Origin: a virus | Length of the DNA stretch: 64,000 nucleotides | Direction: 5' to 3' (one strand) | Virus record (IMG/VR): IMGVR_UViG_3300010334_000029 | Span: 62,001-126,000 of that record | Part shown: positions 1 through 64,000 of the stretch, one piece after another | How the letters are laid out: every line of letters begins with the position of its first letter | Position numbering within the stretch: the stretch's first letter is position 1 | The notes under the pieces: generated by a model | Database searches by the model: none | What the model saw: the letters and a program-made list of their open reading frames with translations, nothing else | What the model was told of the DNA's origin: nothing | Program-made: the position numbers and the translations under genes

Positions 1-281
1 TTCTTGTACTTTTCTTGTAGAGTCTTGAGTTCATCCACAGTATCTACGATCAACGTAATCTTGTATGCACGGTCACTATTATAGTACGCCTGTGCTTGAT
101 CTACTTTGCGTTTTGCAATTAATACTTCTTCCGTAGTAAACGGTTCTACATTAGCAGCATAGTTAGCGTCCCAAAACGCATGGAGGTAAGCGTGTCCTGC
201 TTGAGTACACATCTTACCTCGAATTCCATTCATCTTCTTTACAGATTCAAGTGCAAAGATGCAGTACATTTTATATTGCAT
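1..281 (-). CDS. Peptidyl-tRNA hydrolase, Pth2 family (3' end outside window)
   Basis: Partial gene of 93 codons that runs off the window edge. It opens with ATG at 281 behind AAGGA eight bases upstream. Residues 21-32 (RGKMCTQAGHAY) match the Pth2 core pattern in which a Gly-Lys pair precedes Gln and His-Ala; Pth2 enzymes release peptides from peptidyl-tRNA. A VDTVDELKTLQEKY stretch fits the following strand-helix unit. The C-terminal catalytic part is not visible. It sits directly downstream of the tRNA array, which fits a tRNA-recycling role. The family call rests on motif recognition only. Confidence 0.7.
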   Translation of the reverse strand, partial: MQYKMYCIFALESVKKMNGIRGKMCTQAGHAYLHAFWDANYAANVEPFTTEEVLIAKRKVDQAQAYYNSDRAYKITLIVDTVDELKTLQEKYK

Positions 282-297
282 TTTAAATCCTTCTAAT

Positions 298-376
298 TGG
301 TCGCGACGAGGAGATTCGAACTCCTAACTCGGGTACCACAAACCCGCGTGTTCACCGTTTACACCACGCCGTCACA
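298..376 (-). tRNA. tRNA-His(GTG), A73 type without G-1
   Basis: Acceptor pairs 302-308 with 370-376 (7 bp, two G-U). T-loop TTCGAAT, anticodon loop TTGTGGT, CCA encoded (298-300). The discriminator is A and the base before position 1 is T, so the usual G-1:C73 identity pair is absent. Alphaproteobacterial His tRNAs are known to lack this pair. A canonical second His tRNA lies at 4360-4436. Confidence 0.88.
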
Positions 377-512
377 AAGATGGGAATTATCGTATTCCCT
401 GTGGGTCGAGTTTTGTCCCACACGGCAGTACTATGAACACAACAAAACGGAATGGATACGTATCCTATTGTTGACTAGTACGAGCTCTAATATCCGCCTA
501 ACTCGGTTTAAC

Positions 513-589
513 TGGAGGACCTGCCGGGTCTCGAACCCGGATCGCAAGGATTAAGAGTCCCGCTATTAGCCTATTATTAAGACAGGTCC
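513..589 (-). tRNA. tRNA-Lys(CTT)
   Basis: Perfect 7-bp acceptor (517-523 with 583-589), T-arm CCGGG/TTCGAGA/CCCGG, anticodon loop CTCTTAA, encoded CCA. The outermost pair of the anticodon stem is a mismatch and the D-stem is only about 3 bp. Confidence 0.82.
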
Positions 590-595
590 ATTAAC

Positions 596-718
596 TTAAA
601 ATTCACCTTCATCAGCTTCAGAAGTCTTATCTTCATTCACAAAATCACAACCATAACAGTGACCAGACCGTTCTGTTCCATGTACTTCCAAGTATTCTTC
701 ACAAAAATCGCAAAGCAT
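596..718 (-). CDS. Small zinc-ribbon protein (40 aa)
   Basis: A 40-codon ORF, MLCDFCEEYLEVHG..., with a CDFC pair and a later CYGC pair, the spacing of a mini zinc ribbon. It has a strongly acidic tail. It starts just past the stop of the next minus-strand gene (720-917), so the two are probably co-transcribed. No family is recognised; DNA- or protein-binding adaptors of this size are common in T4-like genomes. Confidence 0.65.
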   Translation of the reverse strand: MLCDFCEEYLEVHGTERSGHCYGCDFVNEDKTSEADEGEF

Positions 719-719
719 A

Positions 720-917
720 TCAGTAATCCTTACTCATAAAACCTGAGTCATCCATCTCAAAGCCAGTCTCCGAATTCAATTCGAACTTGGTCTCGATCAA
801 ATTGATCAAATCTTTCTTAACTGCCTGTATATACATAGTGTCATTAAAGTTAGAAAGTTCGACAAAAACCGGACCTTGAAACTTCTTGAGCTTTTTGATA
901 AGATCACAAGCAATCAT
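720..917 (-). CDS. Hypothetical protein (65 aa)
   Basis: Start chosen at 917, six bases after the GGAG of the conserved early leader; an earlier in-frame ATG at 929 overlaps that GGAG and is unlikely. The sequence is MIACDLIKKLKKFQGPVFVE..., mixed alpha/beta with an acidic C-terminus (EMDDSGFMSKDY). First gene of a unit driven by the promoter at 942-970. No recognised family. Confidence 0.7.
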   Translation of the reverse strand: MIACDLIKKLKKFQGPVFVELSNFNDTMYIQAVKKDLINLIETKFELNSETGFEMDDSGFMSKDY

Positions 918-941
918 ATTGATCTCCATTCCTTATAATTT

Positions 942-970
942 AGTCTACCACGGCTATGGAAAAATGTCAA
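942..970 (-). promoter_or_regulatory. Early-type promoter
   Basis: TTGACA, 17-bp spacer, TAGACT with TGG just upstream of the -10, then the conserved leader CTATAAGGAATGGAGAT that supplies the GGAG for the gene at 720-917. The promoter overlaps the 3' end of the gene at 954-1226. Confidence 0.8.
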
Positions 971-1226
971 CCAAAAAGAGCATTGCTTCTTCTTTTGTTT
1001 TAAAAGTTTTTGAGATTAGAGGATCTTGAAGTGCGACATGGACAGTCTCACCAAAGCACCTAATCAACCCGTAGCCGGGATACCTACCACTACCTGGAGC
1101 TCTGTTGTTCCACCTGGTGCGTCTGGAAGACGTCCATGGGAATGGTTTACAGTCGTAGGTAGTATCAAGTATCCCAGCCACATGTTTGTAGAATTCTTCG
1201 TTTGTCAATCTATTCCAAGACTGCAT
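954..1226 (-). CDS. Hypothetical protein (90 aa)
   Basis: Begins MQSWNRLTNEEFYKHVAGIL, with a basic, Arg-rich middle (TSSRRTRWNNR) and an acidic-hydrophobic tail. Its ATG lies inside the last 22 bases of gapR, with GAGA upstream, so translation is probably coupled. The TAG stop falls in the spacer of the next promoter. No family recognised. Confidence 0.65.
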   Translation of the reverse strand: MQSWNRLTNEEFYKHVAGILDTTYDCKPFPWTSSRRTRWNNRAPGSGRYPGYGLIRCFGETVHVALQDPLISKTFKTKEEAMLFLVDIFP

Positions 1227-1453
1227 TTGTAAGTCTCAAGAATAGCTTCCTCAGCCATTCGATCATCACGTGACTTCTTACGGATCTTGATGATTTCCTT
1301 CATAGCCTTGGTATCATACCCAGTGGCTTTAGCTTCACCAAAAACATCCTTGATGTCGTCACTAATGCCCTTCTTTTCATCTTGTAGGCGCTCGACACGT
1401 TCAATAAGTAGGCGTAGCCGATCATCAGTGGTAGTTGCATCAGTATCAATCAT
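1205..1453 (-). CDS. gapR: GapR-family (DUF2312) chromatin protein
   Basis: 82 residues from the ATG at 1453, with AAGGA eight bases upstream. Residues about 12-75 read LLIERVERLQDEKKGISDDI, then DVFGEAKATGYDTKAMKEI, matching the GapR/DUF2312 coiled-coil DNA-binding protein of alphaproteobacteria, which clamps over-twisted DNA ahead of polymerases. The length is close to the family norm (about 85-90). A phage copy could manage supercoiling during its own replication or replace host GapR; that role is inference. Flanked upstream by a homing endonuclease that leaves the frame intact. Confidence 0.9.
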   Translation of the reverse strand: MIDTDATTTDDRLRLLIERVERLQDEKKGISDDIKDVFGEAKATGYDTKAMKEIIKIRKKSRDDRMAEEAILETYKCSLGID

Positions 1454-1464
1454 AATATAGTCCT

Positions 1465-2145
1465 TCACTTGTTGTTTAATTTTCTTCCAGAATACCAATT
1501 CTCAGGAATTATATCTGTCTTTTTTATTTTTTTATTCTCAGTACCATTTGTAATCCATATTGACCCAAATTGAGAATTTTTTGAACCAGATTGTGAAAGA
1601 GAATTTGCAATTCCCATTTTTTTCTTAGTTTCTTCGGTGTGAATTTTACCACTAAATCCATTAACACCGCCATTATTATAATAATTTTTATTGCTTTCTG
1701 AAACCTTTTTTCTTCTTTCTTCTGCCCATAAACCATTTTGTTTCCATAATATCTTTTGAGTAACTCTTCCCTTATTTAATCCATCAAAAAATATTTTTCT
1801 ATATTCAAGAACAAACATGGTTACTTCCAAACCATTTCTTTTTCCATTCTTATTAATATAACCCCAACCGCCTTTTCCTCCGGGACAGATATTGTAAGTG
1901 TCCTCACGAAGGCAGAAGTCCTCGGTTACAAGTTCAGCTTCTTTAGAGTTCATTTCTTCTTCTGAACTAAATATGAAAAGAAGTTCTTTCTTAAAATTTT
2001 CTAAACCGTGTTTCTTTTGAGATCTAGTTAATAATTTACCAGAACCCATGTAATTATCATTAAGATCATATGTTTCGTGTTTACCGATATAAATTTTATT
2101 ATTAAGTAAGTCTGTTATCTGATAAATTGTATAATACTTTTGCAT
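1465..2145 (-). CDS. GIY-YIG homing endonuclease (Seg-like)
   Basis: 226 residues. The N-terminus holds the GIY-YIG signature as YTIYQITDLLNNKIYIGKHE, then YMGSGKLL and the Glu-containing helix around residue 70. After residue 120 there are lysine-rich NUMOD-like DNA-binding repeats (SGKIHTEETKKKMGIA). Free-standing gene between gapR and a tRNA-Gln. Its upstream region has a late promoter inside a long hairpin (see 2156-2201). Like T4 Seg enzymes it probably spreads its own locus by DNA cleavage. Confidence 0.9.
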   Translation of the reverse strand: MQKYYTIYQITDLLNNKIYIGKHETYDLNDNYMGSGKLLTRSQKKHGLENFKKELLFIFSSEEEMNSKEAELVTEDFCLREDTYNICPGGKGGWGYINKNGKRNGLEVTMFVLEYRKIFFDGLNKGRVTQKILWKQNGLWAEERRKKVSESNKNYYNNGGVNGFSGKIHTEETKKKMGIANSLSQSGSKNSQFGSIWITNGTENKKIKKTDIIPENWYSGRKLNNK

Positions 2146-2155
2146 GTTTATAGTC

Positions 2156-2201
2156 CAGGATTTTATAAAAGAGTCTTATATGCTCTATTTATAAAATCCT
2201 G
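2156..2201 (-). promoter_or_regulatory. Hairpin with embedded late promoter before GIY-YIG gene
   Basis: A 12-bp perfect inverted repeat (2156-2167 and 2190-2201), continued inside by AGAG/CTCT. The TATAAATA late box (2186-2193) lies in the promoter-proximal arm. Read-through transcripts would form the whole hairpin next to the weak GGA ribosome site; transcripts starting at the late box would not. Confidence 0.7.
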
Positions 2202-2210
2202 AACTCTATG

Positions 2211-2281
2211 ATCCCCGTCAGGGATTCGAACCCCAATCTGATGGCTCAAAACCACCGGTCCTGCCGTTAAACGAACGGGGA
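2211..2281 (-). tRNA. tRNA-Gln(TTG)
   Basis: 7-bp acceptor (2212-2218 with 2275-2281) with the weak U1-A72 pair typical of Gln tRNAs. T-loop TTCGAAT, anticodon loop TTTTGAG. No CCA is encoded, unlike most tRNAs here. Confidence 0.88.
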
Positions 2282-2284
2282 ATG

Positions 2285-3565
2285 TTATTTGCGATACACA
2301 GAAATTAAATTGTCTCTATGTATATTCTTTACATTAACAGTTTGAGCAAATAAGTCAACTGAAAGTTTTACACTGTCAATGTTTATATCATCAAAAATGA
2401 GTAATGCATTATCTGCTAATAGATTATAGCTTAGAATAGCATCAGTAAGAACACTTTTAAGATCATGTTCACCATCAACATAAATGACATCAAACTTAAT
2501 ATCAGGATCAGTCAAAGCTTCAAGCATTACACTAGTAGATTCTACTGGAATTGTATTAAGCTTGTAGTAATACTTTGAAAAGTAAGTATGATATCTGAAC
2601 AATTGTTCAAGATCTTGTGAAGGCCAATAAGCTTCCTTCTGTTCATAAGTTCCTCTAAATGAACCTATAACATGCATCTGACTATCATTATGACTTAATA
2701 GCTTATTAGATAGCCAGACTGTAGATCTACCTTCATAACCACCAAGAACCAGAACATTAAGCTTTCGATCTGCATTAAAGTAGTTATCAAAAACAACATT
2801 AAGTGCTGGAATCTGAAGATCAAATATCTTATTTGAGTAATGAAGCTTTCGTTCTGGTGCAATCTTAGCCCCAGGTCGAACATACTTTAAGAACTTTTGT
2901 GTATTATAAGCATTCCAAAAGCCAGGATTGCCACTTGTTTCAATACAAGATGATCTGTTACCTACTACAGCTACTACTGGGGGTGGATCAAGTGTCCGCA
3001 TCTTAAGATCGAACATGTTTCGCATACCAAGTTGACCATCAAGCGAATCATTAAAGCCATACTTTTCAAAGCAAAAAATTAGATATCTTGCTGTGGCTGG
3101 TGTGATAGCATAAGCGTGAGTACCTTCGAATCTATCCACCTCAACATAATCATACGACACATCAGATGGAACATTGTAGTCGTATTCTAAGTCGATTCTA
3201 GGACCAAGCCATAAAATTTCATTATCCACAGGTTCAACTGAACTAAAGTCATACTTAACAATTGCATCATGCTCTAAAACAACGCCAGGCTCACCAGACT
3301 CGACAATTTTTTGCCAAATACGATAATGACCTGCGGAACAAGAGAATGCACCGTTAATTTCTTTAGACTTAGTACTTATCTGATTTACATAGAAGGGAAT
3401 GATTGGAACATCTAGTTCCTTACATAGTTCTTGATATGTAGCACCATTATAACCAAGTACTGGAATAGGATTAAAATTGAACTTTAAACAAGTCCCAACG
3501 CAATCATCTTTATAAGAAATTGAGTCTTTATTGTCAATGTATAGAATATAGATATTTTTAAGCAT
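2285..3565 (-). CDS. GT25-type glycosyltransferase fused to a class I methyltransferase
   Basis: 426 residues. Residues about 1-230 resemble family 25 (LPS-type) glycosyltransferases: an N-terminal strand MLKNIYILYIDNKDS, the conserved FSCSAGHYRIWQKI segment and VVLEHDAIV, where the acidic pair would sit at the sugar-nucleotide site. Residues about 255-426 look like a class I SAM methyltransferase of the Methyltransf_24 type: NVLVLGGYEGRSTVWLS (SAM loop), FDVIYVDGEHDLKSV, ALLIFDDI. The fusion suggests that a sugar is added and methylated by one polypeptide, on phage or host glycans. Substrate unknown. Confidence 0.8.
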   Translation of the reverse strand: MLKNIYILYIDNKDSISYKDDCVGTCLKFNFNPIPVLGYNGATYQELCKELDVPIIPFYVNQISTKSKEINGAFSCSAGHYRIWQKIVESGEPGVVLEHDAIVKYDFSSVEPVDNEILWLGPRIDLEYDYNVPSDVSYDYVEVDRFEGTHAYAITPATARYLIFCFEKYGFNDSLDGQLGMRNMFDLKMRTLDPPPVVAVVGNRSSCIETSGNPGFWNAYNTQKFLKYVRPGAKIAPERKLHYSNKIFDLQIPALNVVFDNYFNADRKLNVLVLGGYEGRSTVWLSNKLLSHNDSQMHVIGSFRGTYEQKEAYWPSQDLEQLFRYHTYFSKYYYKLNTIPVESTSVMLEALTDPDIKFDVIYVDGEHDLKSVLTDAILSYNLLADNALLIFDDINIDSVKLSVDLFAQTVNVKNIHRDNLISVYRK

Positions 3566-3719
3566 TATGTACTCGCTTAGACCAAACTGTATTATAGAAG
3601 TTTAATTCTGCAATATTGTGTTTGTAAGTTAGAAACTTTGCACGTTCAGCTTTAGGGAGATTATCAAACCAGTCCCAAAAAGCTTTCTTAAACTCAGGTG
3701 AGTCAAAAAGATCTTCCAT
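3558..3719 (-). CDS. Hypothetical protein (53 aa)
   Basis: Start at 3719, where GAG precedes the ATG by about six bases; an earlier in-frame start lies inside tRNA-Gln(CTG). Helical, charged sequence MEDLFDSPEFKKAFWDWFDNL. Its TAATG end overlaps the start of the GT25/methyltransferase gene, so the two are coupled. Confidence 0.65.
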   Translation of the reverse strand: MEDLFDSPEFKKAFWDWFDNLPKAERAKFLTYKHNIAELNFYNTVWSKRVHNA

Positions 3720-3735
3720 GTTAATCTCACTTGAT

Positions 3736-3809
3736 TGGCTGCCCCTCAAGGACTCGAACCTTGATTGACGGATTCAGAGTCCGCTCTCTTACCATTAGAG
3801 GAAAGGGCA
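3736..3809 (-). tRNA. tRNA-Gln(CTG)
   Basis: Acceptor 3740-3746 with 3803-3809, T-loop TTCGAGT, anticodon loop CTCTGAA, discriminator G, encoded CCA. Complements the TTG isoacceptor upstream. Confidence 0.9.
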
Positions 3810-3816
3810 ATATAAC

Positions 3817-3884
3817 TGGTGGACATAATGGGACTCGAACCCAAATACCGGGCGCCGTATGGTTGGTGGTTGCCTAACATGCCC
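3817..3884 (-). tRNA. Degenerate tRNA-like sequence
   Basis: Encoded CCA, 7-bp acceptor with two or three G-U pairs (3821-3827 with 3878-3884) and a T-loop TTCGAGT. The body is about 8 nt short of a standard tRNA, the D-arm is reduced and the anticodon arm (around 3845-3860) has no U33 or clear 7-nt loop. Probably a decayed tRNA; anticodon not assigned. Confidence 0.45.
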
Positions 3885-3890
3885 ATAAGG

Positions 3891-3965
3891 TGGAGAGGAT
3901 GAAGGGAATCGAACCCTCATCTCTAGACTGGCAATCTAGCGCAGTTCCCAAACTACGACACCCTC
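3891..3965 (-). tRNA. tRNA-Gly(GCC)
   Basis: Acceptor 3895-3901 with 3959-3965, T-loop TTCGATT, anticodon loop TTGCCAG on a perfect 5-bp stem, encoded CCA. Confidence 0.9.
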
Positions 3966-4140
3966 ATATTTCTTTAAGTTTAACCCAACAAGTATAAGAA
4001 TCATTTTTCATAAAGTTCTCATCTTCTTGAGCATGAGGTTCACAAAGATAATGTGAACCTGCAAATTGAGTATGTCTTATATATTCTGCTTTCTTATCAC
4101 AGTCTTCATAAGCATTCCCAAAGCATTCTTCTTTCATCAT
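3964..4140 (-). CDS. Small Cys/His-rich protein (58 aa)
   Basis: Tandem ATGs at 4140 and 4137 follow AGGA; the longer in-frame ORF upstream crosses three tRNAs and is not coding. MMKEECFGNAYEDCDKKA... with further His and Cys residues (HYLCEPHA) suggests one zinc site. No recognised family. The stop overlaps the 5' end of tRNA-Gly(GCC). Confidence 0.6.
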   Translation of the reverse strand: MMKEECFGNAYEDCDKKAEYIRHTQFAGSHYLCEPHAQEDENFMKNDSYTCWVKLKEI

Positions 4141-4151
4141 ATATCCTAAAC

Positions 4152-4227
4152 TGGAGTCCCGTTCGGGAATTGAACCCGAGTACGATGGTTTTGCAGACCA
4201 CGACAATTGCCATTCTGTCAACGAGAC
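4152..4227 (-). tRNA. tRNA-Cys(GCA)
   Basis: Acceptor 4156-4162 with 4221-4227, T-loop TTCAATT, anticodon loop CTGCAAA, discriminator U as expected for Cys, encoded CCA. Confidence 0.92.
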
Positions 4228-4236
4228 ATTAATTCT

Positions 4237-4311
4237 TGGTGCCCACTGGAAGAATTGAACTTCCGACCTACGAGTTATCAGCTCGTTGCTCTCCCACTGA
4301 GCTAAACGGGC
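4237..4311 (-). tRNA. tRNA-Ile(GAT)
   Basis: Acceptor 4241-4247 with 4305-4311 (two G-U), standard D-arm TAGCTCAGTGGGAGAGC, anticodon loop CTGATAA, T-loop TTCAATT, encoded CCA. Confidence 0.93.
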
Positions 4312-4318
4312 ATTAATT

Positions 4319-4358
4319 TGGGGTGACGTAGGGGTAACGATCCCCTCACTTTTCAATA
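4319..4358 (-). tRNA. tRNA 3' fragment with altered T-loop
   Basis: Encoded CCA, discriminator C, a 7-nt acceptor 3' strand and a perfect 5-bp T-stem (4330-4334 with 4342-4346) around loop ATCGTTA instead of TTCGANN. No matching 5' acceptor strand is found nearby: tRNA-His follows at once. Probably a remnant. Confidence 0.45.
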
Positions 4359-4359
4359 A

Positions 4360-4436
4360 TGGGGTGAACAACGAGGTTCGAACTCGTTCCTCAGGCTTCA
4401 CAGGCCCGTATGACTTCCGACTACACCATGTCCACC
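4360..4436 (-). tRNA. tRNA-His(GTG), canonical G-1:C73
   Basis: Acceptor 4364-4370 with 4429-4435. The discriminator is C and the base before position 1 (4436) gives an encoded G-1, the classical His identity pair. Anticodon loop CTGTGAA, T-loop TTCGAAC, encoded CCA. Contrast with the A73 His tRNA at 298-376. Confidence 0.9.
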
Positions 4437-4497
4437 ATAAACTGGTTGTAGACCTAACCGTGAGTCTACGCGTGCCTATTAAGTAGCAACCCTTAAC

Positions 4498-4574
4498 TGG
4501 TGGACCCGCTCGGACTTGAACCGAGAACTTACCGCTTAAAAGGCGGTTACTCTGACCTATTGAGTTACGGGTCC
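4498..4574 (-). tRNA. tRNA-Lys(TTT)
   Basis: Perfect acceptor (4502-4508 with 4568-4574), anticodon loop CTTTTAA on a perfect stem, T-loop TTCAAGT, encoded CCA. Phage tRNA-Lys(UUU) can offset tRNA-Lys-cleaving defences such as PrrC or PARIS; that role is inference here. Confidence 0.93.
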
Positions 4575-4629
4575 ATAAAGACTCTCAATATCGGCTGCAA
4601 CCTTGACTTATGATCAAGGATTTTATCAG

Positions 4630-4706
4630 TGGCTCCCTAGACAGGACTCGAACCTGTAACGTCCTGCTTAACAGGCAGGTGCCAGTACCCATCCGGCCCC
4701 TAGGGA
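4630..4706 (-). tRNA. tRNA-Asn(GTT)
   Basis: Perfect acceptor TCCCTAG (4634-4640 with 4700-4706), discriminator G, anticodon loop CTGTTAA, T-loop TTCGAGT, encoded CCA. The D-arm is G-rich and irregular. Confidence 0.92.
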
Positions 4707-4721
4707 ATGATCTCTATAGTC

Positions 4722-4940
4722 TTATATATACTCATTTTTCTTAATAATGTCAATAATTGTTTTAGAAGAAACGATCTCACATAGAGCTTCAAGTTCCTTC
4801 TGGCGCCTCTTAGGTAGATCGTAATGATTCTTATGAAACCAGCACCTCTTTAACCCTAATTGCTTAGCCATCTCGTGGAGGTTCTCAATTGAATATGGAA
4901 CACAAACAAGATGCCGTTTACCATCAGTAAAATATTTCAT
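4722..4940 (-). CDS. DUF4031 domain protein (72 aa)
   Basis: Start at ATG 4940 with GGA eight bases upstream; an in-frame GTG at 4955 is less likely. MKYFTDGKRHLVCVPYS, then LHEMAKQLGLKRCWFHKN and HYDLPKRRQKELEAL match DUF4031, small phage and bacterial proteins with a conserved Trp-Phe and HYDL motif. Biochemical function unknown. Confidence 0.75.
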   Translation of the reverse strand: MKYFTDGKRHLVCVPYSIENLHEMAKQLGLKRCWFHKNHYDLPKRRQKELEALCEIVSSKTIIDIIKKNEYI

Positions 4941-5113
4941 CTTAAATCCAAGCACAGAAAAGGTGCCAGCCCTCTCTCTTGGTCTACGGATTCCACTGGC
5001 ATGTCATCCGATCATCAACTTATCCTGAACGGTCAACACAGATGAATCTGTGGCCGCAGGACTTGGATTTAAAAACTAATACTAGATCGTACAGTCGGAT
5101 CGTTCTTAGTAAA

Positions 5114-5190
5114 TGGTACCGGCGGTGAGAATTGAACTCACCTAAAACCCACTTGTAAGGAGGGCGGATTCACCAGAAGCCTACGCCGGC
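5114..5190 (-). tRNA. tRNA-Val(TAC)
   Basis: Acceptor 5118-5124 with 5184-5190, anticodon loop CTTACAA (one U-U mismatch in the stem), T-loop TTCAATT, encoded CCA. Confidence 0.88.
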
Positions 5191-5336
5191 ATTAAAATTA
5201 CTTTAAGTGAATGTACATTATAATGCATCAATCCACCAAAATCAAGTTCTACTTCAACTGTTGTATCATCTAAGATACTAATTACTGTACCTATGTGACC
5301 ACCAGGAGTAATGACTCGATTACCAATCTTTACCAT
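5181..5336 (-). CDS. Small KOW-like protein (51 aa)
   Basis: MVKIGNRVITPGGHIGTVISI then a strand pattern ending HSLKVILMPA: a short beta-barrel of KOW/SH3 character with the Gly residues expected at the turn. The ATG overlaps the TGA of the preceding gene (ATGA at 5336), so it is translationally coupled. The stop lies inside the 5' acceptor strand of tRNA-Val. Confidence 0.65.
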   Translation of the reverse strand: MVKIGNRVITPGGHIGTVISILDDTTVEVELDFGGLMHYNVHSLKVILMPA

Positions 5337-5509
5337 CAGAAAAACTTCCAACCAGAGATGGGAGAGTAAGACCCAACAAACGAACCATCAAGTAGAATGG
5401 TACATTCAAAGCCGCTCTTTTCAGCAGCCTGCGCCGCTTCATGTGAGGCATGACCGGTATACACCGTAGTACCAAAGTTGGTCAAAATTGTCTGATAGAT
5501 CTTAGGCAT
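5336..5509 (-). CDS. Hypothetical protein (57 aa)
   Basis: Start at 5509 behind GAGGA; longer in-frame versions would overlap the gene at 5520-5723. MPKIYQTILTNFGTTVYTGHA..., with an alpha/beta pattern and a Gly-rich C-terminus. Middle gene of a three-gene coupled unit (5723 to 5181). No family recognised. Confidence 0.65.
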   Translation of the reverse strand: MPKIYQTILTNFGTTVYTGHASHEAAQAAEKSGFECTILLDGSFVGSYSPISGWKFF

Positions 5510-5519
5510 TGAAACATCC

Positions 5520-5723
5520 TCAACCAAAAGTGTTTTCCATCTTGGTAGCATAATGAATCGGTCGTTCATAGCGACCAGTTTCGTCGCGGAAGACACTAAT
5601 CCACTTACCATTCGATGCAAATTGGACAGTCTGATCGTAGGAAATATTAAGACCCATGGGCCAAAAGTCAACCAAACCCTCAGCTTCAAGAGCATCATTG
5701 AGTGTGTTAAACCAAAATTGCAT
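5520..5723 (-). CDS. Hypothetical protein (67 aa)
   Basis: Starts at 5723 just after the conserved leader GGAATGGAGATTGACC. Trp/Phe-rich MQFWFNTLNDALEAEGLVDF with a basic tail. First gene of the unit driven by the promoter at 5749. Unrecognised. Confidence 0.68.
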   Translation of the reverse strand: MQFWFNTLNDALEAEGLVDFWPMGLNISYDQTVQFASNGKWISVFRDETGRYERPIHYATKMENTFG

Positions 5724-5748
5724 GGTCAATCTCCATTCCTTATAGTTT

Positions 5749-5777
5749 AGTCTACCACGGTTGTGGTAAAATGTCAA
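5749..5777 (-). promoter_or_regulatory. Early-type promoter
   Basis: TTGACA, 17 bp, TAGACT plus the common leader. Serves the unit 5723-5181. Lies between two genes with no spare sequence. Confidence 0.8.
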
Positions 5778-5782
5778 CCAAC

Positions 5783-5959
5783 TTATGCAACTTTTGCAAG
5801 CATCTTAGCTGCACCGCGTTCTGCTGCAATTTGGGTAGCATAAGAGCGAGAAGGAAGACCGTGTAGGCAATCACCATCACGAGTCACGAGGACAAGAAAA
5901 CCATCCGAGTTTGTACGGATGGTTGCAACATAACGGCCTTTTGAAATTGTCTTGATCAT
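5783..5959 (-). CDS. Hypothetical protein (58 aa)
   Basis: ATG at 5959, adjacent to the TGA (5961-5963) of the upstream gene. MIKTISKGRYVATIRTNSDG..., then an Ala/Arg-rich helix (QIAAERGAAKMLAKVA); this resembles the small strand-helix domains seen in phage early proteins. Function unknown. Confidence 0.66.
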   Translation of the reverse strand: MIKTISKGRYVATIRTNSDGFLVLVTRDGDCLHGLPSRSYATQIAAERGAAKMLAKVA

Positions 5960-5960
5960 G

Positions 5961-6287
5961 TCAAGCAGCCTTTCTCTCAGCTTTAAGATGAGCTTCCTCA
6001 AGTATCTGGCGCCAATAAATGGCAATCCTCATACCTTGTTTACCCTGTTGTCTCCAATATGCAATCTGCTTTGGAGAGAGATATCCATTCCGTTCATAAA
6101 ACTTAGCCATGGAAGTACCACGTGCTGCATGACAAGGACGAAAGCCACGACCATTCCGATACTTAACATCTTCGGCTTGTTGTTCATCATATGTCTGACG
6201 ATTCTTAAGAAGAACCAACGCCCGAGCTACTGCTTTATCATTAGTCTTAAGAAGGTTTACAATGTCAGTTCCGGTAAGATTAATCAT
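5961..6287 (-). CDS. Hypothetical phage protein (108 aa)
   Basis: Start at 6287, six bases after the leader GGAG; an in-frame ATG at 6299 overlaps that GGAG and is rejected. MINLTGTDIVNLLKTNDKAVARALVLL, then a basic central part and YLSPKQIAYWRQQGKQGMRI. Helical and positively charged, so nucleic-acid binding is possible. First gene behind the promoter at 6312. Confidence 0.7.
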   Translation of the reverse strand: MINLTGTDIVNLLKTNDKAVARALVLLKNRQTYDEQQAEDVKYRNGRGFRPCHAARGTSMAKFYERNGYLSPKQIAYWRQQGKQGMRIAIYWRQILEEAHLKAERKAA

Positions 6288-6311
6288 ATCAATCTCCATT
6301 CCTTATAGTTT

Positions 6312-6340
6312 AGTCTACCACGGTTGTGGAAAAATGTCAA
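6312..6340 (-). promoter_or_regulatory. Early-type promoter
   Basis: TTGACA, 17 bp, TAGACT, with the shared leader. Drives 6287-5783. Confidence 0.8.
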
Positions 6341-6363
6341 CTAAAAAGAATGGAGATTGCTTT

Positions 6364-6807
6364 TTAATGTAGATGTCTTACAGCATGGTCAGCACAATGT
6401 GTAGCTGCCCAAGAGTCTGGTTTGATCTTAGCTTCAAAGCCGAGCGAACCTCGAACCCAACCCAATGCTTCCTTAACAGCAACGTTTGATTTGTGTCGTG
6501 GATCAGGATTGATATCAATATGAAGTTCAAGATGGCGATCACCGATAACTTCAACAATTTCAGTAGCTGCATCAACTGCAAGCTGAACTTCAGTTAGAAG
6601 TCTCTGCTTTAGGTTGCCGTAGTCACGCATATCAATTGATTCGTGATAGATTTTGCAACCGTGTCTAGAATCCTTATGAACGATGATACAAGTCGAATAC
6701 TTAGCCCACCACTCACCCTTCTTCTTATAGCGAATGGAATCACAACCCACGTATACTGAAGACTGTGGACTTGATTCTAGAATCGCCTTCTTTGCTTCAT
6801 CAAACAT
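6364..6807 (-). CDS. RNase H-like protein, YkuK/DUF458 family
   Basis: 147 residues. SSVYVGCDSIRYKKKGEWWAKYSTCIIV carries the first Asp-bearing strand of an RNase H fold; VIGDRHLELHIDINPDPRHKS and the final AATHCADHAVRHLH carry further acidic and His residues. This matches YkuK-type RNase H-related proteins (about 150-170 aa). Nuclease activity has not been established for the family. It lies between an early promoter and tRNA-Trp. Confidence 0.8.
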   Translation of the reverse strand: MFDEAKKAILESSPQSSVYVGCDSIRYKKKGEWWAKYSTCIIVHKDSRHGCKIYHESIDMRDYGNLKQRLLTEVQLAVDAATEIVEVIGDRHLELHIDINPDPRHKSNVAVKEALGWVRGSLGFEAKIKPDSWAATHCADHAVRHLH

Positions 6808-6824
6808 GTTACTTTCCTTTAAAA

Positions 6825-6899
6825 TGGCATCGGTGGTCGGAATCGAACCGACTTCTCAAGGTTTTGGAGGCCCGCGGATTACCAGTTTCCCTCACCGAT
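6825..6899 (-). tRNA. tRNA-Trp(CCA)
   Basis: Perfect acceptor (6829-6835 with 6893-6899), discriminator G, anticodon loop CTCCAAA, T-loop TTCGATT, encoded CCA. The anticodon stem has two mismatches. Confidence 0.85.
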
Positions 6900-7019
6900 A
6901 TAAGCTGGGGTATTCTAGATTTTACAAGCAGAGCCCCGCGTTACTTGTCACCTGCATTATACCCAAGCAGCTTGGATGCTAGCTATCTATTGTCCGGTGA
7001 GCCGACATTTCGATCTTGT

Positions 7020-7322
7020 TTAGTCATTAAAAACAATCAACTTTAAATCCATGCAATGTTCTGGATTTTCATAACAGTGAGCCGAGAAGTTAAACGAGAC
7101 AAGATCATCATCTTCATCACGAGTAGGTCCAACCTCACAAAAGAGGATCTTCTTACCGGTCTTTTCAGAGACCAGATAGAAGCCAATATCACAAGCATCA
7201 TCATAGATGCGCCTTGGCTCAAAGCCCCGAAGATCACTAGCCTCACATACAAAGGTCTTTGTAGCAGGATTATAAGTGAACTGCTTGGTGCTGAGCTCGG
7301 GGATAAATTTCATCTTTGACAT
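7020..7322 (-). CDS. Hypothetical phage protein (100 aa)
   Basis: Starts at 7322, after the leader GGAG. MSKMKFIPELSTKQFTYNPA..., beta-rich, with a Cys-His stretch ENPEHCMDL near the C-terminus. A single gene behind the promoter at 7347. No family recognised. Confidence 0.68.
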   Translation of the reverse strand: MSKMKFIPELSTKQFTYNPATKTFVCEASDLRGFEPRRIYDDACDIGFYLVSEKTGKKILFCEVGPTRDEDDDLVSFNFSAHCYENPEHCMDLKLIVFND

Positions 7323-7346
7323 GTTGATCTCCATTCCTTATAGTTT

Positions 7347-7375
7347 AGACTACCACGGTTCTGGAAAAATGTCAA
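7347..7375 (-). promoter_or_regulatory. Early-type promoter
   Basis: TTGACA, 17 bp, TAGTCT, with the shared leader. Serves 7322-7020. Confidence 0.78.
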
Positions 7376-7538
7376 ACGATTTTTAAAAAAGATGTGAAGC
7401 TCCCATTCACTGCCCGTATCTTGCACCGGTCTTCAGTTACACTGCATAAGGGCCGTATCTAAGATACTGCATCCACCACTCCATTTTTACCGTTTGGAGA
7501 AACGTTCGAAGCGTTGCTCGGTTACTAGGCCATTAACT

Positions 7539-7731
7539 TTAAATGTCTCGTTCTACTCTTCTTCGCCATTTATCTTTAGTTTCTTCACTAAGTTCTGACC
7601 AAGATGGAAAGCGATTTGAATGAATAATTGGATCATTATCTGTATAATTGGATCATTATCTGTATAATTGGATCATTATCTGTATAGTACGTATATAAGA
7701 TTTTAGCTTGACGCTCAGATTCTTCATTCAT
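7539..7731 (-). pseudogene. Small gene frameshifted by a 20-bp tandem repeat
   Basis: The ATG at 7731 follows AAGGA. The frame MNEESERQAKILYTYYTDND runs into three exact 20-bp repeats (7624-7683) and stops in the third. With one repeat copy the frame would continue through PSWSELSEETKDKWRRRVE to a TAA at 7539, a complete 50-residue protein. The two extra copies (40 bp) shift the frame. Either a recent pseudogene or a slippage switch. Confidence 0.75.
7624..7683. repeat. Three exact 20-bp tandem repeats
   Basis: Unit ataattggatcattatctgt, three identical copies with no spacer. It lies inside a small ORF and disrupts it. Confidence 0.95.
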
Positions 7732-7747
7732 AATATGATCCTTAAAC

Positions 7748-7823
7748 TGGAGCCGCTGACAGGGTTCGAACCTGCATCCTTCTCCTTCGTAGGGAGTTGC
7801 TCCTCCAGTTGAGCTTCAGCGGC
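7748..7823 (-). tRNA. tRNA-Arg(ACG)
   Basis: Perfect acceptor (7752-7758 with 7817-7823), anticodon loop CTACGAA, T-loop TTCGAAC, encoded CCA. Needs A34-to-inosine editing by host TadA to read CGN codons fully. Confidence 0.9.
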
Positions 7824-7836
7824 ATTAAACTTGATA

Positions 7837-7908
7837 ATGGTAGAGAACGCCGGTGCTGCCCCGGCCCGTGAACGCTAATCTGGCGCCTTAAGGGGATATA
7901 AGTCCCTC
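7837..7908 (-). tRNA. tRNA-like gene with altered T-loop, anticodon unresolved
   Basis: Encoded CCA, acceptor 3' strand GTTCTCT, perfect T-stem GCCGG/CCGGC around GGCAGCA. Upstream, GGAGGGA or a second GGAGGGC can pair as the 5' strand. An anticodon-like arm GCGC-CAGATTA-GCG lacks U33. It overlaps the 3' end of the HNH gene. Probably degenerate. Confidence 0.4.
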
Positions 7909-8352
7909 CCGCACTGCTGGTGCTGCCCTCCGTAATAATGACTCTTTAATTTTTCTTTTATGTTCTTCTGTTTTAGGTTTACCTTTATTAGATAAGCCGC
8001 CTTTCTTAGAAGAATTTTTATGTAACTCTTTGTAAATTTCTGACCCATATTTATTTATGGTTCTTTCATTTATAGAAGTGAGAGTCCCCGCCTCTTTTTG
8101 ATCTTGTATATTATCAAAAGGACTTCCCCAATATAAATGGTCTGAATTTGAGCACTTGGTGTTGTTACAAGCATGACAAACTGCAGCCATATACTTTTTT
8201 GTAGGAAAAAGTACTTTAAATTTATGTGCCAACAGAACTCTTAATTCTGCATTATGTTTATGGCCAATTTCAATACAAGACTCATTAAGTTTCAGATGTG
8301 ATCTTCTTTCTTCTCTAGTCTTAGAAAGATATTCTTCCATTGTGATATACAT
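7888..8352 (-). CDS. HNH homing endonuclease
   Basis: 154 residues. VCHACNNTKCSNSDHLYWGSP is the Cys-x-x-Cys plus His/Asn core of HNH_3-type homing endonucleases; a NUMOD-like Lys-rich C-terminus follows (NKGKPKTEEHKRKIKESLL). Start at 8352 with AGGAG six bases upstream. It sits between a tRNA-like gene and an isolated tRNA 5' half, and has a late promoter (8377-8384). Confidence 0.88.
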   Translation of the reverse strand: MYITMEEYLSKTREERRSHLKLNESCIEIGHKHNAELRVLLAHKFKVLFPTKKYMAAVCHACNNTKCSNSDHLYWGSPFDNIQDQKEAGTLTSINERTINKYGSEIYKELHKNSSKKGGLSNKGKPKTEEHKRKIKESLLRRAAPAVREGLISP

Positions 8353-8376
8353 ATATACTCCTAAATTAGTTGTATA

Positions 8377-8384
8377 TATTTATA
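8377..8384 (-). promoter_or_regulatory. Late-type promoter
   Basis: TATAAATA, the T4 late consensus, 25-32 bases before the HNH start. An 8-bp inverted repeat (8351-8358 and 8372-8379) places the AGGAG in the loop and the ATG in the stem of the leader. Confidence 0.72.
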
Positions 8385-8385
8385 A

Positions 8386-8420
8386 ATCCTCACCGCTCTA
8401 ACCAATTGAGATACAGGACC
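8386..8420 (-). tRNA. Isolated tRNA 5' half
   Basis: GGTCCTG acceptor 5' strand followed by a textbook D-arm (TATCTCAATTGGTTAGAGC); the sequence then runs into the HNH leader. No CAGGACC-N-CCA 3' half occurs in the window, so the tRNA appears truncated at the endonuclease insertion. Confidence 0.6.
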
Positions 8421-8426
8421 TAATTC

Positions 8427-9002
8427 TTAGTGATGGCCCAGCGCGACCTTGGTGTGCCATTCACCACCAATCTTTCGTTGATAGAAATGTTTCTTCAACT
8501 CTGGGTGGCGCTTAACTTCTGGATCATCATGTGGTGCCGGACGAATTTCATCATCTGGCAAATGTTTACGTACTTGATCATGAGTCAAAGCATGCTGTGT
8601 AAGATCACCATGAACTTTCTTATGAAAAGAAAGTGACGGACCAGAGGTTTCAACAAAAGCACGTCTAGACGACAGATCATTCTTGACGATATGCTTTAGA
8701 CCTTTCTTACCCTGACCAGTGTTATCAGTTGCAACGGCAACACGTTTTGTCTTACCATTCTTGACTTTATAAAGACCAACAGCTCTTACCTTGCCTTCAT
8801 GATCTTTGTGAAGCTTCCAGATTGGAATATTCTTAACCATATCGTGATGGTCTTTAAAGCCGGAGCCGTGAATACCACCAATCGATTTATAAGCATGTTG
8901 AACCATATTGTAGACATGTTCAGCATGTTTCTTTTTTTCTTCTTCATGTTCTGGATGAAGGATTGAAAAACCTTCAGCTAAAAAGTCTTTAAAGTTAATC
9001 AT
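8427..9002 (-). CDS. Head protein with capsid-targeting N-terminus (191 aa)
   Basis: Starts MINFKDFLAEG, very close to the T4 internal-protein capsid-targeting sequence and ending in Leu-Ala-Glu, a site of the type cut by the T4 gp21 prohead protease. The rest is His/Lys-rich (GSGFKDHHDMVKNIPIWKLH) and ends with KVALGHH, a composition shared with the packaged proteins at 47-59 kb. The ATG overlaps the TGA of the esterase gene; both are probably late (TATAAATA at 9584). Injected function unknown. Confidence 0.75.
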   Translation of the reverse strand: MINFKDFLAEGFSILHPEHEEEKKKHAEHVYNMVQHAYKSIGGIHGSGFKDHHDMVKNIPIWKLHKDHEGKVRAVGLYKVKNGKTKRVAVATDNTGQGKKGLKHIVKNDLSSRRAFVETSGPSLSFHKKVHGDLTQHALTHDQVRKHLPDDEIRPAPHDDPEVKRHPELKKHFYQRKIGGEWHTKVALGHH

Positions 9003-9547
9003 TGATTGTGCTCCGGGAAGTTGCCAATCATACTACGTACCATTTTAATAACCGGAGTCATATCATTAAGTCTATGACCTTCACCTTTTAGCATAATAGG
9101 ATTTGAATAATGAGTCTTTACATGATCGAGTGGAACCACATCATCTTTATCACCAGCAAATGCAACCATGTGATGACGAGCATGATGTTTGATCCATTCT
9201 TGCATATCCGCATATTTATCATAATATGCTGAAGGCAAATTGTATTTCTTATAATTAGTGGCAGGTCGCAACGAAGGATTTACAAGAACAGTCTTGAAAC
9301 CATAAACCGCACCGAGATAATCAGCCCAGAAACCACCAGCACTGGAACCGACAATAATCACATCGTCGTGCTTACCTAGTGTTTTTGCCAGCTTATCAAG
9401 TTGTGCCTTGATAGTATCTGGATCGGCAGAGTGGTCAAGCTGAGGGCAAAGGAACTTTTCACTAGGAAAGGCCTTTTTGACATCTTGAGCCGTGGTACCA
9501 TTAGGACCACTACCAAAACCATGGATATAAACAATTGTACTCTTCAT
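8999..9547 (-). CDS. Alpha/beta hydrolase, YqiA (UPF0227)-like esterase
   Basis: Start taken at 9547 (MKSTIVYIHGFGSG); an ATG six codons upstream has no better ribosome site. The oxyanion motif YIHGF, nucleophile elbow VGSSAGG (Ser about residue 70), an Asp in AGDKDDVVPL and a late His (GEGHRLND) form a complete triad. YqiA-type enzymes are small esterases. It is co-transcribed with a capsid-targeted protein from a late promoter, so it may act late or on the envelope. Confidence 0.82.
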   Translation of the reverse strand: MKSTIVYIHGFGSGPNGTTAQDVKKAFPSEKFLCPQLDHSADPDTIKAQLDKLAKTLGKHDDVIIVGSSAGGFWADYLGAVYGFKTVLVNPSLRPATNYKKYNLPSAYYDKYADMQEWIKHHARHHMVAFAGDKDDVVPLDHVKTHYSNPIMLKGEGHRLNDMTPVIKMVRSMIGNFPEHNQ

Positions 9548-9583
9548 AATTTTCTTATACCACATTGAGATATTAAGTAAACA

Positions 9584-9591
9584 TATTTATA
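9584..9591 (-). promoter_or_regulatory. Late-type promoter
   Basis: TATAAATA about 40 bases before the esterase start; drives 9547-8427. Confidence 0.75.
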
Positions 9592-9667
9592 TGGCTATCA
9601 CCTCACGTATCGGCAATAAAGGTATGGAATTGCGACAGCGACTAGGCGCAGTGTATCCATATCAGAT

Positions 9668-9746
9668 TGGAAGCGCAGATGGGATTTGAACCCACGATTT
9701 TCTGCTTATGAGACAGACGAGGACGGCCGGACTCCTCTACCGCGCA
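9668..9746 (-). tRNA. tRNA-Met or Ile2 (CAT)
   Basis: Anticodon loop CTCATAA on a 5-bp stem, T-loop TTCAAAT, encoded CCA. The first acceptor pair is U1-U72, unpaired as in initiators, but the anticodon stem lacks the G-C triplets of an initiator. Initiator, elongator and lysidine-Ile cannot be separated by eye. Confidence 0.8.
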
Positions 9747-9773
9747 AAACGTAGAGACTTTCGTCTCAATCTT

Positions 9774-9847
9774 TGGAGCGGATAGCGGGAATCGAACCCG
9801 CGTCTTCAGCTTGGAAGGCTGTAATAATACCATTATACGATATCCGC
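9774..9847 (-). tRNA. tRNA-Gly(TCC)
   Basis: Perfect acceptor (9778-9784 with 9841-9847), anticodon loop CTTCCAA, T-loop TTCGATT, encoded CCA. Confidence 0.92.
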
Positions 9848-9856
9848 ATTAAAATT

Positions 9857-9939
9857 TGGTGGGCCCCTGTGGTTACGCTCCACTCCCCAAGAGATCGGTT
9901 TTACAGACCGACTGCCGAAACTACCGGCTTTAGGGACCC
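9857..9939 (-). tRNA. tRNA-Tyr(GTA) with altered T-loop
   Basis: Acceptor 9861-9867 with 9933-9939, D-stem GCCG/CGGC, anticodon loop CTGTAAA and a long variable arm as expected for Tyr; encoded CCA. The T-loop reads AGCGTAA rather than TTCGANN, with a 4-bp T-stem. Confidence 0.82.
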
Positions 9940-9946
9940 TTAAACT

Positions 9947-10022
9947 TGGTACCTGCAGCGAGACTCGAACTCGCACTGGATGCGTTCTAAGCGCATTGCC
10001 TCTGCCATTGGGCTACGCAGGC
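9947..10022 (-). tRNA. tRNA with anticodon TAG (Leu) but short variable arm
   Basis: Acceptor 9951-9957 with 10016-10022, perfect anticodon stem ATGCG/CGCAT around CTTAGAA, T-loop TTCGAGT, encoded CCA. Bacterial Leu tRNAs carry a long variable arm; this one has five bases, so its charging identity is uncertain. Confidence 0.8.
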
Positions 10023-10032
10023 ATATTTAACT

Positions 10033-10221
10033 TTACCATTCAATTGTGTATCCTTCAGAACTAGGATATTCAAAGCGACGAAGATACATGACCTCGTCAG
10101 CCATTGCATAACCACTGTAGTTTTCATACAGATGAGCAACAATAAAGTCGCCGTTCTTATAGACATTGCAACCATAGTCAGGCCATTTGGGGCTGATGGG
10201 TTGATTGAAGGTCTTTCGCAT
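10033..10221 (-). CDS. Hypothetical protein (62 aa)
   Basis: ATG at 10221 after AAGGAAAGG. Aromatic-rich MRKTFNQPISPKWPDYGCNV..., with paired Tyr/Trp residues and a C-terminal GYTIEW. Single gene behind the promoter at 10246. No family recognised. Confidence 0.65.
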   Translation of the reverse strand: MRKTFNQPISPKWPDYGCNVYKNGDFIVAHLYENYSGYAMADEVMYLRRFEYPSSEGYTIEW

Positions 10222-10245
10222 GTTGATTCCTTTCCTTATAGATTT

Positions 10246-10274
10246 AATCTAAACCATCTAAGGAAAAATGTCAA
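10246..10274 (-). promoter_or_regulatory. Early-type promoter (variant -10)
   Basis: TTGACA, 17 bp, TAGATT. The leader differs slightly from the common form. Drives 10221-10033. Confidence 0.72.
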
Positions 10275-10283
10275 CGGATAAAA

Positions 10284-10359
10284 TGGTGGATCCCCGAGGA
10301 ATCGAACCCCGACCTCACCCTCTTCAGGGGCACGCGCACACCAGCTACGCCAGAGATCC
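10284..10359 (-). tRNA. tRNA-Phe(GAA)
   Basis: Acceptor 10288-10294 with 10353-10359, anticodon loop CTGAAGA, T-loop TTCGATT, encoded CCA. Confidence 0.9.
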
Positions 10360-10446
10360 ATTAAATGCACGCAATATTCTTTCTCATCATTGCCTTGGTG
10401 TAGCCGCTACCTCACCAACTAACTACTAAGAATGTACATTTAAACT

Positions 10447-10519
10447 TGGTGGAGAAGATGGGTACCGAGCCCACACGTTCCTGATTGCAAGTCAAGACGC
10501 TGTCCCATACAGCTTCCCC
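10447..10519 (-). tRNA. tRNA-Ala(TGC), copy 1, altered T-loop
   Basis: Acceptor 10451-10457 with 10513-10519, anticodon loop CTTGCAA on a 5-bp stem, encoded CCA. T-loop CTCGGTA replaces TTCGANN and the D-loop is only 5 nt. A standard Ala(TGC) lies at 10798. Confidence 0.78.
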
Positions 10520-10532
10520 AAATACGTTATGT

Positions 10533-10634
10533 TTAGATCCATCCTGCGGTATTGTCATCTCTATCGAGAATACCGTTGATACTAGCAATTACTATTGCCA
10601 ATACCGCTAGAACGAGCACAATTACTTCGATCAT
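10533..10634 (-). CDS. Tiny single-span membrane protein (33 aa)
   Basis: MIEVIVLVLAVLAIVIASIN is one hydrophobic helix, followed by a short polar tail GILDRDDNTAGWI. AGGA lies eight bases before the ATG. Placed among tRNAs with its own ribosome site; the role may be membrane-related (lysis, superinfection exclusion). Inferred only from composition. Confidence 0.6.
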   Translation of the reverse strand: MIEVIVLVLAVLAIVIASINGILDRDDNTAGWI

Positions 10635-10653
10635 AAACTTTTCCTAATTGAAA

Positions 10654-10709
10654 GATGACCTGCGGAAGTCGAATCCGCCTTAGTGCACTAGCTCCCACGA
10701 GCAGGTCAA
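10654..10709 (-). tRNA. Degenerate mini-tRNA (anticodon arm lost)
   Basis: A perfect T-arm GCGGA-TTCGACT-TCCGC, a 6-bp acceptor and a D-like hairpin GCTC/GAGC remain, but only about 12 nt stand where the anticodon arm should be. 56 nt in all. Confidence 0.45.
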
Positions 10710-10797
10710 ATTGGTGGAGCGGCTTTTTACTTTCGCAACGTTATACCGTCCCATGCCCCGTCAGGTACCAGTATCGTCGAGTGACTGGCTGTTTTAT

Positions 10798-10873
10798 TGG
10801 TGGACCCTATCGGACTCGAACCGATCACCTCTTGAATGCAAATCAAGTGCTCTCCCAGATGAGCTAAGGGCCC
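10798..10873 (-). tRNA. tRNA-Ala(TGC), copy 2
   Basis: Acceptor 10802-10808 with 10867-10873, standard D-arm, anticodon loop TTTGCAT on a perfect stem, T-loop TTCGAGT, encoded CCA. Confidence 0.93.
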
Positions 10874-10882
10874 TCTAATTTA

Positions 10883-11041
10883 TTACTTAGTTACTGCAAC
10901 TCTAAGTGCACCAAGACCTGATGCCGCTAGTAGAGTATAAACATATTCTGGAACTACATAACCCATAGCCTGTGCAAATGCAAAACCTGCAGCAACAAGA
11001 GCTACGATGTATGTTTTCTTACCGTCTAGAAAATTAGTCAT
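10883..11041 (-). CDS. Small two-helix membrane protein, holin-like (52 aa)
   Basis: Start at 11041 with a full AAGGAGG ribosome site; the longer frame upstream is not coding. After a polar start MTNFLDGKKTY come two hydrophobic segments (IVALVAAGFAFAQAM; VYTLLAASGLGALRVAV). A late promoter TATAAATA is 30 bases upstream. Size, topology and late timing fit a holin or other lysis-related membrane protein. Confidence 0.7.
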   Translation of the reverse strand: MTNFLDGKKTYIVALVAAGFAFAQAMGYVVPEYVYTLLAASGLGALRVAVTK

Positions 11042-11070
11042 GAACAACCTCCTTAGTTTGTGTTCACTCC

Positions 11071-11078
11071 TATTTATA
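11071..11078 (-). promoter_or_regulatory. Late-type promoter
   Basis: TATAAATA followed by GGAGTG; serves the holin-like gene at 11041. Confidence 0.75.
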
Positions 11079-11110
11079 ACGGAAACTTCGACCTGATACA
11101 TTGCTTACCA

Positions 11111-11280
11111 ACAATATACCAACAGTGTCCGGCCCAGACACCCTGTTAAGGATTTCCCATTATTGTAGCATAATGAGCGCTGTCCCTATCAGGTCGGTAA
11201 CATGACCGGTTGATTATATTAAGTCAAAAACCAACACAAAAACCGATAGGTTTTACATCATACTATCATTGATGGGTAAT
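11111..11280 (-). other. Gene-free stretch with nested hairpins
   Basis: No ORF or standard tRNA. Nested inverted repeats (acaata/tattgt, aacag/ctgtt, tgtc/gaca) span 11111-11166. A 6-bp stem with a 4-nt loop (around 11239-11254) precedes a T-run on the minus strand and could be a weak terminator after tRNA-Thr. Confidence 0.4.
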
Positions 11281-11282
11281 TC

Positions 11283-11356
11283 TGGTGCCCCTACAAGGTA
11301 ACGCTCCCTGGACTAAGACTTACAAGGTCCTTGTTATACTATTTAACTATAGAGGC
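11283..11356 (-). tRNA. tRNA-Thr(TGT) with altered T-loop
   Basis: Acceptor 11287-11293 with 11350-11356, 5-bp anticodon stem around CTTGTAA, encoded CCA. The T-stem CAGGG/CCTTG holds loop AGCGTTA instead of TTCGANN. Confidence 0.8.
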
Positions 11357-11390
11357 ATAACTGTTAAGAAGAGTTCTGTAAGAATACCAA

Positions 11391-11436
11391 GCCGCCTTGA
11401 GGACTCGAACCTTCCTGGGCAGGTCATTTCAGCGGC
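11391..11436 (-). tRNA. Truncated tRNA-like (acceptor plus T-arm)
   Basis: T-loop TTCGAGT on a 3-bp stem flanked by GCCGC/GCGGC. Only about 46 nt, with no D- or anticodon arm. Confidence 0.35.
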
Positions 11437-11493
11437 GATACCACACACCCAGCTTTATATTCTACCGAAACAGAACTCATCTTAAAAGTCGTA

Positions 11494-11565
11494 ACCTTCG
11501 TATGGGAATCGAACCCATGTGACTCCTGCGAGGGGGAGCATCCTGCCTAGCTAGATGAACGAAGC
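11494..11565 (-). tRNA. tRNA-like, anticodon uncertain
   Basis: T-arm ATGGG-TTCGATT-CCCAT, acceptor with 6 of 7 pairs (G-G at the end), D-stem CATC/GATG. The anticodon stem CTCC/GGAG closes an 8-nt loop CCCTCGCA, so CGC or TCG cannot be fixed. No CCA encoded. Confidence 0.45.
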
Positions 11566-11580
11566 AAGGGCTGAACATAA

Positions 11581-11639
11581 GGTTAATTACTCCTTAGAGG
11601 GACAGTTCCTTGAGACTGGTTTCTCTGGTTAATTACTCC
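11581..11639. repeat. Direct repeat ggttaattactcc
   Basis: The 13-mer occurs exactly at 11581-11593 and 11627-11639, between two tRNA-like genes. No ORF spans it. Confidence 0.8.
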
Positions 11640-11662
11640 ATAGGACCAAAAACAACTGGAAT

Positions 11663-11735
11663 GGGTTTGTTGTACGGGAATTGAACCCGTTCCGTCTGAG
11701 TTGAAGTCAGATGCTCTACCGATGAGCTACCATAA
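11663..11735 (-). tRNA. Candidate opal-suppressor tRNA (anticodon TCA)
   Basis: Perfect 5-bp anticodon stem TCTGA/TCAGA around CTTCAAC, T-arm ACGGG-TTCAATT-CCCGT, standard D-arm. The anticodon UCA reads UGA. The acceptor pairs only 5 of 7 and ends CCC rather than CCA. Outer inverted repeats tggaatgg/ccattcca frame the gene. Confidence 0.55.
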
Positions 11736-11765
11736 GGTTTGTTGCTGTACCATTCCAAATTCTAC

Positions 11766-11819
11766 AGGTTCCGCTTTGGCTTTTGCAATAAAAGTTGTTT
11801 GAGTTGCGGTAAGGAACCT
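11766..11819 (-). ncRNA. Hairpin element, 7-bp terminal stem
   Basis: aggttcc/ggaacct enclose 40 nt. The flank has the same ctacag motif as the next element. No T-arm, so not a tRNA. Purpose unknown. Confidence 0.35.
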
Positions 11820-11835
11820 TAAACTAAATTTCTAC

Positions 11836-11898
11836 AGAGTTGTTTTTGTCCGCTAAGACATCCATTGTTTAAGCGTTTTGGTTTGCTGTAACAACTCT
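11836..11898 (-). ncRNA. Hairpin element, 9-bp terminal stem
   Basis: agagttgtt/aacaactct perfect stem around 45 nt. Preceded on the plus strand by aaatttctacag, nearly the same flank as the element at 11766. Confidence 0.35.
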
Positions 11899-11925
11899 AG
11901 AACTAATGTCCACCACCATGCTTGT

Positions 11926-11970
11926 TGCATATATTGAGGAATCGAACCTCAACTAAGACCATCTATATAC
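11926..11970 (-). tRNA. tRNA minihelix (acceptor and T-arm only)
   Basis: GTATATA pairs with TATATGC, and a 6-bp T-stem TTGAGG/CCTCAA carries TTCGATT. Only 11 nt join them. A second bare T-arm with TTCGATT lies just upstream (11972-11988). Confidence 0.4.
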
Positions 11971-11996
11971 CCTGGGAATCGAACCCAACGGAAAAC

Positions 11997-12070
11997 TGGC
12001 CCCCACGACGGGACTCGAACCCGCCTTTACCGGTAGACAGCCGGTAGCCTTCCCTGACGGCAACGTGGAG
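11997..12070 (-). tRNA. tRNA-Asp(GTC)
   Basis: Acceptor 12001-12007 with 12064-12070, discriminator G, perfect anticodon stem around CTGTCTA, T-loop TTCGAGT, encoded CCA. Confidence 0.9.
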
Positions 12071-12098
12071 ATAATCTGACGGTTTATCCTGGTAACAC

Positions 12099-12148
12099 CA
12101 CCGTAAGGTCTTTAAACTCCAGGCCATTAATTCTGCCGTCTTACGGTG
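12099..12148 (-). ncRNA. Hairpin element, 9-bp terminal stem
   Basis: caccgtaag (12099-12107) pairs perfectly with cttacggtg (12140-12148) around 32 nt. No tRNA features. Confidence 0.35.
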
Positions 12149-12169
12149 CACTACACCCGCGGAGTAAAC

Positions 12170-12334
12170 TTATTCTACTTCAAATTCTTGATATTCATAC
12201 CAACCCCAGCGAGACTTAATAGCCTCGCAATAGATATTGGCTGCATCTTCTGATGCAAAGACTTTAGATACACGGACATTTTCGTCACCGGTGTCGCCAT
12301 TTACCGAGGTATAAGTGACTACAAAAACATTCAT
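12170..12334 (-). CDS. Hypothetical protein (54 aa)
   Basis: MNVFVVTYTSVNGDTGDENV, then an Ala-rich helix (ASEDAANIYCEAIKSRW) and an acidic aromatic tail. The strand-helix plan is shared with several early mini-proteins here. First gene after the promoter at 12359. Function unknown. Confidence 0.66.
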   Translation of the reverse strand: MNVFVVTYTSVNGDTGDENVRVSKVFASEDAANIYCEAIKSRWGWYEYQEFEVE

Positions 12335-12358
12335 GTTGATCTCCATTCCTTATAGTTT

Positions 12359-12387
12359 AGTCTACAACGAAACCGAATAAATGTCAA
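12359..12387 (-). promoter_or_regulatory. Early-type promoter
   Basis: TTGACA, 17 bp, TAGACT, with the shared leader. Serves 12334-12170 and possibly the tRNAs below. Confidence 0.8.
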
Positions 12388-12908
12388 CCATTATGTTTCA
12401 GAAGTTCCAAAATTTCCTCATCTGACATTTCGTCAAGATCTTCTGGAGACTGAAAGCCTCGGCCGACAATGTTAACCAGTTTTTGACCGGCATCATCATT
12501 ATCACCAATAGCAACCAGATTCCATGTCGGTCGCAAAATTCGAAACCAAGGCTTGAGCCTCTTAGGTGTCGAAGTAAGAACCGCAAGAGCATTAAAACCT
12601 AGACGATGTAGAACCGCTGCTTTAAACACACCTTCAACCACATAAATAGTCCTGTCAGCATGATTAAGAACATCAAGTCCAAACACGCCGTCAGTATCTT
12701 TAGGGAGATATGTATAATACCTGCCAGTCTTAGGATCATTCTTCTTTTGTTTAGAAGCCTGATCTGGTCTATACTGCTGGTAACCAACAAGACCACCATT
12801 ATAGTTAAACAGAAGAAAGGTGATGATACCTTCCTCTGGATCATACGAGATTGGATACCTAGTTGGGTCCATACCTCGACCGATCAAATGTTCAAGTTGT
12901 GTTTCCAT
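12384..12908 (-). CDS. TOPRIM-domain protein
   Basis: 174 residues. TIYVVEGVFKAAVLHRLGFNA (Glu of TOPRIM motif 1, about residue 92) and LVAIGDNDDAGQKLV (Asp-x-Asp, about 135) are both TOPRIM metal-binding motifs. There is no zinc ribbon or helicase part, so it resembles a free-standing TOPRIM of the primase/CHC2 type. A separate gp61-type primase is at 42841, so it may be an accessory or decoy. Confidence 0.78.
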   Translation of the reverse strand: METQLEHLIGRGMDPTRYPISYDPEEGIITFLLFNYNGGLVGYQQYRPDQASKQKKNDPKTGRYYTYLPKDTDGVFGLDVLNHADRTIYVVEGVFKAAVLHRLGFNALAVLTSTPKRLKPWFRILRPTWNLVAIGDNDDAGQKLVNIVGRGFQSPEDLDEMSDEEILELLKHNG

Positions 12909-12914
12909 TTTTCA

Positions 12915-12943
12915 ACTCTATACCAAAACCGAATAAATGTAAA
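12915..12943 (-). promoter_or_regulatory. Early-type promoter (variant)
   Basis: TTTACA, 17 bp, TAGAGT upstream of the TOPRIM gene. The leader is not the common one. Confidence 0.65.
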
Positions 12944-12954
12944 CAACTAAATTT

Positions 12955-13037
12955 TGGTACCCCGTACTGGACTCGAACCAGTATTTTCAGATCCAGTTAC
13001 GGATAGCGGCTTAGAAGACCGAACCGACTAACGGGGC
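12955..13037 (-). tRNA. tRNA, probably Arg(TCT), aberrant body
   Basis: Acceptor 12959-12965 with 13031-13037, T-arm ACTGG-TTCGAGT-CCAGT, encoded CCA. Loop CTTCTAA on a CGGT/GCCG stem gives TCT, but only about 8 nt remain for the D-arm while the variable region is about 23 nt with its own stem. An alternative fold exists, so the anticodon is tentative. Confidence 0.55.
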
Positions 13038-13045
13038 ATATTATG

Positions 13046-13138
13046 TTCGTAGTAGATGAAATGCAAGCCATGTTGACTGTGTGATGCCGATCATTGCATT
13101 CTTTGGCATATTCCACAGTACTGACCGTCTACTACGAA
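13046..13138 (-). ncRNA. Rod-like hairpin element, 11-bp terminal stem
   Basis: ttcgtagtaga and tctactacgaa pair perfectly. Inner stems actgtg/cacagt and atgcc/ggcat extend the rod. Lies between two tRNAs and contains no ORF. Confidence 0.4.
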
Positions 13139-13142
13139 TTTC

Positions 13143-13216
13143 TGGTGTGCATGCGAAGATTTGAACTCCGATAACTCCCTAATCAGGGGAGCGCCTTACC
13201 GTTAGACGACACGCAC
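13143..13216 (-). tRNA. tRNA-Ile(GAT)-like, U37 variant
   Basis: Acceptor 13147-13153 with 13210-13216, perfect stem CTCCC/GGGAG around CTGATTA, T-loop TTCAAAT, encoded CCA. U at position 37, normally a purine, is odd. A standard Ile(GAT) is at 4237. Confidence 0.75.
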
Positions 13217-13222
13217 ATGAAT

Positions 13223-13302
13223 TGGTGTATAGTACTGGAATTGAACCAACCTAAAACGACTTTGAACAGTGCGTCAACCCACAACAGAGGATTTTACTAT
13301 AC
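13223..13302 (-). tRNA. tRNA, anticodon unresolved
   Basis: Perfect acceptor GTATAGT (13227-13233 with 13296-13302), T-loop TTCAATT, D-stem ATCC/GGGT, encoded CCA. The anticodon region TGAC...GTCG closes a 12-nt loop, too large; candidates TCA, TTC or CAA cannot be chosen. Confidence 0.6.
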
Positions 13303-13307
13303 ATAAC

Positions 13308-13382
13308 TGGTAGCCCAGACGGGAGTTGAACCCGCTTACAACTGATTGAAAATCAGTCCGCCCGCCGTTAGCGTTCTGGGCC
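13308..13382 (-). tRNA. tRNA-Glu(TTC)
   Basis: Acceptor 13312-13318 with 13376-13382, perfect anticodon stem ACTGA/TCAGT around TTTTCAA, T-loop TTCAACT, encoded CCA. Confidence 0.9.
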
Positions 13383-13389
13383 ATGAAAC

Positions 13390-13464
13390 TGGTCTGGTAG
13401 GCAGGTACCGCCCCTGCGATCCGAAGCTTCCAAAGCCACGTTTAGCCCTTGCTATCTCTACCAG
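13390..13464 (-). tRNA. tRNA-Pro(TGG) with altered T-loop
   Basis: Perfect acceptor CTGGTAG (13394-13400 with 13458-13464), anticodon loop TTTGGAA, encoded CCA. Perfect T-stem GCAGG/CCTGC around GGCGGTA instead of TTCGANN. Confidence 0.8.
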
Positions 13465-13470
13465 ATAAAA

Positions 13471-13559
13471 CTTATTAGAAGAATTCAGATCCCTTGTGAG
13501 AGAACTAATTACAGCAGATCGGGACACATTTCCCATCCTATCTGAACTCATCTAATAAG
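13471..13559 (-). ncRNA. Rod-like hairpin element
   Basis: cttattaga/tctaataag (9 bp) and, four bases inside on both arms, ttcagat/atctgaa (7 bp). Part of the 5' leader region of the tRNA array. Confidence 0.4.
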
Positions 13560-13570
13560 TCTTAACTGAG

Positions 13571-13625
13571 AGGTTATTAAGCTTTAGACTTGCGGTCTTG
13601 CCGTCTCCGGCTCACTTAATAACCT
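13571..13625 (-). ncRNA. Hairpin element, 11-bp terminal stem
   Basis: aggttattaag/cttaataacct perfect stem around 33 nt with a small agac/gtct hairpin. Immediately downstream of the promoter at 13690. Confidence 0.4.
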
Positions 13626-13689
13626 CCAAGTTATTTTTCTTTTCCCAACAATGTCAAAGACAGGGTTTGTTTCCATTCCCTATATTCTT

Positions 13690-13718
13690 AGTCTATACCA
13701 TTTCATATAAAATGTCAA
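13690..13718 (-). promoter_or_regulatory. Early-type promoter for tRNA array (proximal)
   Basis: TTGACA, 17 bp, TAGACT. Reads into the hairpin elements and tRNA-Pro/Glu. The leader begins AGAATATAGGGAATGGA. Confidence 0.8.
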
Positions 13719-13775
13719 CGACTAAATTTGGAAAGTTTTTCGTCCCGGAGGAGAATCTGCATTCCGTATATTCTT

Positions 13776-13804
13776 AGACTAAACCATTTCGCATAAAATG
13801 TCAA
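13776..13804 (-). promoter_or_regulatory. Early-type promoter for tRNA array (distal)
   Basis: TTGACA, 17 bp, TAGTCT, 86 bp upstream of the proximal copy. Between them is a 15-codon ORF (MQILLRDEKL...) whose TGA is part of the next TTGACA. Confidence 0.75.
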
Positions 13805-13871
13805 ACGATTTCTTCAAGTAAATTATATATACAAGAAATCCGTGCCGTAACAAAGTTTCACAAAATTATTT

Positions 13872-15242
13872 TTAAATTTCTGCCCTAGCACGGATATCTG
13901 CAAAGTTTTGATCACGAATAAGCTTGCCCATCGAGAATACAACTTCAAGAACATCAGGATAAGACATTGCTGCCGTATCTCGAGTAGTATTGTATTCACC
14001 ACTTTCAGTACGGATAAGCTTCAGCATACCCTTCTTAGACTTCTTACCAGGATCGGTAATTGGATCTTTGAACACGTCAACCCAGCCCTTATCCTTGATG
14101 AAAGCAGCGCTAGTCTTCATGGCAAACTTCTGGTCATCTCGGTTTACGATCTGAAGAAGAGCACCACCCTGACCAAAGACAAGATTGTCAGCACTGAAAC
14201 CAGCAGCTTCAGACCATCGCAAGATGTCTTTAATCGAATCAATCGTAATACCATCACCCTGAAGAACACCAACGTTGTTAAGAACCTTGTAGCCCTTCTC
14301 ATTAATTGTACTACCAAAGTACTGATCAAGAATTCGAAGACACTTAGTTACAACCTCAGCTGGATCACCCGAGTCAGGACGAACTACAAGCTTAGCACCC
14401 GAGTCGATAATGTCCTGCTTGAGTTCTGTACCCCAGAGACGGCAAGCTTCGTAGATATCATAGCTGTCAGAGACGGCCGAAACAATACCACCAGGCTTAC
14501 CATTCTTCTTAACCATGTTCCGGTAAGAAGCAACCTCACCTTCTCGACCCCAGCTTGTTACAGTTGAGTGCTCCATTGCAGGAACGCTAAAACCAGCCAT
14601 GTCAGCACTGTAATACCTGCGAGCAAAAAGTAAAGCTTCAACAGTATCCGTACCCATGAAGTTGACAAGATGTGCTGCGCCGCCGATCCCGGCAGACTCA
14701 AGACTACTGACCCCACGAGCACCGAAGTCATGAAGCTTAAAATTAATGTCAGCTGGAGTGCCTGTTCGTTCAAGTGCATCAAGGATCACCTTCTTAATTT
14801 CACGGCTGTTAGTAGCCACAGTTGTAGGATACCAAATTGCTCGAAGCAATGCAGTCTCAAGAAACGAAGTCAACCAGTAGCATTCTGGGTCCATGTTGAC
14901 AATCGAAGCAAGAATGTTCTTGACAGGAACAACCGTACCTTCAGGAACTGCCTTGATAGTAACAGGCAGGTAGCCGTCATGTGCATTGAGAATATGTTCC
15001 CATCCCGCACGGTTGAAAGGTTCACCATGAGCTGTGATAATAGCCTCAGCTTCATCAATCATGTCCATGGTAATTGGATCAGTCAAGTATTCCTTGATGA
15101 AAGCCTGAAGACCAAAGAAGACTGTTTCATCATACTTGCCGCCACGGCTTTCGATGTAAGAGTAGATGTACTCTGTACCTTCGGGGTATTGATTGAACTG
15201 ACTGTACTTGTACGAGTCTGCGTTTAAAATAATGTTTTTCAT
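13872..15242 (-). CDS. nadV: Nicotinamide phosphoribosyltransferase (NAMPT/NadV)
   Basis: 456 residues, full NAMPT length. It joins nicotinamide to PRPP giving NMN. Diagnostic segments: N-terminal LNADSYKYSQFNQYPEGTEY with YSYIESRGG; KLHDFGARGVSS (residues about 165-177); VPAMEHSTVTSWG with the catalytic-region His; LVVRPDSGDPAEVV; LQGDGI. It has its own early promoter. Together with the NMNAT-Nudix gene at 17281 it makes NAD+ from nicotinamide, a pair known to let phages rebuild NAD+ after NAD-depleting defences. Confidence 0.95.
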   Translation of the reverse strand: MKNIILNADSYKYSQFNQYPEGTEYIYSYIESRGGKYDETVFFGLQAFIKEYLTDPITMDMIDEAEAIITAHGEPFNRAGWEHILNAHDGYLPVTIKAVPEGTVVPVKNILASIVNMDPECYWLTSFLETALLRAIWYPTTVATNSREIKKVILDALERTGTPADINFKLHDFGARGVSSLESAGIGGAAHLVNFMGTDTVEALLFARRYYSADMAGFSVPAMEHSTVTSWGREGEVASYRNMVKKNGKPGGIVSAVSDSYDIYEACRLWGTELKQDIIDSGAKLVVRPDSGDPAEVVTKCLRILDQYFGSTINEKGYKVLNNVGVLQGDGITIDSIKDILRWSEAAGFSADNLVFGQGGALLQIVNRDDQKFAMKTSAAFIKDKGWVDVFKDPITDPGKKSKKGMLKLIRTESGEYNTTRDTAAMSYPDVLEVVFSMGKLIRDQNFADIRARAEI

Positions 15243-15296
15243 AATAGAACTCCTCTATCGTTTGGGCTTTGGGTCTATCCCGTTGCCATTATGTTT

Positions 15297-15325
15297 AGTC
15301 TATACCATTCTCATAAAAATGTCAA
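15297..15325 (-). promoter_or_regulatory. Early-type promoter for nadV
   Basis: TTGACA, 17 bp, TAGACT; leader about 55 bases to the ATG at 15242, longer than in the other units. Confidence 0.78.
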
Positions 15326-15334
15326 CTGGTATTT

Positions 15335-15520
15335 TTACTTTTTTAGAATCTTTTTAACTGAAATATAAGCAGATTCAAAGACAATAACTTGAGCTGTATT
15401 AAGCATATGTGCACCAAGATAAAAATCTTCAACTTTAAGATTGTCACCACTTATCCTGGCATCAAACCATCTATTTTTAACGTCTGGCTTCATATCTTCT
15501 TCATTTACAACAATTTTCAT
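15335..15520 (-). CDS. Hypothetical protein (61 aa)
   Basis: Start at 15520 (MKIVVNEEDMKPDVKN), eight bases after AGGA; a start three codons upstream is too close to that site. Basic C-terminus SVKKILKK. Follows the macro-domain gene by 14 bases and is probably co-transcribed with it. Unrecognised. Confidence 0.6.
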   Translation of the reverse strand: MKIVVNEEDMKPDVKNRWFDARISGDNLKVEDFYLGAHMLNTAQVIVFESAYISVKKILKK

Positions 15521-15534
15521 GTAAGGCATCCTTT

Positions 15535-16017
15535 TTATCCAAATTCCACAAGTGTAGCAGAACCACCAGTTGCGGTAATATCCACTGCAAATTTTTCTAG
15601 TAATGCTAAGATACGCTTGGAATTGCCACCAGCAAGGCCCATCCCGATGTATGGGAAACCAAAACGAGCATCTGGTGCAATAACTTCAAGCTTTCTGAGA
15701 ATCAATTTGAACGATTCATAGTCAAAGTGATCTATACTGCGAGGCAGATAATGAAGCTGAGTGTAGGCATTTACGATCTCAAACTTGGGATCGATTTGAT
15801 TGTCTGCAGCCACACTAAAGTTGCCGAGCTTCAATACGGGCTTCTGATAGGTATAGATCATTGCAGAGTCGGCTTCATAAGCTTGAGGATATCGAGCACG
15901 AATCTCTTTAGCAATACCAGATCCCATAGTATTCTGACAGTTGCATCCGTGGACGATTACATCGAATAGACCTTGTTCGGCCATATCAATAAGATTACCT
16001 TTAGCATGTAGTAACAT
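15535..16017 (-). CDS. Macro-domain protein (ADP-ribose binding)
   Basis: 160 residues. IVHGCNCQNTMGSGIAKEIR (about residues 20-40) is the macro-domain ADP-ribose loop with the conserved Asn; FGFPYIGMGLAGGNS supplies the second Gly-rich loop. Family members hydrolyse ADP-ribose-1''-phosphate or remove ADP-ribose from proteins or DNA. Its position between two NAD+ synthesis genes suggests handling of ADP-ribose products made by host defences; that is inference. Confidence 0.88.
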   Translation of the reverse strand: MLLHAKGNLIDMAEQGLFDVIVHGCNCQNTMGSGIAKEIRARYPQAYEADSAMIYTYQKPVLKLGNFSVAADNQIDPKFEIVNAYTQLHYLPRSIDHFDYESFKLILRKLEVIAPDARFGFPYIGMGLAGGNSKRILALLEKFAVDITATGGSATLVEFG

Positions 16018-16052
16018 AAATCAAACCCCTAATACATTATCTCTATATAACT

Positions 16053-16080
16053 ATTATACACCAATTCTAGATAATGTCAA
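16053..16080 (-). promoter_or_regulatory. Near-consensus sigma-70 promoter
   Basis: TTGACA, 16 bp, TATAAT, a perfect match, before the macro-domain gene. The -10 differs from the phage-family TAGACT. Confidence 0.75.
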
Positions 16081-16379
16081 TCGTTTTGTTTAGTTTCTTT
16101 ATCCCATTGTCTGAATCGTTCGTACTTCATATGAGCTTGTTTATAGATCCTAGCTTGATCTTCTCTACTAAAGTTCTGGTCAACAAAGAAATCAAGTGCT
16201 GCATAGCTATCACCAATCTCTTCAATAAACTTCTCAACAAGATTACCAGACCAATGATTTTGATCACCACCAGAACCAATAGTCTTACCGCAGACTTGCT
16301 GAAGCTCACCTAGCTCTTCAATTACTTTTGAAAGACCATTCCACTCAGAAGAGCCGATGGAGTAAGGTTTAATCGTCAT
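16077..16379 (-). CDS. MazG-like NTP pyrophosphohydrolase
   Basis: 100 residues, all-helical. VIEELGELQQVCGK and KFIEEIGDSYAALDF provide the EExxE...ExxD metal-binding pattern of MazG/all-alpha NTP pyrophosphatases. Such enzymes cleave dNTPs or (p)ppGpp-linked nucleotides; phage copies may tune nucleotide pools or the stringent response. Substrate cannot be read from sequence. Confidence 0.8.
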   Translation of the reverse strand: MTIKPYSIGSSEWNGLSKVIEELGELQQVCGKTIGSGGDQNHWSGNLVEKFIEEIGDSYAALDFFVDQNFSREDQARIYKQAHMKYERFRQWDKETKQND

Positions 16380-16383
16380 ATTC

Positions 16384-16548
16384 TCAGTCCTTATTATTAA
16401 CTTGTCTGACGACTTCCATAAGAAGATCTACTGCTTCAGCAGCATATCGTTCACTTGTATTTACTTGAATACTCAGGCCTGGTCGAAGTAATGGAGTTTG
16501 AGCAGTAATAGTATAACAAGTATTTCGTTTTGGTTTAGTCTCAGTCAT
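16384..16548 (-). CDS. Hypothetical protein (54 aa)
   Basis: MTETKPKRNTCYTITAQTPL..., then a helix SERYAAEAVDLLMEVVRQV. An alternative ATG lies one codon upstream; AGGTGA spacing favours 16548. Overlaps the 3' end of the gene at 16541-16711, so it is coupled. Function unknown. Confidence 0.6.
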   Translation of the reverse strand: MTETKPKRNTCYTITAQTPLLRPGLSIQVNTSERYAAEAVDLLMEVVRQVNNKD

Positions 16549-16711
16549 CATATTCACCTACTGTATCTACAATATAGTTAAGATTTGGTTCTGTGCTTGC
16601 ATTAAGCACTCGTTCGAGTTGAGCTTCAATAGCATTTCTATCGTCTGATAGCTGTCTGATTACATAATCAGTCTTTGAACTATCAGTCCATCTTCGTAGT
16701 TCATATCGCAT
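16541..16711 (-). CDS. Hypothetical protein (56 aa)
   Basis: MRYELRRWTDSSKTDYVIRQ with a long charged helix (DDRNAIEAQLERVLNAS) and an acidic tail (GEYDD). Tight four-gene unit 17278-16384. No family recognised. Confidence 0.62.
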   Translation of the reverse strand: MRYELRRWTDSSKTDYVIRQLSDDRNAIEAQLERVLNASTEPNLNYIVDTVGEYDD

Positions 16712-16712
16712 C

Positions 16713-17012
16713 TTATTTCACCTTAAATTCGAAGAATGCATCATAACTTTCTCCATAGCCAGGCTTATCGTAAGTTACTTTCCAACCTTGTTCTCGATAG
16801 ATCTCTTCAAAATTGAGATAACCTAAATTAAAGATTTCATCTTTTGATATATCGCCATTTTTAAGAAGCGAATTTACGATATCCTTTTGATAAATTGTTG
16901 CTCTACCATTTGAAAACTTAAGAGCAAGCAAATTATTAATTACTTCGATAACAACTTCAGGAATTGCAGTTTGTTTAGCTGTGGCTATATCACTTGGTTT
17001 AATAGGTTTCAT
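16713..17012 (-). CDS. Conserved phage protein (99 aa)
   Basis: Two consecutive ATGs (17015, 17012); the second has better spacing to AGGAG. MKPIKPSDIATAKQTAIPEV then VIEVINNLLALKFSNGRATIYQKDIV and a C-terminal GWKVTYDKPGYGESYDAFFEF. This pattern recurs in T4-like myoviruses as an uncharacterised early protein. Function unknown. Confidence 0.68.
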   Translation of the reverse strand: MKPIKPSDIATAKQTAIPEVVIEVINNLLALKFSNGRATIYQKDIVNSLLKNGDISKDEIFNLGYLNFEEIYREQGWKVTYDKPGYGESYDAFFEFKVK

Positions 17013-17014
17013 CA

Positions 17015-17278
17015 TTAGACTCCTAGAGCTACGCGTTCATCTGTAGTGAGTTTACTAATTGCAGATTGTTTAAGATCTTCTCTCTTATGTAGATCTACTT
17101 CCTCAGCACTATCATAAATGATAATCTTCTTCTTTGTTTTATTCACATATCTATTTCGATTAAGTGCTGCATATTTCTCAGCAGCAATAAGTGACAGAAA
17201 TCTAGCAGATGATGATGGACCATCACGGTTATATCCATCATCATCTAAAACCTCAAAGTATTCAATAATAGTAGCCAT
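17015..17278 (-). CDS. Hypothetical protein (87 aa)
   Basis: MATIIEYFEVLDDDGYNRDG, an Ala-rich helix (SLIAAEKYAALNRNRY) and a Lys-rich strand (KTKKKIIIYDSAEEV). Starts right after the stop of the NMNAT-Nudix gene; TAATG overlap with the next gene. Unrecognised. Confidence 0.65.
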   Translation of the reverse strand: MATIIEYFEVLDDDGYNRDGPSSSARFLSLIAAEKYAALNRNRYVNKTKKKIIIYDSAEEVDLHKREDLKQSAISKLTTDERVALGV

Positions 17279-17280
17279 GA

Positions 17281-18375
17281 TTAAACTCCCAGAAAATAGT
17301 TGATGATGTGAAAGTGATCATCAAACATTTGATCTTCACGGAGGTCACTAATAGGAACCCATTTGACCTTGTCAACTTCGTCTTCGCCGTGCTCACCTTT
17401 GGGAATTTTTAGCTTGGGTAGCTTTGTTTCACTTGACAGATGAATGTGAGCAGCATGCGTAATCACACGGCCGATAGTCGAACGATGTGGATCATCAAAG
17501 ACGTTTTGAGCTACAATCGAGCCAAGCAAGACAGCTGTAGGAACCTTGATTCCAGTTTCTTCCTTTAGTTCACGGATGATGCCATTCAAGACGGTTTCAT
17601 CCATCTCAAGATGCCCGCCAGGAATTGCCCAGAGACCCTTGCCTGGTTCTGCTTTTCGCTTTACAAGTAGAATGTGTCCACTCTGTTCAACCACAGCATC
17701 AACTGTGACATGTTTAACAGGATATGGTGCCGCTTCCCAGGCCTTCTTGTACTTGCGGACATGTTCTAACTCTCGGCGAAGTTGAGCATAAGAATCAGTA
17801 TGGATAAAGTCTTCGAAGAGAAACTTAGCCACACTTCGTGGAACTAGAACGTTATCCATCAGATGTCGCTCAAATGTGCCATCAATGAAGTGCTCGCGAA
17901 TAACCGTAGCATGCATTTCACGTTCGATTGGAACATTAACCGAGGACCACTGAGGGAACAACTTCAAGTAGTAGGATGTATTATCCTTCGAGGCACCAAT
18001 CAGACCCACCTTAGCATCGCTTAGACCGACAGACCGGAAACCACCATCATTGAGAATATCAAGCGCAGCATCTTTAACGACGTCTTGAACCTGTTTAATC
18101 CAGGCAGCATCGTTATAGGTCTTATCGTAGATTGGTTTGATGATAATACGACATTGCCGCCCACCGTTACAGTCGAATGAGCCATTGATCATATCCTTCC
18201 GTTCTTCAAAGGTGAAAGGATTGCGAACAGTTCGAGCCTTGCCGGCACTGCCCACAAGCACAAGAACATTCTTGGCCTTTTCAAGAGCAGTGGCAATGAC
18301 ACGCTGATGTTCAAGATGGAAAGGTTGGAATCTTCCAATGAAAACTAGTAGATCAAATTCTTTAGTGTCAGTCAT
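17281..18375 (-). CDS. nadM: Bifunctional NMN adenylyltransferase / Nudix hydrolase
   Basis: 364 residues. The N-terminal domain (about 1-185) has FIGRFQPFHLEH (HxxH nucleotidyltransferase motif) and NPFTFEERKDMI, as in NadM-type NMNAT. The C-terminal domain (about 215-364) carries a full Nudix box, GGHLEMDETVLNGIIRELKE followed by ETGI, spaced GX5EX7REUXEEXGU. NMNAT turns NMN plus ATP into NAD+; the Nudix half typically hydrolyses ADP-ribose. With NadV it completes a nicotinamide-to-NAD+ route, and the Nudix half could recycle ADP-ribose released by NADases. Confidence 0.93.
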   Translation of the reverse strand: MTDTKEFDLLVFIGRFQPFHLEHQRVIATALEKAKNVLVLVGSAGKARTVRNPFTFEERKDMINGSFDCNGGRQCRIIIKPIYDKTYNDAAWIKQVQDVVKDAALDILNDGGFRSVGLSDAKVGLIGASKDNTSYYLKLFPQWSSVNVPIEREMHATVIREHFIDGTFERHLMDNVLVPRSVAKFLFEDFIHTDSYAQLRRELEHVRKYKKAWEAAPYPVKHVTVDAVVEQSGHILLVKRKAEPGKGLWAIPGGHLEMDETVLNGIIRELKEETGIKVPTAVLLGSIVAQNVFDDPHRSTIGRVITHAAHIHLSSETKLPKLKIPKGEHGEDEVDKVKWVPISDLREDQMFDDHFHIINYFLGV

Positions 18376-18427
18376 TTCTCAAAACTCCTTTGAGTAAAAA
18401 TTGAAGGGTCTATCCCTTCATAGTTTA

Positions 18428-18456
18428 TATATATTCCACTTTTGATAAAATGTCAA
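18428..18456 (-). promoter_or_regulatory. Early promoter for NMNAT-Nudix unit
   Basis: TTGACA, 17 bp, TATATA; 53 bases before the ATG at 18375. No shared leader. Confidence 0.7.
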
Positions 18457-18466
18457 CTGAATTTTG

Positions 18467-18474
18467 CATAAATA
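18467..18474 (+). promoter_or_regulatory. Possible late promoter, plus strand
   Basis: CATAAATA, one mismatch from TATAAATA, 20 bases before the plus-strand ORF at 18495. Confidence 0.45.
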
Positions 18475-18494
18475 AAACAAAATAGGAGATTTTT

Positions 18495-18695
18495 ATGTCT
18501 AAGAAAATTGAACCAAGTGAGACCAAATCCCTTTATGCAATCCCATGCTTGCATCAGAATCAAAGTGTCTTTTTTACAACATTTGATACCAGAAGTGAAA
18601 AAGAAGCCCTTGCCTTAGCATCCTGTATTTACGGAAACAAAGGCAAGGGCGCATTAGTCATCCTCGGAGAAGATGGTTCAATCTTTAAGCTTTAA
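18495..18695 (+). CDS. Hypothetical protein, plus strand (66 aa)
   Basis: AGGAG lies just before the ATG. MSKKIEPSETKSLYAIPCLH..., then an Ala-rich helix and a GALVILGEDGSIFKL strand pair. One of very few plus-strand genes; it ends convergent with, and overlapping by four bases, the SPFH gene. No family recognised. Confidence 0.65.
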   Translation: MSKKIEPSETKSLYAIPCLHQNQSVFFTTFDTRSEKEALALASCIYGNKGKGALVILGEDGSIFKL

Positions 18696-19516
18696 TCGAC
18701 TTTAAGAAAAGGAAGTGGTGCATTACCACCCATATAAGTTGGAAAGTGTCCATCCCACTTATCAATTGCCTTCTGCTCAAGAATCTTAGGGTTAGATCTT
18801 AGAGCCTCAGCTTCAATCTGAGTTGCCTTAGCATCACCTTCAGCCTTAGCAACCTTTGCGCGGGCATCAGCTTCAGCGGTAGCTACGTTAGCCTGAGCTG
18901 CTAGAGCTTGTTGCTCGTTAGCAATCTTGGCATTGATCTGACGCATAACTGTTTCTGGAACTCGAACTGGTGAAGCCCATTCAACTCGTTCTACCTCAAG
19001 ACCAAATGGACTGAAGAACTTCCGAACATCAGCCTGAGCTAGAGCAATCAATTCGGCCTTACGTGAACCGTAGATTTCCTCAACAGTCATCTTGGAAGCT
19101 TCGTTGTTAATTGCACCGCGGATGGCTACTCGAAGTGGTCCCGAGACAATTGCATCCATGTCCATACGATACTTTTGAAACAGAATTGGAGCCTTGGTAG
19201 CATCCACGTGATAGCTTACAGATACGTCACCAGTAAGAGTTAAACCGCTCTTATCAGCAAATGAGAATTCTTCATTAACAACAGAATCTTCAGTCTTGTT
19301 AATTGTCCAGGTATAAGTCTTAGTAAAGACAGGATATTCATAGATTGTAGTACCAACGCCAGTAAAGTAAGTACCGACAGGTAGTGAGTCCTTGGAGACT
19401 CCAGCACCAGATCCATATTGATCAACACGAATACCAACATGACCTGGTTCAACCTGTGAACAAGCGCCAAGAGCAAGAGCAGAAGTAGCAATAAGAGCAA
19501 ATAGTTTAATCTTCAT
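18692..19516 (-). CDS. SPFH/prohibitin-family lipoprotein
   Basis: 274 residues. Signal peptide with lipobox ALALGACS (Cys19), so probably anchored to a membrane. An SPFH/Band 7 domain spans about 25-200 (VEPGHVGIRVDQYGSG; LTGDVSVSYHVD; YGSRKAELIALAQADVRKFF), followed by an Ala/Glu-rich coiled coil (ANVATAEADARAKVAKAEGD). SPFH proteins form membrane rings; phage copies occur in several T4-like genomes with unknown function. Protection from membrane-acting defences or FtsH-like proteases is speculation. Confidence 0.88.
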   Translation of the reverse strand: MKIKLFALIATSALALGACSQVEPGHVGIRVDQYGSGAGVSKDSLPVGTYFTGVGTTIYEYPVFTKTYTWTINKTEDSVVNEEFSFADKSGLTLTGDVSVSYHVDATKAPILFQKYRMDMDAIVSGPLRVAIRGAINNEASKMTVEEIYGSRKAELIALAQADVRKFFSPFGLEVERVEWASPVRVPETVMRQINAKIANEQQALAAQANVATAEADARAKVAKAEGDAKATQIEAEALRSNPKILEQKAIDKWDGHFPTYMGGNAPLPFLKVD

Positions 19517-19547
19517 TTTAAGTCCTTCATTTTAAAAGTTAACACAC

Positions 19548-19745
19548 TTAGTTCTTTTCACTTAGAACATCTATAATAGTAGTAACGACAGTAATAATTG
19601 AACCAATAAACAAACAGATAACAAGAAGTAGAGCAAAAAGACCTATATCTGTATGTGAGTTTATAAGAAAAGCAATTACATTTCTACCTAGAACAGGAAT
19701 TGTAATAAGTAGAAATACAGCACAACTAAAGAAAATCAATCTCAT
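19548..19745 (-). CDS. Small membrane protein (65 aa)
   Basis: Two hydrophobic helices, LIFFSCAVFLLITIPVL and LFALLLVICLFIGSIITVVT, with a short loop and polar tail DVLSEKN. Downstream of the repeat protein at 19742 (4-base overlap). Function unknown. Confidence 0.65.
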   Translation of the reverse strand: MRLIFFSCAVFLLITIPVLGRNVIAFLINSHTDIGLFALLLVICLFIGSIITVVTTIIDVLSEKN

Positions 19746-20221
19746 TGAACCACCTTTACTTCATAACCAAGAAGTTCAGAAATTTCCTTGACAGTAAGTT
19801 CCTTCGGTTCAGGCATAAACTCAAGTTCATTTTCACGAAAGACGCCAGTCATGCCATCTGGGCGCACACACTGTATAGGCCATTCGTCACAAAAGTTAAT
19901 ATCAATCACGGTACAATTAGTCCACTCGCCAAGATAAGCTGGTGCGGTTACCTTATCACCAATCTTAAATTTGGATGTAGGAGAATTCATGCGGCGATTA
20001 AACTCTTCTTCAGACAGTAACTTAGCATTCAAGTACCAGCACTTGGTACCATTAGCAAATTCAATAGCAGGTCCATCTTCACGGTGGAGTTCGTCGTTCA
20101 AGTACCAGTACTTGGTACCATTAGCAAATTCAATAGCAGGTCCATCTTCACGATGAAATTTGTCGTTCAAGTACCAGAACTTGTTGCCATTGGCATAAAC
20201 ATTAACAGTATATTCAATCAT
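19742..20221 (-). CDS. Repeat protein with N-terminal aromatic 21-residue repeats
   Basis: 159 residues from the ATG at 20221 (GGAG seven bases upstream). Three repeats of about 21 residues, pattern NGxKxWYLNDxxHREDGPAI, at residues about 9-70, resemble MORN-like beta-hairpin repeats of phage proteins. A C-terminal KOW/SH3-like part follows (FKIGDKVTAPAYLGEWTNC). The DNA of the central repeats is nearly identical over 63-bp units, showing recent duplication. Confidence 0.75.
   Translation of the reverse strand: MIEYTVNVYANGNKFWYLNDKFHREDGPAIEFANGTKYWYLNDELHREDGPAIEFANGTKCWYLNAKLLSEEEFNRRMNSPTSKFKIGDKVTAPAYLGEWTNCTVIDINFCDEWPIQCVRPDGMTGVFRENELEFMPEPKELTVKEISELLGYEVKVVQ
20029..20154. repeat. 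Two 63-bp near-identical tandem repeats
   Basis: In-frame units encoding 21 residues each, differing at a few bases; a third, diverged unit continues toward 20200. Confidence 0.8.
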
Positions 20222-20241
20222 ATTAATCTCCTTATAGATTA

Positions 20242-20270
20242 TATCTAACATACTATGAGAAAAATGTCAA
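20242..20270 (-). promoter_or_regulatory. Early-type promoter (variant -10)
   Basis: TTGACA, 17 bp, TAGATA, leader AAGGAGATTAAT. Serves 20221-19548. Confidence 0.72.
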
Positions 20271-20278
20271 CGGAAAAC

Positions 20279-20542
20279 TTAGGCTTCCTTGCTGTACTTC
20301 TTGCCGTACTTCTTGCCGAGAAGAAAAAGCCCATAGACAGGAATTGCAAGCATCCAGAAAAGAGCAGCAGCACAAGTCCATGCAATATAAGCAAGAACCT
20401 TATCAACTACCATCTCGGTGTATGGTTTCCTACCATAAGGTTCACGAGTTACATAGAATAGAGCCTTGGTATTCATACCTGCATTAAAAATACGGTATCC
20501 GATAATACCAATAAAACCTATAGTCCAAATAAAATCAAGCAT
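20279..20542 (-). CDS. Membrane protein (87 aa)
   Basis: Two predicted helices, MLDFIWTIGFIGIIGYRIF and IAWTCAAALFWMLAIPVYGL, separated by a basic loop, ending GKKYGKKYSKEA. Possible phage membrane remodelling or exclusion protein; unrecognised. Coupled to the gene at 20542-20718. Confidence 0.68.
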   Translation of the reverse strand: MLDFIWTIGFIGIIGYRIFNAGMNTKALFYVTREPYGRKPYTEMVVDKVLAYIAWTCAAALFWMLAIPVYGLFLLGKKYGKKYSKEA

Positions 20543-20718
20543 TAAACAACTCCTTTATTCTTACGGAGATAGTCTCGATCTTTCATGAGCATATTCAGCA
20601 AAGCACCCATCTCGTCATATTCACGCTGGTACTGTTCTGAGACACGAAGTCGATAGAAACCACGATAGATCTCTGCAACACCATTCTCAATGATTGTATC
20701 AATCTCATCATTAGGCAT
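20542..20718 (-). CDS. Hypothetical helical protein (58 aa)
   Basis: Start MPNDEIDTIIENGVAEIYRG at 20718, overlapping eight bases with the stop of the upstream gene; an earlier in-frame ATG lies inside that gene. Highly charged helices, KDRDYLRKNKGVV at the end. Unknown function. Confidence 0.62.
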   Translation of the reverse strand: MPNDEIDTIIENGVAEIYRGFYRLRVSEQYQREYDEMGALLNMLMKDRDYLRKNKGVV

Positions 20719-21358
20719 AAGGGTAGACCTTGACTGGAAATTCCCAATCAAGCTTTTGGGCAACAGCTTCAAGTTCGAAGCGCTGGATAGACTGACAACC
20801 TACGTTTACTGTATCACCCTGAACTGATACATTTCGCGAGCTATACCCAGCAGCAGAAACTGTAAATTCAGGGCCTCCAGTATTTCCAATCCAAATATTG
20901 GACGCATACTTCCAGATTCGTTCAAGTGTCTTATGTCCAATGGAATAATTGGTATTATTCTTTCGGTAGATATTACGGTCAGTAATCTTCAACTGATCAA
21001 TAGACCAATTCTTGGGCACATCTGCAAAAGTATAAACATTAGATGTAGGAGATAGTTGAAACGATTCAAGAATCTGAGCCTTGACTCGAGCAAAGGAGGT
21101 AATAACTACCTTGAACTCGTCCGTAAACTCAATCCCAAGCTTTTCAAGAATAATAGGAAGAGCAGTCTGATCGTTTGAGTCAATTACCTTGATAAGATTT
21201 TCACGATTAAAGAAAGCTTGAGCACTACGAACAATAACAACAGGCTTATTTTCGGAGTAGATCTTTGCAAGACCTGCACCAAGATCTTCGTTCTTGAGAT
21301 TTTCAAATGCAGTACGCTCTACAACAATACCGCTATTAAGATTTGTCACATAATCCAT
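20711..21358 (-). CDS. Hypothetical phage protein (215 aa)
   Basis: Start at 21358 (MDYVTNLNSGIVVERTA), eight bases after AGGA. Mixed alpha/beta with a Gly/Ser-rich C-terminal half (IGNTGGPEFTVSAAGYSSRN). No catalytic motif recognised. Member of the DUF932 operon (22507-20279). Confidence 0.68.
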   Translation of the reverse strand: MDYVTNLNSGIVVERTAFENLKNEDLGAGLAKIYSENKPVVIVRSAQAFFNRENLIKVIDSNDQTALPIILEKLGIEFTDEFKVVITSFARVKAQILESFQLSPTSNVYTFADVPKNWSIDQLKITDRNIYRKNNTNYSIGHKTLERIWKYASNIWIGNTGGPEFTVSAAGYSSRNVSVQGDTVNVGCQSIQRFELEAVAQKLDWEFPVKVYPYA

Positions 21359-21372
21359 TTTAAAATTCCTTT

Positions 21373-21531
21373 TCAAGCAAATCGCTTATTGAGACCTTCA
21401 GTACCAAAGAAATCGTCAGACTCGAGATCAAGAATAACATTTAGTGTTTCATCAATAAACACCTCAAGACTTTCAGCATCGGCGGACTTCACCCATTCTC
21501 GGAAGTCCGCCGCAGTAATAGGCTTACGCAT
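21373..21531 (-). CDS. Hypothetical acidic protein (52 aa)
   Basis: MRKPITAADFREWVKSADAE..., very acidic C-terminus. The ATG lies inside the last codons of the DUF932 gene. Could be a protein mimic of DNA or an antirepressor; nothing specific is seen. Confidence 0.62.
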   Translation of the reverse strand: MRKPITAADFREWVKSADAESLEVFIDETLNVILDLESDDFFGTEGLNKRFA

Positions 21532-22507
21532 GTTCAGCCATCTCCATAGCAAGTTCAAGAGCCTTGGTCTTGAGACCCTGATTAGTACCATACCAAGCCG
21601 ACTGGAGGCGGGTATCAGCCGAGCGACCGATCAAGTGATCAGTCATATAGGTGACAGTATTGAATGCCTGCCAGAAGCTACCTTCACCGAGTTCAGCTCC
21701 AGGCTGCGAGTGAAGAACCTCAGAAAGAGCAGAACTGGCCGACTTAGAGAGTTCCTTCCGAGGATTAGCCTTCGAGGACATCACTGGGAAGATACGAGTG
21801 AAATAATCCACAATGGTCTCGTTGGTATAGCGCTTGGTTGTGAGGAATTCGGCCATTGCCTTGTAGTCCTGAAGCTTGTTCTTGGCAACACCAAGAGTTT
21901 CCTTCACGAGTTCAGGATCAAATTCACGGCGATGGCTAACCTTGACCATATTTTTGGACTGAGTCCGAAGTGACAAAGTCAGAGTGTTATTGCACACCAC
22001 ACGGATTGGAGTAAACCGAACGTCGATTGACTGACCGTAGGAGTGAGGATTGGTGAAGTGCAGATAGGCGTCAATCTTATCCTTACCACCGAAGAGTTCG
22101 AACGATTCCTTTACAGCCGCAAGAGCCCAGACGATCTTACCGCCCTTGAGGCTACCAGCTGTTTCCATCGACATATCACCAGCAGCAACAAAGTCATTGA
22201 AGAACTCGAAAGCATCCTGGTTCTGCATAGGAACCCAGTCATCAGAGATGATGTCAAGGATTGCATTATCACTGGACCGCACGAGCGCCTGCTTACCAAT
22301 CCGGACGCGCTTGTCGTCGAGCATAGTAAAGCAAGGCTGGGTAGAAACAGTCCAATCAAGACCTGCGGCTTCAAGCATCTGAACTGGTGTAAGATCACCA
22401 TCGACCTTAACACCAAGACCATGCCATGGCACATCTCCGGCAGTGCCGTTATAAGCATATGCCATTGAGGCTTCGCCGTTCTCAAGAAACTCCAATTCAT
22501 GACTCAT
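21524..22507 (-). CDS. DUF932 family protein
   Basis: 327 residues from the ATG at 22507 behind GGAAGGA. Features of the phage/plasmid DUF932 family: an N-terminal DVPWHGLGVKVDGDLTPVQML, then VRFTPIRVVCNNTLTLSL and a Ser/Thr-rich C-terminal half. The family is common on plasmids and in large phages; a DNA-related role is suspected but unproven. It heads a five-gene unit. Confidence 0.85.
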   Translation of the reverse strand: MSHELEFLENGEASMAYAYNGTAGDVPWHGLGVKVDGDLTPVQMLEAAGLDWTVSTQPCFTMLDDKRVRIGKQALVRSSDNAILDIISDDWVPMQNQDAFEFFNDFVAAGDMSMETAGSLKGGKIVWALAAVKESFELFGGKDKIDAYLHFTNPHSYGQSIDVRFTPIRVVCNNTLTLSLRTQSKNMVKVSHRREFDPELVKETLGVAKNKLQDYKAMAEFLTTKRYTNETIVDYFTRIFPVMSSKANPRKELSKSASSALSEVLHSQPGAELGEGSFWQAFNTVTYMTDHLIGRSADTRLQSAWYGTNQGLKTKALELAMEMAEHA

Positions 22508-22539
22508 AATAAATTCCTTCCTTCGTTGTTGATAAATTA

Positions 22540-22568
22540 AGTTTAACATTGTTTTGATAAAATGTCAA
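22540..22568 (-). promoter_or_regulatory. Early-type promoter for DUF932 unit
   Basis: TTGACA, 17 bp, TAAACT. Confidence 0.72.
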
Positions 22569-22585
22569 CCCGCTACAGGAATTTT

Positions 22586-22593
22586 TATAAATA
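22586..22593 (+). promoter_or_regulatory. Late-type promoter, plus strand
   Basis: TATAAATA, about 60 bases before the plus-strand HNH gene. The leader can form gcctat/ataggc and atact/agtat stems, the second enclosing part of the GGAG site. Confidence 0.7.
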
Positions 22594-22655
22594 AATTTTT
22601 GCCTATCGCGGTATTAGCGTACCCATAGGCTCTAATACTAGATGGAGTATCAGCT

Positions 22656-23180
22656 ATGAGTATTTATCATAAACATCATATAATCCCACGACATATGGGA
22701 GGAACCGATGATTCAAAAAATTTAATAACCATCACTATAGAACAACATGCAGAAGAGCATAGAATTCTATATGAGAAATATAATAAGTGGGAAGATTATA
22801 TAGCTTGGAAATCTCTTTCCAAACAAATTAACCCATCTGATGCATCAAAACTTGCACATATAATAGGTTCTTATAAAGGTGGTTACGCCAAGAAACCTAA
22901 TAAAGTTCCTGCTTGGAACAAATTAGATTGTTATTGTGTTGGTTGTAGAAAGAAAATTAAACCTTCTTCACCACACATTAAATGTGTTCAAAAAGCTTTT
23001 AATTTAGAACCAACTAAAAATTCTTCTTATTTTTCAAGTGAATATGGTAAATTAAAAGCCAACCAAAACAATTCAATGAGTATATGCCCACATTGTAATA
23101 AAGAAGGACAATATCGTGCCATGAAAAGATGGCATTTTGATAGATGTAAGTTTAATCTTCAACAAGAATCATTCGATTGA
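22656..23180 (+). CDS. HNH homing endonuclease, plus strand
   Basis: 174 residues. YHKHHIIPRHMGGTDDSKNL is the HNH core (His-His and Asn). The second half has two zinc-finger-like Cys sets, CYCVGCRKKIKP...HIKC and ICPHCNKEGQY...HFDRC. Opposite orientation to its neighbours, and its 3' end overlaps the C-terminal codons of the minus-strand gene at 23152. An inserted mobile gene. Confidence 0.88.
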   Translation: MSIYHKHHIIPRHMGGTDDSKNLITITIEQHAEEHRILYEKYNKWEDYIAWKSLSKQINPSDASKLAHIIGSYKGGYAKKPNKVPAWNKLDCYCVGCRKKIKPSSPHIKCVQKAFNLEPTKNSSYFSSEYGKLKANQNNSMSICPHCNKEGQYRAMKRWHFDRCKFNLQQESFD

Positions 23181-23319
23181 GGTTGACCTTCACACCAATG
23201 ATATTGACAGTATTGCCATTATCATCGTAGAAAACCGGAAGGTTCAGATTAGGCTTGTTGGGCATCCTATAGACCCCAAGGAATTCCTTACCTTCAGGAT
23301 TAAAGCGAGCTTCTGACAT
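23152..23319 (-). CDS. Hypothetical protein (55 aa)
   Basis: MSEARFNPEGKEFLGVYRMP, then beta strands NLPVFYDDNGNTVNIIGVKV. Starts behind the shared leader. Its last 29 bases overlap the HNH 3' end antisense, so its C-terminus may have been altered by the insertion. Confidence 0.65.
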   Translation of the reverse strand: MSEARFNPEGKEFLGVYRMPNKPNLNLPVFYDDNGNTVNIIGVKVNLNRMILVED

Positions 23320-23344
23320 GTCAATCTCCATTCCCTATAGATTA

Positions 23345-23373
23345 TGTATAACCTACACCAAGAAATATGTCAA
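23345..23373 (-). promoter_or_regulatory. Early-type promoter
   Basis: TTGACA, 17 bp, TATACA, with the shared leader. Serves 23319-23152. Confidence 0.75.
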
Positions 23374-23429
23374 ACTGCTTTAAAAGATTTTCTCACCGTT
23401 GCGAATAACTTCAATCGCAGTCAGGATAA

Positions 23430-23669
23430 TTAACCCACCTTCCCGATAACCCAACGCTGAATCTTTTCAATGTCAGTGTTACGAAAGCCTTCCATTGCAA
23501 GGCAATTGGTGAGGTATGCCAGAAGTCGCACATTATCTTCCATGATCGGAAGACGCTTATCAGTCAGAGTACAGATAATGCCGTTTGCCTTCCAGGTCTT
23601 GAGATACCCGGAACTAAGCGAATTGGCATACTCCTGAAAGTCATTGATAAGCTTGGTACGATCAGTCAT
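23430..23669 (-). CDS. Hypothetical helical protein (79 aa)
   Basis: MTDRTKLINDFQEYANSLSS... with NVRLLAYLTNCLAMEGFRNT and DIEKIQRWVIGKVG. All-helical. Single gene after an early leader; unknown. Confidence 0.67.
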   Translation of the reverse strand: MTDRTKLINDFQEYANSLSSGYLKTWKANGIICTLTDKRLPIMEDNVRLLAYLTNCLAMEGFRNTDIEKIQRWVIGKVG

Positions 23670-23693
23670 AACAATCTCCATTCCCTATAGTTT

Positions 23694-23723
23694 AGTCTAC
23701 CATTTCTTTGATAAAAATGTCAA
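23694..23723 (-). promoter_or_regulatory. Early-type promoter
   Basis: TTGACA, 18 bp, TAGACT, with the shared leader. Serves 23669-23430. Confidence 0.75.
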
Positions 23724-23729
23724 ACGATT

Positions 23730-24599
23730 TTAACGGCAGCAGGTAATTCTTGCAATCTTTTCCCAGTTGGGGTTACCCTTGCGGCGAATATCAGCAACCT
23801 TGCGGACCATGCGAAGCGAGAGTTCGCGCATCTTGTCCTGGTTGTTGAAGATAAAAGCAATGATATCTTCCTGGGCAGTAGGAGACAGACCGTCATCCTT
23901 GAGCATTCCGTTAGCAACAACATGCTTGATCCGAATGAGATAATCACGCTTGGTCTTCATTGCAAGATCAATGTAGTGCGACCGAGAGATCATAGCTGAA
24001 AGATGAGGAGCAAGCTTGTGACCCTTGTTAATCATCGCATCAAAGTCAAGATTGGTGATGAAGATGACGGTACCATGGAAGTCGAAACCGCGTGGCAGAA
24101 TATCAGCATCACCGTCAAGCAAGGTACCTTCCGTCAGATAACTGATGCGACGGTTCTTATTGCTGTCACATGCAGCCTTAAGAAGAGAGAGCGATACATC
24201 ATCAAAGAAGATCGAGTCAGCATCATCAAAGACCAAGACTTGACCAGCATCCCGATGCTGATAGAGAAGACGATAGAGTGAGGGAGGACGAATGTAGCCC
24301 TTCACAATCGTGTGTTTATATTCCTCTGGGTCCCACTCATGGAGAGCCTTTTCAACGGTAAACGACTTACCGAGCCCAGCAGGACCTGAGACGATGAGCG
24401 AGGTAGCATCACCAGTGATCGAAGCCTCAGTCATCAGTTCAAGAACTTCAAAGCGCTCAACGATCCGATTAAAGATTTCAGCATCAGTCTCGACAACCTC
24501 AGGAACCTGAACTGTCTTAACCGATGCTACCGTCTTAGTCTTAACGACCTTCTTGTCGCGGGGCTTACGAAAACCTGAAGTAGGGACACCACGTGGCAT
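23730..24599 (-). CDS. AAA ATPase
   Basis: 289 residues. Walker A SGPAGLGKS (about 70-78), Walker B VLVFDDADS (about 120-128), sensor-1-like VIFITNLDF and a sensor-2 region RSHYIDLAMKTKRD. A basic N-terminal extension MPRGVPTSGFRKPRDKKVVK may bind DNA. It resembles phage AAA proteins of the MoxR/RuvB-like group rather than a helicase. Own early promoter. Target unknown. Confidence 0.85.
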   Translation of the reverse strand: MPRGVPTSGFRKPRDKKVVKTKTVASVKTVQVPEVVETDAEIFNRIVERFEVLELMTEASITGDATSLIVSGPAGLGKSFTVEKALHEWDPEEYKHTIVKGYIRPPSLYRLLYQHRDAGQVLVFDDADSIFFDDVSLSLLKAACDSNKNRRISYLTEGTLLDGDADILPRGFDFHGTVIFITNLDFDAMINKGHKLAPHLSAMISRSHYIDLAMKTKRDYLIRIKHVVANGMLKDDGLSPTAQEDIIAFIFNNQDKMRELSLRMVRKVADIRRKGNPNWEKIARITCCR

Positions 24600-24625
24600 G
24601 TTTCAATCTCCATTCCTTATAGTTT

Positions 24626-24654
24626 AGTCTACCACGGACCGACAAAAATGTCAA
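24626..24654 (-). promoter_or_regulatory. Early-type promoter for AAA ATPase
   Basis: TTGACA, 17 bp, TAGACT; leader ending GGAGATTGAAAC. Confidence 0.8.
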
Positions 24655-24667
24655 ACAATTTTTAAAA

Positions 24668-25036
24668 TTATTTTAGTTGTCCAGCATCAAATTTATCGTA
24701 GACAATTTTGGCCATGGTCATTTGCATCTTACCATTCTTGAAGTAAGCACGCCACAGATCGCCAGACTCTTCGCCTTCACCAGAAAGGATGAAGAGAATA
24801 TCAGGATACATCCGAGAAAACTCTCGCATATCCTTCTCATGATTATACCACTTGCAGGGATCAGACCACAAATAGGTATAACCAATCATATTGGCAATTT
24901 TTTTCTTCAGATCATCAACGTCGACAGACTCACAAACAAAGACCGAAGCAGGCTTGCCATTGGCATCTACACCCTTGACTTCCTTCTGAATAACATTAGC
25001 CTTAATCTCAAGCGAATAGCGTGTTTCGTAACCCAT
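24668..25036 (-). CDS. Conserved phage protein (122 aa)
   Basis: MGYETRYSLEIKANVIQKEV..., with DLKKKIANMIGYTYLWSDPCKWYNHEKDM and ILSGEGEESGDLWRAYFKNG. This pattern occurs in many large phages as an unnamed protein, with conserved W-x-x-Y and GEGEE segments. Function unknown. Co-transcribed with the gene at 25039. Confidence 0.72.
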   Translation of the reverse strand: MGYETRYSLEIKANVIQKEVKGVDANGKPASVFVCESVDVDDLKKKIANMIGYTYLWSDPCKWYNHEKDMREFSRMYPDILFILSGEGEESGDLWRAYFKNGKMQMTMAKIVYDKFDAGQLK

Positions 25037-25038
25037 CT

Positions 25039-25191
25039 TTACTTATCCTTCACAATGATTGCTTCGCCGGACTTTACCTGTTTCCGACGAGCAGCCTGGT
25101 TCTTGGTGACTTCCTTGTGTCCCTTACCGAGACCACCTGCCCATTCGTAGGAGTTGAGCAACAGACCTTGATATTCATAATATTCAATCAT
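25039..25191 (-). CDS. Hypothetical basic protein (50 aa)
   Basis: MIEYYEYQGLLLNSYEWAGG, then a Lys/Arg-rich part (KNQAARRKQVKSGEAIIVKD). Short leader with the standard GGAG. Possibly nucleic-acid binding; unrecognised. Confidence 0.63.
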   Translation of the reverse strand: MIEYYEYQGLLLNSYEWAGGLGKGHKEVTKNQAARRKQVKSGEAIIVKDK

Positions 25192-25217
25192 TGGTTGATC
25201 TCCATTCCTTATGGTTT

Positions 25218-25246
25218 AGTCTACCATAGTTTTGAAAAAATGTCAA
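25218..25246 (-). promoter_or_regulatory. Early-type promoter
   Basis: TTGACA, 17 bp, TAGACT. The TGA stop of the DUF2786 gene is part of TTGACA. Confidence 0.8.
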
Positions 25247-25971
25247 CCGCAAATTTGGAGAGTTTTCTCACCGGGACCATTCACAGGCCGATTGAGGTTT
25301 ACACGATCACCAGCAGCCTGACCGCTGCGATATGCAGACCCATCATAGATTTTGGTCTTATTGTTATTTTTACTGAGCTTAAGACCAAGATCACGATATG
25401 CTTCATCAACAATCTTGGATTTTAGAACGACAAGTGCTGTATTACCACCTCGAGCAGTAATGAGTTCCTTTTCATTCTCTTTCCTGGTGTTGTTAAGACG
25501 AGTAGCAACGCGACTACCCATACCAACAGTAAATGAACTGGTTGCTGCCTTCTTTGACTTAGCCATAATATAAGGACTTGTCTTTTTAAACTTTACAGAT
25601 TCGGTCTTGATTGCTTCAACAATAAGATCATAAAGATATTTTGCCATGAGCAAATCACTCTCCTGACCGAAGAACGAATAATTCAATTCAAAGCGTGAAC
25701 GATTAATCCAGACCTTACAGCCCGTGAAAGAACCAATAGCTGCAACTGCAAAGTACACACCACCCCGAACTTTACTTCCTGTATTAATTACCAGAGTGTT
25801 GCATTCCTCTGCCCGAAGTTCTACTTCATCCATCGACAGATTGTATTGCTGGAGGAGTTTACCGACCATCGAAATAGCCGTCATAGCTTCTTCTTCGGTA
25901 CAACCATTCTTAACAGTCTTGGCAGAGAGGGCCAGAATACGAGCCTTGATTTTCGTAAGATCAGAAGTCAT
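25243..25971 (-). CDS. DUF2786-domain protein
   Basis: 242 residues. ALSAKTVKNGCTEEEAMTAI with LLQQYNLSMDEVELRAEE is the DUF2786 signature, a helical domain of phage and bacterial proteins. The C-terminal part is basic (LNNTRKENEKELITARGG; YRSGQAAGDRVNLNRP). Function not known. Confidence 0.82.
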   Translation of the reverse strand: MTSDLTKIKARILALSAKTVKNGCTEEEAMTAISMVGKLLQQYNLSMDEVELRAEECNTLVINTGSKVRGGVYFAVAAIGSFTGCKVWINRSRFELNYSFFGQESDLLMAKYLYDLIVEAIKTESVKFKKTSPYIMAKSKKAATSSFTVGMGSRVATRLNNTRKENEKELITARGGNTALVVLKSKIVDEAYRDLGLKLSKNNNKTKIYDGSAYRSGQAAGDRVNLNRPVNGPGEKTLQICG

Positions 25972-25995
25972 GTTTATCTCCTCAGTTGATAGTTT

Positions 25996-26024
25996 AGTCT
26001 ACCATAGTTTTGAAAAAATGTCAA
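25996..26024 (-). promoter_or_regulatory. Early-type promoter for DUF2786 gene
   Basis: TTGACA, 17 bp, TAGACT. The TGA of the upstream HNH gene is contained in TTGACA. Confidence 0.8.
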
Positions 26025-26443
26025 CCAAAAAACTTAAAAATTGTACTTTCATTTTCTTTTAAAGTTTTTCTTCCTGGTGACATATAGTCACGTTCTGTCT
26101 TAGTCTTAATAGCATGACAACATTTACATAGAGTCTGAAGATTTTCTAATTTATTATTTGATGGATCACCATCAATGTGATCAATATCAAGTTGCCATTC
26201 GTAATCAATTATTGTAGTACATTTAAATTCAAGTCTACCATCAATATTTTCACAAAATTCTTTTCTGTGAATTTTATAATGCCAATCATGTAATCCATAC
26301 TTAATAGAATGATGTTTTGTGCAAGTTTTTCTAAAACTTGGATAACCATTCTTTTTATAATTTCCCGTATGCTGTCCCTTATTAGAACAACCTTGAACGA
26401 TACACATAGGTCGTTCTTCAATTGGAATAATTCTTTTAATCAT
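26021..26443 (-). CDS. HNH endonuclease
   Basis: 140 residues. LDIDHIDGDPSNNKLENLQT followed by LCKCCHAIKTKTERD is a classic HNH core; the N-terminus adds Cys residues (CIVQGCSNKGQH; KTCTKHH). Free-standing, in line with its neighbours, with a weak GAG ribosome site. Probably a homing-type gene sitting in the promoter region of DUF2786. Confidence 0.86.
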   Translation of the reverse strand: MIKRIIPIEERPMCIVQGCSNKGQHTGNYKKNGYPSFRKTCTKHHSIKYGLHDWHYKIHRKEFCENIDGRLEFKCTTIIDYEWQLDIDHIDGDPSNNKLENLQTLCKCCHAIKTKTERDYMSPGRKTLKENESTIFKFFG

Positions 26444-26452
26444 AACTAATAC

Positions 26453-26800
26453 TCAACGCATCTTTGAATGTTCTTTCATTTCCTCTTCGGAAATGACTGG
26501 AACAGCATTAGACTTATGCATAGTAGAAACGCCCTTTATCAGCGTACCAGTATACGTATTGGCTTGTTTAGCAAAGGAAATACCAATACCTTCACCGGAA
26601 GGATACTTGTCTCGATGATCACTGACTTGTAGCTTGTCAGTCTTAATACCTCGAAGCTTTGGACTGAACTTACCCAGACGATACGTAATATATTCATCCA
26701 TAGTCTTAGTTTTACTACCAAGGCGTTTCATCTGAGAATTGTATTCTCGAAACTCCTGAGCAAACTTAGCGGTAATCGTAACATCAGATTTCTTTTTCAT
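26453..26800 (-). CDS. Conserved phage protein (115 aa)
   Basis: MKKKSDVTITAKFAQEFREY..., then TMDEYITYRLGKFSPKLRG and basic DKLQVSDHRDKYPSGEG. Similar unnamed proteins occur in T4-like phages. Basic, possibly nucleic-acid binding. The start overlaps the SWIM-protein stop (base 26800). Confidence 0.68.
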   Translation of the reverse strand: MKKKSDVTITAKFAQEFREYNSQMKRLGSKTKTMDEYITYRLGKFSPKLRGIKTDKLQVSDHRDKYPSGEGIGISFAKQANTYTGTLIKGVSTMHKSNAVPVISEEEMKEHSKMR

Positions 26801-27003
26801 TAGTCTGCCACCAGTTGATCGTGAACAAATTGTGCATGCTTACACTTACCACGCATTGCACCTGCAGTACAATTGCAGGAGAGTCCATAGTCAGTCATTT
26901 TAATCTTATATGCTTCACCAGTCCGAGATGAGACTACATTCCAGACTACATCAACTAGATGATGCCCTCGGAAGTTTACATCATCAAACGTTTGAATACG
27001 CAC
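26800..27003 (-). CDS. SWIM-type zinc-finger protein (67 aa)
   Basis: Starts with GTG at 27003 within TAGTG, with AGAGG six bases upstream. LSCNCTAGAMRGKCKHAQFV is the CxC...CxH pattern of SWIM zinc fingers, used for DNA or protein binding. The N-terminal half is a beta hairpin (VNFRGHHLVDVVWNVVSS). Confidence 0.75.
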   Translation of the reverse strand: MRIQTFDDVNFRGHHLVDVVWNVVSSRTGEAYKIKMTDYGLSCNCTAGAMRGKCKHAQFVHDQLVAD

Positions 27004-27137
27004 TAGTTACCTCTACCAAGCTCTGGGAGAACGCTCACCAGAAAGATGATTAGACCAATGAGTGGAAGGATGATCGACTCTGGTGCTGCCATGAGAACGA
27101 TACCAACGATTGCCAGAAAATAATCCATGCCAGTCAT
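27003..27137 (-). CDS. Small membrane protein (44 aa)
   Basis: MTGMDYFLAIVGIVLMAAP, ESIILPLIGLIIFLVSVLPE: two hydrophobic segments with a central Pro-Glu. The TAG stop overlaps the SWIM gene's GTG. Unrecognised. Confidence 0.65.
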   Translation of the reverse strand: MTGMDYFLAIVGIVLMAAPESIILPLIGLIIFLVSVLPELGRGN

Positions 27138-27139
27138 TT

Positions 27140-27319
27140 TTAAGACTCCATATCATCAGGATCATTAGTGAAAACAATTTGACCACCAGCATATTTGGAA
27201 TGAATTGTTCCCATGGCAACACCGGGAAGATCAAGAAAGTCCATAGCTTCCTCAAGCGTTGAAAAAGATTGTGGCATGAAAGGTCGACCACTGGGACGTT
27301 CTGCACAAACTACAAACAT
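27140..27319 (-). CDS. Hypothetical protein (59 aa)
   Basis: MFVVCAERPSGRPFMPQSFS, then TLEEAMDFLDLPGVAMGTIH and an acidic tail: the strand-helix-strand plan of several mini-proteins here. Part of the unit 27531-26453. Function unknown. Confidence 0.65.
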   Translation of the reverse strand: MFVVCAERPSGRPFMPQSFSTLEEAMDFLDLPGVAMGTIHSKYAGGQIVFTNDPDDMES

Positions 27320-27330
27320 ATTGAAAGTCC

Positions 27331-27531
27331 TTAAACAATGGTGGGAAAGGCATGACCAGTGGCACTATAATACACACTGTATTCGTTGGTCTGACCAGAC
27401 CAATATTCATGATATTTGCGTTCGGCTTCACTCACGGAGATAGCCTTAACCAACCTCATATCATCAAACTTGGTTTGTTCGTCCATGTAGTAAGTACGAT
27501 AGACGGTACCAATGACAAGAAAATATTCCAT
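27331..27531 (-). CDS. Hypothetical protein (66 aa)
   Basis: Start at 27531 after GGAGA; an in-frame GTG one codon upstream is ignored. MEYFLVIGTVYRTYYMDEQT with a helix SVSEAERKYHEYW and a YSVYYSATGHAF strand. Unrecognised. Confidence 0.65.
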   Translation of the reverse strand: MEYFLVIGTVYRTYYMDEQTKFDDMRLVKAISVSEAERKYHEYWSGQTNEYSVYYSATGHAFPTIV

Positions 27532-27617
27532 CACAGTGTCTCCAAAAAAGAAAGGAAGAGGAAGTCAACCTAGACCTGCCGTCAATTTCCGAACGACTTC
27601 CTCATTCCTTATAGTTT

Positions 27618-27646
27618 AGTCTACCATTGTTTTGAAAAAATGTCAA
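27618..27646 (-). promoter_or_regulatory. Early-type promoter
   Basis: TTGACA, 17 bp, TAGACT; feeds the unit starting at 27531. Confidence 0.8.
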
Positions 27647-27656
27647 CCAATAAAGT

Positions 27657-28076
27657 TTACGCAACTTTCCAATCATAGCTATCTTTGGTTTCCACAGACT
27701 CATATCCATCATACTCATCAATACGATACATAGTGCCCGGAGAAATCTCTTCAATCCGCAACTTGGCATGCGAACCATTAGCTTTATCACCAAGTTCTTC
27801 TACGACCTGAACTAGAATAGGATCATTGCGCTCAATATCTCTATCGCTAAAATACATTGCATTTGATCGCGCGTAACGACCTAGTCCAACTGGCGCAGCA
27901 TTTTCTTCTGCCTGGATTCTATCATATTCTTCAATAGAACAGAGATAATAACTGGTCAATCCAAACTGACCTTTGTGAGGATACAAAGTAATATCCTTGA
28001 TCTCGGCATAGCGCATAATCGCCTCGTGGGAAAGGCTGAAGCCTCCATAGCAAGCATTATAAACAATCTTAGTCAT
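27657..28076 (-). CDS. Conserved phage protein (139 aa)
   Basis: Start at 28076 (MTKIVYNACYGGFSLSHEAI), after AAGGA. This opening and a C-terminal YRIDEYDGYESVE segment recur in many large phages (an uncharacterised family, often close to RNR or tRNA genes). Function unknown. Co-transcribed with the gene at 28089. Confidence 0.75.
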   Translation of the reverse strand: MTKIVYNACYGGFSLSHEAIMRYAEIKDITLYPHKGQFGLTSYYLCSIEEYDRIQAEENAAPVGLGRYARSNAMYFSDRDIERNDPILVQVVEELGDKANGSHAKLRIEEISPGTMYRIDEYDGYESVETKDSYDWKVA

Positions 28077-28088
28077 AATCAAATATCC

Positions 28089-28421
28089 TTAAAGAGCAGT
28101 AAAGCCAAACGAAGCACAACGGTACAAAGTACCATCATGATCGGCAACAATATCACCAACCGACATAGACGAGCAACGACCGAGTCGTTCGACACGATCA
28201 AAGTTTTCATCATCTTCCCAGAGGTTCATAACACGGAAAGCCTGTTCAAAGCCATCAACATCAACGTTGGCAACATGATCGTAATACTGGAAATTTTCAG
28301 CCTTGAACCTTGATTCGATCCCACGATCAAAGTAGGCCTTGATGCGGGGAGTATAACCACAGTCACCATTGATCATATTAACTTCATTGTCGGTGAGACG
28401 GATTTGATAAACCTTAATCAT
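28089..28421 (-). CDS. Conserved phage protein (110 aa)
   Basis: Start at 28421 (MIKVYQIRLTDNEVNMINGD) behind AAGGAA. An acidic middle VANVDVDGFEQAFRVMNLWE and a C-terminal VGDIVADHDGTLYRCASFGF. A family of this pattern is found in other large phages without a known role. Confidence 0.72.
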   Translation of the reverse strand: MIKVYQIRLTDNEVNMINGDCGYTPRIKAYFDRGIESRFKAENFQYYDHVANVDVDGFEQAFRVMNLWEDDENFDRVERLGRCSSMSVGDIVADHDGTLYRCASFGFTAL

Positions 28422-28452
28422 TTTGAATTCCTTCCTCATTCCTCATATTCTT

Positions 28453-28481
28453 AAACTACCATATTCTGATAAAAAAGTAAA
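28453..28481 (-). promoter_or_regulatory. Weak early-type promoter
   Basis: TTTACT, 17 bp, TAGTTT, in the same position relative to the gene at 28421 as the stronger copies elsewhere. Confidence 0.5.
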
Positions 28482-28484
28482 CAA

Positions 28485-28519
28485 AAAAGTGCAGCAAGAA
28501 CGATTCCTACTGCACTTTT
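28485..28519. terminator. Bidirectional intrinsic terminator
   Basis: Perfect stem aaaagtgcag/ctgcactttt. On the minus strand the stem is followed by a T-run (TTTTTT). It ends the transcript coming through the PD-(D/E)XK gene. Confidence 0.8.
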
Positions 28520-28534
28520 AAGTTTTAAAGTAGA

Positions 28535-29194
28535 TTAATGTGTTAGGTGAAACTGATCACAGATCTGCTTGGCTTTGGCCATATAGTTGGATGCTTGCTC
28601 GATAAAGATCTGAGGTTGATCTTCTTCCTCAACTGCTATCATAATAACAAGCTGAGAATGCTTAAGGCCAGTCCGCTCATAGAACATCATCGAATAAAGA
28701 GTTGCCTGAATAAAATAGCCTTCAATCCATTCTTTCCGTTTATTCTTACCAGATGTCTTAAAGTCGATAATTGACTTTTTGCCAGCATAGTCAGATATAA
28801 GATCACAAGCTCCAGCAACCTTAAGTTTATCAGAGTAGAGGAATAGTTCAGAACCTCGAACATTGGTTACATTTGCAGTTAACTTTCGTTCCAATTGCTT
28901 AAACATCTGGATATTGAAAGGCATTTCTCTACGTAGATCAATAGGTCTGTTAAGAACTAAATCCTCACAGAGCCTGTGAACTTCCGTGCCTCGTCGAGCC
29001 GCTCTAGCTGAAACTCGATTTGCTTCCTCTTCACCTACAGCTCGGCGCCAATCATCAAGACCAGACTTGTCAGCTGCTGCTCCGATTACTGTAGTGACTG
29101 AAGGATATAAAGCCCCGGTTGGAGTTTTATATAGACGGATTGCTCCATCAATACGTTCCAACCGAGGCAGTTCAATTAAATTATGTTCAAACAT
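28535..29194 (-). CDS. PD-(D/E)XK nuclease (RecB/Cas4-like)
   Basis: 219 residues. RRGTEVHRLCEDLVLN (His motif, about residue 71), VAGACDLISDYAGKKSIIDFKTSG (Asp...Asp-x-Lys, about 130-152) and Gln-containing GYFIQATLYSMM make a complete PD-(D/E)XK exonuclease site of the PDDEXK_1 type. Phage relatives act in recombination or DNA processing. Last gene of a long DNA-metabolism run, followed by a terminator. Confidence 0.88.
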   Translation of the reverse strand: MFEHNLIELPRLERIDGAIRLYKTPTGALYPSVTTVIGAAADKSGLDDWRRAVGEEEANRVSARAARRGTEVHRLCEDLVLNRPIDLRREMPFNIQMFKQLERKLTANVTNVRGSELFLYSDKLKVAGACDLISDYAGKKSIIDFKTSGKNKRKEWIEGYFIQATLYSMMFYERTGLKHSQLVIMIAVEEEDQPQIFIEQASNYMAKAKQICDQFHLTH

Positions 29195-29361
29195 TAACGC
29201 TGCATGTCATTGTAGTCCCAAAGATTAGTAGTCGGTGTGACTGCAAATGCTTTTTCAATCTTATCATAAACAACAATTGCACGTTGAATTTTATTTTCCG
29301 TGTTACCTAAAATATCCAAACTTTCAAGTATGTAACGTTGAACAAATTCTTTCTTATCCAT
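29194..29361 (-). CDS. Hypothetical helical protein (55 aa)
   Basis: MDKKEFVQRYILESLDILGN, a long helix, and TNLWDYNDMQR at the end. Overlaps the nuclease start by one base; coupled. Unrecognised. Confidence 0.63.
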   Translation of the reverse strand: MDKKEFVQRYILESLDILGNTENKIQRAIVVYDKIEKAFAVTPTTNLWDYNDMQR

Positions 29362-29372
29362 AATATTCTCCA

Positions 29373-30140
29373 TTAATATAGTCCTAAGTTATACTCCGCA
29401 ATAATGAAAGCCTTCACAAATCCGGATCTGACAATGTCGTCAATTTCAAAATGTATAGTACTCATAGAGTCCATGTTATCAAAAACTCGCATCATATCTC
29501 TAAGACCACTAGTTTCTTTAAATCGTTCACTAGTAAGATCGTCCTGTTTGGTATCACCACATAGAATGATTCTAGAATTATCACCAGTTCTGGTTAATAC
29601 AGTACGCATTTCACTATAGCGCTGATTCTGCACTTCATCTACAAGAATAACGGCATTTTCAATTGTAGTACCACGAAGGAATGATGTACTGTGAAACTCG
29701 ATGATACCCTTAGTCTTAAGAACATCATATGCATCACCGCGATTAAATAGCTCAGAACAAATGGCTTTATAAGCAGCTTCATAAACCGCTAGTTTTTCCT
29801 TTTCAGTTCCTGGTAGGAAACCAATGTCTTTTGATGATTGAGCATTACGGATAATGATGAGTTTTGTTCGTTTAGTCTTACCTGACATAATTTCCTTAAG
29901 TGCCAGATAAAATGAGATGAAAGTCTTACCGGTGCCTGCACAGCCGTGTAAGAATATGTGATCACCATCATCAAACGCATTAAATGTTTTAATCTGATTA
30001 TCCGTAATTGGTACAACAGATTTCAGTTCAAAATGTTGTTGTTGCAGAGATGGAACTTTTGGTGTGCATTCTTTTCTAGGATTACCTTTTTCAGCTAGTC
30101 TTTGTTGTCTTTTAGTTAAGCGCTGAGTTCTTTCTGCCAT
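29373..30140 (-). CDS. phoH: PhoH-family ATPase
   Basis: 255 residues. Walker A LHGCAGTGKTFIS (about 65-77), Walker B AVILVDEVQNQ, and a GDTKQDD motif characteristic of PhoH. The N-terminal 45 residues are basic and glutamine-rich. PhoH-like proteins are widespread in T4-like phages; RNA helicase or nuclease activity has been proposed. Confidence 0.92.
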   Translation of the reverse strand: MAERTQRLTKRQQRLAEKGNPRKECTPKVPSLQQQHFELKSVVPITDNQIKTFNAFDDGDHIFLHGCAGTGKTFISFYLALKEIMSGKTKRTKLIIIRNAQSSKDIGFLPGTEKEKLAVYEAAYKAICSELFNRGDAYDVLKTKGIIEFHSTSFLRGTTIENAVILVDEVQNQRYSEMRTVLTRTGDNSRIILCGDTKQDDLTSERFKETSGLRDMMRVFDNMDSMSTIHFEIDDIVRSGFVKAFIIAEYNLGLY

Positions 30141-30183
30141 GAAAGCTCCTGATGTTGATTGTTATCACAGAAGCATAATAAAC

Positions 30184-30504
30184 TTAGATCATAAACCGAG
30201 ATGATGCTTGTCGTACTCTTTGTTTTCTAACAGCATCTCGAGTTTTTGATTCCTTAATTCCCTTTGAACCTCGTGTTTCCGCCAATGGTGAAGTAGGATT
30301 AGCTTCAGCAATCCTAGATAACATATCATTAAAACCAGAATCATTCTTATGTGTAATACCTCTAACTCCAGAAACAAGTGCTGGTGCTGCAGGCATTTGA
30401 CTAAGTGTAGGATTCTCTTCTAAGTATTCTTGCAACTTAGAATAAGTCATAAACACTTCTTGTATTTTATTAGTCTCTGAATCAATTAAATCATATAATG
30501 GCAT
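30184..30504 (-). CDS. FmdB-like regulatory domain protein without Cys (106 aa)
   Basis: MPLYDLIDSETNKIQEVFMT matches the start of FmdB-type zinc-ribbon proteins, but the Cys pairs are absent. YLEENPTLSQMPAAPALVSG and a basic tail SKTRDAVRKQRVRQASSRF follow. T4-like marine phages carry the same shortened form. Function unknown. Confidence 0.75.
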   Translation of the reverse strand: MPLYDLIDSETNKIQEVFMTYSKLQEYLEENPTLSQMPAAPALVSGVRGITHKNDSGFNDMLSRIAEANPTSPLAETRGSKGIKESKTRDAVRKQRVRQASSRFMI

Positions 30505-30671
30505 TAATAATCTTCATCAATGTGCATTAGATCATAGATGTCCTTTGATCTTAATGCGTTGCGGATTCTTTTATTTTTTCTACGCTCTACCAATTGGTCA
30601 CGATAACCATTTTCGTAGTGGTCATTATCATAATCATCATATTGATCATTGCGCGGAAACTTCTTACTCAT
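30504..30671 (-). CDS. Small charged protein (55 aa)
   Basis: MSKKFPRNDQYDDYDNDHYE, then Arg/Lys-rich RDQLVERRKNKRIRNALRSK: a bipartite acidic/basic mini-protein. TAATG overlap with the next gene. Unrecognised. Confidence 0.64.
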   Translation of the reverse strand: MSKKFPRNDQYDDYDNDHYENGYRDQLVERRKNKRIRNALRSKDIYDLMHIDEDY

Positions 30672-30686
30672 TTGTTCATTATATCC

Positions 30687-31100
30687 TTAATACAGACCTG
30701 GAAATGCTTTTAGAATTAGTTCGGAAGAAAGACCTGGATATGGAAGTTTCTTATCTTTAATTGAAATGATAAGTTCTGCATCCTTAGGGTCAATTACATT
30801 TAGAAGTTCAAGAAAGAGTGACTGTCTCTTTGAATCGGGCATCTGTGGATTTATACCTTCTAGAAAGAGATATAACCTACGTGCTTCCATATACAGCATA
30901 TTGTCCTGATTTGGATACTGACATGGAACATATGGCGCCGGTCCTTCGGGGAGAGCCCACTTTAAATTTGGATCATATGCCAACTTAAAGACAGATAGAA
31001 TAACTGGGTCATCATTTGCTCTAAGACATTTGATTTTTTCTTCTTCATTAGGAAGCTTGGAAGTAAAATCCAAGATCCAAGATACTGATTTTCGTGACAT
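30687..31100 (-). CDS. DUF6433 family protein
   Basis: 137 residues. VSWILDFTSKLPNEEEKIKC, LKWALPEGPAPYVPCQYPNQ and IDPKDAELIISIKDKKLPYP match this conserved T4-like family, which usually lies next to rnh as here. The KxxPYPGL motif near the end is typical. Function unknown. Confidence 0.8.
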   Translation of the reverse strand: MSRKSVSWILDFTSKLPNEEEKIKCLRANDDPVILSVFKLAYDPNLKWALPEGPAPYVPCQYPNQDNMLYMEARRLYLFLEGINPQMPDSKRQSLFLELLNVIDPKDAELIISIKDKKLPYPGLSSELILKAFPGLY

Positions 31101-31108
31101 AATAATTC

Positions 31109-32002
31109 CTAGAATTGATCAATATCAGTTAGCAGGTTGCGTAACCGATTTTCAACAAAGTAGTTGAATAGTTTATCACGACCTTTACCTGCTTGAGCAG
31201 TATAACTGTCGAGAATTTTAGTTTGAATGTCAGCTGGAATCTTTGTGAGATCCACCATCTGCTCATTGCGTTTCCACCCACGAAGCATATCATCCGTGCA
31301 AAAGATCTCTGGTTCTTGTGTTAGCCATACATCCAACTTTTTCTGAGCAATTGGCTTTTGTCTACCTTCAGGTGAAACAAAGCAATCGTCTTTGCTTAGA
31401 AAGTTAGGAACACCGTCACCGGTATCGCCACGGATAATATGCTCTTTGAGATATGCAGCAGGGTTCTTTTCAACAAGCCATTTCTTACGTACCGGATCAT
31501 ATTGCTTTACATTACTATAACACTGAAGTTGACGGAAGTCCTTATCACCAGAGATGATTAGAATAGGATCACCGAAGCCGCCAATTGGCATATCATTACC
31601 AAACTTCATGCATAAAGTACCGATAACATCATCGGCTTCTGCTGCATCAATTTGAATAACACGATATGGAAAATAATCCTTGAGTTCTTCACGAATCTTA
31701 TTAAGTACTGTAAAGATTGCATTCCAATCAAGCTTGGATGCATCACGAGTTTTCTTACGATTTGCCTTGTAATAAGGATAGATCTGCTTGCGCCAGTAGT
31801 TCTTGTCATCGCATGCAATAATCATCTCACCATATTCCGCACGGAACTTGGCATTATAACTACGAAGTGAGTTGAGAATAAAGTGACGAAGAAGATCTTC
31901 TTCAACGGTAACACCATCGGCATGGTTGCCAAGTGTCGTCATAAGATTTGAGATCATAACTTGATTGAGATCTACTATAAGCACAAAAAATGTCCTAACC
32001 AT
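31109..32002 (-). CDS. rnh: RNase H / 5'-3' exonuclease (T4 Rnh type)
   Basis: 297 residues, FEN-1/T4 RNase H fold. N-terminal VDLNQVMISN, EMIIACDDKNYWRKQIYPYYKANRK (arch region), IDAAEADDVIGTLC and ILIISGDKDFRQLQ supply the clustered Asp residues, and GDTGDGVPNFL is the H3TH loop. It removes RNA primers and flaps from Okazaki fragments. Co-localised with phoH and the primase region as in T4-like genomes. Confidence 0.93.
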   Translation of the reverse strand: MVRTFFVLIVDLNQVMISNLMTTLGNHADGVTVEEDLLRHFILNSLRSYNAKFRAEYGEMIIACDDKNYWRKQIYPYYKANRKKTRDASKLDWNAIFTVLNKIREELKDYFPYRVIQIDAAEADDVIGTLCMKFGNDMPIGGFGDPILIISGDKDFRQLQCYSNVKQYDPVRKKWLVEKNPAAYLKEHIIRGDTGDGVPNFLSKDDCFVSPEGRQKPIAQKKLDVWLTQEPEIFCTDDMLRGWKRNEQMVDLTKIPADIQTKILDSYTAQAGKGRDKLFNYFVENRLRNLLTDIDQF

Positions 32003-32018
32003 TTAAACATAATACAAT

Positions 32019-32363
32019 TTATTCGGTATCGGGAATAATGTCAACCAAATTCAAAATATCTTCTTCATCTACAACATTCATTACTTGATCTGCTATTTCT
32101 TGTAAAGTGTGTTCAAACCCAACAGATCGGTAAATTGCAGCTTTAAATGCTTCAATCAAGAATGCAGTTGAATTAACACAATCATCTTTACTCATATCAA
32201 AACCTTCTTCATATAAGATTCTAAATGAGTTAGATAAAATTTCATCAAGCAAATATTCCACTTGTTCTTTGCGTGTTTCTTCTACACCAACCAAAAGTTC
32301 TTCCATTGTCTGAGGAGGGCTATTCTTTTTTTCTTTAGGGAAGCGAATTACATTACTTGTCAT
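32019..32363 (-). CDS. Conserved T4-like protein (114 aa)
   Basis: MTSNVIRFPKEKKNSPPQTM, then an acidic helical part (QVEYLLDEILSNSFRILYEE). The VI-x-FPKE opening is shared by unnamed proteins beside rnh in marine T4-like phages. Role unknown. Confidence 0.7.
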   Translation of the reverse strand: MTSNVIRFPKEKKNSPPQTMEELLVGVEETRKEQVEYLLDEILSNSFRILYEEGFDMSKDDCVNSTAFLIEAFKAAIYRSVGFEHTLQEIADQVMNVVDEEDILNLVDIIPDTE

Positions 32364-33443
32364 TTATTTTATCACCTTCAGAAGGATTGTCATGTTATTT
32401 ATCCTTCCGGTAGGTTTCACAGATGTGGTGGTAAGTGCAGGCATAATCTTTCGAATAGCCACTTTACCAGCCTTAAGTAGTTCTGAAAGTGTAACTTCAG
32501 GTTTACGGAGTCTCTTTGACTCCGATTGATCAACATCAAAGTTAATAAGAGTTGAACCTTTAATACCTAGACCTGCCGGTCCAGTTGCATAGAAGACGGT
32601 CAACTTCTTTTCTTTAGTATTATAAACCCAAAGCTCTTTTGAACCAATAAGCTCTTGTGGGAGGACCGATACAATCTTGAGTGTAGGATCTTCTTTTTGA
32701 TAGTTGAGCTTTTCAACCAACTTAGAGATTGGTTTGGCTTTAGGGACACGTTCTTTCCTGACTTTAACGGCTTTCTTGTTGCCAACATACCGATCAAGAT
32801 CATCAATTACACCCTGCCAAAATGCTTGCCACTTCTTTAGGTTCTTGCCATAAGCTTCTTTGACCTGAGATTCATCAGAGAAAAGTTCATCACGGCTCTT
32901 GATGTAATATGCTCGCAGATAATTTGCAGCAGCAGGAGTACAAGAATGTTTCTGGAGGAATTGATACATAGGCAACTGCCTATCAATTACTTCCTCCTCA
33001 GCCATAGTGAGGATTTGCTCAAGTTTAGCCTTAGTACGGTCTTGAATTGAGATCACATTGGTTTTTTCCTCGGTAGATTCCTCTTCAGTTGGTTCACCAT
33101 ATTTAGCTATAATATCAGCAATGCGGCGTCGCACATAATCAAGATTCTCTGGAGCAAATTTAGTCCCATTCAGTGCCATCTTAGCAACCCAACAGATTGT
33201 AGTCGGAATATAAGCGTCGTTTGACTTTTTGATAGTTTCGATGGCAGATTTTTCAAACTTTTCAAGCTTCATCCACTGGAGAAGCCAGACCTTTCCATCG
33301 GAAACCCCATAGACATAATTATACCAGTTGAAAATTCTTGTAAGCTGAGGATCTTGCCGACCGATAATTTCCTCGACAATCGGTTCAGCACCAGCAAATT
33401 TTTTATCCAACGACTTATTTACGGCTGATTTCTTAACGGCCAT
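32364..33443 (-). CDS. Uncharacterised T4-like replication-region protein (359 aa)
   Basis: MAVKKSAVNKSLDKKFAGAE..., helical N-terminal half, acidic linker (TEEESTEEKTN), basic KVRKERVPKAKPISKL, then a beta-rich C-terminal half (ELWVYNTKEKKLTVFYATGP). Its place next to rnh matches a conserved hypothetical of this phage group. No catalytic motif found. Possibly DNA-binding. Confidence 0.7.
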   Translation of the reverse strand: MAVKKSAVNKSLDKKFAGAEPIVEEIIGRQDPQLTRIFNWYNYVYGVSDGKVWLLQWMKLEKFEKSAIETIKKSNDAYIPTTICWVAKMALNGTKFAPENLDYVRRRIADIIAKYGEPTEEESTEEKTNVISIQDRTKAKLEQILTMAEEEVIDRQLPMYQFLQKHSCTPAAANYLRAYYIKSRDELFSDESQVKEAYGKNLKKWQAFWQGVIDDLDRYVGNKKAVKVRKERVPKAKPISKLVEKLNYQKEDPTLKIVSVLPQELIGSKELWVYNTKEKKLTVFYATGPAGLGIKGSTLINFDVDQSESKRLRKPEVTLSELLKAGKVAIRKIMPALTTTSVKPTGRINNMTILLKVIK

Positions 33444-33471
33444 TTTGAACCTTCCTATGATTTATTTTTAT

Positions 33472-33500
33472 AAAATAAACCATGCCAAGAAAAATGTCAA
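33472..33500 (-). promoter_or_regulatory. Early-type promoter (degenerate -10)
   Basis: TTGACA, 17 bp, TATTTT, before the gene at 33443. Confidence 0.55.
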
Positions 33501-34480
33501 CCAACTTTATACTGGAAGAATTTTTGTGGCTTTGAAATTTCTCTAGGCTGATTCAGCAAAGATGTAAGAAGCATCTTCCATTGCTGTTCACGTCCTTCCC
33601 AACCATAGAATCCATCAGCATAGGATTTTTGAGCTTGAAGCTGAAGCTGCCCTCGGTCGTCATTGAGATTTTGAATAGCACCATCAAGAACATTATAGAA
33701 GATCTTAGCATGCTCATTTTGATCATCGGCCCACTGATACATATAAGTCCAATTTGCAGCAGTTTCTGGTAGTACAGCAAAATTGGGATGTACTGCTAGA
33801 ATACGAGCAGACATTGCTTCCATAAGTGTAATACAAGAAGTTTCGGGCCAAATGTTTGGATATGCAAGAATATGAGTACTCAATAGATTTTCACGAAGTA
33901 CTTCATTAGAGACTGAGCCATGATAATTAATCTTTGGGTGAGCTCTACAAGCATCAAAGAGTTGTTCAAATTGAGCATCACGTTCACCCCAGCCATAAAG
34001 CTTAAATGATGAATAGACATCAAGTTCAATATTATCATACTTCTTACAAAGTTCAGTAAAAACAGGAACTAGAATACTTAGACCACGATGTGGTGTTGAC
34101 CAATATGCAAGTCTAATAGTTCCATCCATTGGCTTTACATGTGGTACAATTGGATTAATAGCATTATGAAGTACAATACACTTCGACCAAGGAATACCAT
34201 AGTGATTAATGAATGCTTGCATTTGCCAATTAGATACGAAGACGAGCTTATGAAACTTTGACCAACCATCATTCTTTAGATGTTCTGCTTCTGGATCACC
34301 AGGAAGATCTTGCATCCAATAAATACGAAGCTTTGTTTCATCAAGTTCTTCATGCACCCTTGACATAAAGATCTGGAATTGATCTAGTAAATTAGGATCA
34401 ATTCGTTTCATGAGTTCATACTTCATGAGCTCAGTACCACCCATGGCATTAGTGGATAGTTTATCTTTAGCAAAGCCCAT
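33497..34480 (-). CDS. Glycosyltransferase, GT-B fold (family 4-like)
   Basis: 327 residues. NAMGGTELMKYELMKRID at the N-terminus, VFVSNWQMQAFINHYGI, IRLAYWSTPHRGLSIL and the C-terminal YPNIWPETSCITLMEAMSAR, with the Glu residues of the nucleotide-sugar site in GT4 enzymes. Likely modifies phage DNA or host surface sugars; the acceptor is unknown. Confidence 0.85.
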   Translation of the reverse strand: MGFAKDKLSTNAMGGTELMKYELMKRIDPNLLDQFQIFMSRVHEELDETKLRIYWMQDLPGDPEAEHLKNDGWSKFHKLVFVSNWQMQAFINHYGIPWSKCIVLHNAINPIVPHVKPMDGTIRLAYWSTPHRGLSILVPVFTELCKKYDNIELDVYSSFKLYGWGERDAQFEQLFDACRAHPKINYHGSVSNEVLRENLLSTHILAYPNIWPETSCITLMEAMSARILAVHPNFAVLPETAANWTYMYQWADDQNEHAKIFYNVLDGAIQNLNDDRGQLQLQAQKSYADGFYGWEGREQQWKMLLTSLLNQPREISKPQKFFQYKVG

Positions 34481-34761
34481 CAGTTTACTACCGTTGTAGT
34501 AATTACTGAATCAAGTCTAAACGAGCGCCATCCATCATTTTCAAGATCCCAAGCTGAAAGAATGGCTGGATTTGGCTTACGAGTTCCAGTTGATTCAGTT
34601 TGTTCTGGGAGTAAATCAGGACGTAATGTACATTTAAGTACACGTTCGGTTCCATCATTCTTTACAAAAACTACACTAAGAATATTCTCTTTTAGTAGAG
34701 TAGTAAGAAGTTCACTCTGCGAGGAATTGTGGTCGGCTGTCAAAGTATTCAACGAGTTCAT
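34480..34761 (-). CDS. Sm/SH3-like small protein (DUF2693 / WYL_2 type)
   Basis: 93 residues from the ATG at 34761 (GGTGG five bases upstream); the 50-base overlap with glutaredoxin is unusual but the ribosome site is good. LSVVFVKNDGTERVLKCTLR and AWDLENDGWRSFRLDSVIT match the small beta-barrel family seen beside RNR genes in many phages. Confidence 0.78.
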   Translation of the reverse strand: MNSLNTLTADHNSSQSELLTTLLKENILSVVFVKNDGTERVLKCTLRPDLLPEQTESTGTRKPNPAILSAWDLENDGWRSFRLDSVITTTVVN

Positions 34762-34957
34762 TATATCCACCAATCTTTTCATTATTAATTAAAACAAATG
34801 GAACTGATTTTTGTTCCGGAAATGTAGCAATAAAATCTTCACTAAGAAGATCCATACCAATGGTCATTTCTGTAAAATCAATGCCTTTCATCTTTAAAAG
34901 GGCTTTAGCTTTTACACAGGGACCACAACCTGGTTTAGTATAGATTAGTACATTCAT
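34712..34957 (-). CDS. Glutaredoxin
   Basis: 81 residues. YTKPGCGPCVKAKALL holds the CxxC redox site, KSVPFVLINNEKIGGYNEL the cis-Pro and glutathione-binding GG. The phage reductant for NrdA/NrdB encoded just downstream, as in T4 (nrdC). Confidence 0.93.
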   Translation of the reverse strand: MNVLIYTKPGCGPCVKAKALLKMKGIDFTEMTIGMDLLSEDFIATFPEQKSVPFVLINNEKIGGYNELVEYFDSRPQFLAE

Positions 34958-35226
34958 TCTTCTTTACCCTTAAAGAGGCCGCTAGTGGAAAACTTTGGGT
35001 TTCCATAAAGAGAATTAGCTCTAACTTTAATAAAAGGTTTATTTGTAGAACCATCATTGTTCTTTACAGTAATCCAAGGATTTTGACCCTTTCGCCAAGC
35101 CTTTACCTTGTTCATTGCCTTTTCAAGAGGACTTACAGCAGCAGCAGCAAGTTTTAGTGTAGCTGCAGCAACATTGCTATGAAGACCCTTTGAAGTCTTT
35201 GTTTTACGAATTGTTTTCTTGCCCAT
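34954..35226 (-). CDS. Conserved basic phage protein (90 aa)
   Basis: MGKKTIRKTKTSKGLHSNVA, an Ala-rich segment, then KAWRKGQNPWITVKNNDGST and FIKVRANSLYGNPKF. The same pattern precedes RNR genes in several T4-like phages. Likely RNA- or DNA-binding; unknown. Confidence 0.7.
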   Translation of the reverse strand: MGKKTIRKTKTSKGLHSNVAAATLKLAAAAVSPLEKAMNKVKAWRKGQNPWITVKNNDGSTNKPFIKVRANSLYGNPKFSTSGLFKGKEE

Positions 35227-35257
35227 TATTCACTCCATTGTATAGTTGCATAATATT

Positions 35258-35285
35258 ACTATATACCATTCTAAATTAATGTCAA
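35258..35285 (-). promoter_or_regulatory. Promoter for glutaredoxin/RNR-side unit
   Basis: TTGACA, 16 bp, TATAGT, before 35226. Confidence 0.68.
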
Positions 35286-35674
35286 CTCTTTAATGTACCA
35301 ACATCAAGAAGTTCTAATCCGTTTTCTCGATCTATATACTTATATTCGATCTTAGTTGGTTTAAATTCTTCTATGGCTTTAAATACATCATCAATATTTA
35401 GAGTACTACAAGTGTACACGTCCATCTGGAGCATTGCTGGTTCACATTCGTCCCACACATGGATTGCAATGTGGCTCGTCTCTATAATAGTAACCGCAGT
35501 AAGACCTTGATTACCTTCCATGTCTGAATAGATCGCATATGGTCCCATGAGTACATTCATGCCGATATCTTCCACCAGATTCTTCATCCAACGTTTAATG
35601 TCAACAGCATCGTATGGAGGATCTGTTATCTCTGCTCTAATGATTAGATGCTTATGTTCTAGTACGCTACCCAC
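35282..35674 (-). CDS. speD: SpeD-like pyruvoyl decarboxylase
   Basis: 130 residues from a GTG at 35674 (GGAG ten bases upstream), the size of the short (Bacillus/archaeal) class. TIIETSHIAIHVWDE contains the processing-site Ser that becomes the pyruvoyl group; MDVYTCS holds the conserved catalytic Cys. Family members decarboxylate SAM, or in many phages ornithine or arginine, for polyamine synthesis. Which substrate applies cannot be told. The stop is near a strong promoter. Confidence 0.88.
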   Translation of the reverse strand: MGSVLEHKHLIIRAEITDPPYDAVDIKRWMKNLVEDIGMNVLMGPYAIYSDMEGNQGLTAVTIIETSHIAIHVWDECEPAMLQMDVYTCSTLNIDDVFKAIEEFKPTKIEYKYIDRENGLELLDVGTLKS

Positions 35675-35675
35675 T

Positions 35676-36089
35676 TCATGAAATCTCCTGGTTAAAATGC
35701 AATGCTTTGACGTGTGCAGCATGGACCTTACATGAAACCCAAGAGTTGTAGTAATTACCATCCAATACTGCGTCAGTATCAAAAATCTCTTTAGCCTCGA
35801 AATAGTTGCATTCTCCGCGAGATTTACATAATCTTAAAATAGTACGTTTAAAGTTTTCTTTACCATATAGTTCAACATCGGCTTGTAGTGAAGGAGATGA
35901 TCCGTAATAATCAGCCCAATCAGACTCTTTACGGATTTTCTTCCGTTTACCTTTTGTTGTTTTATATGCAGCTTTAGTTAGATATTTACGGCCGATATAC
36001 TTTCGACCATTCTTTAAGTTCTCAATTAAGTATATAAAACCATACCACTCATCTGAGTTCTCAAATTGTTTATTTTCATAAAGCCACAT
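35676..36089 (-). CDS. GIY-YIG domain protein, conserved phage type
   Basis: 137 residues. WYGFIYLIENLKNGRKYIGR is the GIY-YIG strand pair; SDWADYYGSSPSL and RGECNYFEAKEIFDTDAVL hold further catalytic-type residues. This compact form, without NUMOD repeats, is a conserved resident of T4-like genomes rather than an obvious mobile gene. Its TGA abuts the speD GTG. A possible late box AATAAATA lies about 24 bases upstream. Confidence 0.8.
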   Translation of the reverse strand: MWLYENKQFENSDEWYGFIYLIENLKNGRKYIGRKYLTKAAYKTTKGKRKKIRKESDWADYYGSSPSLQADVELYGKENFKRTILRLCKSRGECNYFEAKEIFDTDAVLDGNYYNSWVSCKVHAAHVKALHFNQEIS

Positions 36090-36120
36090 CTATAAATCTT
36101 TCATCAATTAAAAGATTTAT

Positions 36121-36264
36121 TTATTCATCCGGTTCTTCTGTTTCTTCATCTTCGTCTTGTTCGACAATATCAGCTGAACAGAAAGGGCAGAATAAAATAG
36201 GCTCAATACCGTCTGTAATTACTCTAAACTCTTCTTCGCATTCAGTACACGTAATCCAATTCAT
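36121..36264 (-). CDS. Small zinc-ribbon protein (47 aa)
   Basis: MNWITCTECEEEFRV and FCPFCSADIVEQ give two CxxC pairs; very acidic tail. ATGA overlap with the next gene. Reminiscent of transcription-factor zinc ribbons. Confidence 0.7.
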   Translation of the reverse strand: MNWITCTECEEEFRVITDGIEPILFCPFCSADIVEQDEDEETEEPDE

Positions 36265-36452
36265 TTAGTTCTTCCTATAGTTATATTTGTTTGGGCTCTT
36301 ATATCTTTATTTCCCCATGACCAACACTCACCATTAGCTTCAAAACAAACCCAAACCAAATCGGCTTCAATTCCATAATCAAGTAGAATATGAGCCATAG
36401 CATTACCTTTTGGTGTTACAACTGGTATTGCTGGGTCTAGTTGAAGCATCAT
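36261..36452 (-). CDS. Conserved RNR-associated protein (63 aa)
   Basis: MMLQLDPAIPVVTPKGNAMA, then HILLDYGIEADLVWVCFEAN and GECWSWGNKDIRAQTNITIG. This exact arrangement follows nrdB in many T4-like phages. Function unknown. ATGA overlap with nrdB. Confidence 0.75.
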   Translation of the reverse strand: MMLQLDPAIPVVTPKGNAMAHILLDYGIEADLVWVCFEANGECWSWGNKDIRAQTNITIGRTK

Positions 36453-37561
36453 AGAGAGAAACCTTTAAATGAATTTTCATCAATATCTTGTTTCACTTCA
36501 CCAATCTGGTACGATACTATTTCCGTCTCTTGAGGCGCGACTTGTACATCACTTCCTGCTATCCAGCGTTGGGTCCAGGGTAGTGGATTTGGAATAGTCT
36601 TGCTTGGCAGTCCAATTGCATTCATTCGCTTTGCACCGATATGATCAGTGTACTCATTAAGCAATGCTTCATTTAGACCCAGAATAGATCCGTCTCTGAA
36701 AAGATAACGTGCCCAATGCTTTTCTTGTGCAATAACGGCATTGAACATATCAATACATTCTTGTTTGCTTTCCTCTGCAATTCTAGCAAAGTCAGGATCT
36801 TCTTTTGGTAGAAGCTTGAGAAGCTGTTGAGTTGAGGCAAGATGAACATTTTCATCACGTGCGATGAGCTTAATGATTTTTGCGTTACCTTCCATCTTTT
36901 TGACTTCGGCAAACGCCCAAGAGCACGCGAAAGAAACATAGAATCGGACACCTTCTAGAGCATTGACAGCATTTAAACAAAGCCATAGAGCTTTCTTGTG
37001 TTGGTATTCATTTTCAATTCTACCAGAACCACTATAAGACCTGTCAGCTCTCCAATCAGACTTCCAAATATTCATATCAATCAGTTCATCATAATACTTA
37101 CTGATATCAGCAGCACAGTCGGCTATTTCCTGGATCTCCAACATCTCATCAAAGACTCGGGAAGGGTCAGAATAAACGTTGCGAATGATATGAGTGTAAG
37201 AACGGGAGTGGATCGTTTCACTAAACGCCCAAGTCTGGATCCAGGTTTCCACCTCAGGTAGTGAACAAATAGGGAGAAAAGCCAGAGATGGAGCTCTACC
37301 CTGAACAGAGTCAAGTAGAATCTGCCTTTTAAGATTGGAAGTAAAAATATGCTTCTCATTATCAGTAAGACCCTTAAAATCTTTAGAGTCTTTGGACAAT
37401 TCTATTTCAGAAGGGCGCCAAAAGAAACTAAGTTGTTTATCTGTTAGTTTTTCAAATGCTGGATACTTTACTTTATCATAACGAGCAATATCAACCGGCT
37501 CGTCAAAAAAGATTGTTCGTTCTAGATGATTCTTATTTGTACTAGTATTAAAAACTGACAT
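36449..37561 (-). CDS. nrdB: Ribonucleotide reductase class I small subunit
   Basis: 370 residues. FWRPSEIELSKDSKDFKGL, FSETIHSRSYTHIIRNVYSD (Glu and His iron ligands), MLEIQEIADC and RDENVHLASTQQLLKLL (second ligand set) are the di-iron site; the radical Tyr is expected in the helix after the first set. The C-terminal tail EVKQDIDENSFKGFSL should dock on NrdA. Forms dNTPs together with NrdA and the phage glutaredoxin. Confidence 0.96.
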   Translation of the reverse strand: MSVFNTSTNKNHLERTIFFDEPVDIARYDKVKYPAFEKLTDKQLSFFWRPSEIELSKDSKDFKGLTDNEKHIFTSNLKRQILLDSVQGRAPSLAFLPICSLPEVETWIQTWAFSETIHSRSYTHIIRNVYSDPSRVFDEMLEIQEIADCAADISKYYDELIDMNIWKSDWRADRSYSGSGRIENEYQHKKALWLCLNAVNALEGVRFYVSFACSWAFAEVKKMEGNAKIIKLIARDENVHLASTQQLLKLLPKEDPDFARIAEESKQECIDMFNAVIAQEKHWARYLFRDGSILGLNEALLNEYTDHIGAKRMNAIGLPSKTIPNPLPWTQRWIAGSDVQVAPQETEIVSYQIGEVKQDIDENSFKGFSL

Positions 37562-37748
37562 TAGTATCTCCGTCTTGAAGCCATTCTATATATGCTTCTG
37601 GTTCGACACGAGTATGAATTGCACCATCTATTGTTTGAAGTTCAAGTTTAACACTTGTTGAAGTTACATCTTTAAAATAGCTCAAAACTTTATAAACTAC
37701 TCCAAGGTCATCCCACTTGTCATTGTTTAGTCTCATATATCCAGTCAT
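37548..37748 (-). CDS. Hypothetical protein (66 aa)
   Basis: Start at 37748 (MTGYMRLNNDKWDDLGVVYK). Beta-rich: KLELQTIDGAIHTRVEPEAYIEWL. Wedged between the nrdA-side gene and nrdB, overlapping both; coupled. Unrecognised. Confidence 0.62.
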   Translation of the reverse strand: MTGYMRLNNDKWDDLGVVYKVLSYFKDVTSTSVKLELQTIDGAIHTRVEPEAYIEWLQDGDTNVSF

Positions 37749-37989
37749 CTTGCATAAATCTCTTTTCTTGAAGTGTACGTTCTTTCCAAATCTTTCTGGG
37801 ATTACCACACATAATACATTTGGGAATTCCACAATTAAGTGCATGCATCTTTGCAAACCGATGATCTTGTTCGTTATGCTTATGAACAGCACCTAGTTTA
37901 TTAATCTTTGCTAATTGCTTCTGTCGTTTAATTGCATTAGTAGTAAGTCGGCGGCGTTTACCACGTTTTTCTTCAGTCAGATCTTGCAT
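37720..37989 (-). CDS. Conserved small basic phage protein (89 aa)
   Basis: Start at 37989 (MQDLTEEKRGKRRRLTTNAI). Very Lys/Arg-rich, with CGIPKCIMCGNPRKIW giving a CxxC plus flanking Cys. Found beside nrdA in related phages; the basic zinc-site design suggests nucleic-acid binding. Confidence 0.7.
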   Translation of the reverse strand: MQDLTEEKRGKRRRLTTNAIKRQKQLAKINKLGAVHKHNEQDHRFAKMHALNCGIPKCIMCGNPRKIWKERTLQEKRFMQDDWIYETKQ

Positions 37990-40247
37990 GATAAACAATC
38001 CTCGTCATCAGTTTCACCTGGTGCCAGATCTTCCAATTCAATTTCACCAGCGCCATCATTTGTGTTGAAATAATACCCAGTCTTGATGCCGTATTTATAC
38101 ATCATCAGAAGATGTTGTAGCATAACTGACATTGGAATCTTTCCATCTTCATAAAACTTTGGATTATATGAAGTGTTAGTGGAAATAGACTGGTCAATAA
38201 ACTTTTGAAGTACAGCCATAATCTTTAAATAACCTTCTGGGCTTGGTTGATCCCAGAGTAATTCGTACTTGACACTTCGATTGTTAATACCTGGAACTAC
38301 TTGCTTAAGGACTCCATCCTTGGACTGCTTAATCGAAACAAGAGCACGAGGAGGTTCAATACCATTTGTTGAATTACTAATCTGTGCAGATGTTTCGGCA
38401 GGCATAAGTGCCATTAAAGTAGAATTACGAATACCAACTTGATTAGCTCGAAGTGCCAGTTGATCCCAGTCCATCTTATAGACTGGAGCAACCAATTCAT
38501 CAACTTCTTTCTTATATGTATCAATAGGTAAAACACCTGCAGAATACTTAGTATTCTGATGAAGTGTACAAGCTTCATATTCCTCAGCAAGATCTACTGA
38601 TGCCTTAATAAGATAATATGACCAAGCTTCGGCATACTCATGAATCAGATCAAGATTAGGATTAGAATAGGTACTACCATTCTTAGCTAACCAATATGCA
38701 AAGTTGATAATGCCAACACCAAGCGGACGATATTCCTTGCTGTGAAGTTCAGCTGCTTTTACAGGATAATCTTGATAATCTAAAAGTGCATCTAATGCTC
38801 TAACTGCAAGTGTACATGGTCGTTCAAAATCTGAAGTATTTTTAATCTTACCCCAGTTTATTGCACTTAAAGTACACAGTGCAATACGTCCGGTTTCGTC
38901 ATTAATATCATTAAGCGGTTTAACGGGCAGCGTAATTTCGGCACACAGATTACTCATACGAATAGGTGCAACTTCAGGAATAAAAGAACCATGGGTATTA
39001 CAGTGATCTACATTCATAAAATAGATCCTGCCTGTATCTTTACGTTCCGTCATAAAGGAACTGAAAAGTTCTATTGCAGGAATACTTTTCTTTCTTATTT
39101 TGGAATTTTTCTCATATTTCTCATATAGAATTCTAAATTTATCTACATCTGTAAAAAAACAAGCATAAAGATCTGGTACATCATGAGGTGAGAAGAGAGT
39201 GATGTTACCTCCAGAAAGAAGTCGTTCATACATTACCTTATTAAACTGGACGGAATAGTCCAAATGACGAATACGATTATCCTCTGTACCCTTGTTGTTC
39301 TTTAGTACAAGTAGATCTTCTACTTCCAAATGCCAAAAAGGATAATACATAGTTGCTGCGCCGTTTCTTATAGCACCTTGACTACAGCTCTTAACAGCCG
39401 TCTGAAAATGCTTCCAAAAAGGAATAACACCAGTATGCACAGTGTCACCACCGCGAATACCAGACCCGAGAGCACGGATAGCACCACCGCCAATTCCGAT
39501 GCCAGCTTTGTTCGAGACATATTTTATGATTGCCGAAGATGTAGCATTGATCGAATCGAGTGAGTCATCTGTTTCGATGAGTACGCAAGAGCTGAACTGC
39601 CTACGAGGTGTCCTAACTCCAGCCATAATCGGAGTAGGTAAACTAATGTCAAAAGTACTGATTGCGTCATAAAGATCCTTTACCCATTTTAGTCGATCGG
39701 TTTTATAATTCTGAAAAAGAGTCATGGCAATTAACATAAAAGCCATTTGAGGAGTCTCATAAATCTGACCGGTGACTCTATTCTTTACTAGATACTTACC
39801 ACGAAATTGTTCCATAGCTGCATAAGCAAGCTTGTTATCTCGTTCATGGTCTATATATTCCGCAAGTTCAAACCACTCTTCGGGACTATAAGCAGTACTT
39901 AATTGTTCATCATAATAACCATAGTCTACAACTTTACACCAGTGTAACTGAAGACTAACTGGTGTATATGTACCATAAACTTCTTTACGTAGCTGATAGT
40001 TGACTAGACGTCCAGCTACGTATTGATAGTTAGGATTATCAGCGGTAATTAATTCTGAAGCCGCTTTAATCAAGGTTTCATGAATATCAGAAGACTTGAT
40101 ATTATTATAGAATTGAATATGAGATGCAAGTTCAACTTCACTAACCGAAACACCAGTAAGACCTTCACATGCCCATTCAATTACTCTGTGGATCTTATCA
40201 ATATTTAGTGGTTCTTTACTACCATTTCGCTTAACTACCTGAATCAT
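37977..40247 (-). CDS. nrdA: Ribonucleotide reductase class I large subunit
   Basis: 756 residues, complete. N-terminal ATP-cone (VKRNGSKEPLNIDKIHRVIE), active-site region with SSCVLIETDD and NLCAEITLPVKPL, LMALMPAETSAQISNSTNG (substrate loop), and the C-terminal redox pair DCLSCKI. Uninterrupted: no intron, intein or split. Followed by nrdB and accessory small genes. Confidence 0.97.
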   Translation of the reverse strand: MIQVVKRNGSKEPLNIDKIHRVIEWACEGLTGVSVSEVELASHIQFYNNIKSSDIHETLIKAASELITADNPNYQYVAGRLVNYQLRKEVYGTYTPVSLQLHWCKVVDYGYYDEQLSTAYSPEEWFELAEYIDHERDNKLAYAAMEQFRGKYLVKNRVTGQIYETPQMAFMLIAMTLFQNYKTDRLKWVKDLYDAISTFDISLPTPIMAGVRTPRRQFSSCVLIETDDSLDSINATSSAIIKYVSNKAGIGIGGGAIRALGSGIRGGDTVHTGVIPFWKHFQTAVKSCSQGAIRNGAATMYYPFWHLEVEDLLVLKNNKGTEDNRIRHLDYSVQFNKVMYERLLSGGNITLFSPHDVPDLYACFFTDVDKFRILYEKYEKNSKIRKKSIPAIELFSSFMTERKDTGRIYFMNVDHCNTHGSFIPEVAPIRMSNLCAEITLPVKPLNDINDETGRIALCTLSAINWGKIKNTSDFERPCTLAVRALDALLDYQDYPVKAAELHSKEYRPLGVGIINFAYWLAKNGSTYSNPNLDLIHEYAEAWSYYLIKASVDLAEEYEACTLHQNTKYSAGVLPIDTYKKEVDELVAPVYKMDWDQLALRANQVGIRNSTLMALMPAETSAQISNSTNGIEPPRALVSIKQSKDGVLKQVVPGINNRSVKYELLWDQPSPEGYLKIMAVLQKFIDQSISTNTSYNPKFYEDGKIPMSVMLQHLLMMYKYGIKTGYYFNTNDGAGEIELEDLAPGETDDEDCLSCKI

Positions 40248-40381
40248 GTCTTATTTTTATCCTTCTCATATTCTTCTAAAAATTCTTTCACTGCCGACTC
40301 AAAATCTCTTTGATATTGAGTCGGCTTTAGAAAGAAATTTGATTTGTACAGCTTGTGGTAAAACTTAGCGGCAAGGTTCAT
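40244..40381 (-). CDS. Small basic protein (45 aa)
   Basis: MNLAAKFYHKLYKSNFFLKP, then a Glu/Lys helix (VKEFLEEYEKDKNKT). ATGA overlap with nrdA. Possibly translation-coupling only; unrecognised. Confidence 0.62.
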   Translation of the reverse strand: MNLAAKFYHKLYKSNFFLKPTQYQRDFESAVKEFLEEYEKDKNKT

Positions 40382-40404
40382 TATATATCCTTTCAATTAA
40401 GTCC

Positions 40405-40433
40405 ATCTTATATCACTGAAATAAAAATGTCAA
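40405..40433 (-). promoter_or_regulatory. Promoter for nrdA unit
   Basis: TTGACA, 17 bp, TAAGAT, ahead of 40381 and nrdA. Confidence 0.68.
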
Positions 40434-40762
40434 CTCTTTTCTTTGCCATAGACATCGTTGATTGCCTTAATTTGATTGATGCTCATATCACCGATTAATG
40501 AATCATCTAAATACACATGCATATCTCTCAATAGTGTCTTATCTCTCCAACCAGAATTTGGAGAATAGACTAACCATTCTACATTATCTGAGTTGTAGTC
40601 TGGACGAAGTTGTTTTAGTTTATCTTTAATATTATCATTTGCTGCATGACTAGAACTCATTACTGCACATTTTTCGTTTGGCAGTGCATTAATTAAAGCA
40701 GTTGTTTTTCCTGGGTTCTTGCTGAGTTCTATATATTGCTCGGCTAATTGAGTAGGTGTCAT
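40430..40762 (-). CDS. Hypothetical protein with P-loop-like segment (110 aa)
   Basis: NPGKTTALINALPNEKCAVM looks like a Walker A tail but lacks the first Gly of GxxxxGKT. The rest is helical and basic. It could be a degenerate ATPase N-terminus. AATAAATA 33 bases upstream may be a late box. Confidence 0.6.
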   Translation of the reverse strand: MTPTQLAEQYIELSKNPGKTTALINALPNEKCAVMSSSHAANDNIKDKLKQLRPDYNSDNVEWLVYSPNSGWRDKTLLRDMHVYLDDSLIGDMSINQIKAINDVYGKEKS

Positions 40763-40801
40763 GCTGAATCCTTTATTAAGTGGATGACAACGTTATTTAT
40801 T

Positions 40802-40987
40802 TTAATCAAAATCCTTTGACTTGTCCAGCTTAATAAGACCTAGTTTTTCTAAATGATCAAGAGTGTCTGCTGCATTTCGCATGAGTCGCGCAGCATTACA
40901 ATGACCATCTAGTTCAACATTTTTAGCTAAATTATTTAATCTGTGAGTAAGATTTTTATATACAAGTCCATCTAATTCAAGAGGCAT
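40802..40987 (-). CDS. Hypothetical helical protein (61 aa)
   Basis: Start taken at 40987 (MPLELDGLVYKNLTHRLNNL); an in-frame GTG four codons upstream is an alternative. Amphipathic helices with a His/Cys pair. Overlaps the stop of the gene above it. Unrecognised. Confidence 0.58.
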   Translation of the reverse strand: MPLELDGLVYKNLTHRLNNLAKNVELDGHCNAARLMRNAADTLDHLEKLGLIKLDKSKDFD

Positions 40988-41150
40988 AGTCTGACTCACT
41001 TAATAACTTATTCACTTTTGCTTCTAATACTTCTATTCTTTTCTTAAGATATGAAGCACAAGAATGTGATGTTACTTGTTCTGGAATTAAAGTCTCATCA
41101 CAAACCATACAATTACATGTTGTTGAATTTATATTATAATGAATCATCAT
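40977..41150 (-). CDS. Small zinc-finger plus coiled-coil protein (57 aa)
   Basis: STTCNCMVCDETLIPEQ with a later HSCASY gives a CxCxxC...HxC-type site; then KKRIEVLEAKVNKLLSESD is a leucine-zipper-like coil. Starts inside the 3' end of thyX (GAGG upstream). Function unknown; dimeric zinc adaptor suspected. Confidence 0.65.
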   Translation of the reverse strand: MMIHYNINSTTCNCMVCDETLIPEQVTSHSCASYLKKRIEVLEAKVNKLLSESDYAS

Positions 41151-41811
41151 TGCTTAATGCCTCAAGAATAGAAGGAAATTCCTTAGCAATAATAGCCCAA
41201 CACTGCTCAGCTACAATCCGATGTTCTTTCTGAGTAGCTTGATCCATACGAAGTTGACAATAGTGAACCCATGAACGAAGAGTTCCAGACACGATTACCA
41301 CCGATTCTGTGAGACCTTCTGGTAAAACAGCACGAGCTTGTTCCTTTGCAATACCATTGTCAATTGCCCATTTGAAAGCATCAAGGCTGACAGCAATCAC
41401 CCGCTTCTGATAGTGGTACCAGGCATTTGCAAGTGTGTCATCATCTACTTCAATAGAAGCTTGGCGATTCTTAGTATCCTGAAGTCTTGCTTCACGAGTG
41501 ACAAAACCAAGATCCTTAGTTGGATCTGCATATCGCTGACTGAATTCTTGAAAGGAAAATGACCGATGACGTAACATCTGGCGAGCAATATCTCTGGTAG
41601 TTCTAACTTCGATTGCAACATGGAGCATTTCAAGTGGGCTCCAATGCTGATGTGAAATTAGATATTTAAGCAACTTACCTGCAGTTGCAGTATTATTCTG
41701 ATTAGAAGGATTGCTTACACGAGCACACCAAGCTACTAATTCTTCTGGTGTGTCGCAATTTGTGTACTTATAATTTGGTATAGTAATACCTACTAGATTC
41801 GCTTTACTCAT
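41134..41811 (-). CDS. thyX: Flavin-dependent thymidylate synthase
   Basis: 225 residues. RHRSFSFQEFSQRYAD (about 82-97) is the ThyX signature RHR-x5-S-x-R-Y region; SPLEMLHVAIEVRTTRDIAR and RSWVHYCQLRMDQATQKEHR complete the FAD/dUMP site. Makes dTMP using FAD and methylene-THF, in place of the T4 Td enzyme. Works with NrdA/B. Confidence 0.96.
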   Translation of the reverse strand: MSKANLVGITIPNYKYTNCDTPEELVAWCARVSNPSNQNNTATAGKLLKYLISHQHWSPLEMLHVAIEVRTTRDIARQMLRHRSFSFQEFSQRYADPTKDLGFVTREARLQDTKNRQASIEVDDDTLANAWYHYQKRVIAVSLDAFKWAIDNGIAKEQARAVLPEGLTESVVIVSGTLRSWVHYCQLRMDQATQKEHRIVAEQCWAIIAKEFPSILEALSNDDSL

Positions 41812-42196
41812 AAAAAGACTCCAATGTTGATAGTGACAGTTGAAGATGATAAGGCTTTTTAATGCGGATCATCTCATTAATCATACTTCTGGTGCCCTCA
41901 GAAGTACCATCCCAGACAATAACTGCAGCATCAGCATAAACAGCCATTGCTCTATTTCGAATTGGACCAGCACCTTTATTATATTTGTTCCAATCAGCAG
42001 GCATTCTTGTGATAGGAATACTTCTTGTTTGTGCCCATTGCTCACCAAGTTGATCAACCCCGATTGCAGTACCACTTACAAGTTCATCTATGAAGAAGCC
42101 GCAAGAGTTGATTGCACTTAAAACTAAGTCGTAATCATCAAAGACAATCTTATTTTGTGAATCTTTATACCGATTACCAGCAACAATAACTTTCAT
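41804..42196 (-). CDS. YspA/DUF2493-type SLOG protein
   Basis: 130 residues. MKVIVAGNRYKDSQNK and ELVSGTAIGVDQLGEQWAQT show the Rossmann-like SLOG strand and loop; GPIRNRAMAVYADAAVIVWDGTS and the TRSMINEM helix finish the site. SLOG domains bind nucleotide-derived ligands, in several cases as defence signals. Its place right next to an Acb1-type anti-CBASS gene is suggestive. Confidence 0.85.
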   Translation of the reverse strand: MKVIVAGNRYKDSQNKIVFDDYDLVLSAINSCGFFIDELVSGTAIGVDQLGEQWAQTRSIPITRMPADWNKYNKGAGPIRNRAMAVYADAAVIVWDGTSEGTRSMINEMIRIKKPYHLQLSLSTLESFYE

Positions 42197-42197
42197 A

Positions 42198-42707
42198 TCA
42201 GTCGGCCTTTGCTGGTGTGAAGTCAGAATCTAGTGGCTCAATATGTATCTTTGTAAAGACAATAGGAACCGACGGTAGTTCTTTCGGAATATCAGTATTA
42301 CCATAATCGTAACTAATTGTAATATGAGGCTTGAAGTCTGGAAAATCATGAGTAGCACCAAATTGTGCTCTAATAGACTTATGGTGTTCTACAAGTTCTG
42401 GGCAGTCAATCAAAGCTACCAAACAGTTCTTATCACCATTCTTGAAAATATCCCACTTAGTTATTTTACCAGTAAGTGGTAGATCAAGTTTATAGTCTTT
42501 AACATCAGGAACACCCTTGCGACTATAGATGATTGTGGTGTGATATTGCTTAGGATCTGAGGCATTGGGAATATTATGAGTTGCAACCCAAGCAGAAAGA
42601 TCTTTCTGCGTTTTAGTAGATATATTGACACACATGTAAGTACCACCAGCATGATTGTTTACTTTTAGCTTCTCTAAGAAAAGCATGCGTTCACGAAATG
42701 TCATCAT
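42198..42707 (-). CDS. acb1: Acb1-type anti-CBASS 2H phosphoesterase
   Basis: 169 residues from the ATG at 42707 (ATGATGA overlap with the gene at 42704-42841). Two HxT motifs: QYHTTIIYSRKG (about 55-66) and FKPHITISYDYG (about 130-141), preceded by THDFPDF, the pattern of T4 gp57B/Acb1, which cleaves the cyclic oligonucleotides that trigger CBASS. A related 2H enzyme such as a ligT type cannot be excluded, but the motif context fits Acb1. Confidence 0.88.
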   Translation of the reverse strand: MMTFRERMLFLEKLKVNNHAGGTYMCVNISTKTQKDLSAWVATHNIPNASDPKQYHTTIIYSRKGVPDVKDYKLDLPLTGKITKWDIFKNGDKNCLVALIDCPELVEHHKSIRAQFGATHDFPDFKPHITISYDYGNTDIPKELPSVPIVFTKIHIEPLDSDFTPAKAD

Positions 42708-42841
42708 ATAATATGTTTCTTTTGGAGGTTGCAAATTGTACACTTACGATACTGAAGACCAGATCCATTTTCAAGCAATCGTGGTGTATCCCAAGGAGTC
42801 CAGGAATGCCATCCAAATCTACACAAAATCCGTTTCCACAT
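42704..42841 (-). CDS. Small zinc-knuckle protein (45 aa)
   Basis: MWKRILCRFGWHSWTPWDTP then YRKCTICNLQKKHII: Cys/His ligands in the arrangement of DUF1660-like zinc knuckles. Overlaps the primase stop at its start (TAATG) and the acb1 start at its end, so the three are translated as a unit. Confidence 0.7.
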   Translation of the reverse strand: MWKRILCRFGWHSWTPWDTPRLLENGSGLQYRKCTICNLQKKHII

Positions 42842-43866
42842 TAAACTTTCTTCCATATAGCTAATTGAAGTTGCGCTTTGAGTCCACTATAAGTATTGGA
42901 ATCAATCATATGTTTTATATATTCTTGAGAATATCCACCTTTCTTGACCATATCATTTACATCTTTATAATCAAGTTCAGGCCAAAAACAAACTGAATAA
43001 CCGTCAGCAATTGCTGCTTCCATTTTATGGACCGTTTCAACACTTCGTGGTTCATAGTCATATACAACCACTATATTATATTTTGGTAAATTTGTCAACA
43101 AAAGACTTGAGTCAATTCTACCGCCAGCAGACGCAATAGAATTAGGAATAAATAATGAGTCCAAAGGTCCTTCAAATGCATATATTTTAGAAGTAGGGTC
43201 TACAGTATCCAGCCCAAAAACCTTGGGTTTACTTTCATCTAATAGAATAGTAATATATTTTAGATCATCTTTAGCTTTAAAAGACCGACCTTGAAACCCA
43301 AAGAATATTTTATTTTTATCTAGGAATGGTATAATGAGCCTGGGTTCATCAAGTTCTGTACTTTCAAATTTGCCAGGTATAATACTATTAACCCACTTTT
43401 TGAACTTTGGTGCATAAAATAGTTTATAGTGAGTTTCAGATGGAATCATTCTGTCGGATACATATAGTTTTGCAGGGTGACTAGGTTCTAGTTGAGAGAT
43501 TTTCTTTAATGCTGATAATGCGGTGCTTTTGATGAAGACTGGTTTCTTCATACAATTAGCAAATTCTTGAACTGGTGTAAGTTGAGCAGTACCTGACTTC
43601 TCAATCATTACATCTTTGATGTATTCAAAATAAAGATTCTGATCCACCGACTTGATAAAATCAGACAGACTTAAGCTTACATTACAGTTATGACAATAGT
43701 ATCTAGTTTTATTTCCATGAGGTAGAATCCAACCTCGTGTCTTTGAATTATTCTTTTTTGAATCACCACAGATAGGACAACGCATGTTGAACCTGTCTTG
43801 AACCTTTTTAAATCGTTCAAGTCTGATTGATAACATATTCACATACTTCAAATCAATCCAATTCAT
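42841..43866 (-). CDS. 61: DNA primase, T4 gp61 type
   Basis: 341 residues. Zinc-binding N-terminus NMRCPICGDSKKN with RYYCHNCN (about 27-64), TOPRIM Glu in KIYAFEGPLDSLFIPNSIAS (about 230), Asp pair in NIVVVYDYEPRS and a final SVCFWPELDYKDVNDMVKKG. Synthesises primers for lagging-strand replication with the phage helicase. Gene order with rnh and the RNR genes follows the T4 pattern. Confidence 0.92.
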   Translation of the reverse strand: MNWIDLKYVNMLSIRLERFKKVQDRFNMRCPICGDSKKNNSKTRGWILPHGNKTRYYCHNCNVSLSLSDFIKSVDQNLYFEYIKDVMIEKSGTAQLTPVQEFANCMKKPVFIKSTALSALKKISQLEPSHPAKLYVSDRMIPSETHYKLFYAPKFKKWVNSIIPGKFESTELDEPRLIIPFLDKNKIFFGFQGRSFKAKDDLKYITILLDESKPKVFGLDTVDPTSKIYAFEGPLDSLFIPNSIASAGGRIDSSLLLTNLPKYNIVVVYDYEPRSVETVHKMEAAIADGYSVCFWPELDYKDVNDMVKKGGYSQEYIKHMIDSNTYSGLKAQLQLAIWKKV

Positions 43867-43904
43867 TACTTCTCACTAACATATAACTATTGACCTTATA
43901 AGTC

Positions 43905-43932
43905 ATTATATACATATTAGCAATTATGTAAA
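43905..43932 (-). promoter_or_regulatory. Near-consensus promoter before primase
   Basis: TTTACA, 16 bp, TATAAT. The -10 is perfect. Confidence 0.6.
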
Positions 43933-43936
43933 CAAA

Positions 43937-44422
43937 TTAGTTGTGAAATAATGAAATCAGATTAATTTTATCCATTAAAAATCCAATAACAACACCGCCA
44001 CCGATAATGATCCATATCCACTTTTCAAGTTTAGTCAGACGTTGTTCTAAATGATTATGTTGCGTTGTTCCTGAATCTTTTAATTCTTGAATCTTTTTTA
44101 GAACTTCTGCTTGATTTTCTTTTATTTCTTTTTGAAGGTCTACTTCTACGTCATCAATTCGATCGTAAAGATCCTTAAGAGTTTTATCTGTTTCCATTCT
44201 TCTTTGCTCGATTAGATCTTGAATTTTATCTGCTGTTTTTTCTTGAACTTCGAGTCTGTTTGCTTGAACCGCTAGAAGCTGTGATACAGTAGTAGAAACT
44301 TCTGTTAACTTTTCAATTGTCACATCAAGTCTATCTACTAATTGACCTACCTGAGCCATGTCTCGTTGAAGTGAAGAAACATTTTCTTCAATTTTTCGTA
44401 TTTCTAAATTTGTGCTGCTCAT
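43937..44422 (-). CDS. Coiled-coil protein with C-terminal membrane anchor (161 aa)
   Basis: A long coiled coil (about 5-130: LEIRKIEENVSSLQRDMAQV, DVEVDLQKEIKENQAEVLKK) then one transmembrane helix WIWIIIGGGVVIGFLMDKI. It lies with holin- and spanin-like genes. Possibly an envelope-bridging lysis accessory. Not identical to a known spanin. Confidence 0.72.
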   Translation of the reverse strand: MSSTNLEIRKIEENVSSLQRDMAQVGQLVDRLDVTIEKLTEVSTTVSQLLAVQANRLEVQEKTADKIQDLIEQRRMETDKTLKDLYDRIDDVEVDLQKEIKENQAEVLKKIQELKDSGTTQHNHLEQRLTKLEKWIWIIIGGGVVIGFLMDKINLISLFHN

Positions 44423-44640
44423 TGTGATCTCGTTGGTGCAAATTGTTCAGCACCTGTAAAGCCTAATCCAGCAACTACAATGTACATAACAGAATTAAAC
44501 ATATTTTGGTCTACAACTTTGCCATAAACAAGATTGGCTACATAACCAGCAACAATAAGTGCTAAGGAAATAAATGTAACAAGTCGTTTGGATGAAAGAT
44601 TTCCGTTAATGTCACTCATAATTTGTTTTATATTATTCAT
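44419..44640 (-). CDS. Two-helix membrane protein, holin candidate (73 aa)
   Basis: Start at 44640 after GAGG. Two hydrophobic helices, LVTFISLALIVAGYVANLVY and MYIVVAGLGFTGAEQ, with a polar tail APTRSQ. Size and topology fit a class II holin. ATGA overlap with the coiled-coil gene. Confidence 0.72.
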   Translation of the reverse strand: MNNIKQIMSDINGNLSSKRLVTFISLALIVAGYVANLVYGKVVDQNMFNSVMYIVVAGLGFTGAEQFAPTRSQ

Positions 44641-44658
44641 AAGTCCCTCGCTAATTTT

Positions 44659-44907
44659 TTATTTTAAATTACCACGAGATAAAGCGCCAGTAGCTAATCT
44701 TCTTGCAAGGTTTAATGAATTAAGATCATTACCTGCATTTAGAATACCTAAAGCTGCAATAAGCATTAATAAAGAACGTGTATCTGTTTTATCTGTACTT
44801 GCAAATCGGAAGAAATTTGATGAAATTAAAGCTAGTAGTGACTTCTTAGTTTCTGTTGGATCATTTAGATCTTCCGCTTCACTAATAAAGTCTTTAAACT
44901 GCTTCAT
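44659..44907 (-). CDS. Capsid-targeted small protein (82 aa)
   Basis: Start at 44907 after GAGGG: MKQFKDFISEAED, matching the T4-type capsid-targeting peptide with a predicted cut after Ile-Ser-Glu. Then hydrophobic LLALISSNFFRFAST and SLLMLIAALGILNAGNDL. Late box TATAAATA 30 bases upstream. Probably an internal or membrane-active head protein. Confidence 0.75.
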   Translation of the reverse strand: MKQFKDFISEAEDLNDPTETKKSLLALISSNFFRFASTDKTDTRSLLMLIAALGILNAGNDLNSLNLARRLATGALSRGNLK

Positions 44908-45203
44908 TTTAAGCATCCCTCTGCATTTTTCTTATTATTTATAGAGTCTCGGACACAATCATATAGATCAATTACTTTATTAAGTTGATGTGCTACAGAA
45001 TTATAAGCTTGATCATCAGCGGCACCAATTACTTCTCTACCACCCATTGTATTATCTTTAATATCAGGTAGTCGTTTAGCTTTAATAGAAAGATTAGCAG
45101 GAAGTGCTGGGATTACTACTGGCTTAACACCTGGAACCACATGTGCATTATCATGACCACAAGCACTCAACAACAAAAGAAATGGCAAGATTAACTTTTT
45201 CAT
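44904..45203 (-). CDS. Lipoprotein, outer spanin-like (99 aa)
   Basis: Signal peptide with lipobox LLSAC (Cys15); Pro-rich HVVPGVKPVVIPALPANL and a Cys-containing C-terminus (DLYDCVRDSINNKK). Together with 45200-45616 it looks like an Rz/Rz1-type pair. Four-base overlap with each neighbour. Confidence 0.74.
   Translation of the reverse strand: MKKLILPFLLLLSACGHDNAHVVPGVKPVVIPALPANLSIKAKRLPDIKDNTMGGREVIGAADDQAYNSVAHQLNKVIDLYDCVRDSINNKKNAEGCLK
44936..44943 (-). promoter_or_regulatory. Late-type promoter
   Basis: TATAAATA, inside the 3' part of the lipoprotein gene; drives the capsid-targeted gene at 44907. Confidence 0.72.
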
Positions 45204-45616
45204 GGTGTTGGTCCTAGTTCTCTAATTGCATTACGTGCATCTGTTACTGCTTGATCAACTTTGCATTCGGTATAAATTGACTTCTCTTTAATTAAAGTCT
45301 GAATTGTGTTAGTCTGGATAGTTTCTTTTTCAATTCGTTTTGAAGCTTCTTGAACTGCAGTCTTACCGTATGTATCGACAATAGTCTGAAGCTTTTGTTC
45401 AAAGATTCTATTTCGGTTATTTTCTGTTTCAGTTTCTGCTTTAACTTCAGCAACTACATCATTACGACCAGATTGATAAGCAACATGCTTTATATGGTTC
45501 ACATAATAATAAGCACCTATTATAACGGTAATACCAACAAAAAGTTTCCAATTGTTGAAAATAAACTGTCTAATGAGTTTACCAATACCAAGTAAACGAA
45601 GTGCTAAACCAAACAT
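45200..45616 (-). CDS. Inner spanin-like protein (138 aa)
   Basis: N-terminal transmembrane helix (LFVGITVIIGAYYYVNHI) then a long charged coiled coil (VVAEVKAETETENNRNRIFE...TLIKEKSIYTECK). Fits an Rz-type inner-membrane spanin partner of the lipoprotein gene. Part of a lysis group with two holin-like genes. Confidence 0.76.
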   Translation of the reverse strand: MFGLALRLLGIGKLIRQFIFNNWKLFVGITVIIGAYYYVNHIKHVAYQSGRNDVVAEVKAETETENNRNRIFEQKLQTIVDTYGKTAVQEASKRIEKETIQTNTIQTLIKEKSIYTECKVDQAVTDARNAIRELGPTP

Positions 45617-45978
45617 CAGTTACCTCGCATAAAGTCAGTGAGTGATTTACGGCGGCCAGTTGATTGTAGAATTGGATTTCGTTTCTTGGACACACCTGGC
45701 TCACCTTGAGATCCTATGCCAATTGCTGCAATCTTTCCACTGCCGGCATTGTTAGTTGGCATTGCCATATCTTCATCTAACTCAGTAGCCATATAATCGG
45801 CAGCAGTCTGAATATAGTCATATGCTAATGTAATCTTTGATTGAACCCACTCAGGTAAATCAGTATCAGGTTCTAACATATCATGCAGTTGTTTAGAATG
45901 TGAGATAATACCTTTAAGTTGAGACATAACCATCTCACCTTCATATCCATATTCTCTAGAATCTTTTGCTTCAAGCAT
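45616..45978 (-). CDS. Conserved phage module, spanin/head-linked (120 aa)
   Basis: KDSREYGYEGEMVMSQLKGI, HDMLEPDTDLPEWVQSKITL and AYDYIQTAADYMATELDEDM form a well-known stand-alone module that in other phages is fused to head proteins behind a capsid-targeting peptide. Helical; basic C-terminal tail. Function unknown. Four genes overlap here in sequence. Confidence 0.78.
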   Translation of the reverse strand: MLEAKDSREYGYEGEMVMSQLKGIISHSKQLHDMLEPDTDLPEWVQSKITLAYDYIQTAADYMATELDEDMAMPTNNAGSGKIAAIGIGSQGEPGVSKKRNPILQSTGRRKSLTDFMRGN

Positions 45979-46361
45979 TAAATCATCCTTAGTATCTTAA
46001 TTATATTAGCATTCATATCTATGTCACTACTATATATTGAAATATTATTATAGATTATCTTATCTGGTATTCTATTAAGTAGAATCAAAAATGGCTTTAA
46101 TAGTTCATGATAACCATCAAGTTTAAAGAATAACATTTCGGTAGTTGCATCATTAAATACATTATATAGAATCGTTATATGATTTAAAATTAATCGTTCA
46201 CGTAGTTCACCATATTCTAAATATTTAATAAAAAGTCGTTTTATATATTTAAATCTATTTAGATCATCATAGAATTCTTGAGTATTATGGCATTGTGGGT
46301 TATCATAATGTTTTGCAGCAAATAATAGAAAGTTATTTTCATTAACATGATCTAAATTCAT
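45978..46361 (-). CDS. Conserved hypothetical protein (127 aa)
   Basis: MNLDHVNENNFLLFAAKHYD with ITILYNVFNDATTEMLFFKL, found beside structural genes in T4-like phages. Helical, neutral. Role unknown; a T4-like late helper is possible. Confidence 0.7.
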   Translation of the reverse strand: MNLDHVNENNFLLFAAKHYDNPQCHNTQEFYDDLNRFKYIKRLFIKYLEYGELRERLILNHITILYNVFNDATTEMLFFKLDGYHELLKPFLILLNRIPDKIIYNNISIYSSDIDMNANIIKILRMI

Positions 46362-46375
46362 TTTATAGTTCTACT

Positions 46376-46408
46376 TAAAAATGGGGTGGCTGAATTAACA
46401 ACCACCCC
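46376..46408 (-). terminator. Intrinsic terminator after structural gene
   Basis: Perfect 7-bp stem ggggtgg/ccacccc with 12-nt loop, followed on the minus strand by ATTTTT. Immediately after the stop of 46416-47021. Confidence 0.85.
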
Positions 46409-46415
46409 AACCAAA

Positions 46416-47021
46416 TCAGAAAATTGTACCGTCACTGTCACCAGTAATTGAACCCATTGCAACTAGTGTTTCAAGTTGAATACGTCCTGCTCTACCGCCA
46501 GCAGTTCCAGTGATATTTGCAAGACTTCCAAGTGATGCACCACCAGTTGAATTAGCAAATGTAACAGAAGCATTAGATATTGCTGTGGCAGTAAAACCAG
46601 CACCCACAGATGTAATTGATACTGAAACTACGTTACCCAAACCGTTAGTAGCAATTGTAGCAGTTGCATTTGCAGAAACAGCACTTGTACCTGGATTTAC
46701 TGTGATAATATCACCATTGGTGAAAAGTTTACCTGGTGCTACAATAGTAATACCTGTTAATGGACCGGTATATGCTGTGCGCATATTCCATCCGGCATGT
46801 GCAGCCTTAGTACCACCAGAGACTGCATTTGCAGCTTCAACAGTACTAATACCAAACACACCTACAGCTTCTTTCATTGCTACGTTGTTATTTTTAAATG
46901 CACCAAATGTAGTGTTACCAAAAACAGCATTAGCATTATTTGCAGTTATACTAAGATTTACTTGTAGTGGCGTGAAAATTGGTGAATTATTAGATTGATC
47001 TTTATTGCCCCAAAGTGACAT
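46416..47021 (-). CDS. Virion structural protein (201 aa)
   Basis: MSLWGNKDQSNNSPIFTPLQ, then Ala/Gly/Asn-rich low-complexity beta (NANAVFGNTTFGAFKNNNVA). This W-G-N-K-D opening marks a conserved structural family of T4-like phages. No enzyme motif. Ends at a strong terminator. Confidence 0.78.
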   Translation of the reverse strand: MSLWGNKDQSNNSPIFTPLQVNLSITANNANAVFGNTTFGAFKNNNVAMKEAVGVFGISTVEAANAVSGGTKAAHAGWNMRTAYTGPLTGITIVAPGKLFTNGDIITVNPGTSAVSANATATIATNGLGNVVSVSITSVGAGFTATAISNASVTFANSTGGASLGSLANITGTAGGRAGRIQLETLVAMGSITGDSDGTIF

Positions 47022-47047
47022 TTCTTTTCTCCTAAATTAAATTTTAA

Positions 47048-49234
47048 TTACCGACCGTATTTAACTATTTCGCCAGTGTCCTTTGTGCGATGTGGAATAT
47101 CGGCAGTAACTGCTTTGACAAAGTCGGCATGTGATTTATTGGCGGTCTTTTGGAAGTTTGCTTTTTCCTGTGAAGTTTTGCGAGCATCCATATGATCATT
47201 AAAGCGGTCAATGTGGTTACGATGAATTTCTTTTGATTCACCATTAGCAAAGGTTACAGGCTTATTTATTGAAGCAGCTTTGCGTAGTTGAATACCAAGA
47301 GCTGGAACATCTTCTGCTGCCTGTGTCTGACGAAGTTTCCATGCTGCAGAACCTTCCTTTGGTGGGCGACCACGTCCTTCATCTAGATCTGCAAGTGAAG
47401 CTTCGATCATATCAATTTCATCTTGTGAAAGTTCGATATCTTCCTTGATCTTACCACCAGCTTTCATATCCTTGATACTGCTTCTTGCATAATCCTTACT
47501 GTAGCCACCACGATCACGCAGATCTTTTACCGCATCTTTATATCTAGATCTTGTTGGTGATTCTGAACCAATACCTTTCTGACGAACGTGTTGATCTAGC
47601 GCATCCATGTGAGATTTAGCTTGTCTGGTGTCACCAGAAGCAATAGCTTTACCAAGAGCTGCATGTAGTTCTTCTGCTTTAGTCTTTGGTGATGAATTAT
47701 CTACAACATGCTTATCAGCCATCTTATCAAGTGCTTTAGACTTGATGCCACTCATATCACCAGCAGGTGTACTTGAAGTTTTCTTTACAGTTGAATATGC
47801 AGGTCTTGCTTCACCAGGTGCATAGTTAACATAGTTAGACTGCATGTTTGGCTTATTCTTGGTTCGATTTGCAGAAACTTCAGCCCGCTTTGGGTCACGC
47901 TTATATGACTTGATCTCAATATTGTGCTTCTTGTAAGTAGCCTTATCAGTAAGATCACCAGTGTGCTTCTCAATAGCATTCATTACTCTGTGAAGTGCTT
48001 CTTCCTTTGAGTGATGTGGGCTCTGATAATCATGATACTTAGCAGGAATATATTTTTTTGTACGACTATCATATTTACCGGTATTGTGTTGTTGTTGTGT
48101 TCTAGTAATTGATCTGTTACTAGTCTCGTCACCGACACCATACTTTGGTCTACTATCTGGGGAGGAGATATGAACTGCCGAAACTGGTTTACCATTGACA
48201 TGAACTACTGAAACATCACCAGAACTCATAGCCTTACTAAGTGTAGTACGAAGATGACTGTGATTAGGTGATCTACCATGTTCTTCAACTGGTGAATTCT
48301 CACCACCATGTACACTGTGTACAATTGTCTTGATCATGTGCTTTGGTAGACCCTTGAGTGTTCCAGCACCTTCATTGAGTTCAGTTAGATCATAGATTTC
48401 AAATGTTTCTTCAAGATCTTCATGAACAATTCTTGCCGACTTAGTATGCATATCACTTCTAAAGTGATTTAGTGCAGCAAATGCCTTATCTGGATGAACT
48501 TTATGCTTGGTAATACCACCAGTATACTTATTTACTACTTCAATATACTGATGTTTCTTTTTTGCTTCATCAAGATCTTCTACTTCTTCCTTGGTAAGTT
48601 TATCAGCAGCTTTATTGATACCTGTGTGACGCTTTACTACATCTTTAAAGTGTGTCTTCTCACGCTTAGAAGCATCGTTTGAGATAATATCTTTTACCTT
48701 TTGGCGAACATCAGAAGGAGTACCTGTAGTTGCATAATCAATAGCATGGGCTGCATTACGATCCGCACGAGCCTTTTCAACCTCAGCATGGCTCTGTGCC
48801 ATTGAGTTAGCTGCTTTCTTTACATATGAACCTAGAGTCTTCTTTGAAAGTTCATCAAGCTGCTCGAAGTTTTCTGGGAGTTCTGTAAACTGACCCTTCT
48901 TGAGTTTGTAATACATATTCTCAAACATGACTGTAACAATGCCAGTACGAAGATCACGATGGGTTACTTCAGCAAGACCACCATGAATATCTGGTGTATA
49001 TGGTGAATGAATAACTACACGATCAATACCCTCACCACGAAGACGACGAAAATCATCTGCATCAAGCTTATTATTGTGGTTCTTGTCAAGCTTCTTTTGC
49101 TTATCTGAAAGTACCTTAGCTGCTTCACCAAGTTCTTCAAGTGGTGCTTCAACTGATGAATTACCAGCCATAAGATCACGGACGTCTCTTACGAGATCCT
49201 TGCTTAAGCTAGTTAAAAAACTATTATTCTTCAT
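47048..49234 (-). CDS. Large modular head protein (728 aa)
   Basis: Start MKNNSFLTSLSKDLVRDVRD. Modules from N- to C-terminus: basic repeats 100-210; LTEE/VEDLDEAKKKH at about 220; His-rich VHSVHGGENSPVEEHGRSPN at 310-420; NLTDKATYKKHNIEIKSYKR; and a C-terminal DLDEGRGRPPKEGSAAWKLR (about 610) widespread in phage polyproteins. Linkers DLDE|A, ELNE|G and DLDE|G are L-x-E protease-like sites, so it is probably processed in the head. Late box AATAAATA 27 bases upstream. Confidence 0.75.
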   Translation of the reverse strand: MKNNSFLTSLSKDLVRDVRDLMAGNSSVEAPLEELGEAAKVLSDKQKKLDKNHNNKLDADDFRRLRGEGIDRVVIHSPYTPDIHGGLAEVTHRDLRTGIVTVMFENMYYKLKKGQFTELPENFEQLDELSKKTLGSYVKKAANSMAQSHAEVEKARADRNAAHAIDYATTGTPSDVRQKVKDIISNDASKREKTHFKDVVKRHTGINKAADKLTKEEVEDLDEAKKKHQYIEVVNKYTGGITKHKVHPDKAFAALNHFRSDMHTKSARIVHEDLEETFEIYDLTELNEGAGTLKGLPKHMIKTIVHSVHGGENSPVEEHGRSPNHSHLRTTLSKAMSSGDVSVVHVNGKPVSAVHISSPDSRPKYGVGDETSNRSITRTQQQHNTGKYDSRTKKYIPAKYHDYQSPHHSKEEALHRVMNAIEKHTGDLTDKATYKKHNIEIKSYKRDPKRAEVSANRTKNKPNMQSNYVNYAPGEARPAYSTVKKTSSTPAGDMSGIKSKALDKMADKHVVDNSSPKTKAEELHAALGKAIASGDTRQAKSHMDALDQHVRQKGIGSESPTRSRYKDAVKDLRDRGGYSKDYARSSIKDMKAGGKIKEDIELSQDEIDMIEASLADLDEGRGRPPKEGSAAWKLRQTQAAEDVPALGIQLRKAASINKPVTFANGESKEIHRNHIDRFNDHMDARKTSQEKANFQKTANKSHADFVKAVTADIPHRTKDTGEIVKYGR

Positions 49235-49260
49235 TTTCTTCTCCTAGAATTTCTATTGGT

Positions 49261-49268
49261 TATTTATT
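49261..49268 (-). promoter_or_regulatory. Possible late promoter (one mismatch)
   Basis: AATAAATA before the 728-residue head protein (ATG 49234, AGGAG site). Confidence 0.55.
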
Positions 49269-49278
49269 AAAACTAAAT

Positions 49279-49716
49279 TTAACGTTTAAGTGTTGAGCGA
49301 AGTTTCCATTGTTGCTTTTCATATACTTCAAGCAGACCTTCTAGGAAGTTAACAAGCCCATATTGATTGAGTTCATCTGCTATAATATGACACTGAATGA
49401 GTGAAGCATGAACTTTCAGATTATCTTGTGAAATCCGATTAATCATTTCCCAAGCTTCAGGAACAATTGTCTCATCTTGAATACTTGTGAGTGCAAGAAA
49501 CCTACCAAGTGAACCGGGTGCATATGCATTAAGAGCACGAATATGTTCTGCAATATCATCTACATTTTCATCTGCAGTAGTGTATAGTTCTTCAAATAGA
49601 CTATGATATTGTGGAAAATTAGGTCCTTCAACATTCCAGTGATAGTACTGTGACTTAATACGAAATGCCGAAACATCCGCTAGTAGTCTTTTCATAGCTT
49701 CAATTAATTTATCCAT
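49279..49716 (-). CDS. dps: Dps/ferritin-like protein
   Basis: Start at 49716 (MDKLIEAMKRLLADVSAFRI). SQYYHWNVEGPNFPQYHSLF carries the His/Asp ferroxidase-type ligands of Dps, EELYTTADENVDDIAEHIRA the second. Four-helix ferritin fold. Placed directly after the 1538-residue polyprotein (8-base overlap); may protect packaged or injected DNA, or be a head component. Function here unproven. Confidence 0.85.
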   Translation of the reverse strand: MDKLIEAMKRLLADVSAFRIKSQYYHWNVEGPNFPQYHSLFEELYTTADENVDDIAEHIRALNAYAPGSLGRFLALTSIQDETIVPEAWEMINRISQDNLKVHASLIQCHIIADELNQYGLVNFLEGLLEVYEKQQWKLRSTLKR

Positions 49717-52700
49717 TATTAGGGTCTCCAATTTGTTGATCTGTATCACCATTATGGACGTTGCCACTTCTGATGATTTTACGTCCTAGTTTACGAAGTA
49801 CTGTTTTGGCTGGAATAACATTGCCATAAGCATCCATATGTGCTGGAACTACTACTGGTGCCTTTTCGGCGGATACAACATCCTCTTCAATTTGATCAAG
49901 GACTGATGGATGATATGCAAAACCACCTTGCATTTTCATACCTAAATCAGCAGCAGTATAGGTCTGACCAATACCAGCAGCAAAAGCAATATTAAATGCT
50001 TCATCTAGTTTCTGACCTGGTGTTGACTTCTTGTATGTCTTTACCAATGAGTCAGTACCGATTAGTCTTGATGTTGGTTTATCGGATTCATCAAGCTTTT
50101 CGTGATGGTTCACACCAAGAACAGCACCAAGTCTTTTCATACTATCCATATACTTAGCCTGTGATGCTTTACGCTTTTCTGGATCCCATCCTGACTTATC
50201 ACCAGTATAGTTTGCCATATTGTCAGCATATTTTACCATTTGCGCATGTTTATCACCACTTCTAATGATGCGTTCAATATTGTCTCTATAAGATAATTTC
50301 TTATCCTTCGAGAGAAGTTTGACAGCATTAATTACTTCAGGTGTAAAGCCTTTTGCTTTTAGATCCTCAGGCGTGTGTGGAGTATCCTCAAGAGTGTCAT
50401 GTAGAAGTGCTACCTTCTTAGTTGCAGGTCCGAATCTTCTTGTTCCAAATACTCTTTTACCAATATTCATTACCTTTTTAGGGTGGTATGAATACGGAAG
50501 ATCACCATACATCTGACCTTGTTCTTTATCATGCCATCTAGAAATTAACTTTTTGGTTTGGCGTTTTGTTGGATTTACAGCTTCATCTAGTAATTCTCCA
50601 AACTCAACTCCATGTTCAAGAAAGAAATCTAATTCTTCAGAACTAAAGTCAAACTCATCAATAATTTTCTTCTTGATTTGTTGCTGCTTGAACATATCAG
50701 AAGCAGGATTTTTAGGGGGCGCTGCATCATTACTTGGGGTTTGTGGAGTAAGATCTCGTTCTACATTCTGAGTCTTTTTACGTGGTGTTTCACCTCTAGA
50801 TACAGCAATAGGTCTATCGTCATCCTCATGAAGATCTTTATCGGCACCGCCATATGTTCCCTTACCATGAGCAATATAAGAGTTCACGCGAGCCATACCC
50901 CACTGCTGAGGTGTTGTCCCAGGGCGATGACCTGAATTCCAAGCAGCCACACCACGGCGATAAACTTTCTTTAGTGTACCAAGTGAAATACCTGACTTTT
51001 TAGCTTTATCAGCTAGAGCATCTTCATCAAGATTTTCTATGCTCTCACCGAACTTAGCATGGTATGCTTTTGTGTATTTTGACTGTGGGATACCTTTTTC
51101 TCTGATACGCTTATCTCCAGGCATATCTTTATAAGCATCTGGATCCCTATCGGAAAGTTTATTATTTCTTTCAATATGTGCTTTTTTTGCTTTTATTTCA
51201 GCAGGAGTGAGACCTTTGGTATAACTTTTAGGTAGTGTTGATTCTGAAAGATATGATTCAAGATCTTCCTTGAGACCACTCTTTTTGTGCATTACAATGT
51301 ATGTATATTTCTTTTTATCAAGATCTTCTAATTCTGCATCATGTGCGGCACGATCTTTGGATTTTGGAGCAGTAAGTTTACGATCTGCTTTGACCGTATT
51401 TACTTCCTTATTATCTCTATCTATGTATTCTTCATCATCAGATGGCTTCATGTGAAATGTTGTCTTGCTGATAGGATCATATCCATGAATATGAATGCCT
51501 TTATGCTTTCCAACTTTTGCCCATACACTTCTAGCACCTGGTGACTGGTCATTAGATGAGATAATCTTGTTGTGCTTTGTCACAAGGTGCTGGTAGAGAT
51601 GATGTGCACCAAGTGATTTGTCATTAGCAGTTAGAACACTAACTTCTTCAGCACCAGGAGCCGCCTGCTGCTTGGTTGTAAGGTGAATGTTGATTCGCTT
51701 GGTCTTTGGGTCTACTACATGATAGTCATGCATTTTATCTTTTGGATCATAACTATGATAAACATGATGTCCATTTTCTAGTGTGCCAATATGCTTAGTA
51801 CCTTCAATAGTAGAGATATGTTTACCTAGATCTTTACCGCCAAACTTTTCAGTCTTTTTAAATGAACTTAACAGAACCTCATCAAGTTCTACTTCTTCGT
51901 TCTGGTGCTTGAAGTATTGAACTTGCTTTTCACGTTTCTCAGCACCCTCCTTAGTAGGATAAGTACCTAGATTCTTACCAGATGATTTAGAAACTAGACG
52001 GTAACCGCTCTTGACCTTGACTATATGTTCATCTACTGATTCTATTTCCTCATTGGTCTTGTCCATAATTTTGGACTTCTTGAGCACATCAAGAATTAAA
52101 GGTGCCTTAAGCTTGTTATGCCTAGGAACTGCTAGACGGTGTGTAGACTTTGGATGTGTGAATACATCATGGTCGCCGCTTCCACCACTTGCCTTCTTCT
52201 GCCATCCTTTATTTGTAATGTGTGAGACCAGAGCACGGCGATCCATATTCGCTCCGGCCATTTCATCTAAAAAATCTGATTGTACTCCCTCAGAAAGACC
52301 AGCATGTAATTCAGCTGCTTTCTTAAAAGGAAGACCAAAGTGCTTGACATGACCATGCTTGTTCATAGCTTTCCATGAATTTTGCTTTGTCTGACCTTTT
52401 TCAAAATATGCTTTTACATATGGCGTATTCTTTGATTCTTCAAAGTCTACTGATTCCTGAGCAGCTTTTAAATCAGAATTAGATGGTGCTCCTTCCGAAC
52501 CTGGTTTACGCATACGTTCACCCGAACCAGCTTTGATTCTTTTTTGCTTAGCATGAATGTTATCCCACAGACCTCTTTTTTCTTCAAGATTTTCTTCTTT
52601 TACAACTTTATCAACTGTAAAGTGCTTGTAATAAGGATGCTTCTTCATCTGATATTCAGCATTTTCTCGATCAATAGCAGAAAGCTTAACTGTTCCATGA

Positions 52701-54325
52701 CTACGACCATTCTTGCTTACATGAGCAGTAAATTTACCTTCAGTTACTTCTACTTCTTCATTCTTACTACCGTAGTTAACATGAAGATGAGATTGCTTAT
52801 AATCTTTAGTAATAGCAGAATGAGGTGCTTTATAAATTCCATGACCAGTATCTAAATGAACATGAGTAGGTGTAACTTTTTTTACTTTACCAGTATGTGG
52901 GGAATTAGCGTGTACTTTTGTTTTGAGATAAACTTTGTCACCTACCTTAGCTGGAGCTTCATCTTCTTGAAGCTCTACTTCTTCATTTGTAGCCTTAATT
53001 TTCACATCAGGTACTGGACGTCTTTTATATTTTAGTCCAAGTTTACCTTTAGCAATACCCTGAGACTCCATTGATTTTCTAAATGATAGTGGTGTTGGAT
53101 ATTGTTTTCCACCTTCTTTAGTTTTAGCTAGGTACGATTTAAGTGTTGACTTTGAAAGTTCGTGCAAATCAGCATCTTCATTAAAGTATGTTCTACCCTG
53201 ATTGATATATGAGTTTACACGAGCAAATGCGTACTGCTGTTGTGATACTGAGCAATCCTCGTTCCAAGCTTCAAGCCCACGATTATAGACTTCACCAAGA
53301 ATCTCTAGATCAAGATTAGTAGCATCAGCCTTTTTAATAAGAGCTTTAAAAACAGGACTATCAACTTCTAGATCTTCACCGAACTTGCCATATTGGACAA
53401 TGGGAGATCCTTTAGTCTTTGTGCCACCTTTGGCGTTACCCTGAGAATCACCTTTAGTATTTGATTTAGCAATCTTGCGACCGCTAGAATTAATTGGACT
53501 ATCTGAACGCTCACCTGTGGATCCACTATTACCTGGTGCGGAATCACCAAAGTATTCTAGGAACAGGTTATTTAAAGATTCTGACACGTGATTTCCTTCC
53601 GGTGCTCCATGGTTAGCCATTTGCTGTCCATGCATATAAGATTGAAGTCGGGCATATTCAGCCTTCTTGACTTTTGGAATTAGACGCATTGCTAATTTCT
53701 TGATAGCAGGTCCTTTCTTTTCGATAACTCGGTCAATTGCCATCTTTTCAGATGGGCCCATCTTAGCATATTCAGCTTGTGAAACATTAGTAAGTCTGCT
53801 ACGAACAAGTTGTCTTGCCATTGCATATGAACGCTTCTTGATATTTGCTTCAGGCGCCACTTTTTTCTTAGCTCGTTCTCTGGCAATTTCAATTCTTGGT
53901 TCATTTCTACGCATTTCAATAGCACGCTTTTGACGTTGCTGAATGTTTAAAATATTTTCATCTAGGTTTACTTCTTCATTCTTTTGTTTTGCTTTAAATG
54001 TCTGATGTTCTTTAGACATTCGTTGAAGTGCCACTTTAGGATTAGAGTGACCCATATAAACAAAAGTACCCATTTCATGAGACCTTGGGCCATGATTACC
54101 ATTGAAATCGAACGAATAACTAGTAATATTTTTTCGACTTGATACTATTCTAGAACCAGGTTTTTTCTTATCAAGATATGAACTATATGGCTTTATTTTA
54201 CCAATAATTTGTCCATTATGATGAACTTCATAAGTTGCTTTACCTTCTGGGTGAGCAATAGTTTTTTCTAGTCCGGTCTTTTTTAATTTGTAATCACCTT
54301 CAGTAATTTCGTTTATTTTGTCCAT
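49709..54325 (-). CDS. Giant modular head polyprotein (1538 aa)
   Basis: Domains: 1-120 capsid-targeting-like start (MDKINEITE|GDYKL); 120-245 basic helical repeats; 320-400 DUF5824-like (QYAFARVNSYI); 450-520 KOW-like; 580-615 KRGLWDNIHAKQKRIKAGS; 700-752 HicA-like (GDHDVFTHPKSTHRLAVPRH); 765-810 YRLVSKSSGKNLGTY; 1030-1100; 1105-1150 second DUF5824-like; 1250-1400 MESH1/SpoT-like HD (HDTLEDT at 1309-1315, KYADNMAN). Recurring NEEV-x-(L/V)-x-E linkers at 117, 447, 522, 758 and 809 match head protease sites. Probably cut into separate packaged proteins. Confidence 0.8.
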   Translation of the reverse strand: MDKINEITEGDYKLKKTGLEKTIAHPEGKATYEVHHNGQIIGKIKPYSSYLDKKKPGSRIVSSRKNITSYSFDFNGNHGPRSHEMGTFVYMGHSNPKVALQRMSKEHQTFKAKQKNEEVNLDENILNIQQRQKRAIEMRRNEPRIEIARERAKKKVAPEANIKKRSYAMARQLVRSRLTNVSQAEYAKMGPSEKMAIDRVIEKKGPAIKKLAMRLIPKVKKAEYARLQSYMHGQQMANHGAPEGNHVSESLNNLFLEYFGDSAPGNSGSTGERSDSPINSSGRKIAKSNTKGDSQGNAKGGTKTKGSPIVQYGKFGEDLEVDSPVFKALIKKADATNLDLEILGEVYNRGLEAWNEDCSVSQQQYAFARVNSYINQGRTYFNEDADLHELSKSTLKSYLAKTKEGGKQYPTPLSFRKSMESQGIAKGKLGLKYKRRPVPDVKIKATNEEVELQEDEAPAKVGDKVYLKTKVHANSPHTGKVKKVTPTHVHLDTGHGIYKAPHSAITKDYKQSHLHVNYGSKNEEVEVTEGKFTAHVSKNGRSHGTVKLSAIDRENAEYQMKKHPYYKHFTVDKVVKEENLEEKRGLWDNIHAKQKRIKAGSGERMRKPGSEGAPSNSDLKAAQESVDFEESKNTPYVKAYFEKGQTKQNSWKAMNKHGHVKHFGLPFKKAAELHAGLSEGVQSDFLDEMAGANMDRRALVSHITNKGWQKKASGGSGDHDVFTHPKSTHRLAVPRHNKLKAPLILDVLKKSKIMDKTNEEIESVDEHIVKVKSGYRLVSKSSGKNLGTYPTKEGAEKREKQVQYFKHQNEEVELDEVLLSSFKKTEKFGGKDLGKHISTIEGTKHIGTLENGHHVYHSYDPKDKMHDYHVVDPKTKRINIHLTTKQQAAPGAEEVSVLTANDKSLGAHHLYQHLVTKHNKIISSNDQSPGARSVWAKVGKHKGIHIHGYDPISKTTFHMKPSDDEEYIDRDNKEVNTVKADRKLTAPKSKDRAAHDAELEDLDKKKYTYIVMHKKSGLKEDLESYLSESTLPKSYTKGLTPAEIKAKKAHIERNNKLSDRDPDAYKDMPGDKRIREKGIPQSKYTKAYHAKFGESIENLDEDALADKAKKSGISLGTLKKVYRRGVAAWNSGHRPGTTPQQWGMARVNSYIAHGKGTYGGADKDLHEDDDRPIAVSRGETPRKKTQNVERDLTPQTPSNDAAPPKNPASDMFKQQQIKKKIIDEFDFSSEELDFFLEHGVEFGELLDEAVNPTKRQTKKLISRWHDKEQGQMYGDLPYSYHPKKVMNIGKRVFGTRRFGPATKKVALLHDTLEDTPHTPEDLKAKGFTPEVINAVKLLSKDKKLSYRDNIERIIRSGDKHAQMVKYADNMANYTGDKSGWDPEKRKASQAKYMDSMKRLGAVLGVNHHEKLDESDKPTSRLIGTDSLVKTYKKSTPGQKLDEAFNIAFAAGIGQTYTAADLGMKMQGGFAYHPSVLDQIEEDVVSAEKAPVVVPAHMDAYGNVIPAKTVLRKLGRKIIRSGNVHNGDTDQQIGDPNNG

Positions 54326-54364
54326 AACTTCCTCTAATACTAAAACAGCCCCAAGATCAAACGA

Positions 54365-54484
54365 TCAAGAGACTTGTAACTTTGTTTGATTAAGGCTAAG
54401 ACAACCTATTTCTCCGACAACATAGTCTAGTTTGGGAGAAGAAATGAGTGTGTTGCGGGTTGGTACTTGTATTATTCTTTCCAT
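54365..54484 (-). CDS. Small leader-peptide ORF (39 aa)
   Basis: MERIIQVPTRNTLISSPKLD, after AAGGGA; lies between the late promoter and the giant polyprotein, enclosed by an 11-bp inverted repeat (54390-54400 with 54528-54538). Possibly a regulatory leader peptide rather than a functional protein. Confidence 0.45.
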   Translation of the reverse strand: MERIIQVPTRNTLISSPKLDYVVGEIGCLSLNQTKLQVS

Positions 54485-54538
54485 CAGAGTTTCCCTTGGG
54501 CTTATCTGTTATTAAAAACGTGTTTGCCTTAGCCTTAA
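54390..54538 (-). promoter_or_regulatory. Long-range inverted repeat in polyprotein leader
   Basis: ttaaggctaag and cttagccttaa pair perfectly (11 bp) across 127 nt and enclose a small ORF. Could fold the 5' leader of the late polyprotein mRNA. Confidence 0.6.
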
Positions 54539-54543
54539 CAATA

Positions 54544-54551
54544 TATTTATA
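54544..54551 (-). promoter_or_regulatory. Late-type promoter for head polyprotein
   Basis: TATAAATA, about 220 bases upstream of the polyprotein ATG; the gap is an unusually long leader. Confidence 0.72.
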
Positions 54552-54563
54552 CAAATAAGATTT

Positions 54564-54857
54564 TTAACAGTTCCAACGCTTTAGTGATGCAGCCTTACGA
54601 GTTGGACGACCTTTTTCATCTTTCATTGGACCAGGCACACCACTCATACGAGCGCAGAATGACTTACGTCTTTTTGCTGCTTTACCATTTGGGTCTAGTT
54701 TACTTGGTGGTGTTGTAACAGCTGTTTTAACACCTGCAGCTTTAGCGCCTTTTCTAGTTAACCCAGCCCCATCTTCTGTGGATCTTTTATATCCTTTTGA
54801 ATCCTCACCTCGTTCTAATAAGATACATTCTAATATAAAAGCTTTTAATGTTTTCAT
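54564..54857 (-). CDS. Capsid-targeted DUF6321-like protein (97 aa)
   Basis: MKTLKAFILECILLERGED, capsid-targeting start with cut after Ile-Leu-Glu. The rest, GAGLTRKGAKAAGVKTAVTT, KAAKRRKSFCARMSGVPGPM and KGRPTRKAASLKRWNC, matches DUF6321, small basic phage proteins. Lies between late genes; probably an internal head protein. Confidence 0.78.
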   Translation of the reverse strand: MKTLKAFILECILLERGEDSKGYKRSTEDGAGLTRKGAKAAGVKTAVTTPPSKLDPNGKAAKRRKSFCARMSGVPGPMKDEKGRPTRKAASLKRWNC

Positions 54858-54858
54858 T

Positions 54859-55767
54859 TTATGCTAGTTCCTTAATAGTAAATGCAAACCATACGTCTAG
54901 TTTGGTTGAGTTATCAACACGTCTCATACACAAAGTAAGCATATTTGGAGTTCCACCGCCATGCATTGATTTTGGGCCTTCATCACCAGATGTATTCTTA
55001 CCAATAATGATACCACTGTGTCTCATTATTGAACCATTTGGAGTAAACGTGTTTCCTTGATTAGAAGAATATTTGTCTTGATATACACGATATTGACTGT
55101 GAACACCAAACGTAGTCCAAGCAGGTATAGCTGCTCCAGTTATTGTTAGATCACCTTCATACCACTCATACACAATAGTGCTTTGATTAGCGTTGTTGTT
55201 TCCAATTTCATATTCAATAATTTTTATTAAATCCGCAACACTTGCACTATTATTTCTAAAACTAACAACAGGACGCATAGTATCGTCCATAGTCCAACCA
55301 CGATTCGTGTTTATTGCATGATTATTAAAGGCATATAAATCACCCGCTTCTTGTGTTGTAATAACAGTAACAGTACTAGTAATATTTATATTACCAGAAG
55401 TTACAACAACATTCTGTGATGCAGGGAAGTTGCCTACGTTAACAATACCAGTAACATTTGCATTTAGATTGCCTGATGTAATTACTACATTACCACTAAT
55501 AGGCATATACGAAACTGTTAGAATACCACTATTACCAACTTCAGTAATATGGCTGTGTATTGGATTTTCAGGAGTACTAGACACCTGTACAGTTGTTCCA
55601 ACATTAACATTTCCAGTGATTGTAATATTATTGGAACCAAGTGTTACTGGGAACGGATTCACATTAGTAACTGGATCACCATTTACTGTAGCAATCATCC
55701 CCAATTCATATAGTGTCTTACTGTTCTGTTCAACTTTCTTCTGTTGGTCAATTCTCCATTGTGCCAT
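54859..55767 (-). CDS. Beta-rich virion structural protein (302 aa)
   Basis: Repetitive Gly/Asn/Thr-rich beta sequence (GSNNITITGNVNVGTTVQV; GNLNANVTGIVNVGNF) then a globular C-terminal part (VIEYEIGNNNANQST...LCMRRVDNSTKLDVWFAFTI). Typical of phage fibre or head-decoration proteins. No enzyme motif. Exact role unknown. Confidence 0.68.
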   Translation of the reverse strand: MAQWRIDQQKKVEQNSKTLYELGMIATVNGDPVTNVNPFPVTLGSNNITITGNVNVGTTVQVSSTPENPIHSHITEVGNSGILTVSYMPISGNVVITSGNLNANVTGIVNVGNFPASQNVVVTSGNINITSTVTVITTQEAGDLYAFNNHAINTNRGWTMDDTMRPVVSFRNNSASVADLIKIIEYEIGNNNANQSTIVYEWYEGDLTITGAAIPAWTTFGVHSQYRVYQDKYSSNQGNTFTPNGSIMRHSGIIIGKNTSGDEGPKSMHGGGTPNMLTLCMRRVDNSTKLDVWFAFTIKELA

Positions 55768-56024
55768 TATTTCTTACCTTTACCTACTTTCAAGATATTA
55801 TTTTTTGTGTCAGCAGTATTACTATCTTTAACATCACCAGTATTATTAGTGGTAGCATGCATAGCATTCACAGCGTCGCTAACACTAGTATCAGATGCAT
55901 TAAATGCGGCATAACTAGAAATAGTGCCACCAGGTACTCCAGTGACATTACCTAGACCTCTGATTCCACCACCAGTACTATTTGTTGGTAAACTTTCCTT
56001 AATCCACTGACAGAATGTTTTCAT
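55767..56024 (-). CDS. Capsid-targeted small protein (85 aa)
   Basis: Starts MKTFCQWIKESLP, capsid-targeting-like with cut after Ile-Lys-Glu. The remainder is Ser/Gly/Thr-rich (GGGIRGLGNVTGVPGGTISS) with no clear fold. Its start overlaps the end of the 608-residue protein by four bases. Confidence 0.72.
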   Translation of the reverse strand: MKTFCQWIKESLPTNSTGGGIRGLGNVTGVPGGTISSYAAFNASDTSVSDAVNAMHATTNNTGDVKDSNTADTKNNILKVGKGKK

Positions 56025-57847
56025 CTTTTTACCTTGATCTTGCCTGCCATTAAACCTACACGTGTTCGATCCATAAGACCTTTAACTTCCTTATCGGAGA
56101 AGTTAGGACCGACATGTTTCTTAAATGTATTTAGGTCGCCGGATTCCGCAGCAGTTCGCATCTTTGTACCTGATAGACCATGTGAACGATTTTCATCTTT
56201 TGGTAGATGAACATGAACTTCGTCAAACTTGTGACCTTGAAGCTCTGGAATCTTGCCATTCTCTACTGAGTGCTTAAGACCTTCCGCAAACTTCTGACGG
56301 TCATGCCCAAAGTGAAGATGAAGAACCTTTCTACCAGTAGCAGGCATACTCGCATGAGCCTTGGCAATTGTAACACCTGGTGACTTTACTGTTTGGAAAT
56401 CAACCTTACCACCTGACTGCTTGTTGGCAATATCTTCACGTTCCTTATCTGAGAATGCATCAGACTTACCAGATAGACCGATAAACTTCTTGCCGTGTGG
56501 TGCTGCTTCCATTGAACCGCCAATATCAGTATGGTGTCCCATGTGTGGGAATGGTGAAGCGCCTAGATATGAGACGTGGACGTGATGTGTTTCTTCCTCG
56601 TGAACAGGAACGCAGTTAGGAACTTCCTTGCCGTTCTTTTTCTTTTTGCCGATCATTTTATAACCTGTCCAGCAGGGATCATCTTTCATAGCTTCTTTTA
56701 CATAATCACGTGCACCATCTTTATCGTATAGATCTGATCTATTTCTCATACTACGTAAAGCTTTGGCTTCAATTTGTCTAGCATGTTCTCTATTTCTTAG
56801 ACCTAAAACATTAGCAGTCTGTTCTAATGTACGACCATGAATATATCTATGCTTTATTACATCTTTCTCATTCTTATCAGTTAAGCTATTAATAAGTCGA
56901 TGTGCTGCAAGTTTGCGACCTATGGTCGTTTCATGATTCTCACCAGGATCTTGTGCTTCTCTAGCTTCATTAACCGTATCAACCACACCGAGATGCTTAC
57001 GCATATGAGCAAGAGCAGGACCATGATCCATACCCTTCATTTTAGATACGGCACCCTTAAACTTATCGTAGATTGCCTGGTGCTGTTCTTTAGGGATGTG
57101 CTTCTTGATCAGTTGAGTTACACCATGGAATGAATGGATATTATTATGATCGGCATTAGCACCAAATAGCTTCTTGGTAACTTCATGTGGGTGTTGTACA
57201 CCAGGATCAGATTCATCAGTACGTGAGCGAAGACCGTGTGTAATTGAGAACTTATGAGTATCACCGGCAACCGCATTTAGAAGGATTTTGTGGTGAGCAC
57301 CTTTAATTCCTGCCTTTGTGTCTTCCCAGTTTGATCCATGTAAGAATCTCGAAGCTTCCGAACCTGGGTGATTTACACCTTGGAAATCAAACTGATGATG
57401 TTCACCATTCTCATGACGCATAACTGCAGAGATTTCATTACCATGCTTCTTGGTTCCGACAACTGTATACTTACCAAACTTTCTGCCTGGTGTAAGATGA
57501 GTAGCTAGTTTTTCTTTATGTTCTGGTGTCACCTGAGTGTCAACGTCACCAACCATTGGTTTATGCTTTGCAAATTCAGCATGTGATACGTGGTGACCCA
57601 TGAGATCGTGAGTAGAGCCGGTATATGCAGTAGCATCATGAAGGCGCTGATGATCCTGACCGAATAGATGCTCGCCGTGTTCCTTATGAAATGTGTCACC
57701 AATTGCTGTTAAAGCATGGTGAATGTCATGGCGGACCTGATGGCGAGTACCTGCAGTTACCGGAAATGCCGCAGCAGATGTTTCCTGACCTTTTGGTCCG
57801 ACACGGATGTTGCCACCCTCTAGAATAAACGCTTTAAATCTCTGCAT
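56021..57847 (-). CDS. Capsid-targeted protein with sigma region 4-like and nucleotidyltransferase domains (608 aa)
   Basis: Residues 1-10 MQRFKAFILE|G is a capsid-targeting start. 95-180 nucleotidyltransferase-like (MVGDVDTQV). 320-370 sigma-70 region 4.2-like: KDVIKHRYIHGRTLEQTANV then LRNREHARQIEAKALRSMRN, keeping the Arg-Glu...Arg-Gln contacts used by sigma on TTGACA. 385-415 DPCWTGYKMIGKKKKNGKEV, a common phage module. 420-600 cytidylyltransferase-like with HMGH (435-438) and SGTKMR (559-564). A regulator plus enzyme that may enter the cell with the DNA. Confidence 0.82.
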   Translation of the reverse strand: MQRFKAFILEGGNIRVGPKGQETSAAAFPVTAGTRHQVRHDIHHALTAIGDTFHKEHGEHLFGQDHQRLHDATAYTGSTHDLMGHHVSHAEFAKHKPMVGDVDTQVTPEHKEKLATHLTPGRKFGKYTVVGTKKHGNEISAVMRHENGEHHQFDFQGVNHPGSEASRFLHGSNWEDTKAGIKGAHHKILLNAVAGDTHKFSITHGLRSRTDESDPGVQHPHEVTKKLFGANADHNNIHSFHGVTQLIKKHIPKEQHQAIYDKFKGAVSKMKGMDHGPALAHMRKHLGVVDTVNEAREAQDPGENHETTIGRKLAAHRLINSLTDKNEKDVIKHRYIHGRTLEQTANVLGLRNREHARQIEAKALRSMRNRSDLYDKDGARDYVKEAMKDDPCWTGYKMIGKKKKNGKEVPNCVPVHEEETHHVHVSYLGASPFPHMGHHTDIGGSMEAAPHGKKFIGLSGKSDAFSDKEREDIANKQSGGKVDFQTVKSPGVTIAKAHASMPATGRKVLHLHFGHDRQKFAEGLKHSVENGKIPELQGHKFDEVHVHLPKDENRSHGLSGTKMRTAAESGDLNTFKKHVGPNFSDKEVKGLMDRTRVGLMAGKIKVKR

Positions 57848-58806
57848 TACTTGGCTCCGAATCTTGAACTTTTGGCTTTTGCTTCCTTGAAAGCAGGATT
57901 GATGGCTTTGAAGCGAGGTGCTTCTGGATTTGCAGCAGATGGATGAACAACAAGACCTTCGGTTCCAGAACCAAATTTATTCTTAATACCAAGTGATCCG
58001 AGGTGTCTGGTTACTTTATCACTAACTTTTTTCTTGACTGCATTAAACTTGTCAAGCTCTGCGGTCTTTGCTGCTTTATTTTTTGGTGTGGTTCGTGAAT
58101 TAATAAGCTCGTGATTGAGTCCATGAAACTCTTTTACTTCATCTGCAACATCAACATGACCTGGCTTGTGAGCAATCTTATCATCTTCAAAGTTAATATT
58201 AGAATCTGATAGATGTTTCTTGAAGTGCTCCGTATCATGCCCTTGATTTTCAGGTAGTCTTGAATGAATGACAAATGTACCTAAACCTCTTGGCTTCTTG
58301 TATGAAGTATGAACAAACTTGACTTCACCCTTCTTTGTGTCAGATGGGCGAGCAAGAGCATTATTAAATGCTTCACCCTTCACTACAACTTCGTTACCTG
58401 TGCGCTTATATTCTGATGCTAAATGAGCTTGTAATGCTTTATTCTTATGAAGAGCATCATGGAATTTAGCAAATGCTTCAGGTGCGGTAGGGTCATATGG
58501 CTTACCAGTTTCTTGTGCCCGGCGCTTGGCTCGATCAATATGACCTTGAGCTGTACGAATCTTTTCGTCACCAGATCCAGAGTGCTGAGTATAAAAGCCG
58601 TGTTCGTCATGACCCATCTTAAAAGTCTGACCATCGGTCTTTTCAGTTATATGGTGGATTAAAACTTTACCACCTTTTGTGAGATGATGGAACTGGTCGG
58701 TAGAAAGTGAAGGTGTGTCATTACCAGCAGCTGTTTTGGTGGAGTAGAGATGAGGAAGGCCTTGGCGAATTGAAGCCTCAGTAATGAAAGATTTAAAGCG
58801 TTGCAT
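57847..58806 (-). CDS. Capsid-targeted ligase-like (DUF6267) protein (319 aa)
   Basis: MQRFKSFITE|A capsid-targeting start. ITEKTDGQTFKMGHDEHG contains the KxDG motif of ligase/adenylating enzymes (Lys about residue 57); the C-terminal GTEGLVVHPSAANPEAPRF with FKAINPAFKEAK matches motifs IV and V. So an ATP-dependent ligase-like or adenylating protein carried in the head; DNA or RNA repair on entry is inference. Confidence 0.8.
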   Translation of the reverse strand: MQRFKSFITEASIRQGLPHLYSTKTAAGNDTPSLSTDQFHHLTKGGKVLIHHITEKTDGQTFKMGHDEHGFYTQHSGSGDEKIRTAQGHIDRAKRRAQETGKPYDPTAPEAFAKFHDALHKNKALQAHLASEYKRTGNEVVVKGEAFNNALARPSDTKKGEVKFVHTSYKKPRGLGTFVIHSRLPENQGHDTEHFKKHLSDSNINFEDDKIAHKPGHVDVADEVKEFHGLNHELINSRTTPKNKAAKTAELDKFNAVKKKVSDKVTRHLGSLGIKNKFGSGTEGLVVHPSAANPEAPRFKAINPAFKEAKAKSSRFGAK

Positions 58807-58961
58807 CAGTCACCACCTCCGCCAGATGAGCCAGACTTACCAGGTGGTAGATTTTTAATTGTTCCATCAGCCATTCTGATAGGCACATTCTTTACTTTTG
58901 TAGGCTTACCAGAAGCATCTCTAATGGACAGTTCTTCTTTAAATTCAGCAAATGTTTTCAT
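58806..58961 (-). CDS. Small capsid-targeted protein (51 aa)
   Basis: MKTFAEFKEELSIRDASGKP, start closely like the T4 internal-protein sequence, then a Lys/Pro/Gly tail (NLPPGKSGSSGGGGD). TGATG overlap with the ligase-like gene. Probably an internal head peptide. Confidence 0.66.
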   Translation of the reverse strand: MKTFAEFKEELSIRDASGKPTKVKNVPIRMADGTIKNLPPGKSGSSGGGGD

Positions 58962-59563
58962 CGTTTAATAACCTTGGTAGAGCCGTCTGGCTTCACAAAA
59001 TAAGCTTCAAACTTGACATGTGGATATTCATCTTCAAGATCCAGAAATGCAGTTAGATTACTCATTGCATCATCATATAGACGGAGTTTAGTATAATTTT
59101 TAGTATTTATATAACGACGAAATATAACCTTCTTGGCTTCAGCACTTGAATCAAGACCAAGATTACCAGCACGCTCGACGTGCATATCATCAATTGGAAT
59201 TCCATGATCACGGAACGTCTGAAGAAACATATGCTTGTCATCAAAGTCAGCACGGGCAGTACAGATAATAGCACGGCTGTGTGGATTGTTTTTAGCTTTG
59301 ACAACTGCCTTAGCCTTTTCAATCATCCGAACTACTGGGACCGAAGTTCTACGAAAAACTTCGGCGGATCGAAATTCGCCGAAGTCATAGGTTTCCCCAG
59401 GTTTACGCTCGTATGTGTTAAATTCTTGGTTATCTAATTTTCGTATGACTTTGCCGTCCTTAACCACACCGACTTTAGCCTTTGTATGGAAGAGGGTCTC
59501 ATCAATATCGAAGATTGTAAGTGTACCAGAACCTATAAACTCTTTGAATCTTTGTTTTACCAT
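58958..59563 (-). CDS. HAD-superfamily phosphatase with head-protein N-terminus (201 aa)
   Basis: MVKQRFKEFIGSG start, RFKEF-type targeting-like. HAD motifs: TLTIFDIDETLFH (Asp nucleophile pair), RAIICTARADF (Thr), VKAKN region (Lys) and LRLYDDAMSN (Asp pair). Resembles phage HAD phosphatases/Pnkp 3'-phosphatase-like enzymes. May dephosphorylate nucleic-acid ends or nucleotides. ATGA overlap with the 51-residue gene. Confidence 0.83.
   Translation of the reverse strand: MVKQRFKEFIGSGTLTIFDIDETLFHTKAKVGVVKDGKVIRKLDNQEFNTYERKPGETYDFGEFRSAEVFRRTSVPVVRMIEKAKAVVKAKNNPHSRAIICTARADFDDKHMFLQTFRDHGIPIDDMHVERAGNLGLDSSAEAKKVIFRRYINTKNYTKLRLYDDAMSNLTAFLDLEDEYPHVKFEAYFVKPDGSTKVIKR
59104..59111 (-). promoter_or_regulatory. 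Possible internal late promoter
   Basis: TATAAATA inside the HAD gene, 143 bases before the start of the small capsid-targeted gene. Confidence 0.4.
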
Positions 59564-59569
59564 ATTAGA

Positions 59570-59598
59570 ACTCTAATTTATTTTTGAAAAAATGTCAA
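59570..59598 (-). promoter_or_regulatory. Early-type promoter near HAD gene
   Basis: TTGACA, 17 bp, TAGAGT, just before the HAD start at 59563; the TGA of the upstream gene region overlaps the -35 side. Confidence 0.65.
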
Positions 59599-59601
59599 CA
59601 A

Positions 59602-60813
59602 TCATGTTTGGAATCCGACTTTATCTGCAGCCTTTCCTGCATAATTTTTAGATCTCCATTTTATTTTTTTATTTGGTTTCATCATATCAGAAGTCATCAC
59701 CTCAAATTTCCCGTGTTTATTTTGAGAAGAGATTTGAAATTTAACATAAATGACCAAACCATTTATTGCATCTTTAAATATGTCATCTGGTGAATATTTT
59801 TCGTTTAAACTATTTACAATTGATTTTTCTACCCGATAAAATAATTCACCAATTTTTAAAGGTTTCGTGATATTTAATCCTAAATATTTGTAAACACTAT
59901 CAAAAAGATGATATTGATACTTATCACTTTGAAAATTTACATTTTTAAATTTAGAACTAACTTCTTGAAGTGCTTTATTTGTGATAATATTTGGTTTAAT
60001 TAGATTTAAAGCGTAAAATGGAAATTCAGTTACAGATTTATCTCGAACTAATTCCATAACTTTATAGATAGGTTTAGTATTCCATTTTGAATTATTTTTA
60101 CCTAATAACGTTATCACATCGGCAGGTTTTAATGTATTTGTAGTCGAACCGCTTTTAGCAGAAATTGACAATTTATTCTTTCCTGTATGAATATAATAGT
60201 CAACTATAGGTTCATTGCCTCTTAAAGGAAATTCCAAAAAATTAGACTCATTTAATCTAATTCCAGTCTGAGAAAGTAAACCATAATTTATTGCTGCTAA
60301 TGCTCCAAGAATTTCACCATAATCTTTTTGTATTTCAGCCAAACCAGGCATGGATGAAGAATAAACACTATCTACATCTTGTGGTGAAGTATTATTCAAT
60401 TTAGCATAATACTTTGTAATAGCAATTAAGTATGTTTTTAATGCTGGATCAAGATCTTGACGTTCTTCTATTTCATCAACTAATGCTTTAGCTAAATCTT
60501 TAGATTTCCATAATGTCTTATTTTGAAATGCTTTAAAGTCTTGTGGCTTTAATTTAATACCAGAGACTCTTTTACTTTTAGGTTTTTGTATATTATTAAA
60601 AGTGACGTAAACAATTCGTTTGTCTGTTAATTGAACAGGATATTTTTCTAAATATATTTTAGATTCAAGTGCAATAACAGGCTGATTTGCTCTGACTCTT
60701 CCTACAGGTTTATTATCTTGATTATAGACAATACTTTCTTTTTTTATAGTAGTAAGAATAGGACACTTATCTTTAAAGTGTTTATTCCAAGCCATAGCCC
60801 CTGTAGATGCCAC
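59602..60813 (-). CDS. Putative PD-(D/E)XK-like protein (403 aa)
   Basis: MASTGAMAWNKHFKDKCPIL; VDYYIHTGKNKLSISAKSGS has a D...(S/A)-K pattern like a minimal nuclease site, but the Glu position is unclear. AT-rich (about 30% GC), unlike its left neighbours. Late box TATAAATA upstream. Two possible starts (M1 and M7). Nuclease activity is a weak inference. Confidence 0.6.
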   Translation of the reverse strand: MASTGAMAWNKHFKDKCPILTTIKKESIVYNQDNKPVGRVRANQPVIALESKIYLEKYPVQLTDKRIVYVTFNNIQKPKSKRVSGIKLKPQDFKAFQNKTLWKSKDLAKALVDEIEERQDLDPALKTYLIAITKYYAKLNNTSPQDVDSVYSSSMPGLAEIQKDYGEILGALAAINYGLLSQTGIRLNESNFLEFPLRGNEPIVDYYIHTGKNKLSISAKSGSTTNTLKPADVITLLGKNNSKWNTKPIYKVMELVRDKSVTEFPFYALNLIKPNIITNKALQEVSSKFKNVNFQSDKYQYHLFDSVYKYLGLNITKPLKIGELFYRVEKSIVNSLNEKYSPDDIFKDAINGLVIYVKFQISSQNKHGKFEVMTSDMMKPNKKIKWRSKNYAGKAADKVGFQT

Positions 60814-60839
60814 TCAAATAATTCCTCTATTAAAAGAAT

Positions 60840-60847
60840 TATTTATA
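60840..60847 (-). promoter_or_regulatory. Late-type promoter
   Basis: TATAAATA, 27 bases before the gene at 60813. Confidence 0.7.
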
Positions 60848-60850
60848 TTT

Positions 60851-61522
60851 CTAATAATGTTCTATATTTCCGTTCCCTGCCAAAACACCCCAACAATGAA
60901 TATTATTAAATTCTATCAATTTGTCTTTAGGTGTATTAAGAAAATGTGCGTGCTCTGTATCTAAACTATTTAGAACTTTCATATTATTGTCAATTACTTC
61001 CAAATAGTCATTAGTTAAGGACGAACAAAAAGAATACATTCTAGTAATAAGAAGATCAGTTATGTTAGCTGATGACATCCATGTAGGTATTCGCTTTTTA
61101 AATACATACTTACCATAAGTATTATCATAATCACTTAAATTGAAATGTTCAGTAAGCCATGATCTAGAAGAAAATTTAAAGATCCTTTTGCAGTCTTTAA
61201 AAAATATTTCTTCTTTCAATTTTGTTATTGCAGTATATAATAAAGAATTTTCTGCATGACTTTTTAAACCTTGTTTAGAATAATTAAATGTTCTCTCACA
61301 CATAGAAAGATCAATGAATAAGTCTACTTTAGATTCTAATTCCATTTTTTCTTTATCTGATAATGGAATAACCGAACAATCAGCCAAAACCAAGATTTCA
61401 TTTGGCAATTTTATTCTCAATTGAGTTAAACAGTCTATGGTCTGTTTATATCTTTGTTCGTGGGAAATCAAACCCATTAAAGGTTTAACTGAAGATGTTA
61501 TAATGAAACAATTTTTACTCAT
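60851..61522 (-). CDS. Putative glycosyltransferase-like protein (223 aa)
   Basis: MSKNCFIITSSVKPLMGLIS, then LVLADCSVIPLSDKEKMELE and SRSWLTEHFNLSDYDNTYGK. No decisive motif, but composition and place among sugar genes suggest a GT or sugar-binding role. AT-rich. Confidence 0.5.
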   Translation of the reverse strand: MSKNCFIITSSVKPLMGLISHEQRYKQTIDCLTQLRIKLPNEILVLADCSVIPLSDKEKMELESKVDLFIDLSMCERTFNYSKQGLKSHAENSLLYTAITKLKEEIFFKDCKRIFKFSSRSWLTEHFNLSDYDNTYGKYVFKKRIPTWMSSANITDLLITRMYSFCSSLTNDYLEVIDNNMKVLNSLDTEHAHFLNTPKDKLIEFNNIHCWGVLAGNGNIEHY

Positions 61523-62565
61523 AGATAATCACTCAATTCATCTTTATTTCTAGGAACGTTTATTGCTATTGCTCGTGGAAATGGATTACTTTTATTATAG
61601 TCATTAATAATAATTCTCTTACTATTCAATAGATTCATTATAAGTTGATAATTGATAAACCCTAGTTTATTTAGTAGTTCTCTAGTAACCTTTTCATATC
61701 CAATTTGTCTAGCCGTCGTAAAAATAAATTGAGCACCTGAATTCTGCAACTCCAATAGCCTATTTACATTATTTTGAAGTGCTATGGGTTCTGATTGAAA
61801 ATTATTCTTTCCAACTCTTGTCTGACTTACAATAATTGTTCCGTCAATATCACAAAAAATTACAGGCTTGTCATTATATTCAAACCAATCTGATGAAGTT
61901 CCCACATCTGTGTAATTTCTTATAAAGTTTTCAGAAAAAATATGACCATTAAATATACAGCGAGAAATCACATCCGAAACAAATACTTCATTTTGAGTTT
62001 GTAATTCTTCATAAGCCTCAATATAGTTATCAGAGTTTTCAAATGAATATCCACCAACACAAAACGTATTCGACACTACTTGCTTTTCTATAATGTCTGT
62101 GATTATATGTTGATCATTTGCTATTACAAAACTTTTAGAAGAAATTTTCTTGAGTACAGAATGGTCAGATATTCTTGATACACATACATAATTACCCTTG
62201 ATTATATTATGATCAAAGAAACTATCACAATCTTTAATTAAAATTTGAGTATTTCTAATATTTGCTTTTTTAAGTATTTGATAAACAGTATCTGCCGGGC
62301 CCTTGGTTGGCTCGTCTAAAATTATAATATTTATAGAATCTCCAAATTCATGCTTAAGAAACATGGTGGCATCATACTCATTATCATGTTCTTTAAGTAT
62401 TCCAATAGTGACAGGGATCTTTAAATCTAAATATGGTTTAATAGCGTTAGAAATCATCAAATTGTGCTTATAATCATATAACAGATATTTTGGTTTCATA
62501 CCAGGAAACCTTGTTGACAACCCAGCAGCTGGAACAATTACTTCCATATTATAAATTTTTGACAT
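61519..62565 (-). CDS. Sugar nucleotidyltransferase fused to HAD phosphatase (348 aa)
   Basis: Start taken at 62565, GAGG nine bases upstream. VIVPAAGLSTRFPGMKPKYL (1-30) is the nucleotidyltransferase loop; the C-terminal VIFCDIDGTIIVSQTRVGKN is a HAD domain. Combines NTP:sugar-1-phosphate transfer with phosphate removal, as in LPS precursor genes. AT-rich cluster, likely acquired. Confidence 0.8.
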   Translation of the reverse strand: MSKIYNMEVIVPAAGLSTRFPGMKPKYLLYDYKHNLMISNAIKPYLDLKIPVTIGILKEHDNEYDATMFLKHEFGDSINIIILDEPTKGPADTVYQILKKANIRNTQILIKDCDSFFDHNIIKGNYVCVSRISDHSVLKKISSKSFVIANDQHIITDIIEKQVVSNTFCVGGYSFENSDNYIEAYEELQTQNEVFVSDVISRCIFNGHIFSENFIRNYTDVGTSSDWFEYNDKPVIFCDIDGTIIVSQTRVGKNNFQSEPIALQNNVNRLLELQNSGAQFIFTTARQIGYEKVTRELLNKLGFINYQLIMNLLNSKRIIINDYNKSNPFPRAIAINVPRNKDELSDYL

Positions 62566-63295
62566 ATTTTCTAGCCTCATCATTAATATTTCTTGCTATC
62601 CGTTTAACTATATAAAATTTATCATTCTTCACTATAGATTTTATCTCATTTAAATCCACAGGGTTTAGATTCACTCTCCAATCAACTTGCCAATAGTTGT
62701 AATTTTTAAATTCTAATAAAGAATAATTTTTGAATAAAAGATATGCAACGTATAGAAATTCATCTGCGTGATATTCAACCTGTGTGTCTCTAAATTTATC
62801 AAAATATTCGATCATTTCAGTAAATATAGAATATTTAAAAAACATACCATCTGGATTGGATTGATATTTGAAATTGTTATTGAGTTTATCGTAATAAATC
62901 CTGAATATTTGATTATTACATAAACTTGATATACACCCTGAATCTATCTCACGTTCAAAGAAAGAAGCATCATAATTACGCATTAGCTCATATAGATTAG
63001 ATTTAACAAAAAGTTGATTTGTTGCTAATAAACAGACATATTCAGAATGTACATTATCTTTTTTAATTTGATCGTATAATTCTATATGTAATGGAATCAT
63101 AGTATCAAATTTTTTATATTGAACCTTTCTGTCTATTATACAAACTCTATCACTATTTAAATCATCCAGGTTTTCATTGGAACCATTATTAATATAGACG
63201 CAAATATTTGAATTAAATTTAAACAGATTAGAAATGGTATCTTCAAGACTTTCTTTATTTTCATGATGCGGTAATAAGAATATTATGTTATACAT
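62549..63295 (-). CDS. Putative glycosyltransferase (248 aa)
   Basis: Start MYNIIFLLPHHENKESLEDT at 63295. Short repeats of aromatic, Asn- and Tyr-rich sequence typical of surface-glycan enzymes; a DxD-like region around EREIDSGCIS is possible. Overlaps the nucleotidyltransferase gene. Acceptor unknown. Confidence 0.55.
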   Translation of the reverse strand: MYNIIFLLPHHENKESLEDTISNLFKFNSNICVYINNGSNENLDDLNSDRVCIIDRKVQYKKFDTMIPLHIELYDQIKKDNVHSEYVCLLATNQLFVKSNLYELMRNYDASFFEREIDSGCISSLCNNQIFRIYYDKLNNNFKYQSNPDGMFFKYSIFTEMIEYFDKFRDTQVEYHADEFLYVAYLLFKNYSLLEFKNYNYWQVDWRVNLNPVDLNEIKSIVKNDKFYIVKRIARNINDEARKYVKNL

Positions 63296-63987
63296 TACAA
63301 AAAAGTCCAAAGTCTGTTTATATGTTTCAACAAAAACTTATAGTTAAAATCTCCTTCAATGCAATTATTAAATACTCTGAGTAACATTAGAATTAATAGT
63401 GCATTATTTCTGGCTTCAGGAAATTGATCTAAAATTGAACTTTCCAAATTTATCAGTTTGGTTTCTATGTGTTCATTTGTATGTCTTAAAAACCACCCAC
63501 ATGATAAATCTTGTCTTAATTTAGCAATATCAAAGATATATGAATCATACTCGATTGTCACGGCGTCAATCATATAGAAATTTGAATTTGAATATAATAA
63601 ATTTTCTAAGGTAAAATCACCGTGATAAGTCGATGATGGTAAATTAACTGGCAATTTGTCTAATAAATCATTTTTAGAAAATGGAAGGTCTTTAAACTTC
63701 ACTACATTCAATTTTGCTTCATAAATATCGGAGTAATCCTTGGTTGTTGAATTTTTAGAAAAACTATTAAGCACAGAAAGAATAAACTTGCTAAGATTAT
63801 CCGTGTTATTATGAATCAAATATGTTTTCATATCCAATCCTTGGATGTATTCCATATCTAAAATATTATCCGAATATTTCAATAGTTTAGGTAAACTATA
63901 TCCTAAACTGTTGAGGGTCGATATTCTTTCATAATTTCTAGATACATTGTTAGTTTTTCTTATAAAGAGTCCGGAAGAATCTTTCAT
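63295..63987 (-). CDS. APH-fold kinase (5' boundary uncertain)
   Basis: YHGDFTLENLLYSNSNFYMI is the Brenner-type HxDxxxxN kinase motif of aminoglycoside/choline kinase-fold proteins (H at about 127), followed by DAVTIEYDSYIFDIA with the metal Asp. Frame stays open past the window edge, so the true start may lie beyond. With a nucleotidyltransferase it recalls LicA/LicC-type phosphocholine routes, though the substrate is unknown. Confidence 0.78.
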   Translation of the reverse strand: MKDSSGLFIRKTNNVSRNYERISTLNSLGYSLPKLLKYSDNILDMEYIQGLDMKTYLIHNNTDNLSKFILSVLNSFSKNSTTKDYSDIYEAKLNVVKFKDLPFSKNDLLDKLPVNLPSSTYHGDFTLENLLYSNSNFYMIDAVTIEYDSYIFDIAKLRQDLSCGWFLRHTNEHIETKLINLESSILDQFPEARNNALLILMLLRVFNNCIEGDFNYKFLLKHINRLWTFL

Positions 63988-64000
63988 TAAACTTACTGTA

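Follow-up and report, generated by a model that had tools for sequence, protein, structure and literature searches.

To our knowledge, few proteins delivered from a phage head act on host transcription, the examples being T4 Alt and the virion RNA polymerases of the N4 and phiKZ types. The internal head proteins of bacteriophage T4 are ejected and act on the host, with Alt acting immediately on RNA polymerase (PMC9026906, PMC2988021). They carry a leader of roughly 10 residues, the capsid-targeting sequence (CTS), whose targeting depends on positions 4 and 7 and whose processing depends on positions 8 and 10; the protease gp21 cleaves after L/I-x-E, and T4 heads contain about 20–200 copies of CTS-fusion cargo (PMC9026906). 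A further group of proteins predicted to be packaged and injected, the polyvalent phage proteins, features Pol-beta nucleotidyltransferases and, rarely, HTH domains, and jump-starting of transcription has been proposed for them (Iyer et al. 2017, PMC5512222); sigma is not mentioned in the main text of that paper. Minimal single-HTH sigma factors have been described in jumbo phages (PMC7824862), and T4 gp33, a mimic of sigma domain 4, exemplifies the use of the RNA polymerase flap by phages (PMC2988020). Proteins consisting of region 4 only are common in phages. No report of a sigma domain within a head-cargo protein was found in searches of an open literature library, an absence that is no proof of novelty.

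The window, that is, the whole 64,000-base stretch of DNA analysed here, comprises bases 62001–126000 of a 141,838-base virus record that holds T4-like replication and nucleotide genes. It encodes a 608-aa protein in which a sigma domain lies between two enzyme-like domains behind a CTS-type leader. The features of this gene and its neighbours are as follows.

59104–59111, minus strand: TATAAATA, a T4-type late promoter sequence upstream of the predicted cargo string
58806–58961, minus strand: 51-aa ORF with a CTS-like start (MKTFAEFKEEL), which opens the predicted cargo gene string
57847–58806, minus strand: 319-aa protein with the CTS-type start MQRFKSFITE, the predicted cut preceding A
56021–57847, minus strand: ORF of 608 aa
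57818–57847, minus strand: leader MQRFKAFILE of capsid-targeting type, aa 1–10, predicted cut between ILE and GGN (CTS rule, ORF enrichment, homologue ends)
56978–57817, minus strand: Pol-beta/lambda-type nucleotidyltransferase (NTase) domain, aa 11–290, GS...GDVD...FDF (AF2 model, Foldseek, invariant D101, D103, D154)
56966–56974, minus strand: V-N-E site, aa 292–294, ahead of the sigma module
56693–56965, minus strand: inserted sigma domain 4 module, aa 295–385, 91 aa, 10.6 kDa, pI 9.6 (alignment with the closest relative, L002, and others; DNA junctions; composition)
56744–56875, minus strand: Sigma70_r4 Pfam match, aa 325–368 (Pfam, four-helix models, Foldseek)
56744–56791, minus strand: recognition helix, aa 353–368, with R353, E354, R357 and Q358 kept
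56693–56701, minus strand: V-K-E site, aa 383–385, behind the sigma module
56591–56692, minus strand: CW module CWxGYxxxGxKKKNGKEVPNCVP, aa 386–419 (common to L002; widespread in other phages)
56021–56590, minus strand: CoaD/NadD-type adenylyltransferase domain, aa 420–608, plus stop (phrog_3041 cytidyltransferase; Foldseek CoaD prob 1.0, E 3e-3)
55767–56024, minus strand: 85-aa protein with the CTS-type start MKTFCQWIKE
54564–54857, minus strand: 97-aa protein with the CTS-type start MKTLKAFILE and DUF6321

An AF2 model of the 608-aa protein, built with 25 homologues, reached a mean pLDDT of 84, the regions of low confidence being the leader (1–9) and the linkers 292–310 and 371–381. The NTase domain (aa 11–290; pLDDT about 95) is matched by Foldseek to DNA polymerase lambda/beta (prob 0.9–0.99, E about 0.01–0.06), and the CW module is modelled as a beta hairpin; over the domains, the Foldseek matches have only modest E-values (3e-3 to 0.08), with probabilities mostly of 0.9–1.0. 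A homologue of the NTase (YP_009168520) is encoded by Campylobacter phage IBB_35, for which 38 virion proteins have been listed (PMC3322345). The CW module is widespread in phage contigs (L123–L202), in several of which it stands directly behind a CTS-like leader. Like the polyvalent proteins (PMC5512222), the 608-aa protein joins several unrelated domains in one polypeptide, its packaging being predicted only; however, release is ascribed in that system to embedded zincin peptidases (PMC5512222) and here to a head protease, and the polyvalent hallmark domains (zincin peptidase, ART, ArdC-N) were not found in a Pfam scan. In contrast to T4 IPI–III and Alt, for which no sigma domain is described, it is a multi-domain protein with a sigma domain and a swappable linker, and an ADP-ribosyltransferase is not present.

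The preliminary description of this DNA had placed a stretch resembling sigma region 4.2 at residues 323–370 (56738–56881), with the four −35-contacting residues of sigma-70 (Arg, Glu, Arg, Gln) kept, and both points were borne out. Pfam Sigma70_r4 (PF04545) matches residues 325–368 with E=6.1e-10 (38.9 bits vs a gathering cut-off of 24.1), the single such match in the whole 141.8-kb record, and the matches in a PDB sequence search are the primary sigma factors SigA/RpoD (best value 2e-5 for the segment). In an alignment with E. coli sigma70 and 51 viral region-4 sequences, R353, E354, R357, Q358 and K362 correspond to R584, E585, R588, Q589 and K593 of sigma70, the first four of which we take to be its −35 base contacts. 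The segment is modelled as four helices (pLDDT about 76–80) and, in the structure search against sigma region 4 that had been suggested, is paired by Foldseek with the sigma-4 chains 3hug and 3vep (prob 1.0, TM (target) 0.59–0.76); a first AF2 model was of low confidence, and its weak best matches served as support only. Chance similarity is ruled out by the Pfam E-value (6e-10), the four contact residues and the fold, and the segment is, with near certainty, a genuine homologue of sigma region 4. Similarity to sigma70 sets in within the D-P-E stretch (linker) that precedes region 4 and may continue as far as the last sigma helix (ARDYVKE vs LRSFLDD) and thus the sigma C-terminus; ARDYV resembles LRSFL of the flap-tip helix, but with a longer loop. 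As judged from sequence, the segment probably extends beyond region 4.2 and represents the whole of sigma domain 4 with a degenerate C-terminal flap-tip helix. One-residue insertions, N326 and R351 (HTH turn), are absent from 51 of the 51 aligned viral region-4 sequences, and H355 takes the place of R586, which is Arg in all 51 others; the turn insertion and the loss of R586 may alter DNA binding. Region 2, responsible for −10 and core binding, was not found in the 608-aa protein by Pfam, PDB search or Foldseek, the flanks being the NTase and CoaD-like domains. The minimal sigma factors and region-4-only proteins of phages possess the same domain and look like stand-alone regulators, whereas here it is embedded in a predicted cargo protein.

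For comparison, 22 relatives were drawn from IMG/VR, and a wider set of 80 loci came from an alignment query. Full-length relatives possess both the NTase and the adenylyltransferase, while the sigma segment is present in none of the relatives examined (56–85% identical) and Sigma70_r4 in 0 of 20 relatives' contigs. Where the closest relative (L002) reads VNEA-MKNDPC, the present protein reads VNEA-[REAQ...DYVKEA]-MKDDPC; set against the junction without insert, the insert thus repeats V-x-E-A at both ends, and the sigma module has been inserted at a Val-x-Glu-Ala site that now borders it on both sides. Its GC3 is 13% vs about 33% in the flanks, and since values this low occur in 3% of genome windows, the module is an outlier within its gene and not unique in the genome. 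Other inserts occupy the same linker elsewhere: L064 has one Zn-ribbon-like piece, L048 and L003 have several pieces, and L002 has the CW module. On the strength of the aligned sequences, sigma domain 4 is a swappable module inserted in a linker. An assembly artefact is unlikely, given an in-frame insert with V-x-E-A repeated at its ends and flanks on both sides that match the relatives. Neither close relatives of the module nor its donor were found in viral contigs or in 84,980 prokaryote genomes by scans with short exact peptide patterns, by which divergent relatives can be missed, and the NTase/sigma-4/adenylyltransferase fusion is known from one example. A match to Synechococcus phage B23 proved by eye to be driven by the CW module, the remainder being a DUF5661-like HTH; sigma-4 is likewise absent from the Pfam matches of 43 scanned CW-module proteins.

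The N-terminus MQRFKAFILE, cut before GGN according to prediction, obeys the T4 CTS rule, with Phe at positions 4 and 7, Ile at 8 and Glu at 10 as in T4 IPI–III and Alt, and the T4-type capsid-targeting peptide proposed earlier is consistent with this rule (PMC9026906). The pattern M..[FYWL]..[FWY][ILVM].E, which is partly post hoc because it was modelled on T4 and on the 608-aa protein, fits six of the record's ORFs of 60 aa or longer, where residue shuffles lead one to expect 0.19, and four of the six are clustered at 54.5–58.8 kb. The residue two before the cut is I, L, V, M or F in 66 of 66 E-GGN homologous loci (many of them near-duplicates); other homologues begin directly at Met-GGN, in agreement with the prediction of a removable leader, and thereby support its removal. 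Between domains, each of the 19 distinct linkers contains an [ILV]-x-E site, whereas 10.5 would be expected from shuffles that preserve linker composition (none of 2000 shuffles reached 19), and such sites are 10-fold denser in linkers than in domains; the sites bordering the sigma module are V-x-E, whereas those of T4 are L/I-x-E. TATAAATA is found 12 times in the record vs 5.8 expected, 11 of the 12 on the gene strand, and its occurrences include sites at 44.9, 59.1 and 9.6 kb that precede groups of CTS genes. No match to gp21 or gp23 was obtained in the record, from which T4-type head genes are missing and which is probably incomplete; a gp21-type prohead protease is present in 6 of 8 relatives' records. 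Given the leader, the predicted cut sites, the T4-type late promoter sequences and the T4-type prohead protease of the relatives, the 608-aa protein is predicted with good confidence to be head cargo, and the earlier claim of virion delivery is probably correct as far as packaging is concerned.

Among the neighbouring genes, the 319-aa protein has no family match in Pfam, PHROG or PDB searches and, by reading only, appears ligase-like; in L054 and L058 its homologue is fused to the NTase in a single ORF via an E-GGN site. Two more CTS-pattern proteins, again with no family match, are encoded at 44659–44907 and 8427–9002 of the window (minus strand), with TATAAATA just upstream of the former and before the gene pair containing the latter. 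A 1538-aa modular protein (49709–54325, minus strand; DUF5824, HicA-like, HD-like), whose pieces are linked by E-rich stretches of [ILV]-x-E type, resembles a polyprotein of small modules. HAD/polynucleotide-kinase-like proteins are encoded near the predicted cargo genes (58958–59563 and 61519–62583, minus strand) and may form a nucleic acid end-repair set with the NTase.

As an explanation of the whole, we tentatively favour, at slightly less than an even chance, a virion-delivered sigma-4 fragment that is cut free and contacts promoter DNA, the RNA polymerase flap or both. The course of events that we infer, from packaging through cleavage and ejection to DNA or polymerase binding, would begin with the CTS leader carrying the modular 608-aa protein into the prohead, where a gp21-type protease would take off the leader between ILE and GGN and would probably also cleave the inter-domain linkers between V-x-E and A. 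Cleavage would free a complete sigma domain 4 of ~10.6 kDa (aa 295–385), a release toward which we lean slightly. The peptide would then be ejected together with the phage DNA and, within the first minutes, bind DNA resembling a −35 element, the beta-flap of the host's RNA polymerase, or both, such that the use of host sigma70 would be perturbed before phage gene expression. In principle, both −35 DNA and the beta-flap are possible binding partners of a complete sigma domain 4. As a lone sigma-4 is without the parts for DNA opening and strong core binding, competition is simpler to envisage than activation: without regions 2–3, the free domain would be expected to vie for −35 DNA or the flap and not to bring in polymerase, and it should bind weakly. 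With 20–200 cargo copies, few in relation to cellular RNA polymerase, a stoichiometric takeover would be limited. Exploitation of the interface between flap and region 4 would be shared with T4 gp33 and AsiA (PMC2988020, PMC2988021), which are not head cargo and show no sequence similarity to the 608-aa protein.

Whether the module acts on transcription or serves as a passive DNA tether is nearly balanced, with transcription slightly the less favoured. The tether is the main rival to the favoured explanation, though in its full form we regard it as rather unlikely: sigma-4 would be a small basic DNA-binding domain that holds the cargo on the packaged genome or condenses it, promoter specificity being a leftover. 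It gains from the other small, nucleic-acid-binding-looking modules (Zn-ribbon-like) that occupy the same linker in L048 and L064, from the basic nature of every part of the protein (pI 8–9.7) and from the recurrence of HTH-like DUF5661 modules in similar proteins. Against a tether stand the retention of −35 base-specific residues beyond backbone contacts and the probable extension of the module to the sigma C-terminus. Quite unlikely is a cytoplasmic enzyme that is not cargo and in which the inserted HTH is regulatory or inert; it agrees with the absence of a protease gene from the record and with the existence of leaderless GGN core homologues (Va1), and is opposed by the CTS enrichment, the late promoter sequences, the predicted linker cut sites and the relatives' protease.

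Very unlikely, in turn, is the model of the preliminary description, in which a virion-delivered −35 reader activates the phage's own TTGACA early promoters. The record contains 30 TTGACATTTT promoter-like sites, 29 of them on the gene (minus) strand (in the window, for example, at 970, 5777 and 24654, minus strand), which are mostly accompanied by a conserved AAACTATAAGGAATGGAGAT leader; TTGACATTTTT is the sequence of the phage promoters. The usual −10 is TAGACT, with 4/6 matches to TATAAT, and an extended TGn is present at 15 of the 30 sites. With a perfect −35 and a frequent extended −10, these repeated promoters should be read by host sigma70 unaided. The 29 gene-strand promoters with weak −10 speak for activation, as does the precedent of T4 Alt, which is carried in the head and increases the activity of early promoters (PMC2988021). 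However, formation of a holoenzyme is impossible without regions 2–3, lone occupancy of the −35 would block sigma70, many of the promoters possess an extended −10 and the module is missing from relatives. The favouring of the phage's own early promoters finds no support in the present data. More improbable still is a decoy that titrates an anti-sigma factor, either an Rsd-type protein of the host or AsiA from a rival phage, without direct promoter or polymerase action. AsiA and Rsd do target region 4 (PMC2988021), but copy number is low, no partner was found and the protein resembles neither gp33 nor Srd, candidates for sigma decoys in T4 being represented by the latter.

A second candidate, which speaks for the favoured explanation, is found in an unrelated phage, L229 (1280–4387, plus strand; also in L260–L262): a 1035-aa multi-domain protein with Sigma70_r4 (E=1.6e-15) and TPR, whose gene immediately precedes that of a head maturation protease (phrog_18299, E=6.6e-15). 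No similarity to the 608-aa protein was seen outside the sigma-4 domain; if the L229 product is a virion protein, head proteins acquired sigma-4 on at least two occasions. The broader proposition that head-delivered, protease-released sigma-4 is a recurrent device by which phages capture host RNA polymerase at the flap/−35 step prior to expression, L229 being an independent case, is considered unlikely.

A sigma fragment as head cargo, if true, would give phages a means of contacting RNA polymerase at time zero that does not depend on enzymatic activity. Its small size, its self-contained nature and the predicted cut sites at either end make the module easy to test. The linker in which it resides looks like a general slot in which T4-like phages swap small effector modules, and the comparison of such linkers across phages could reveal further injected effectors.
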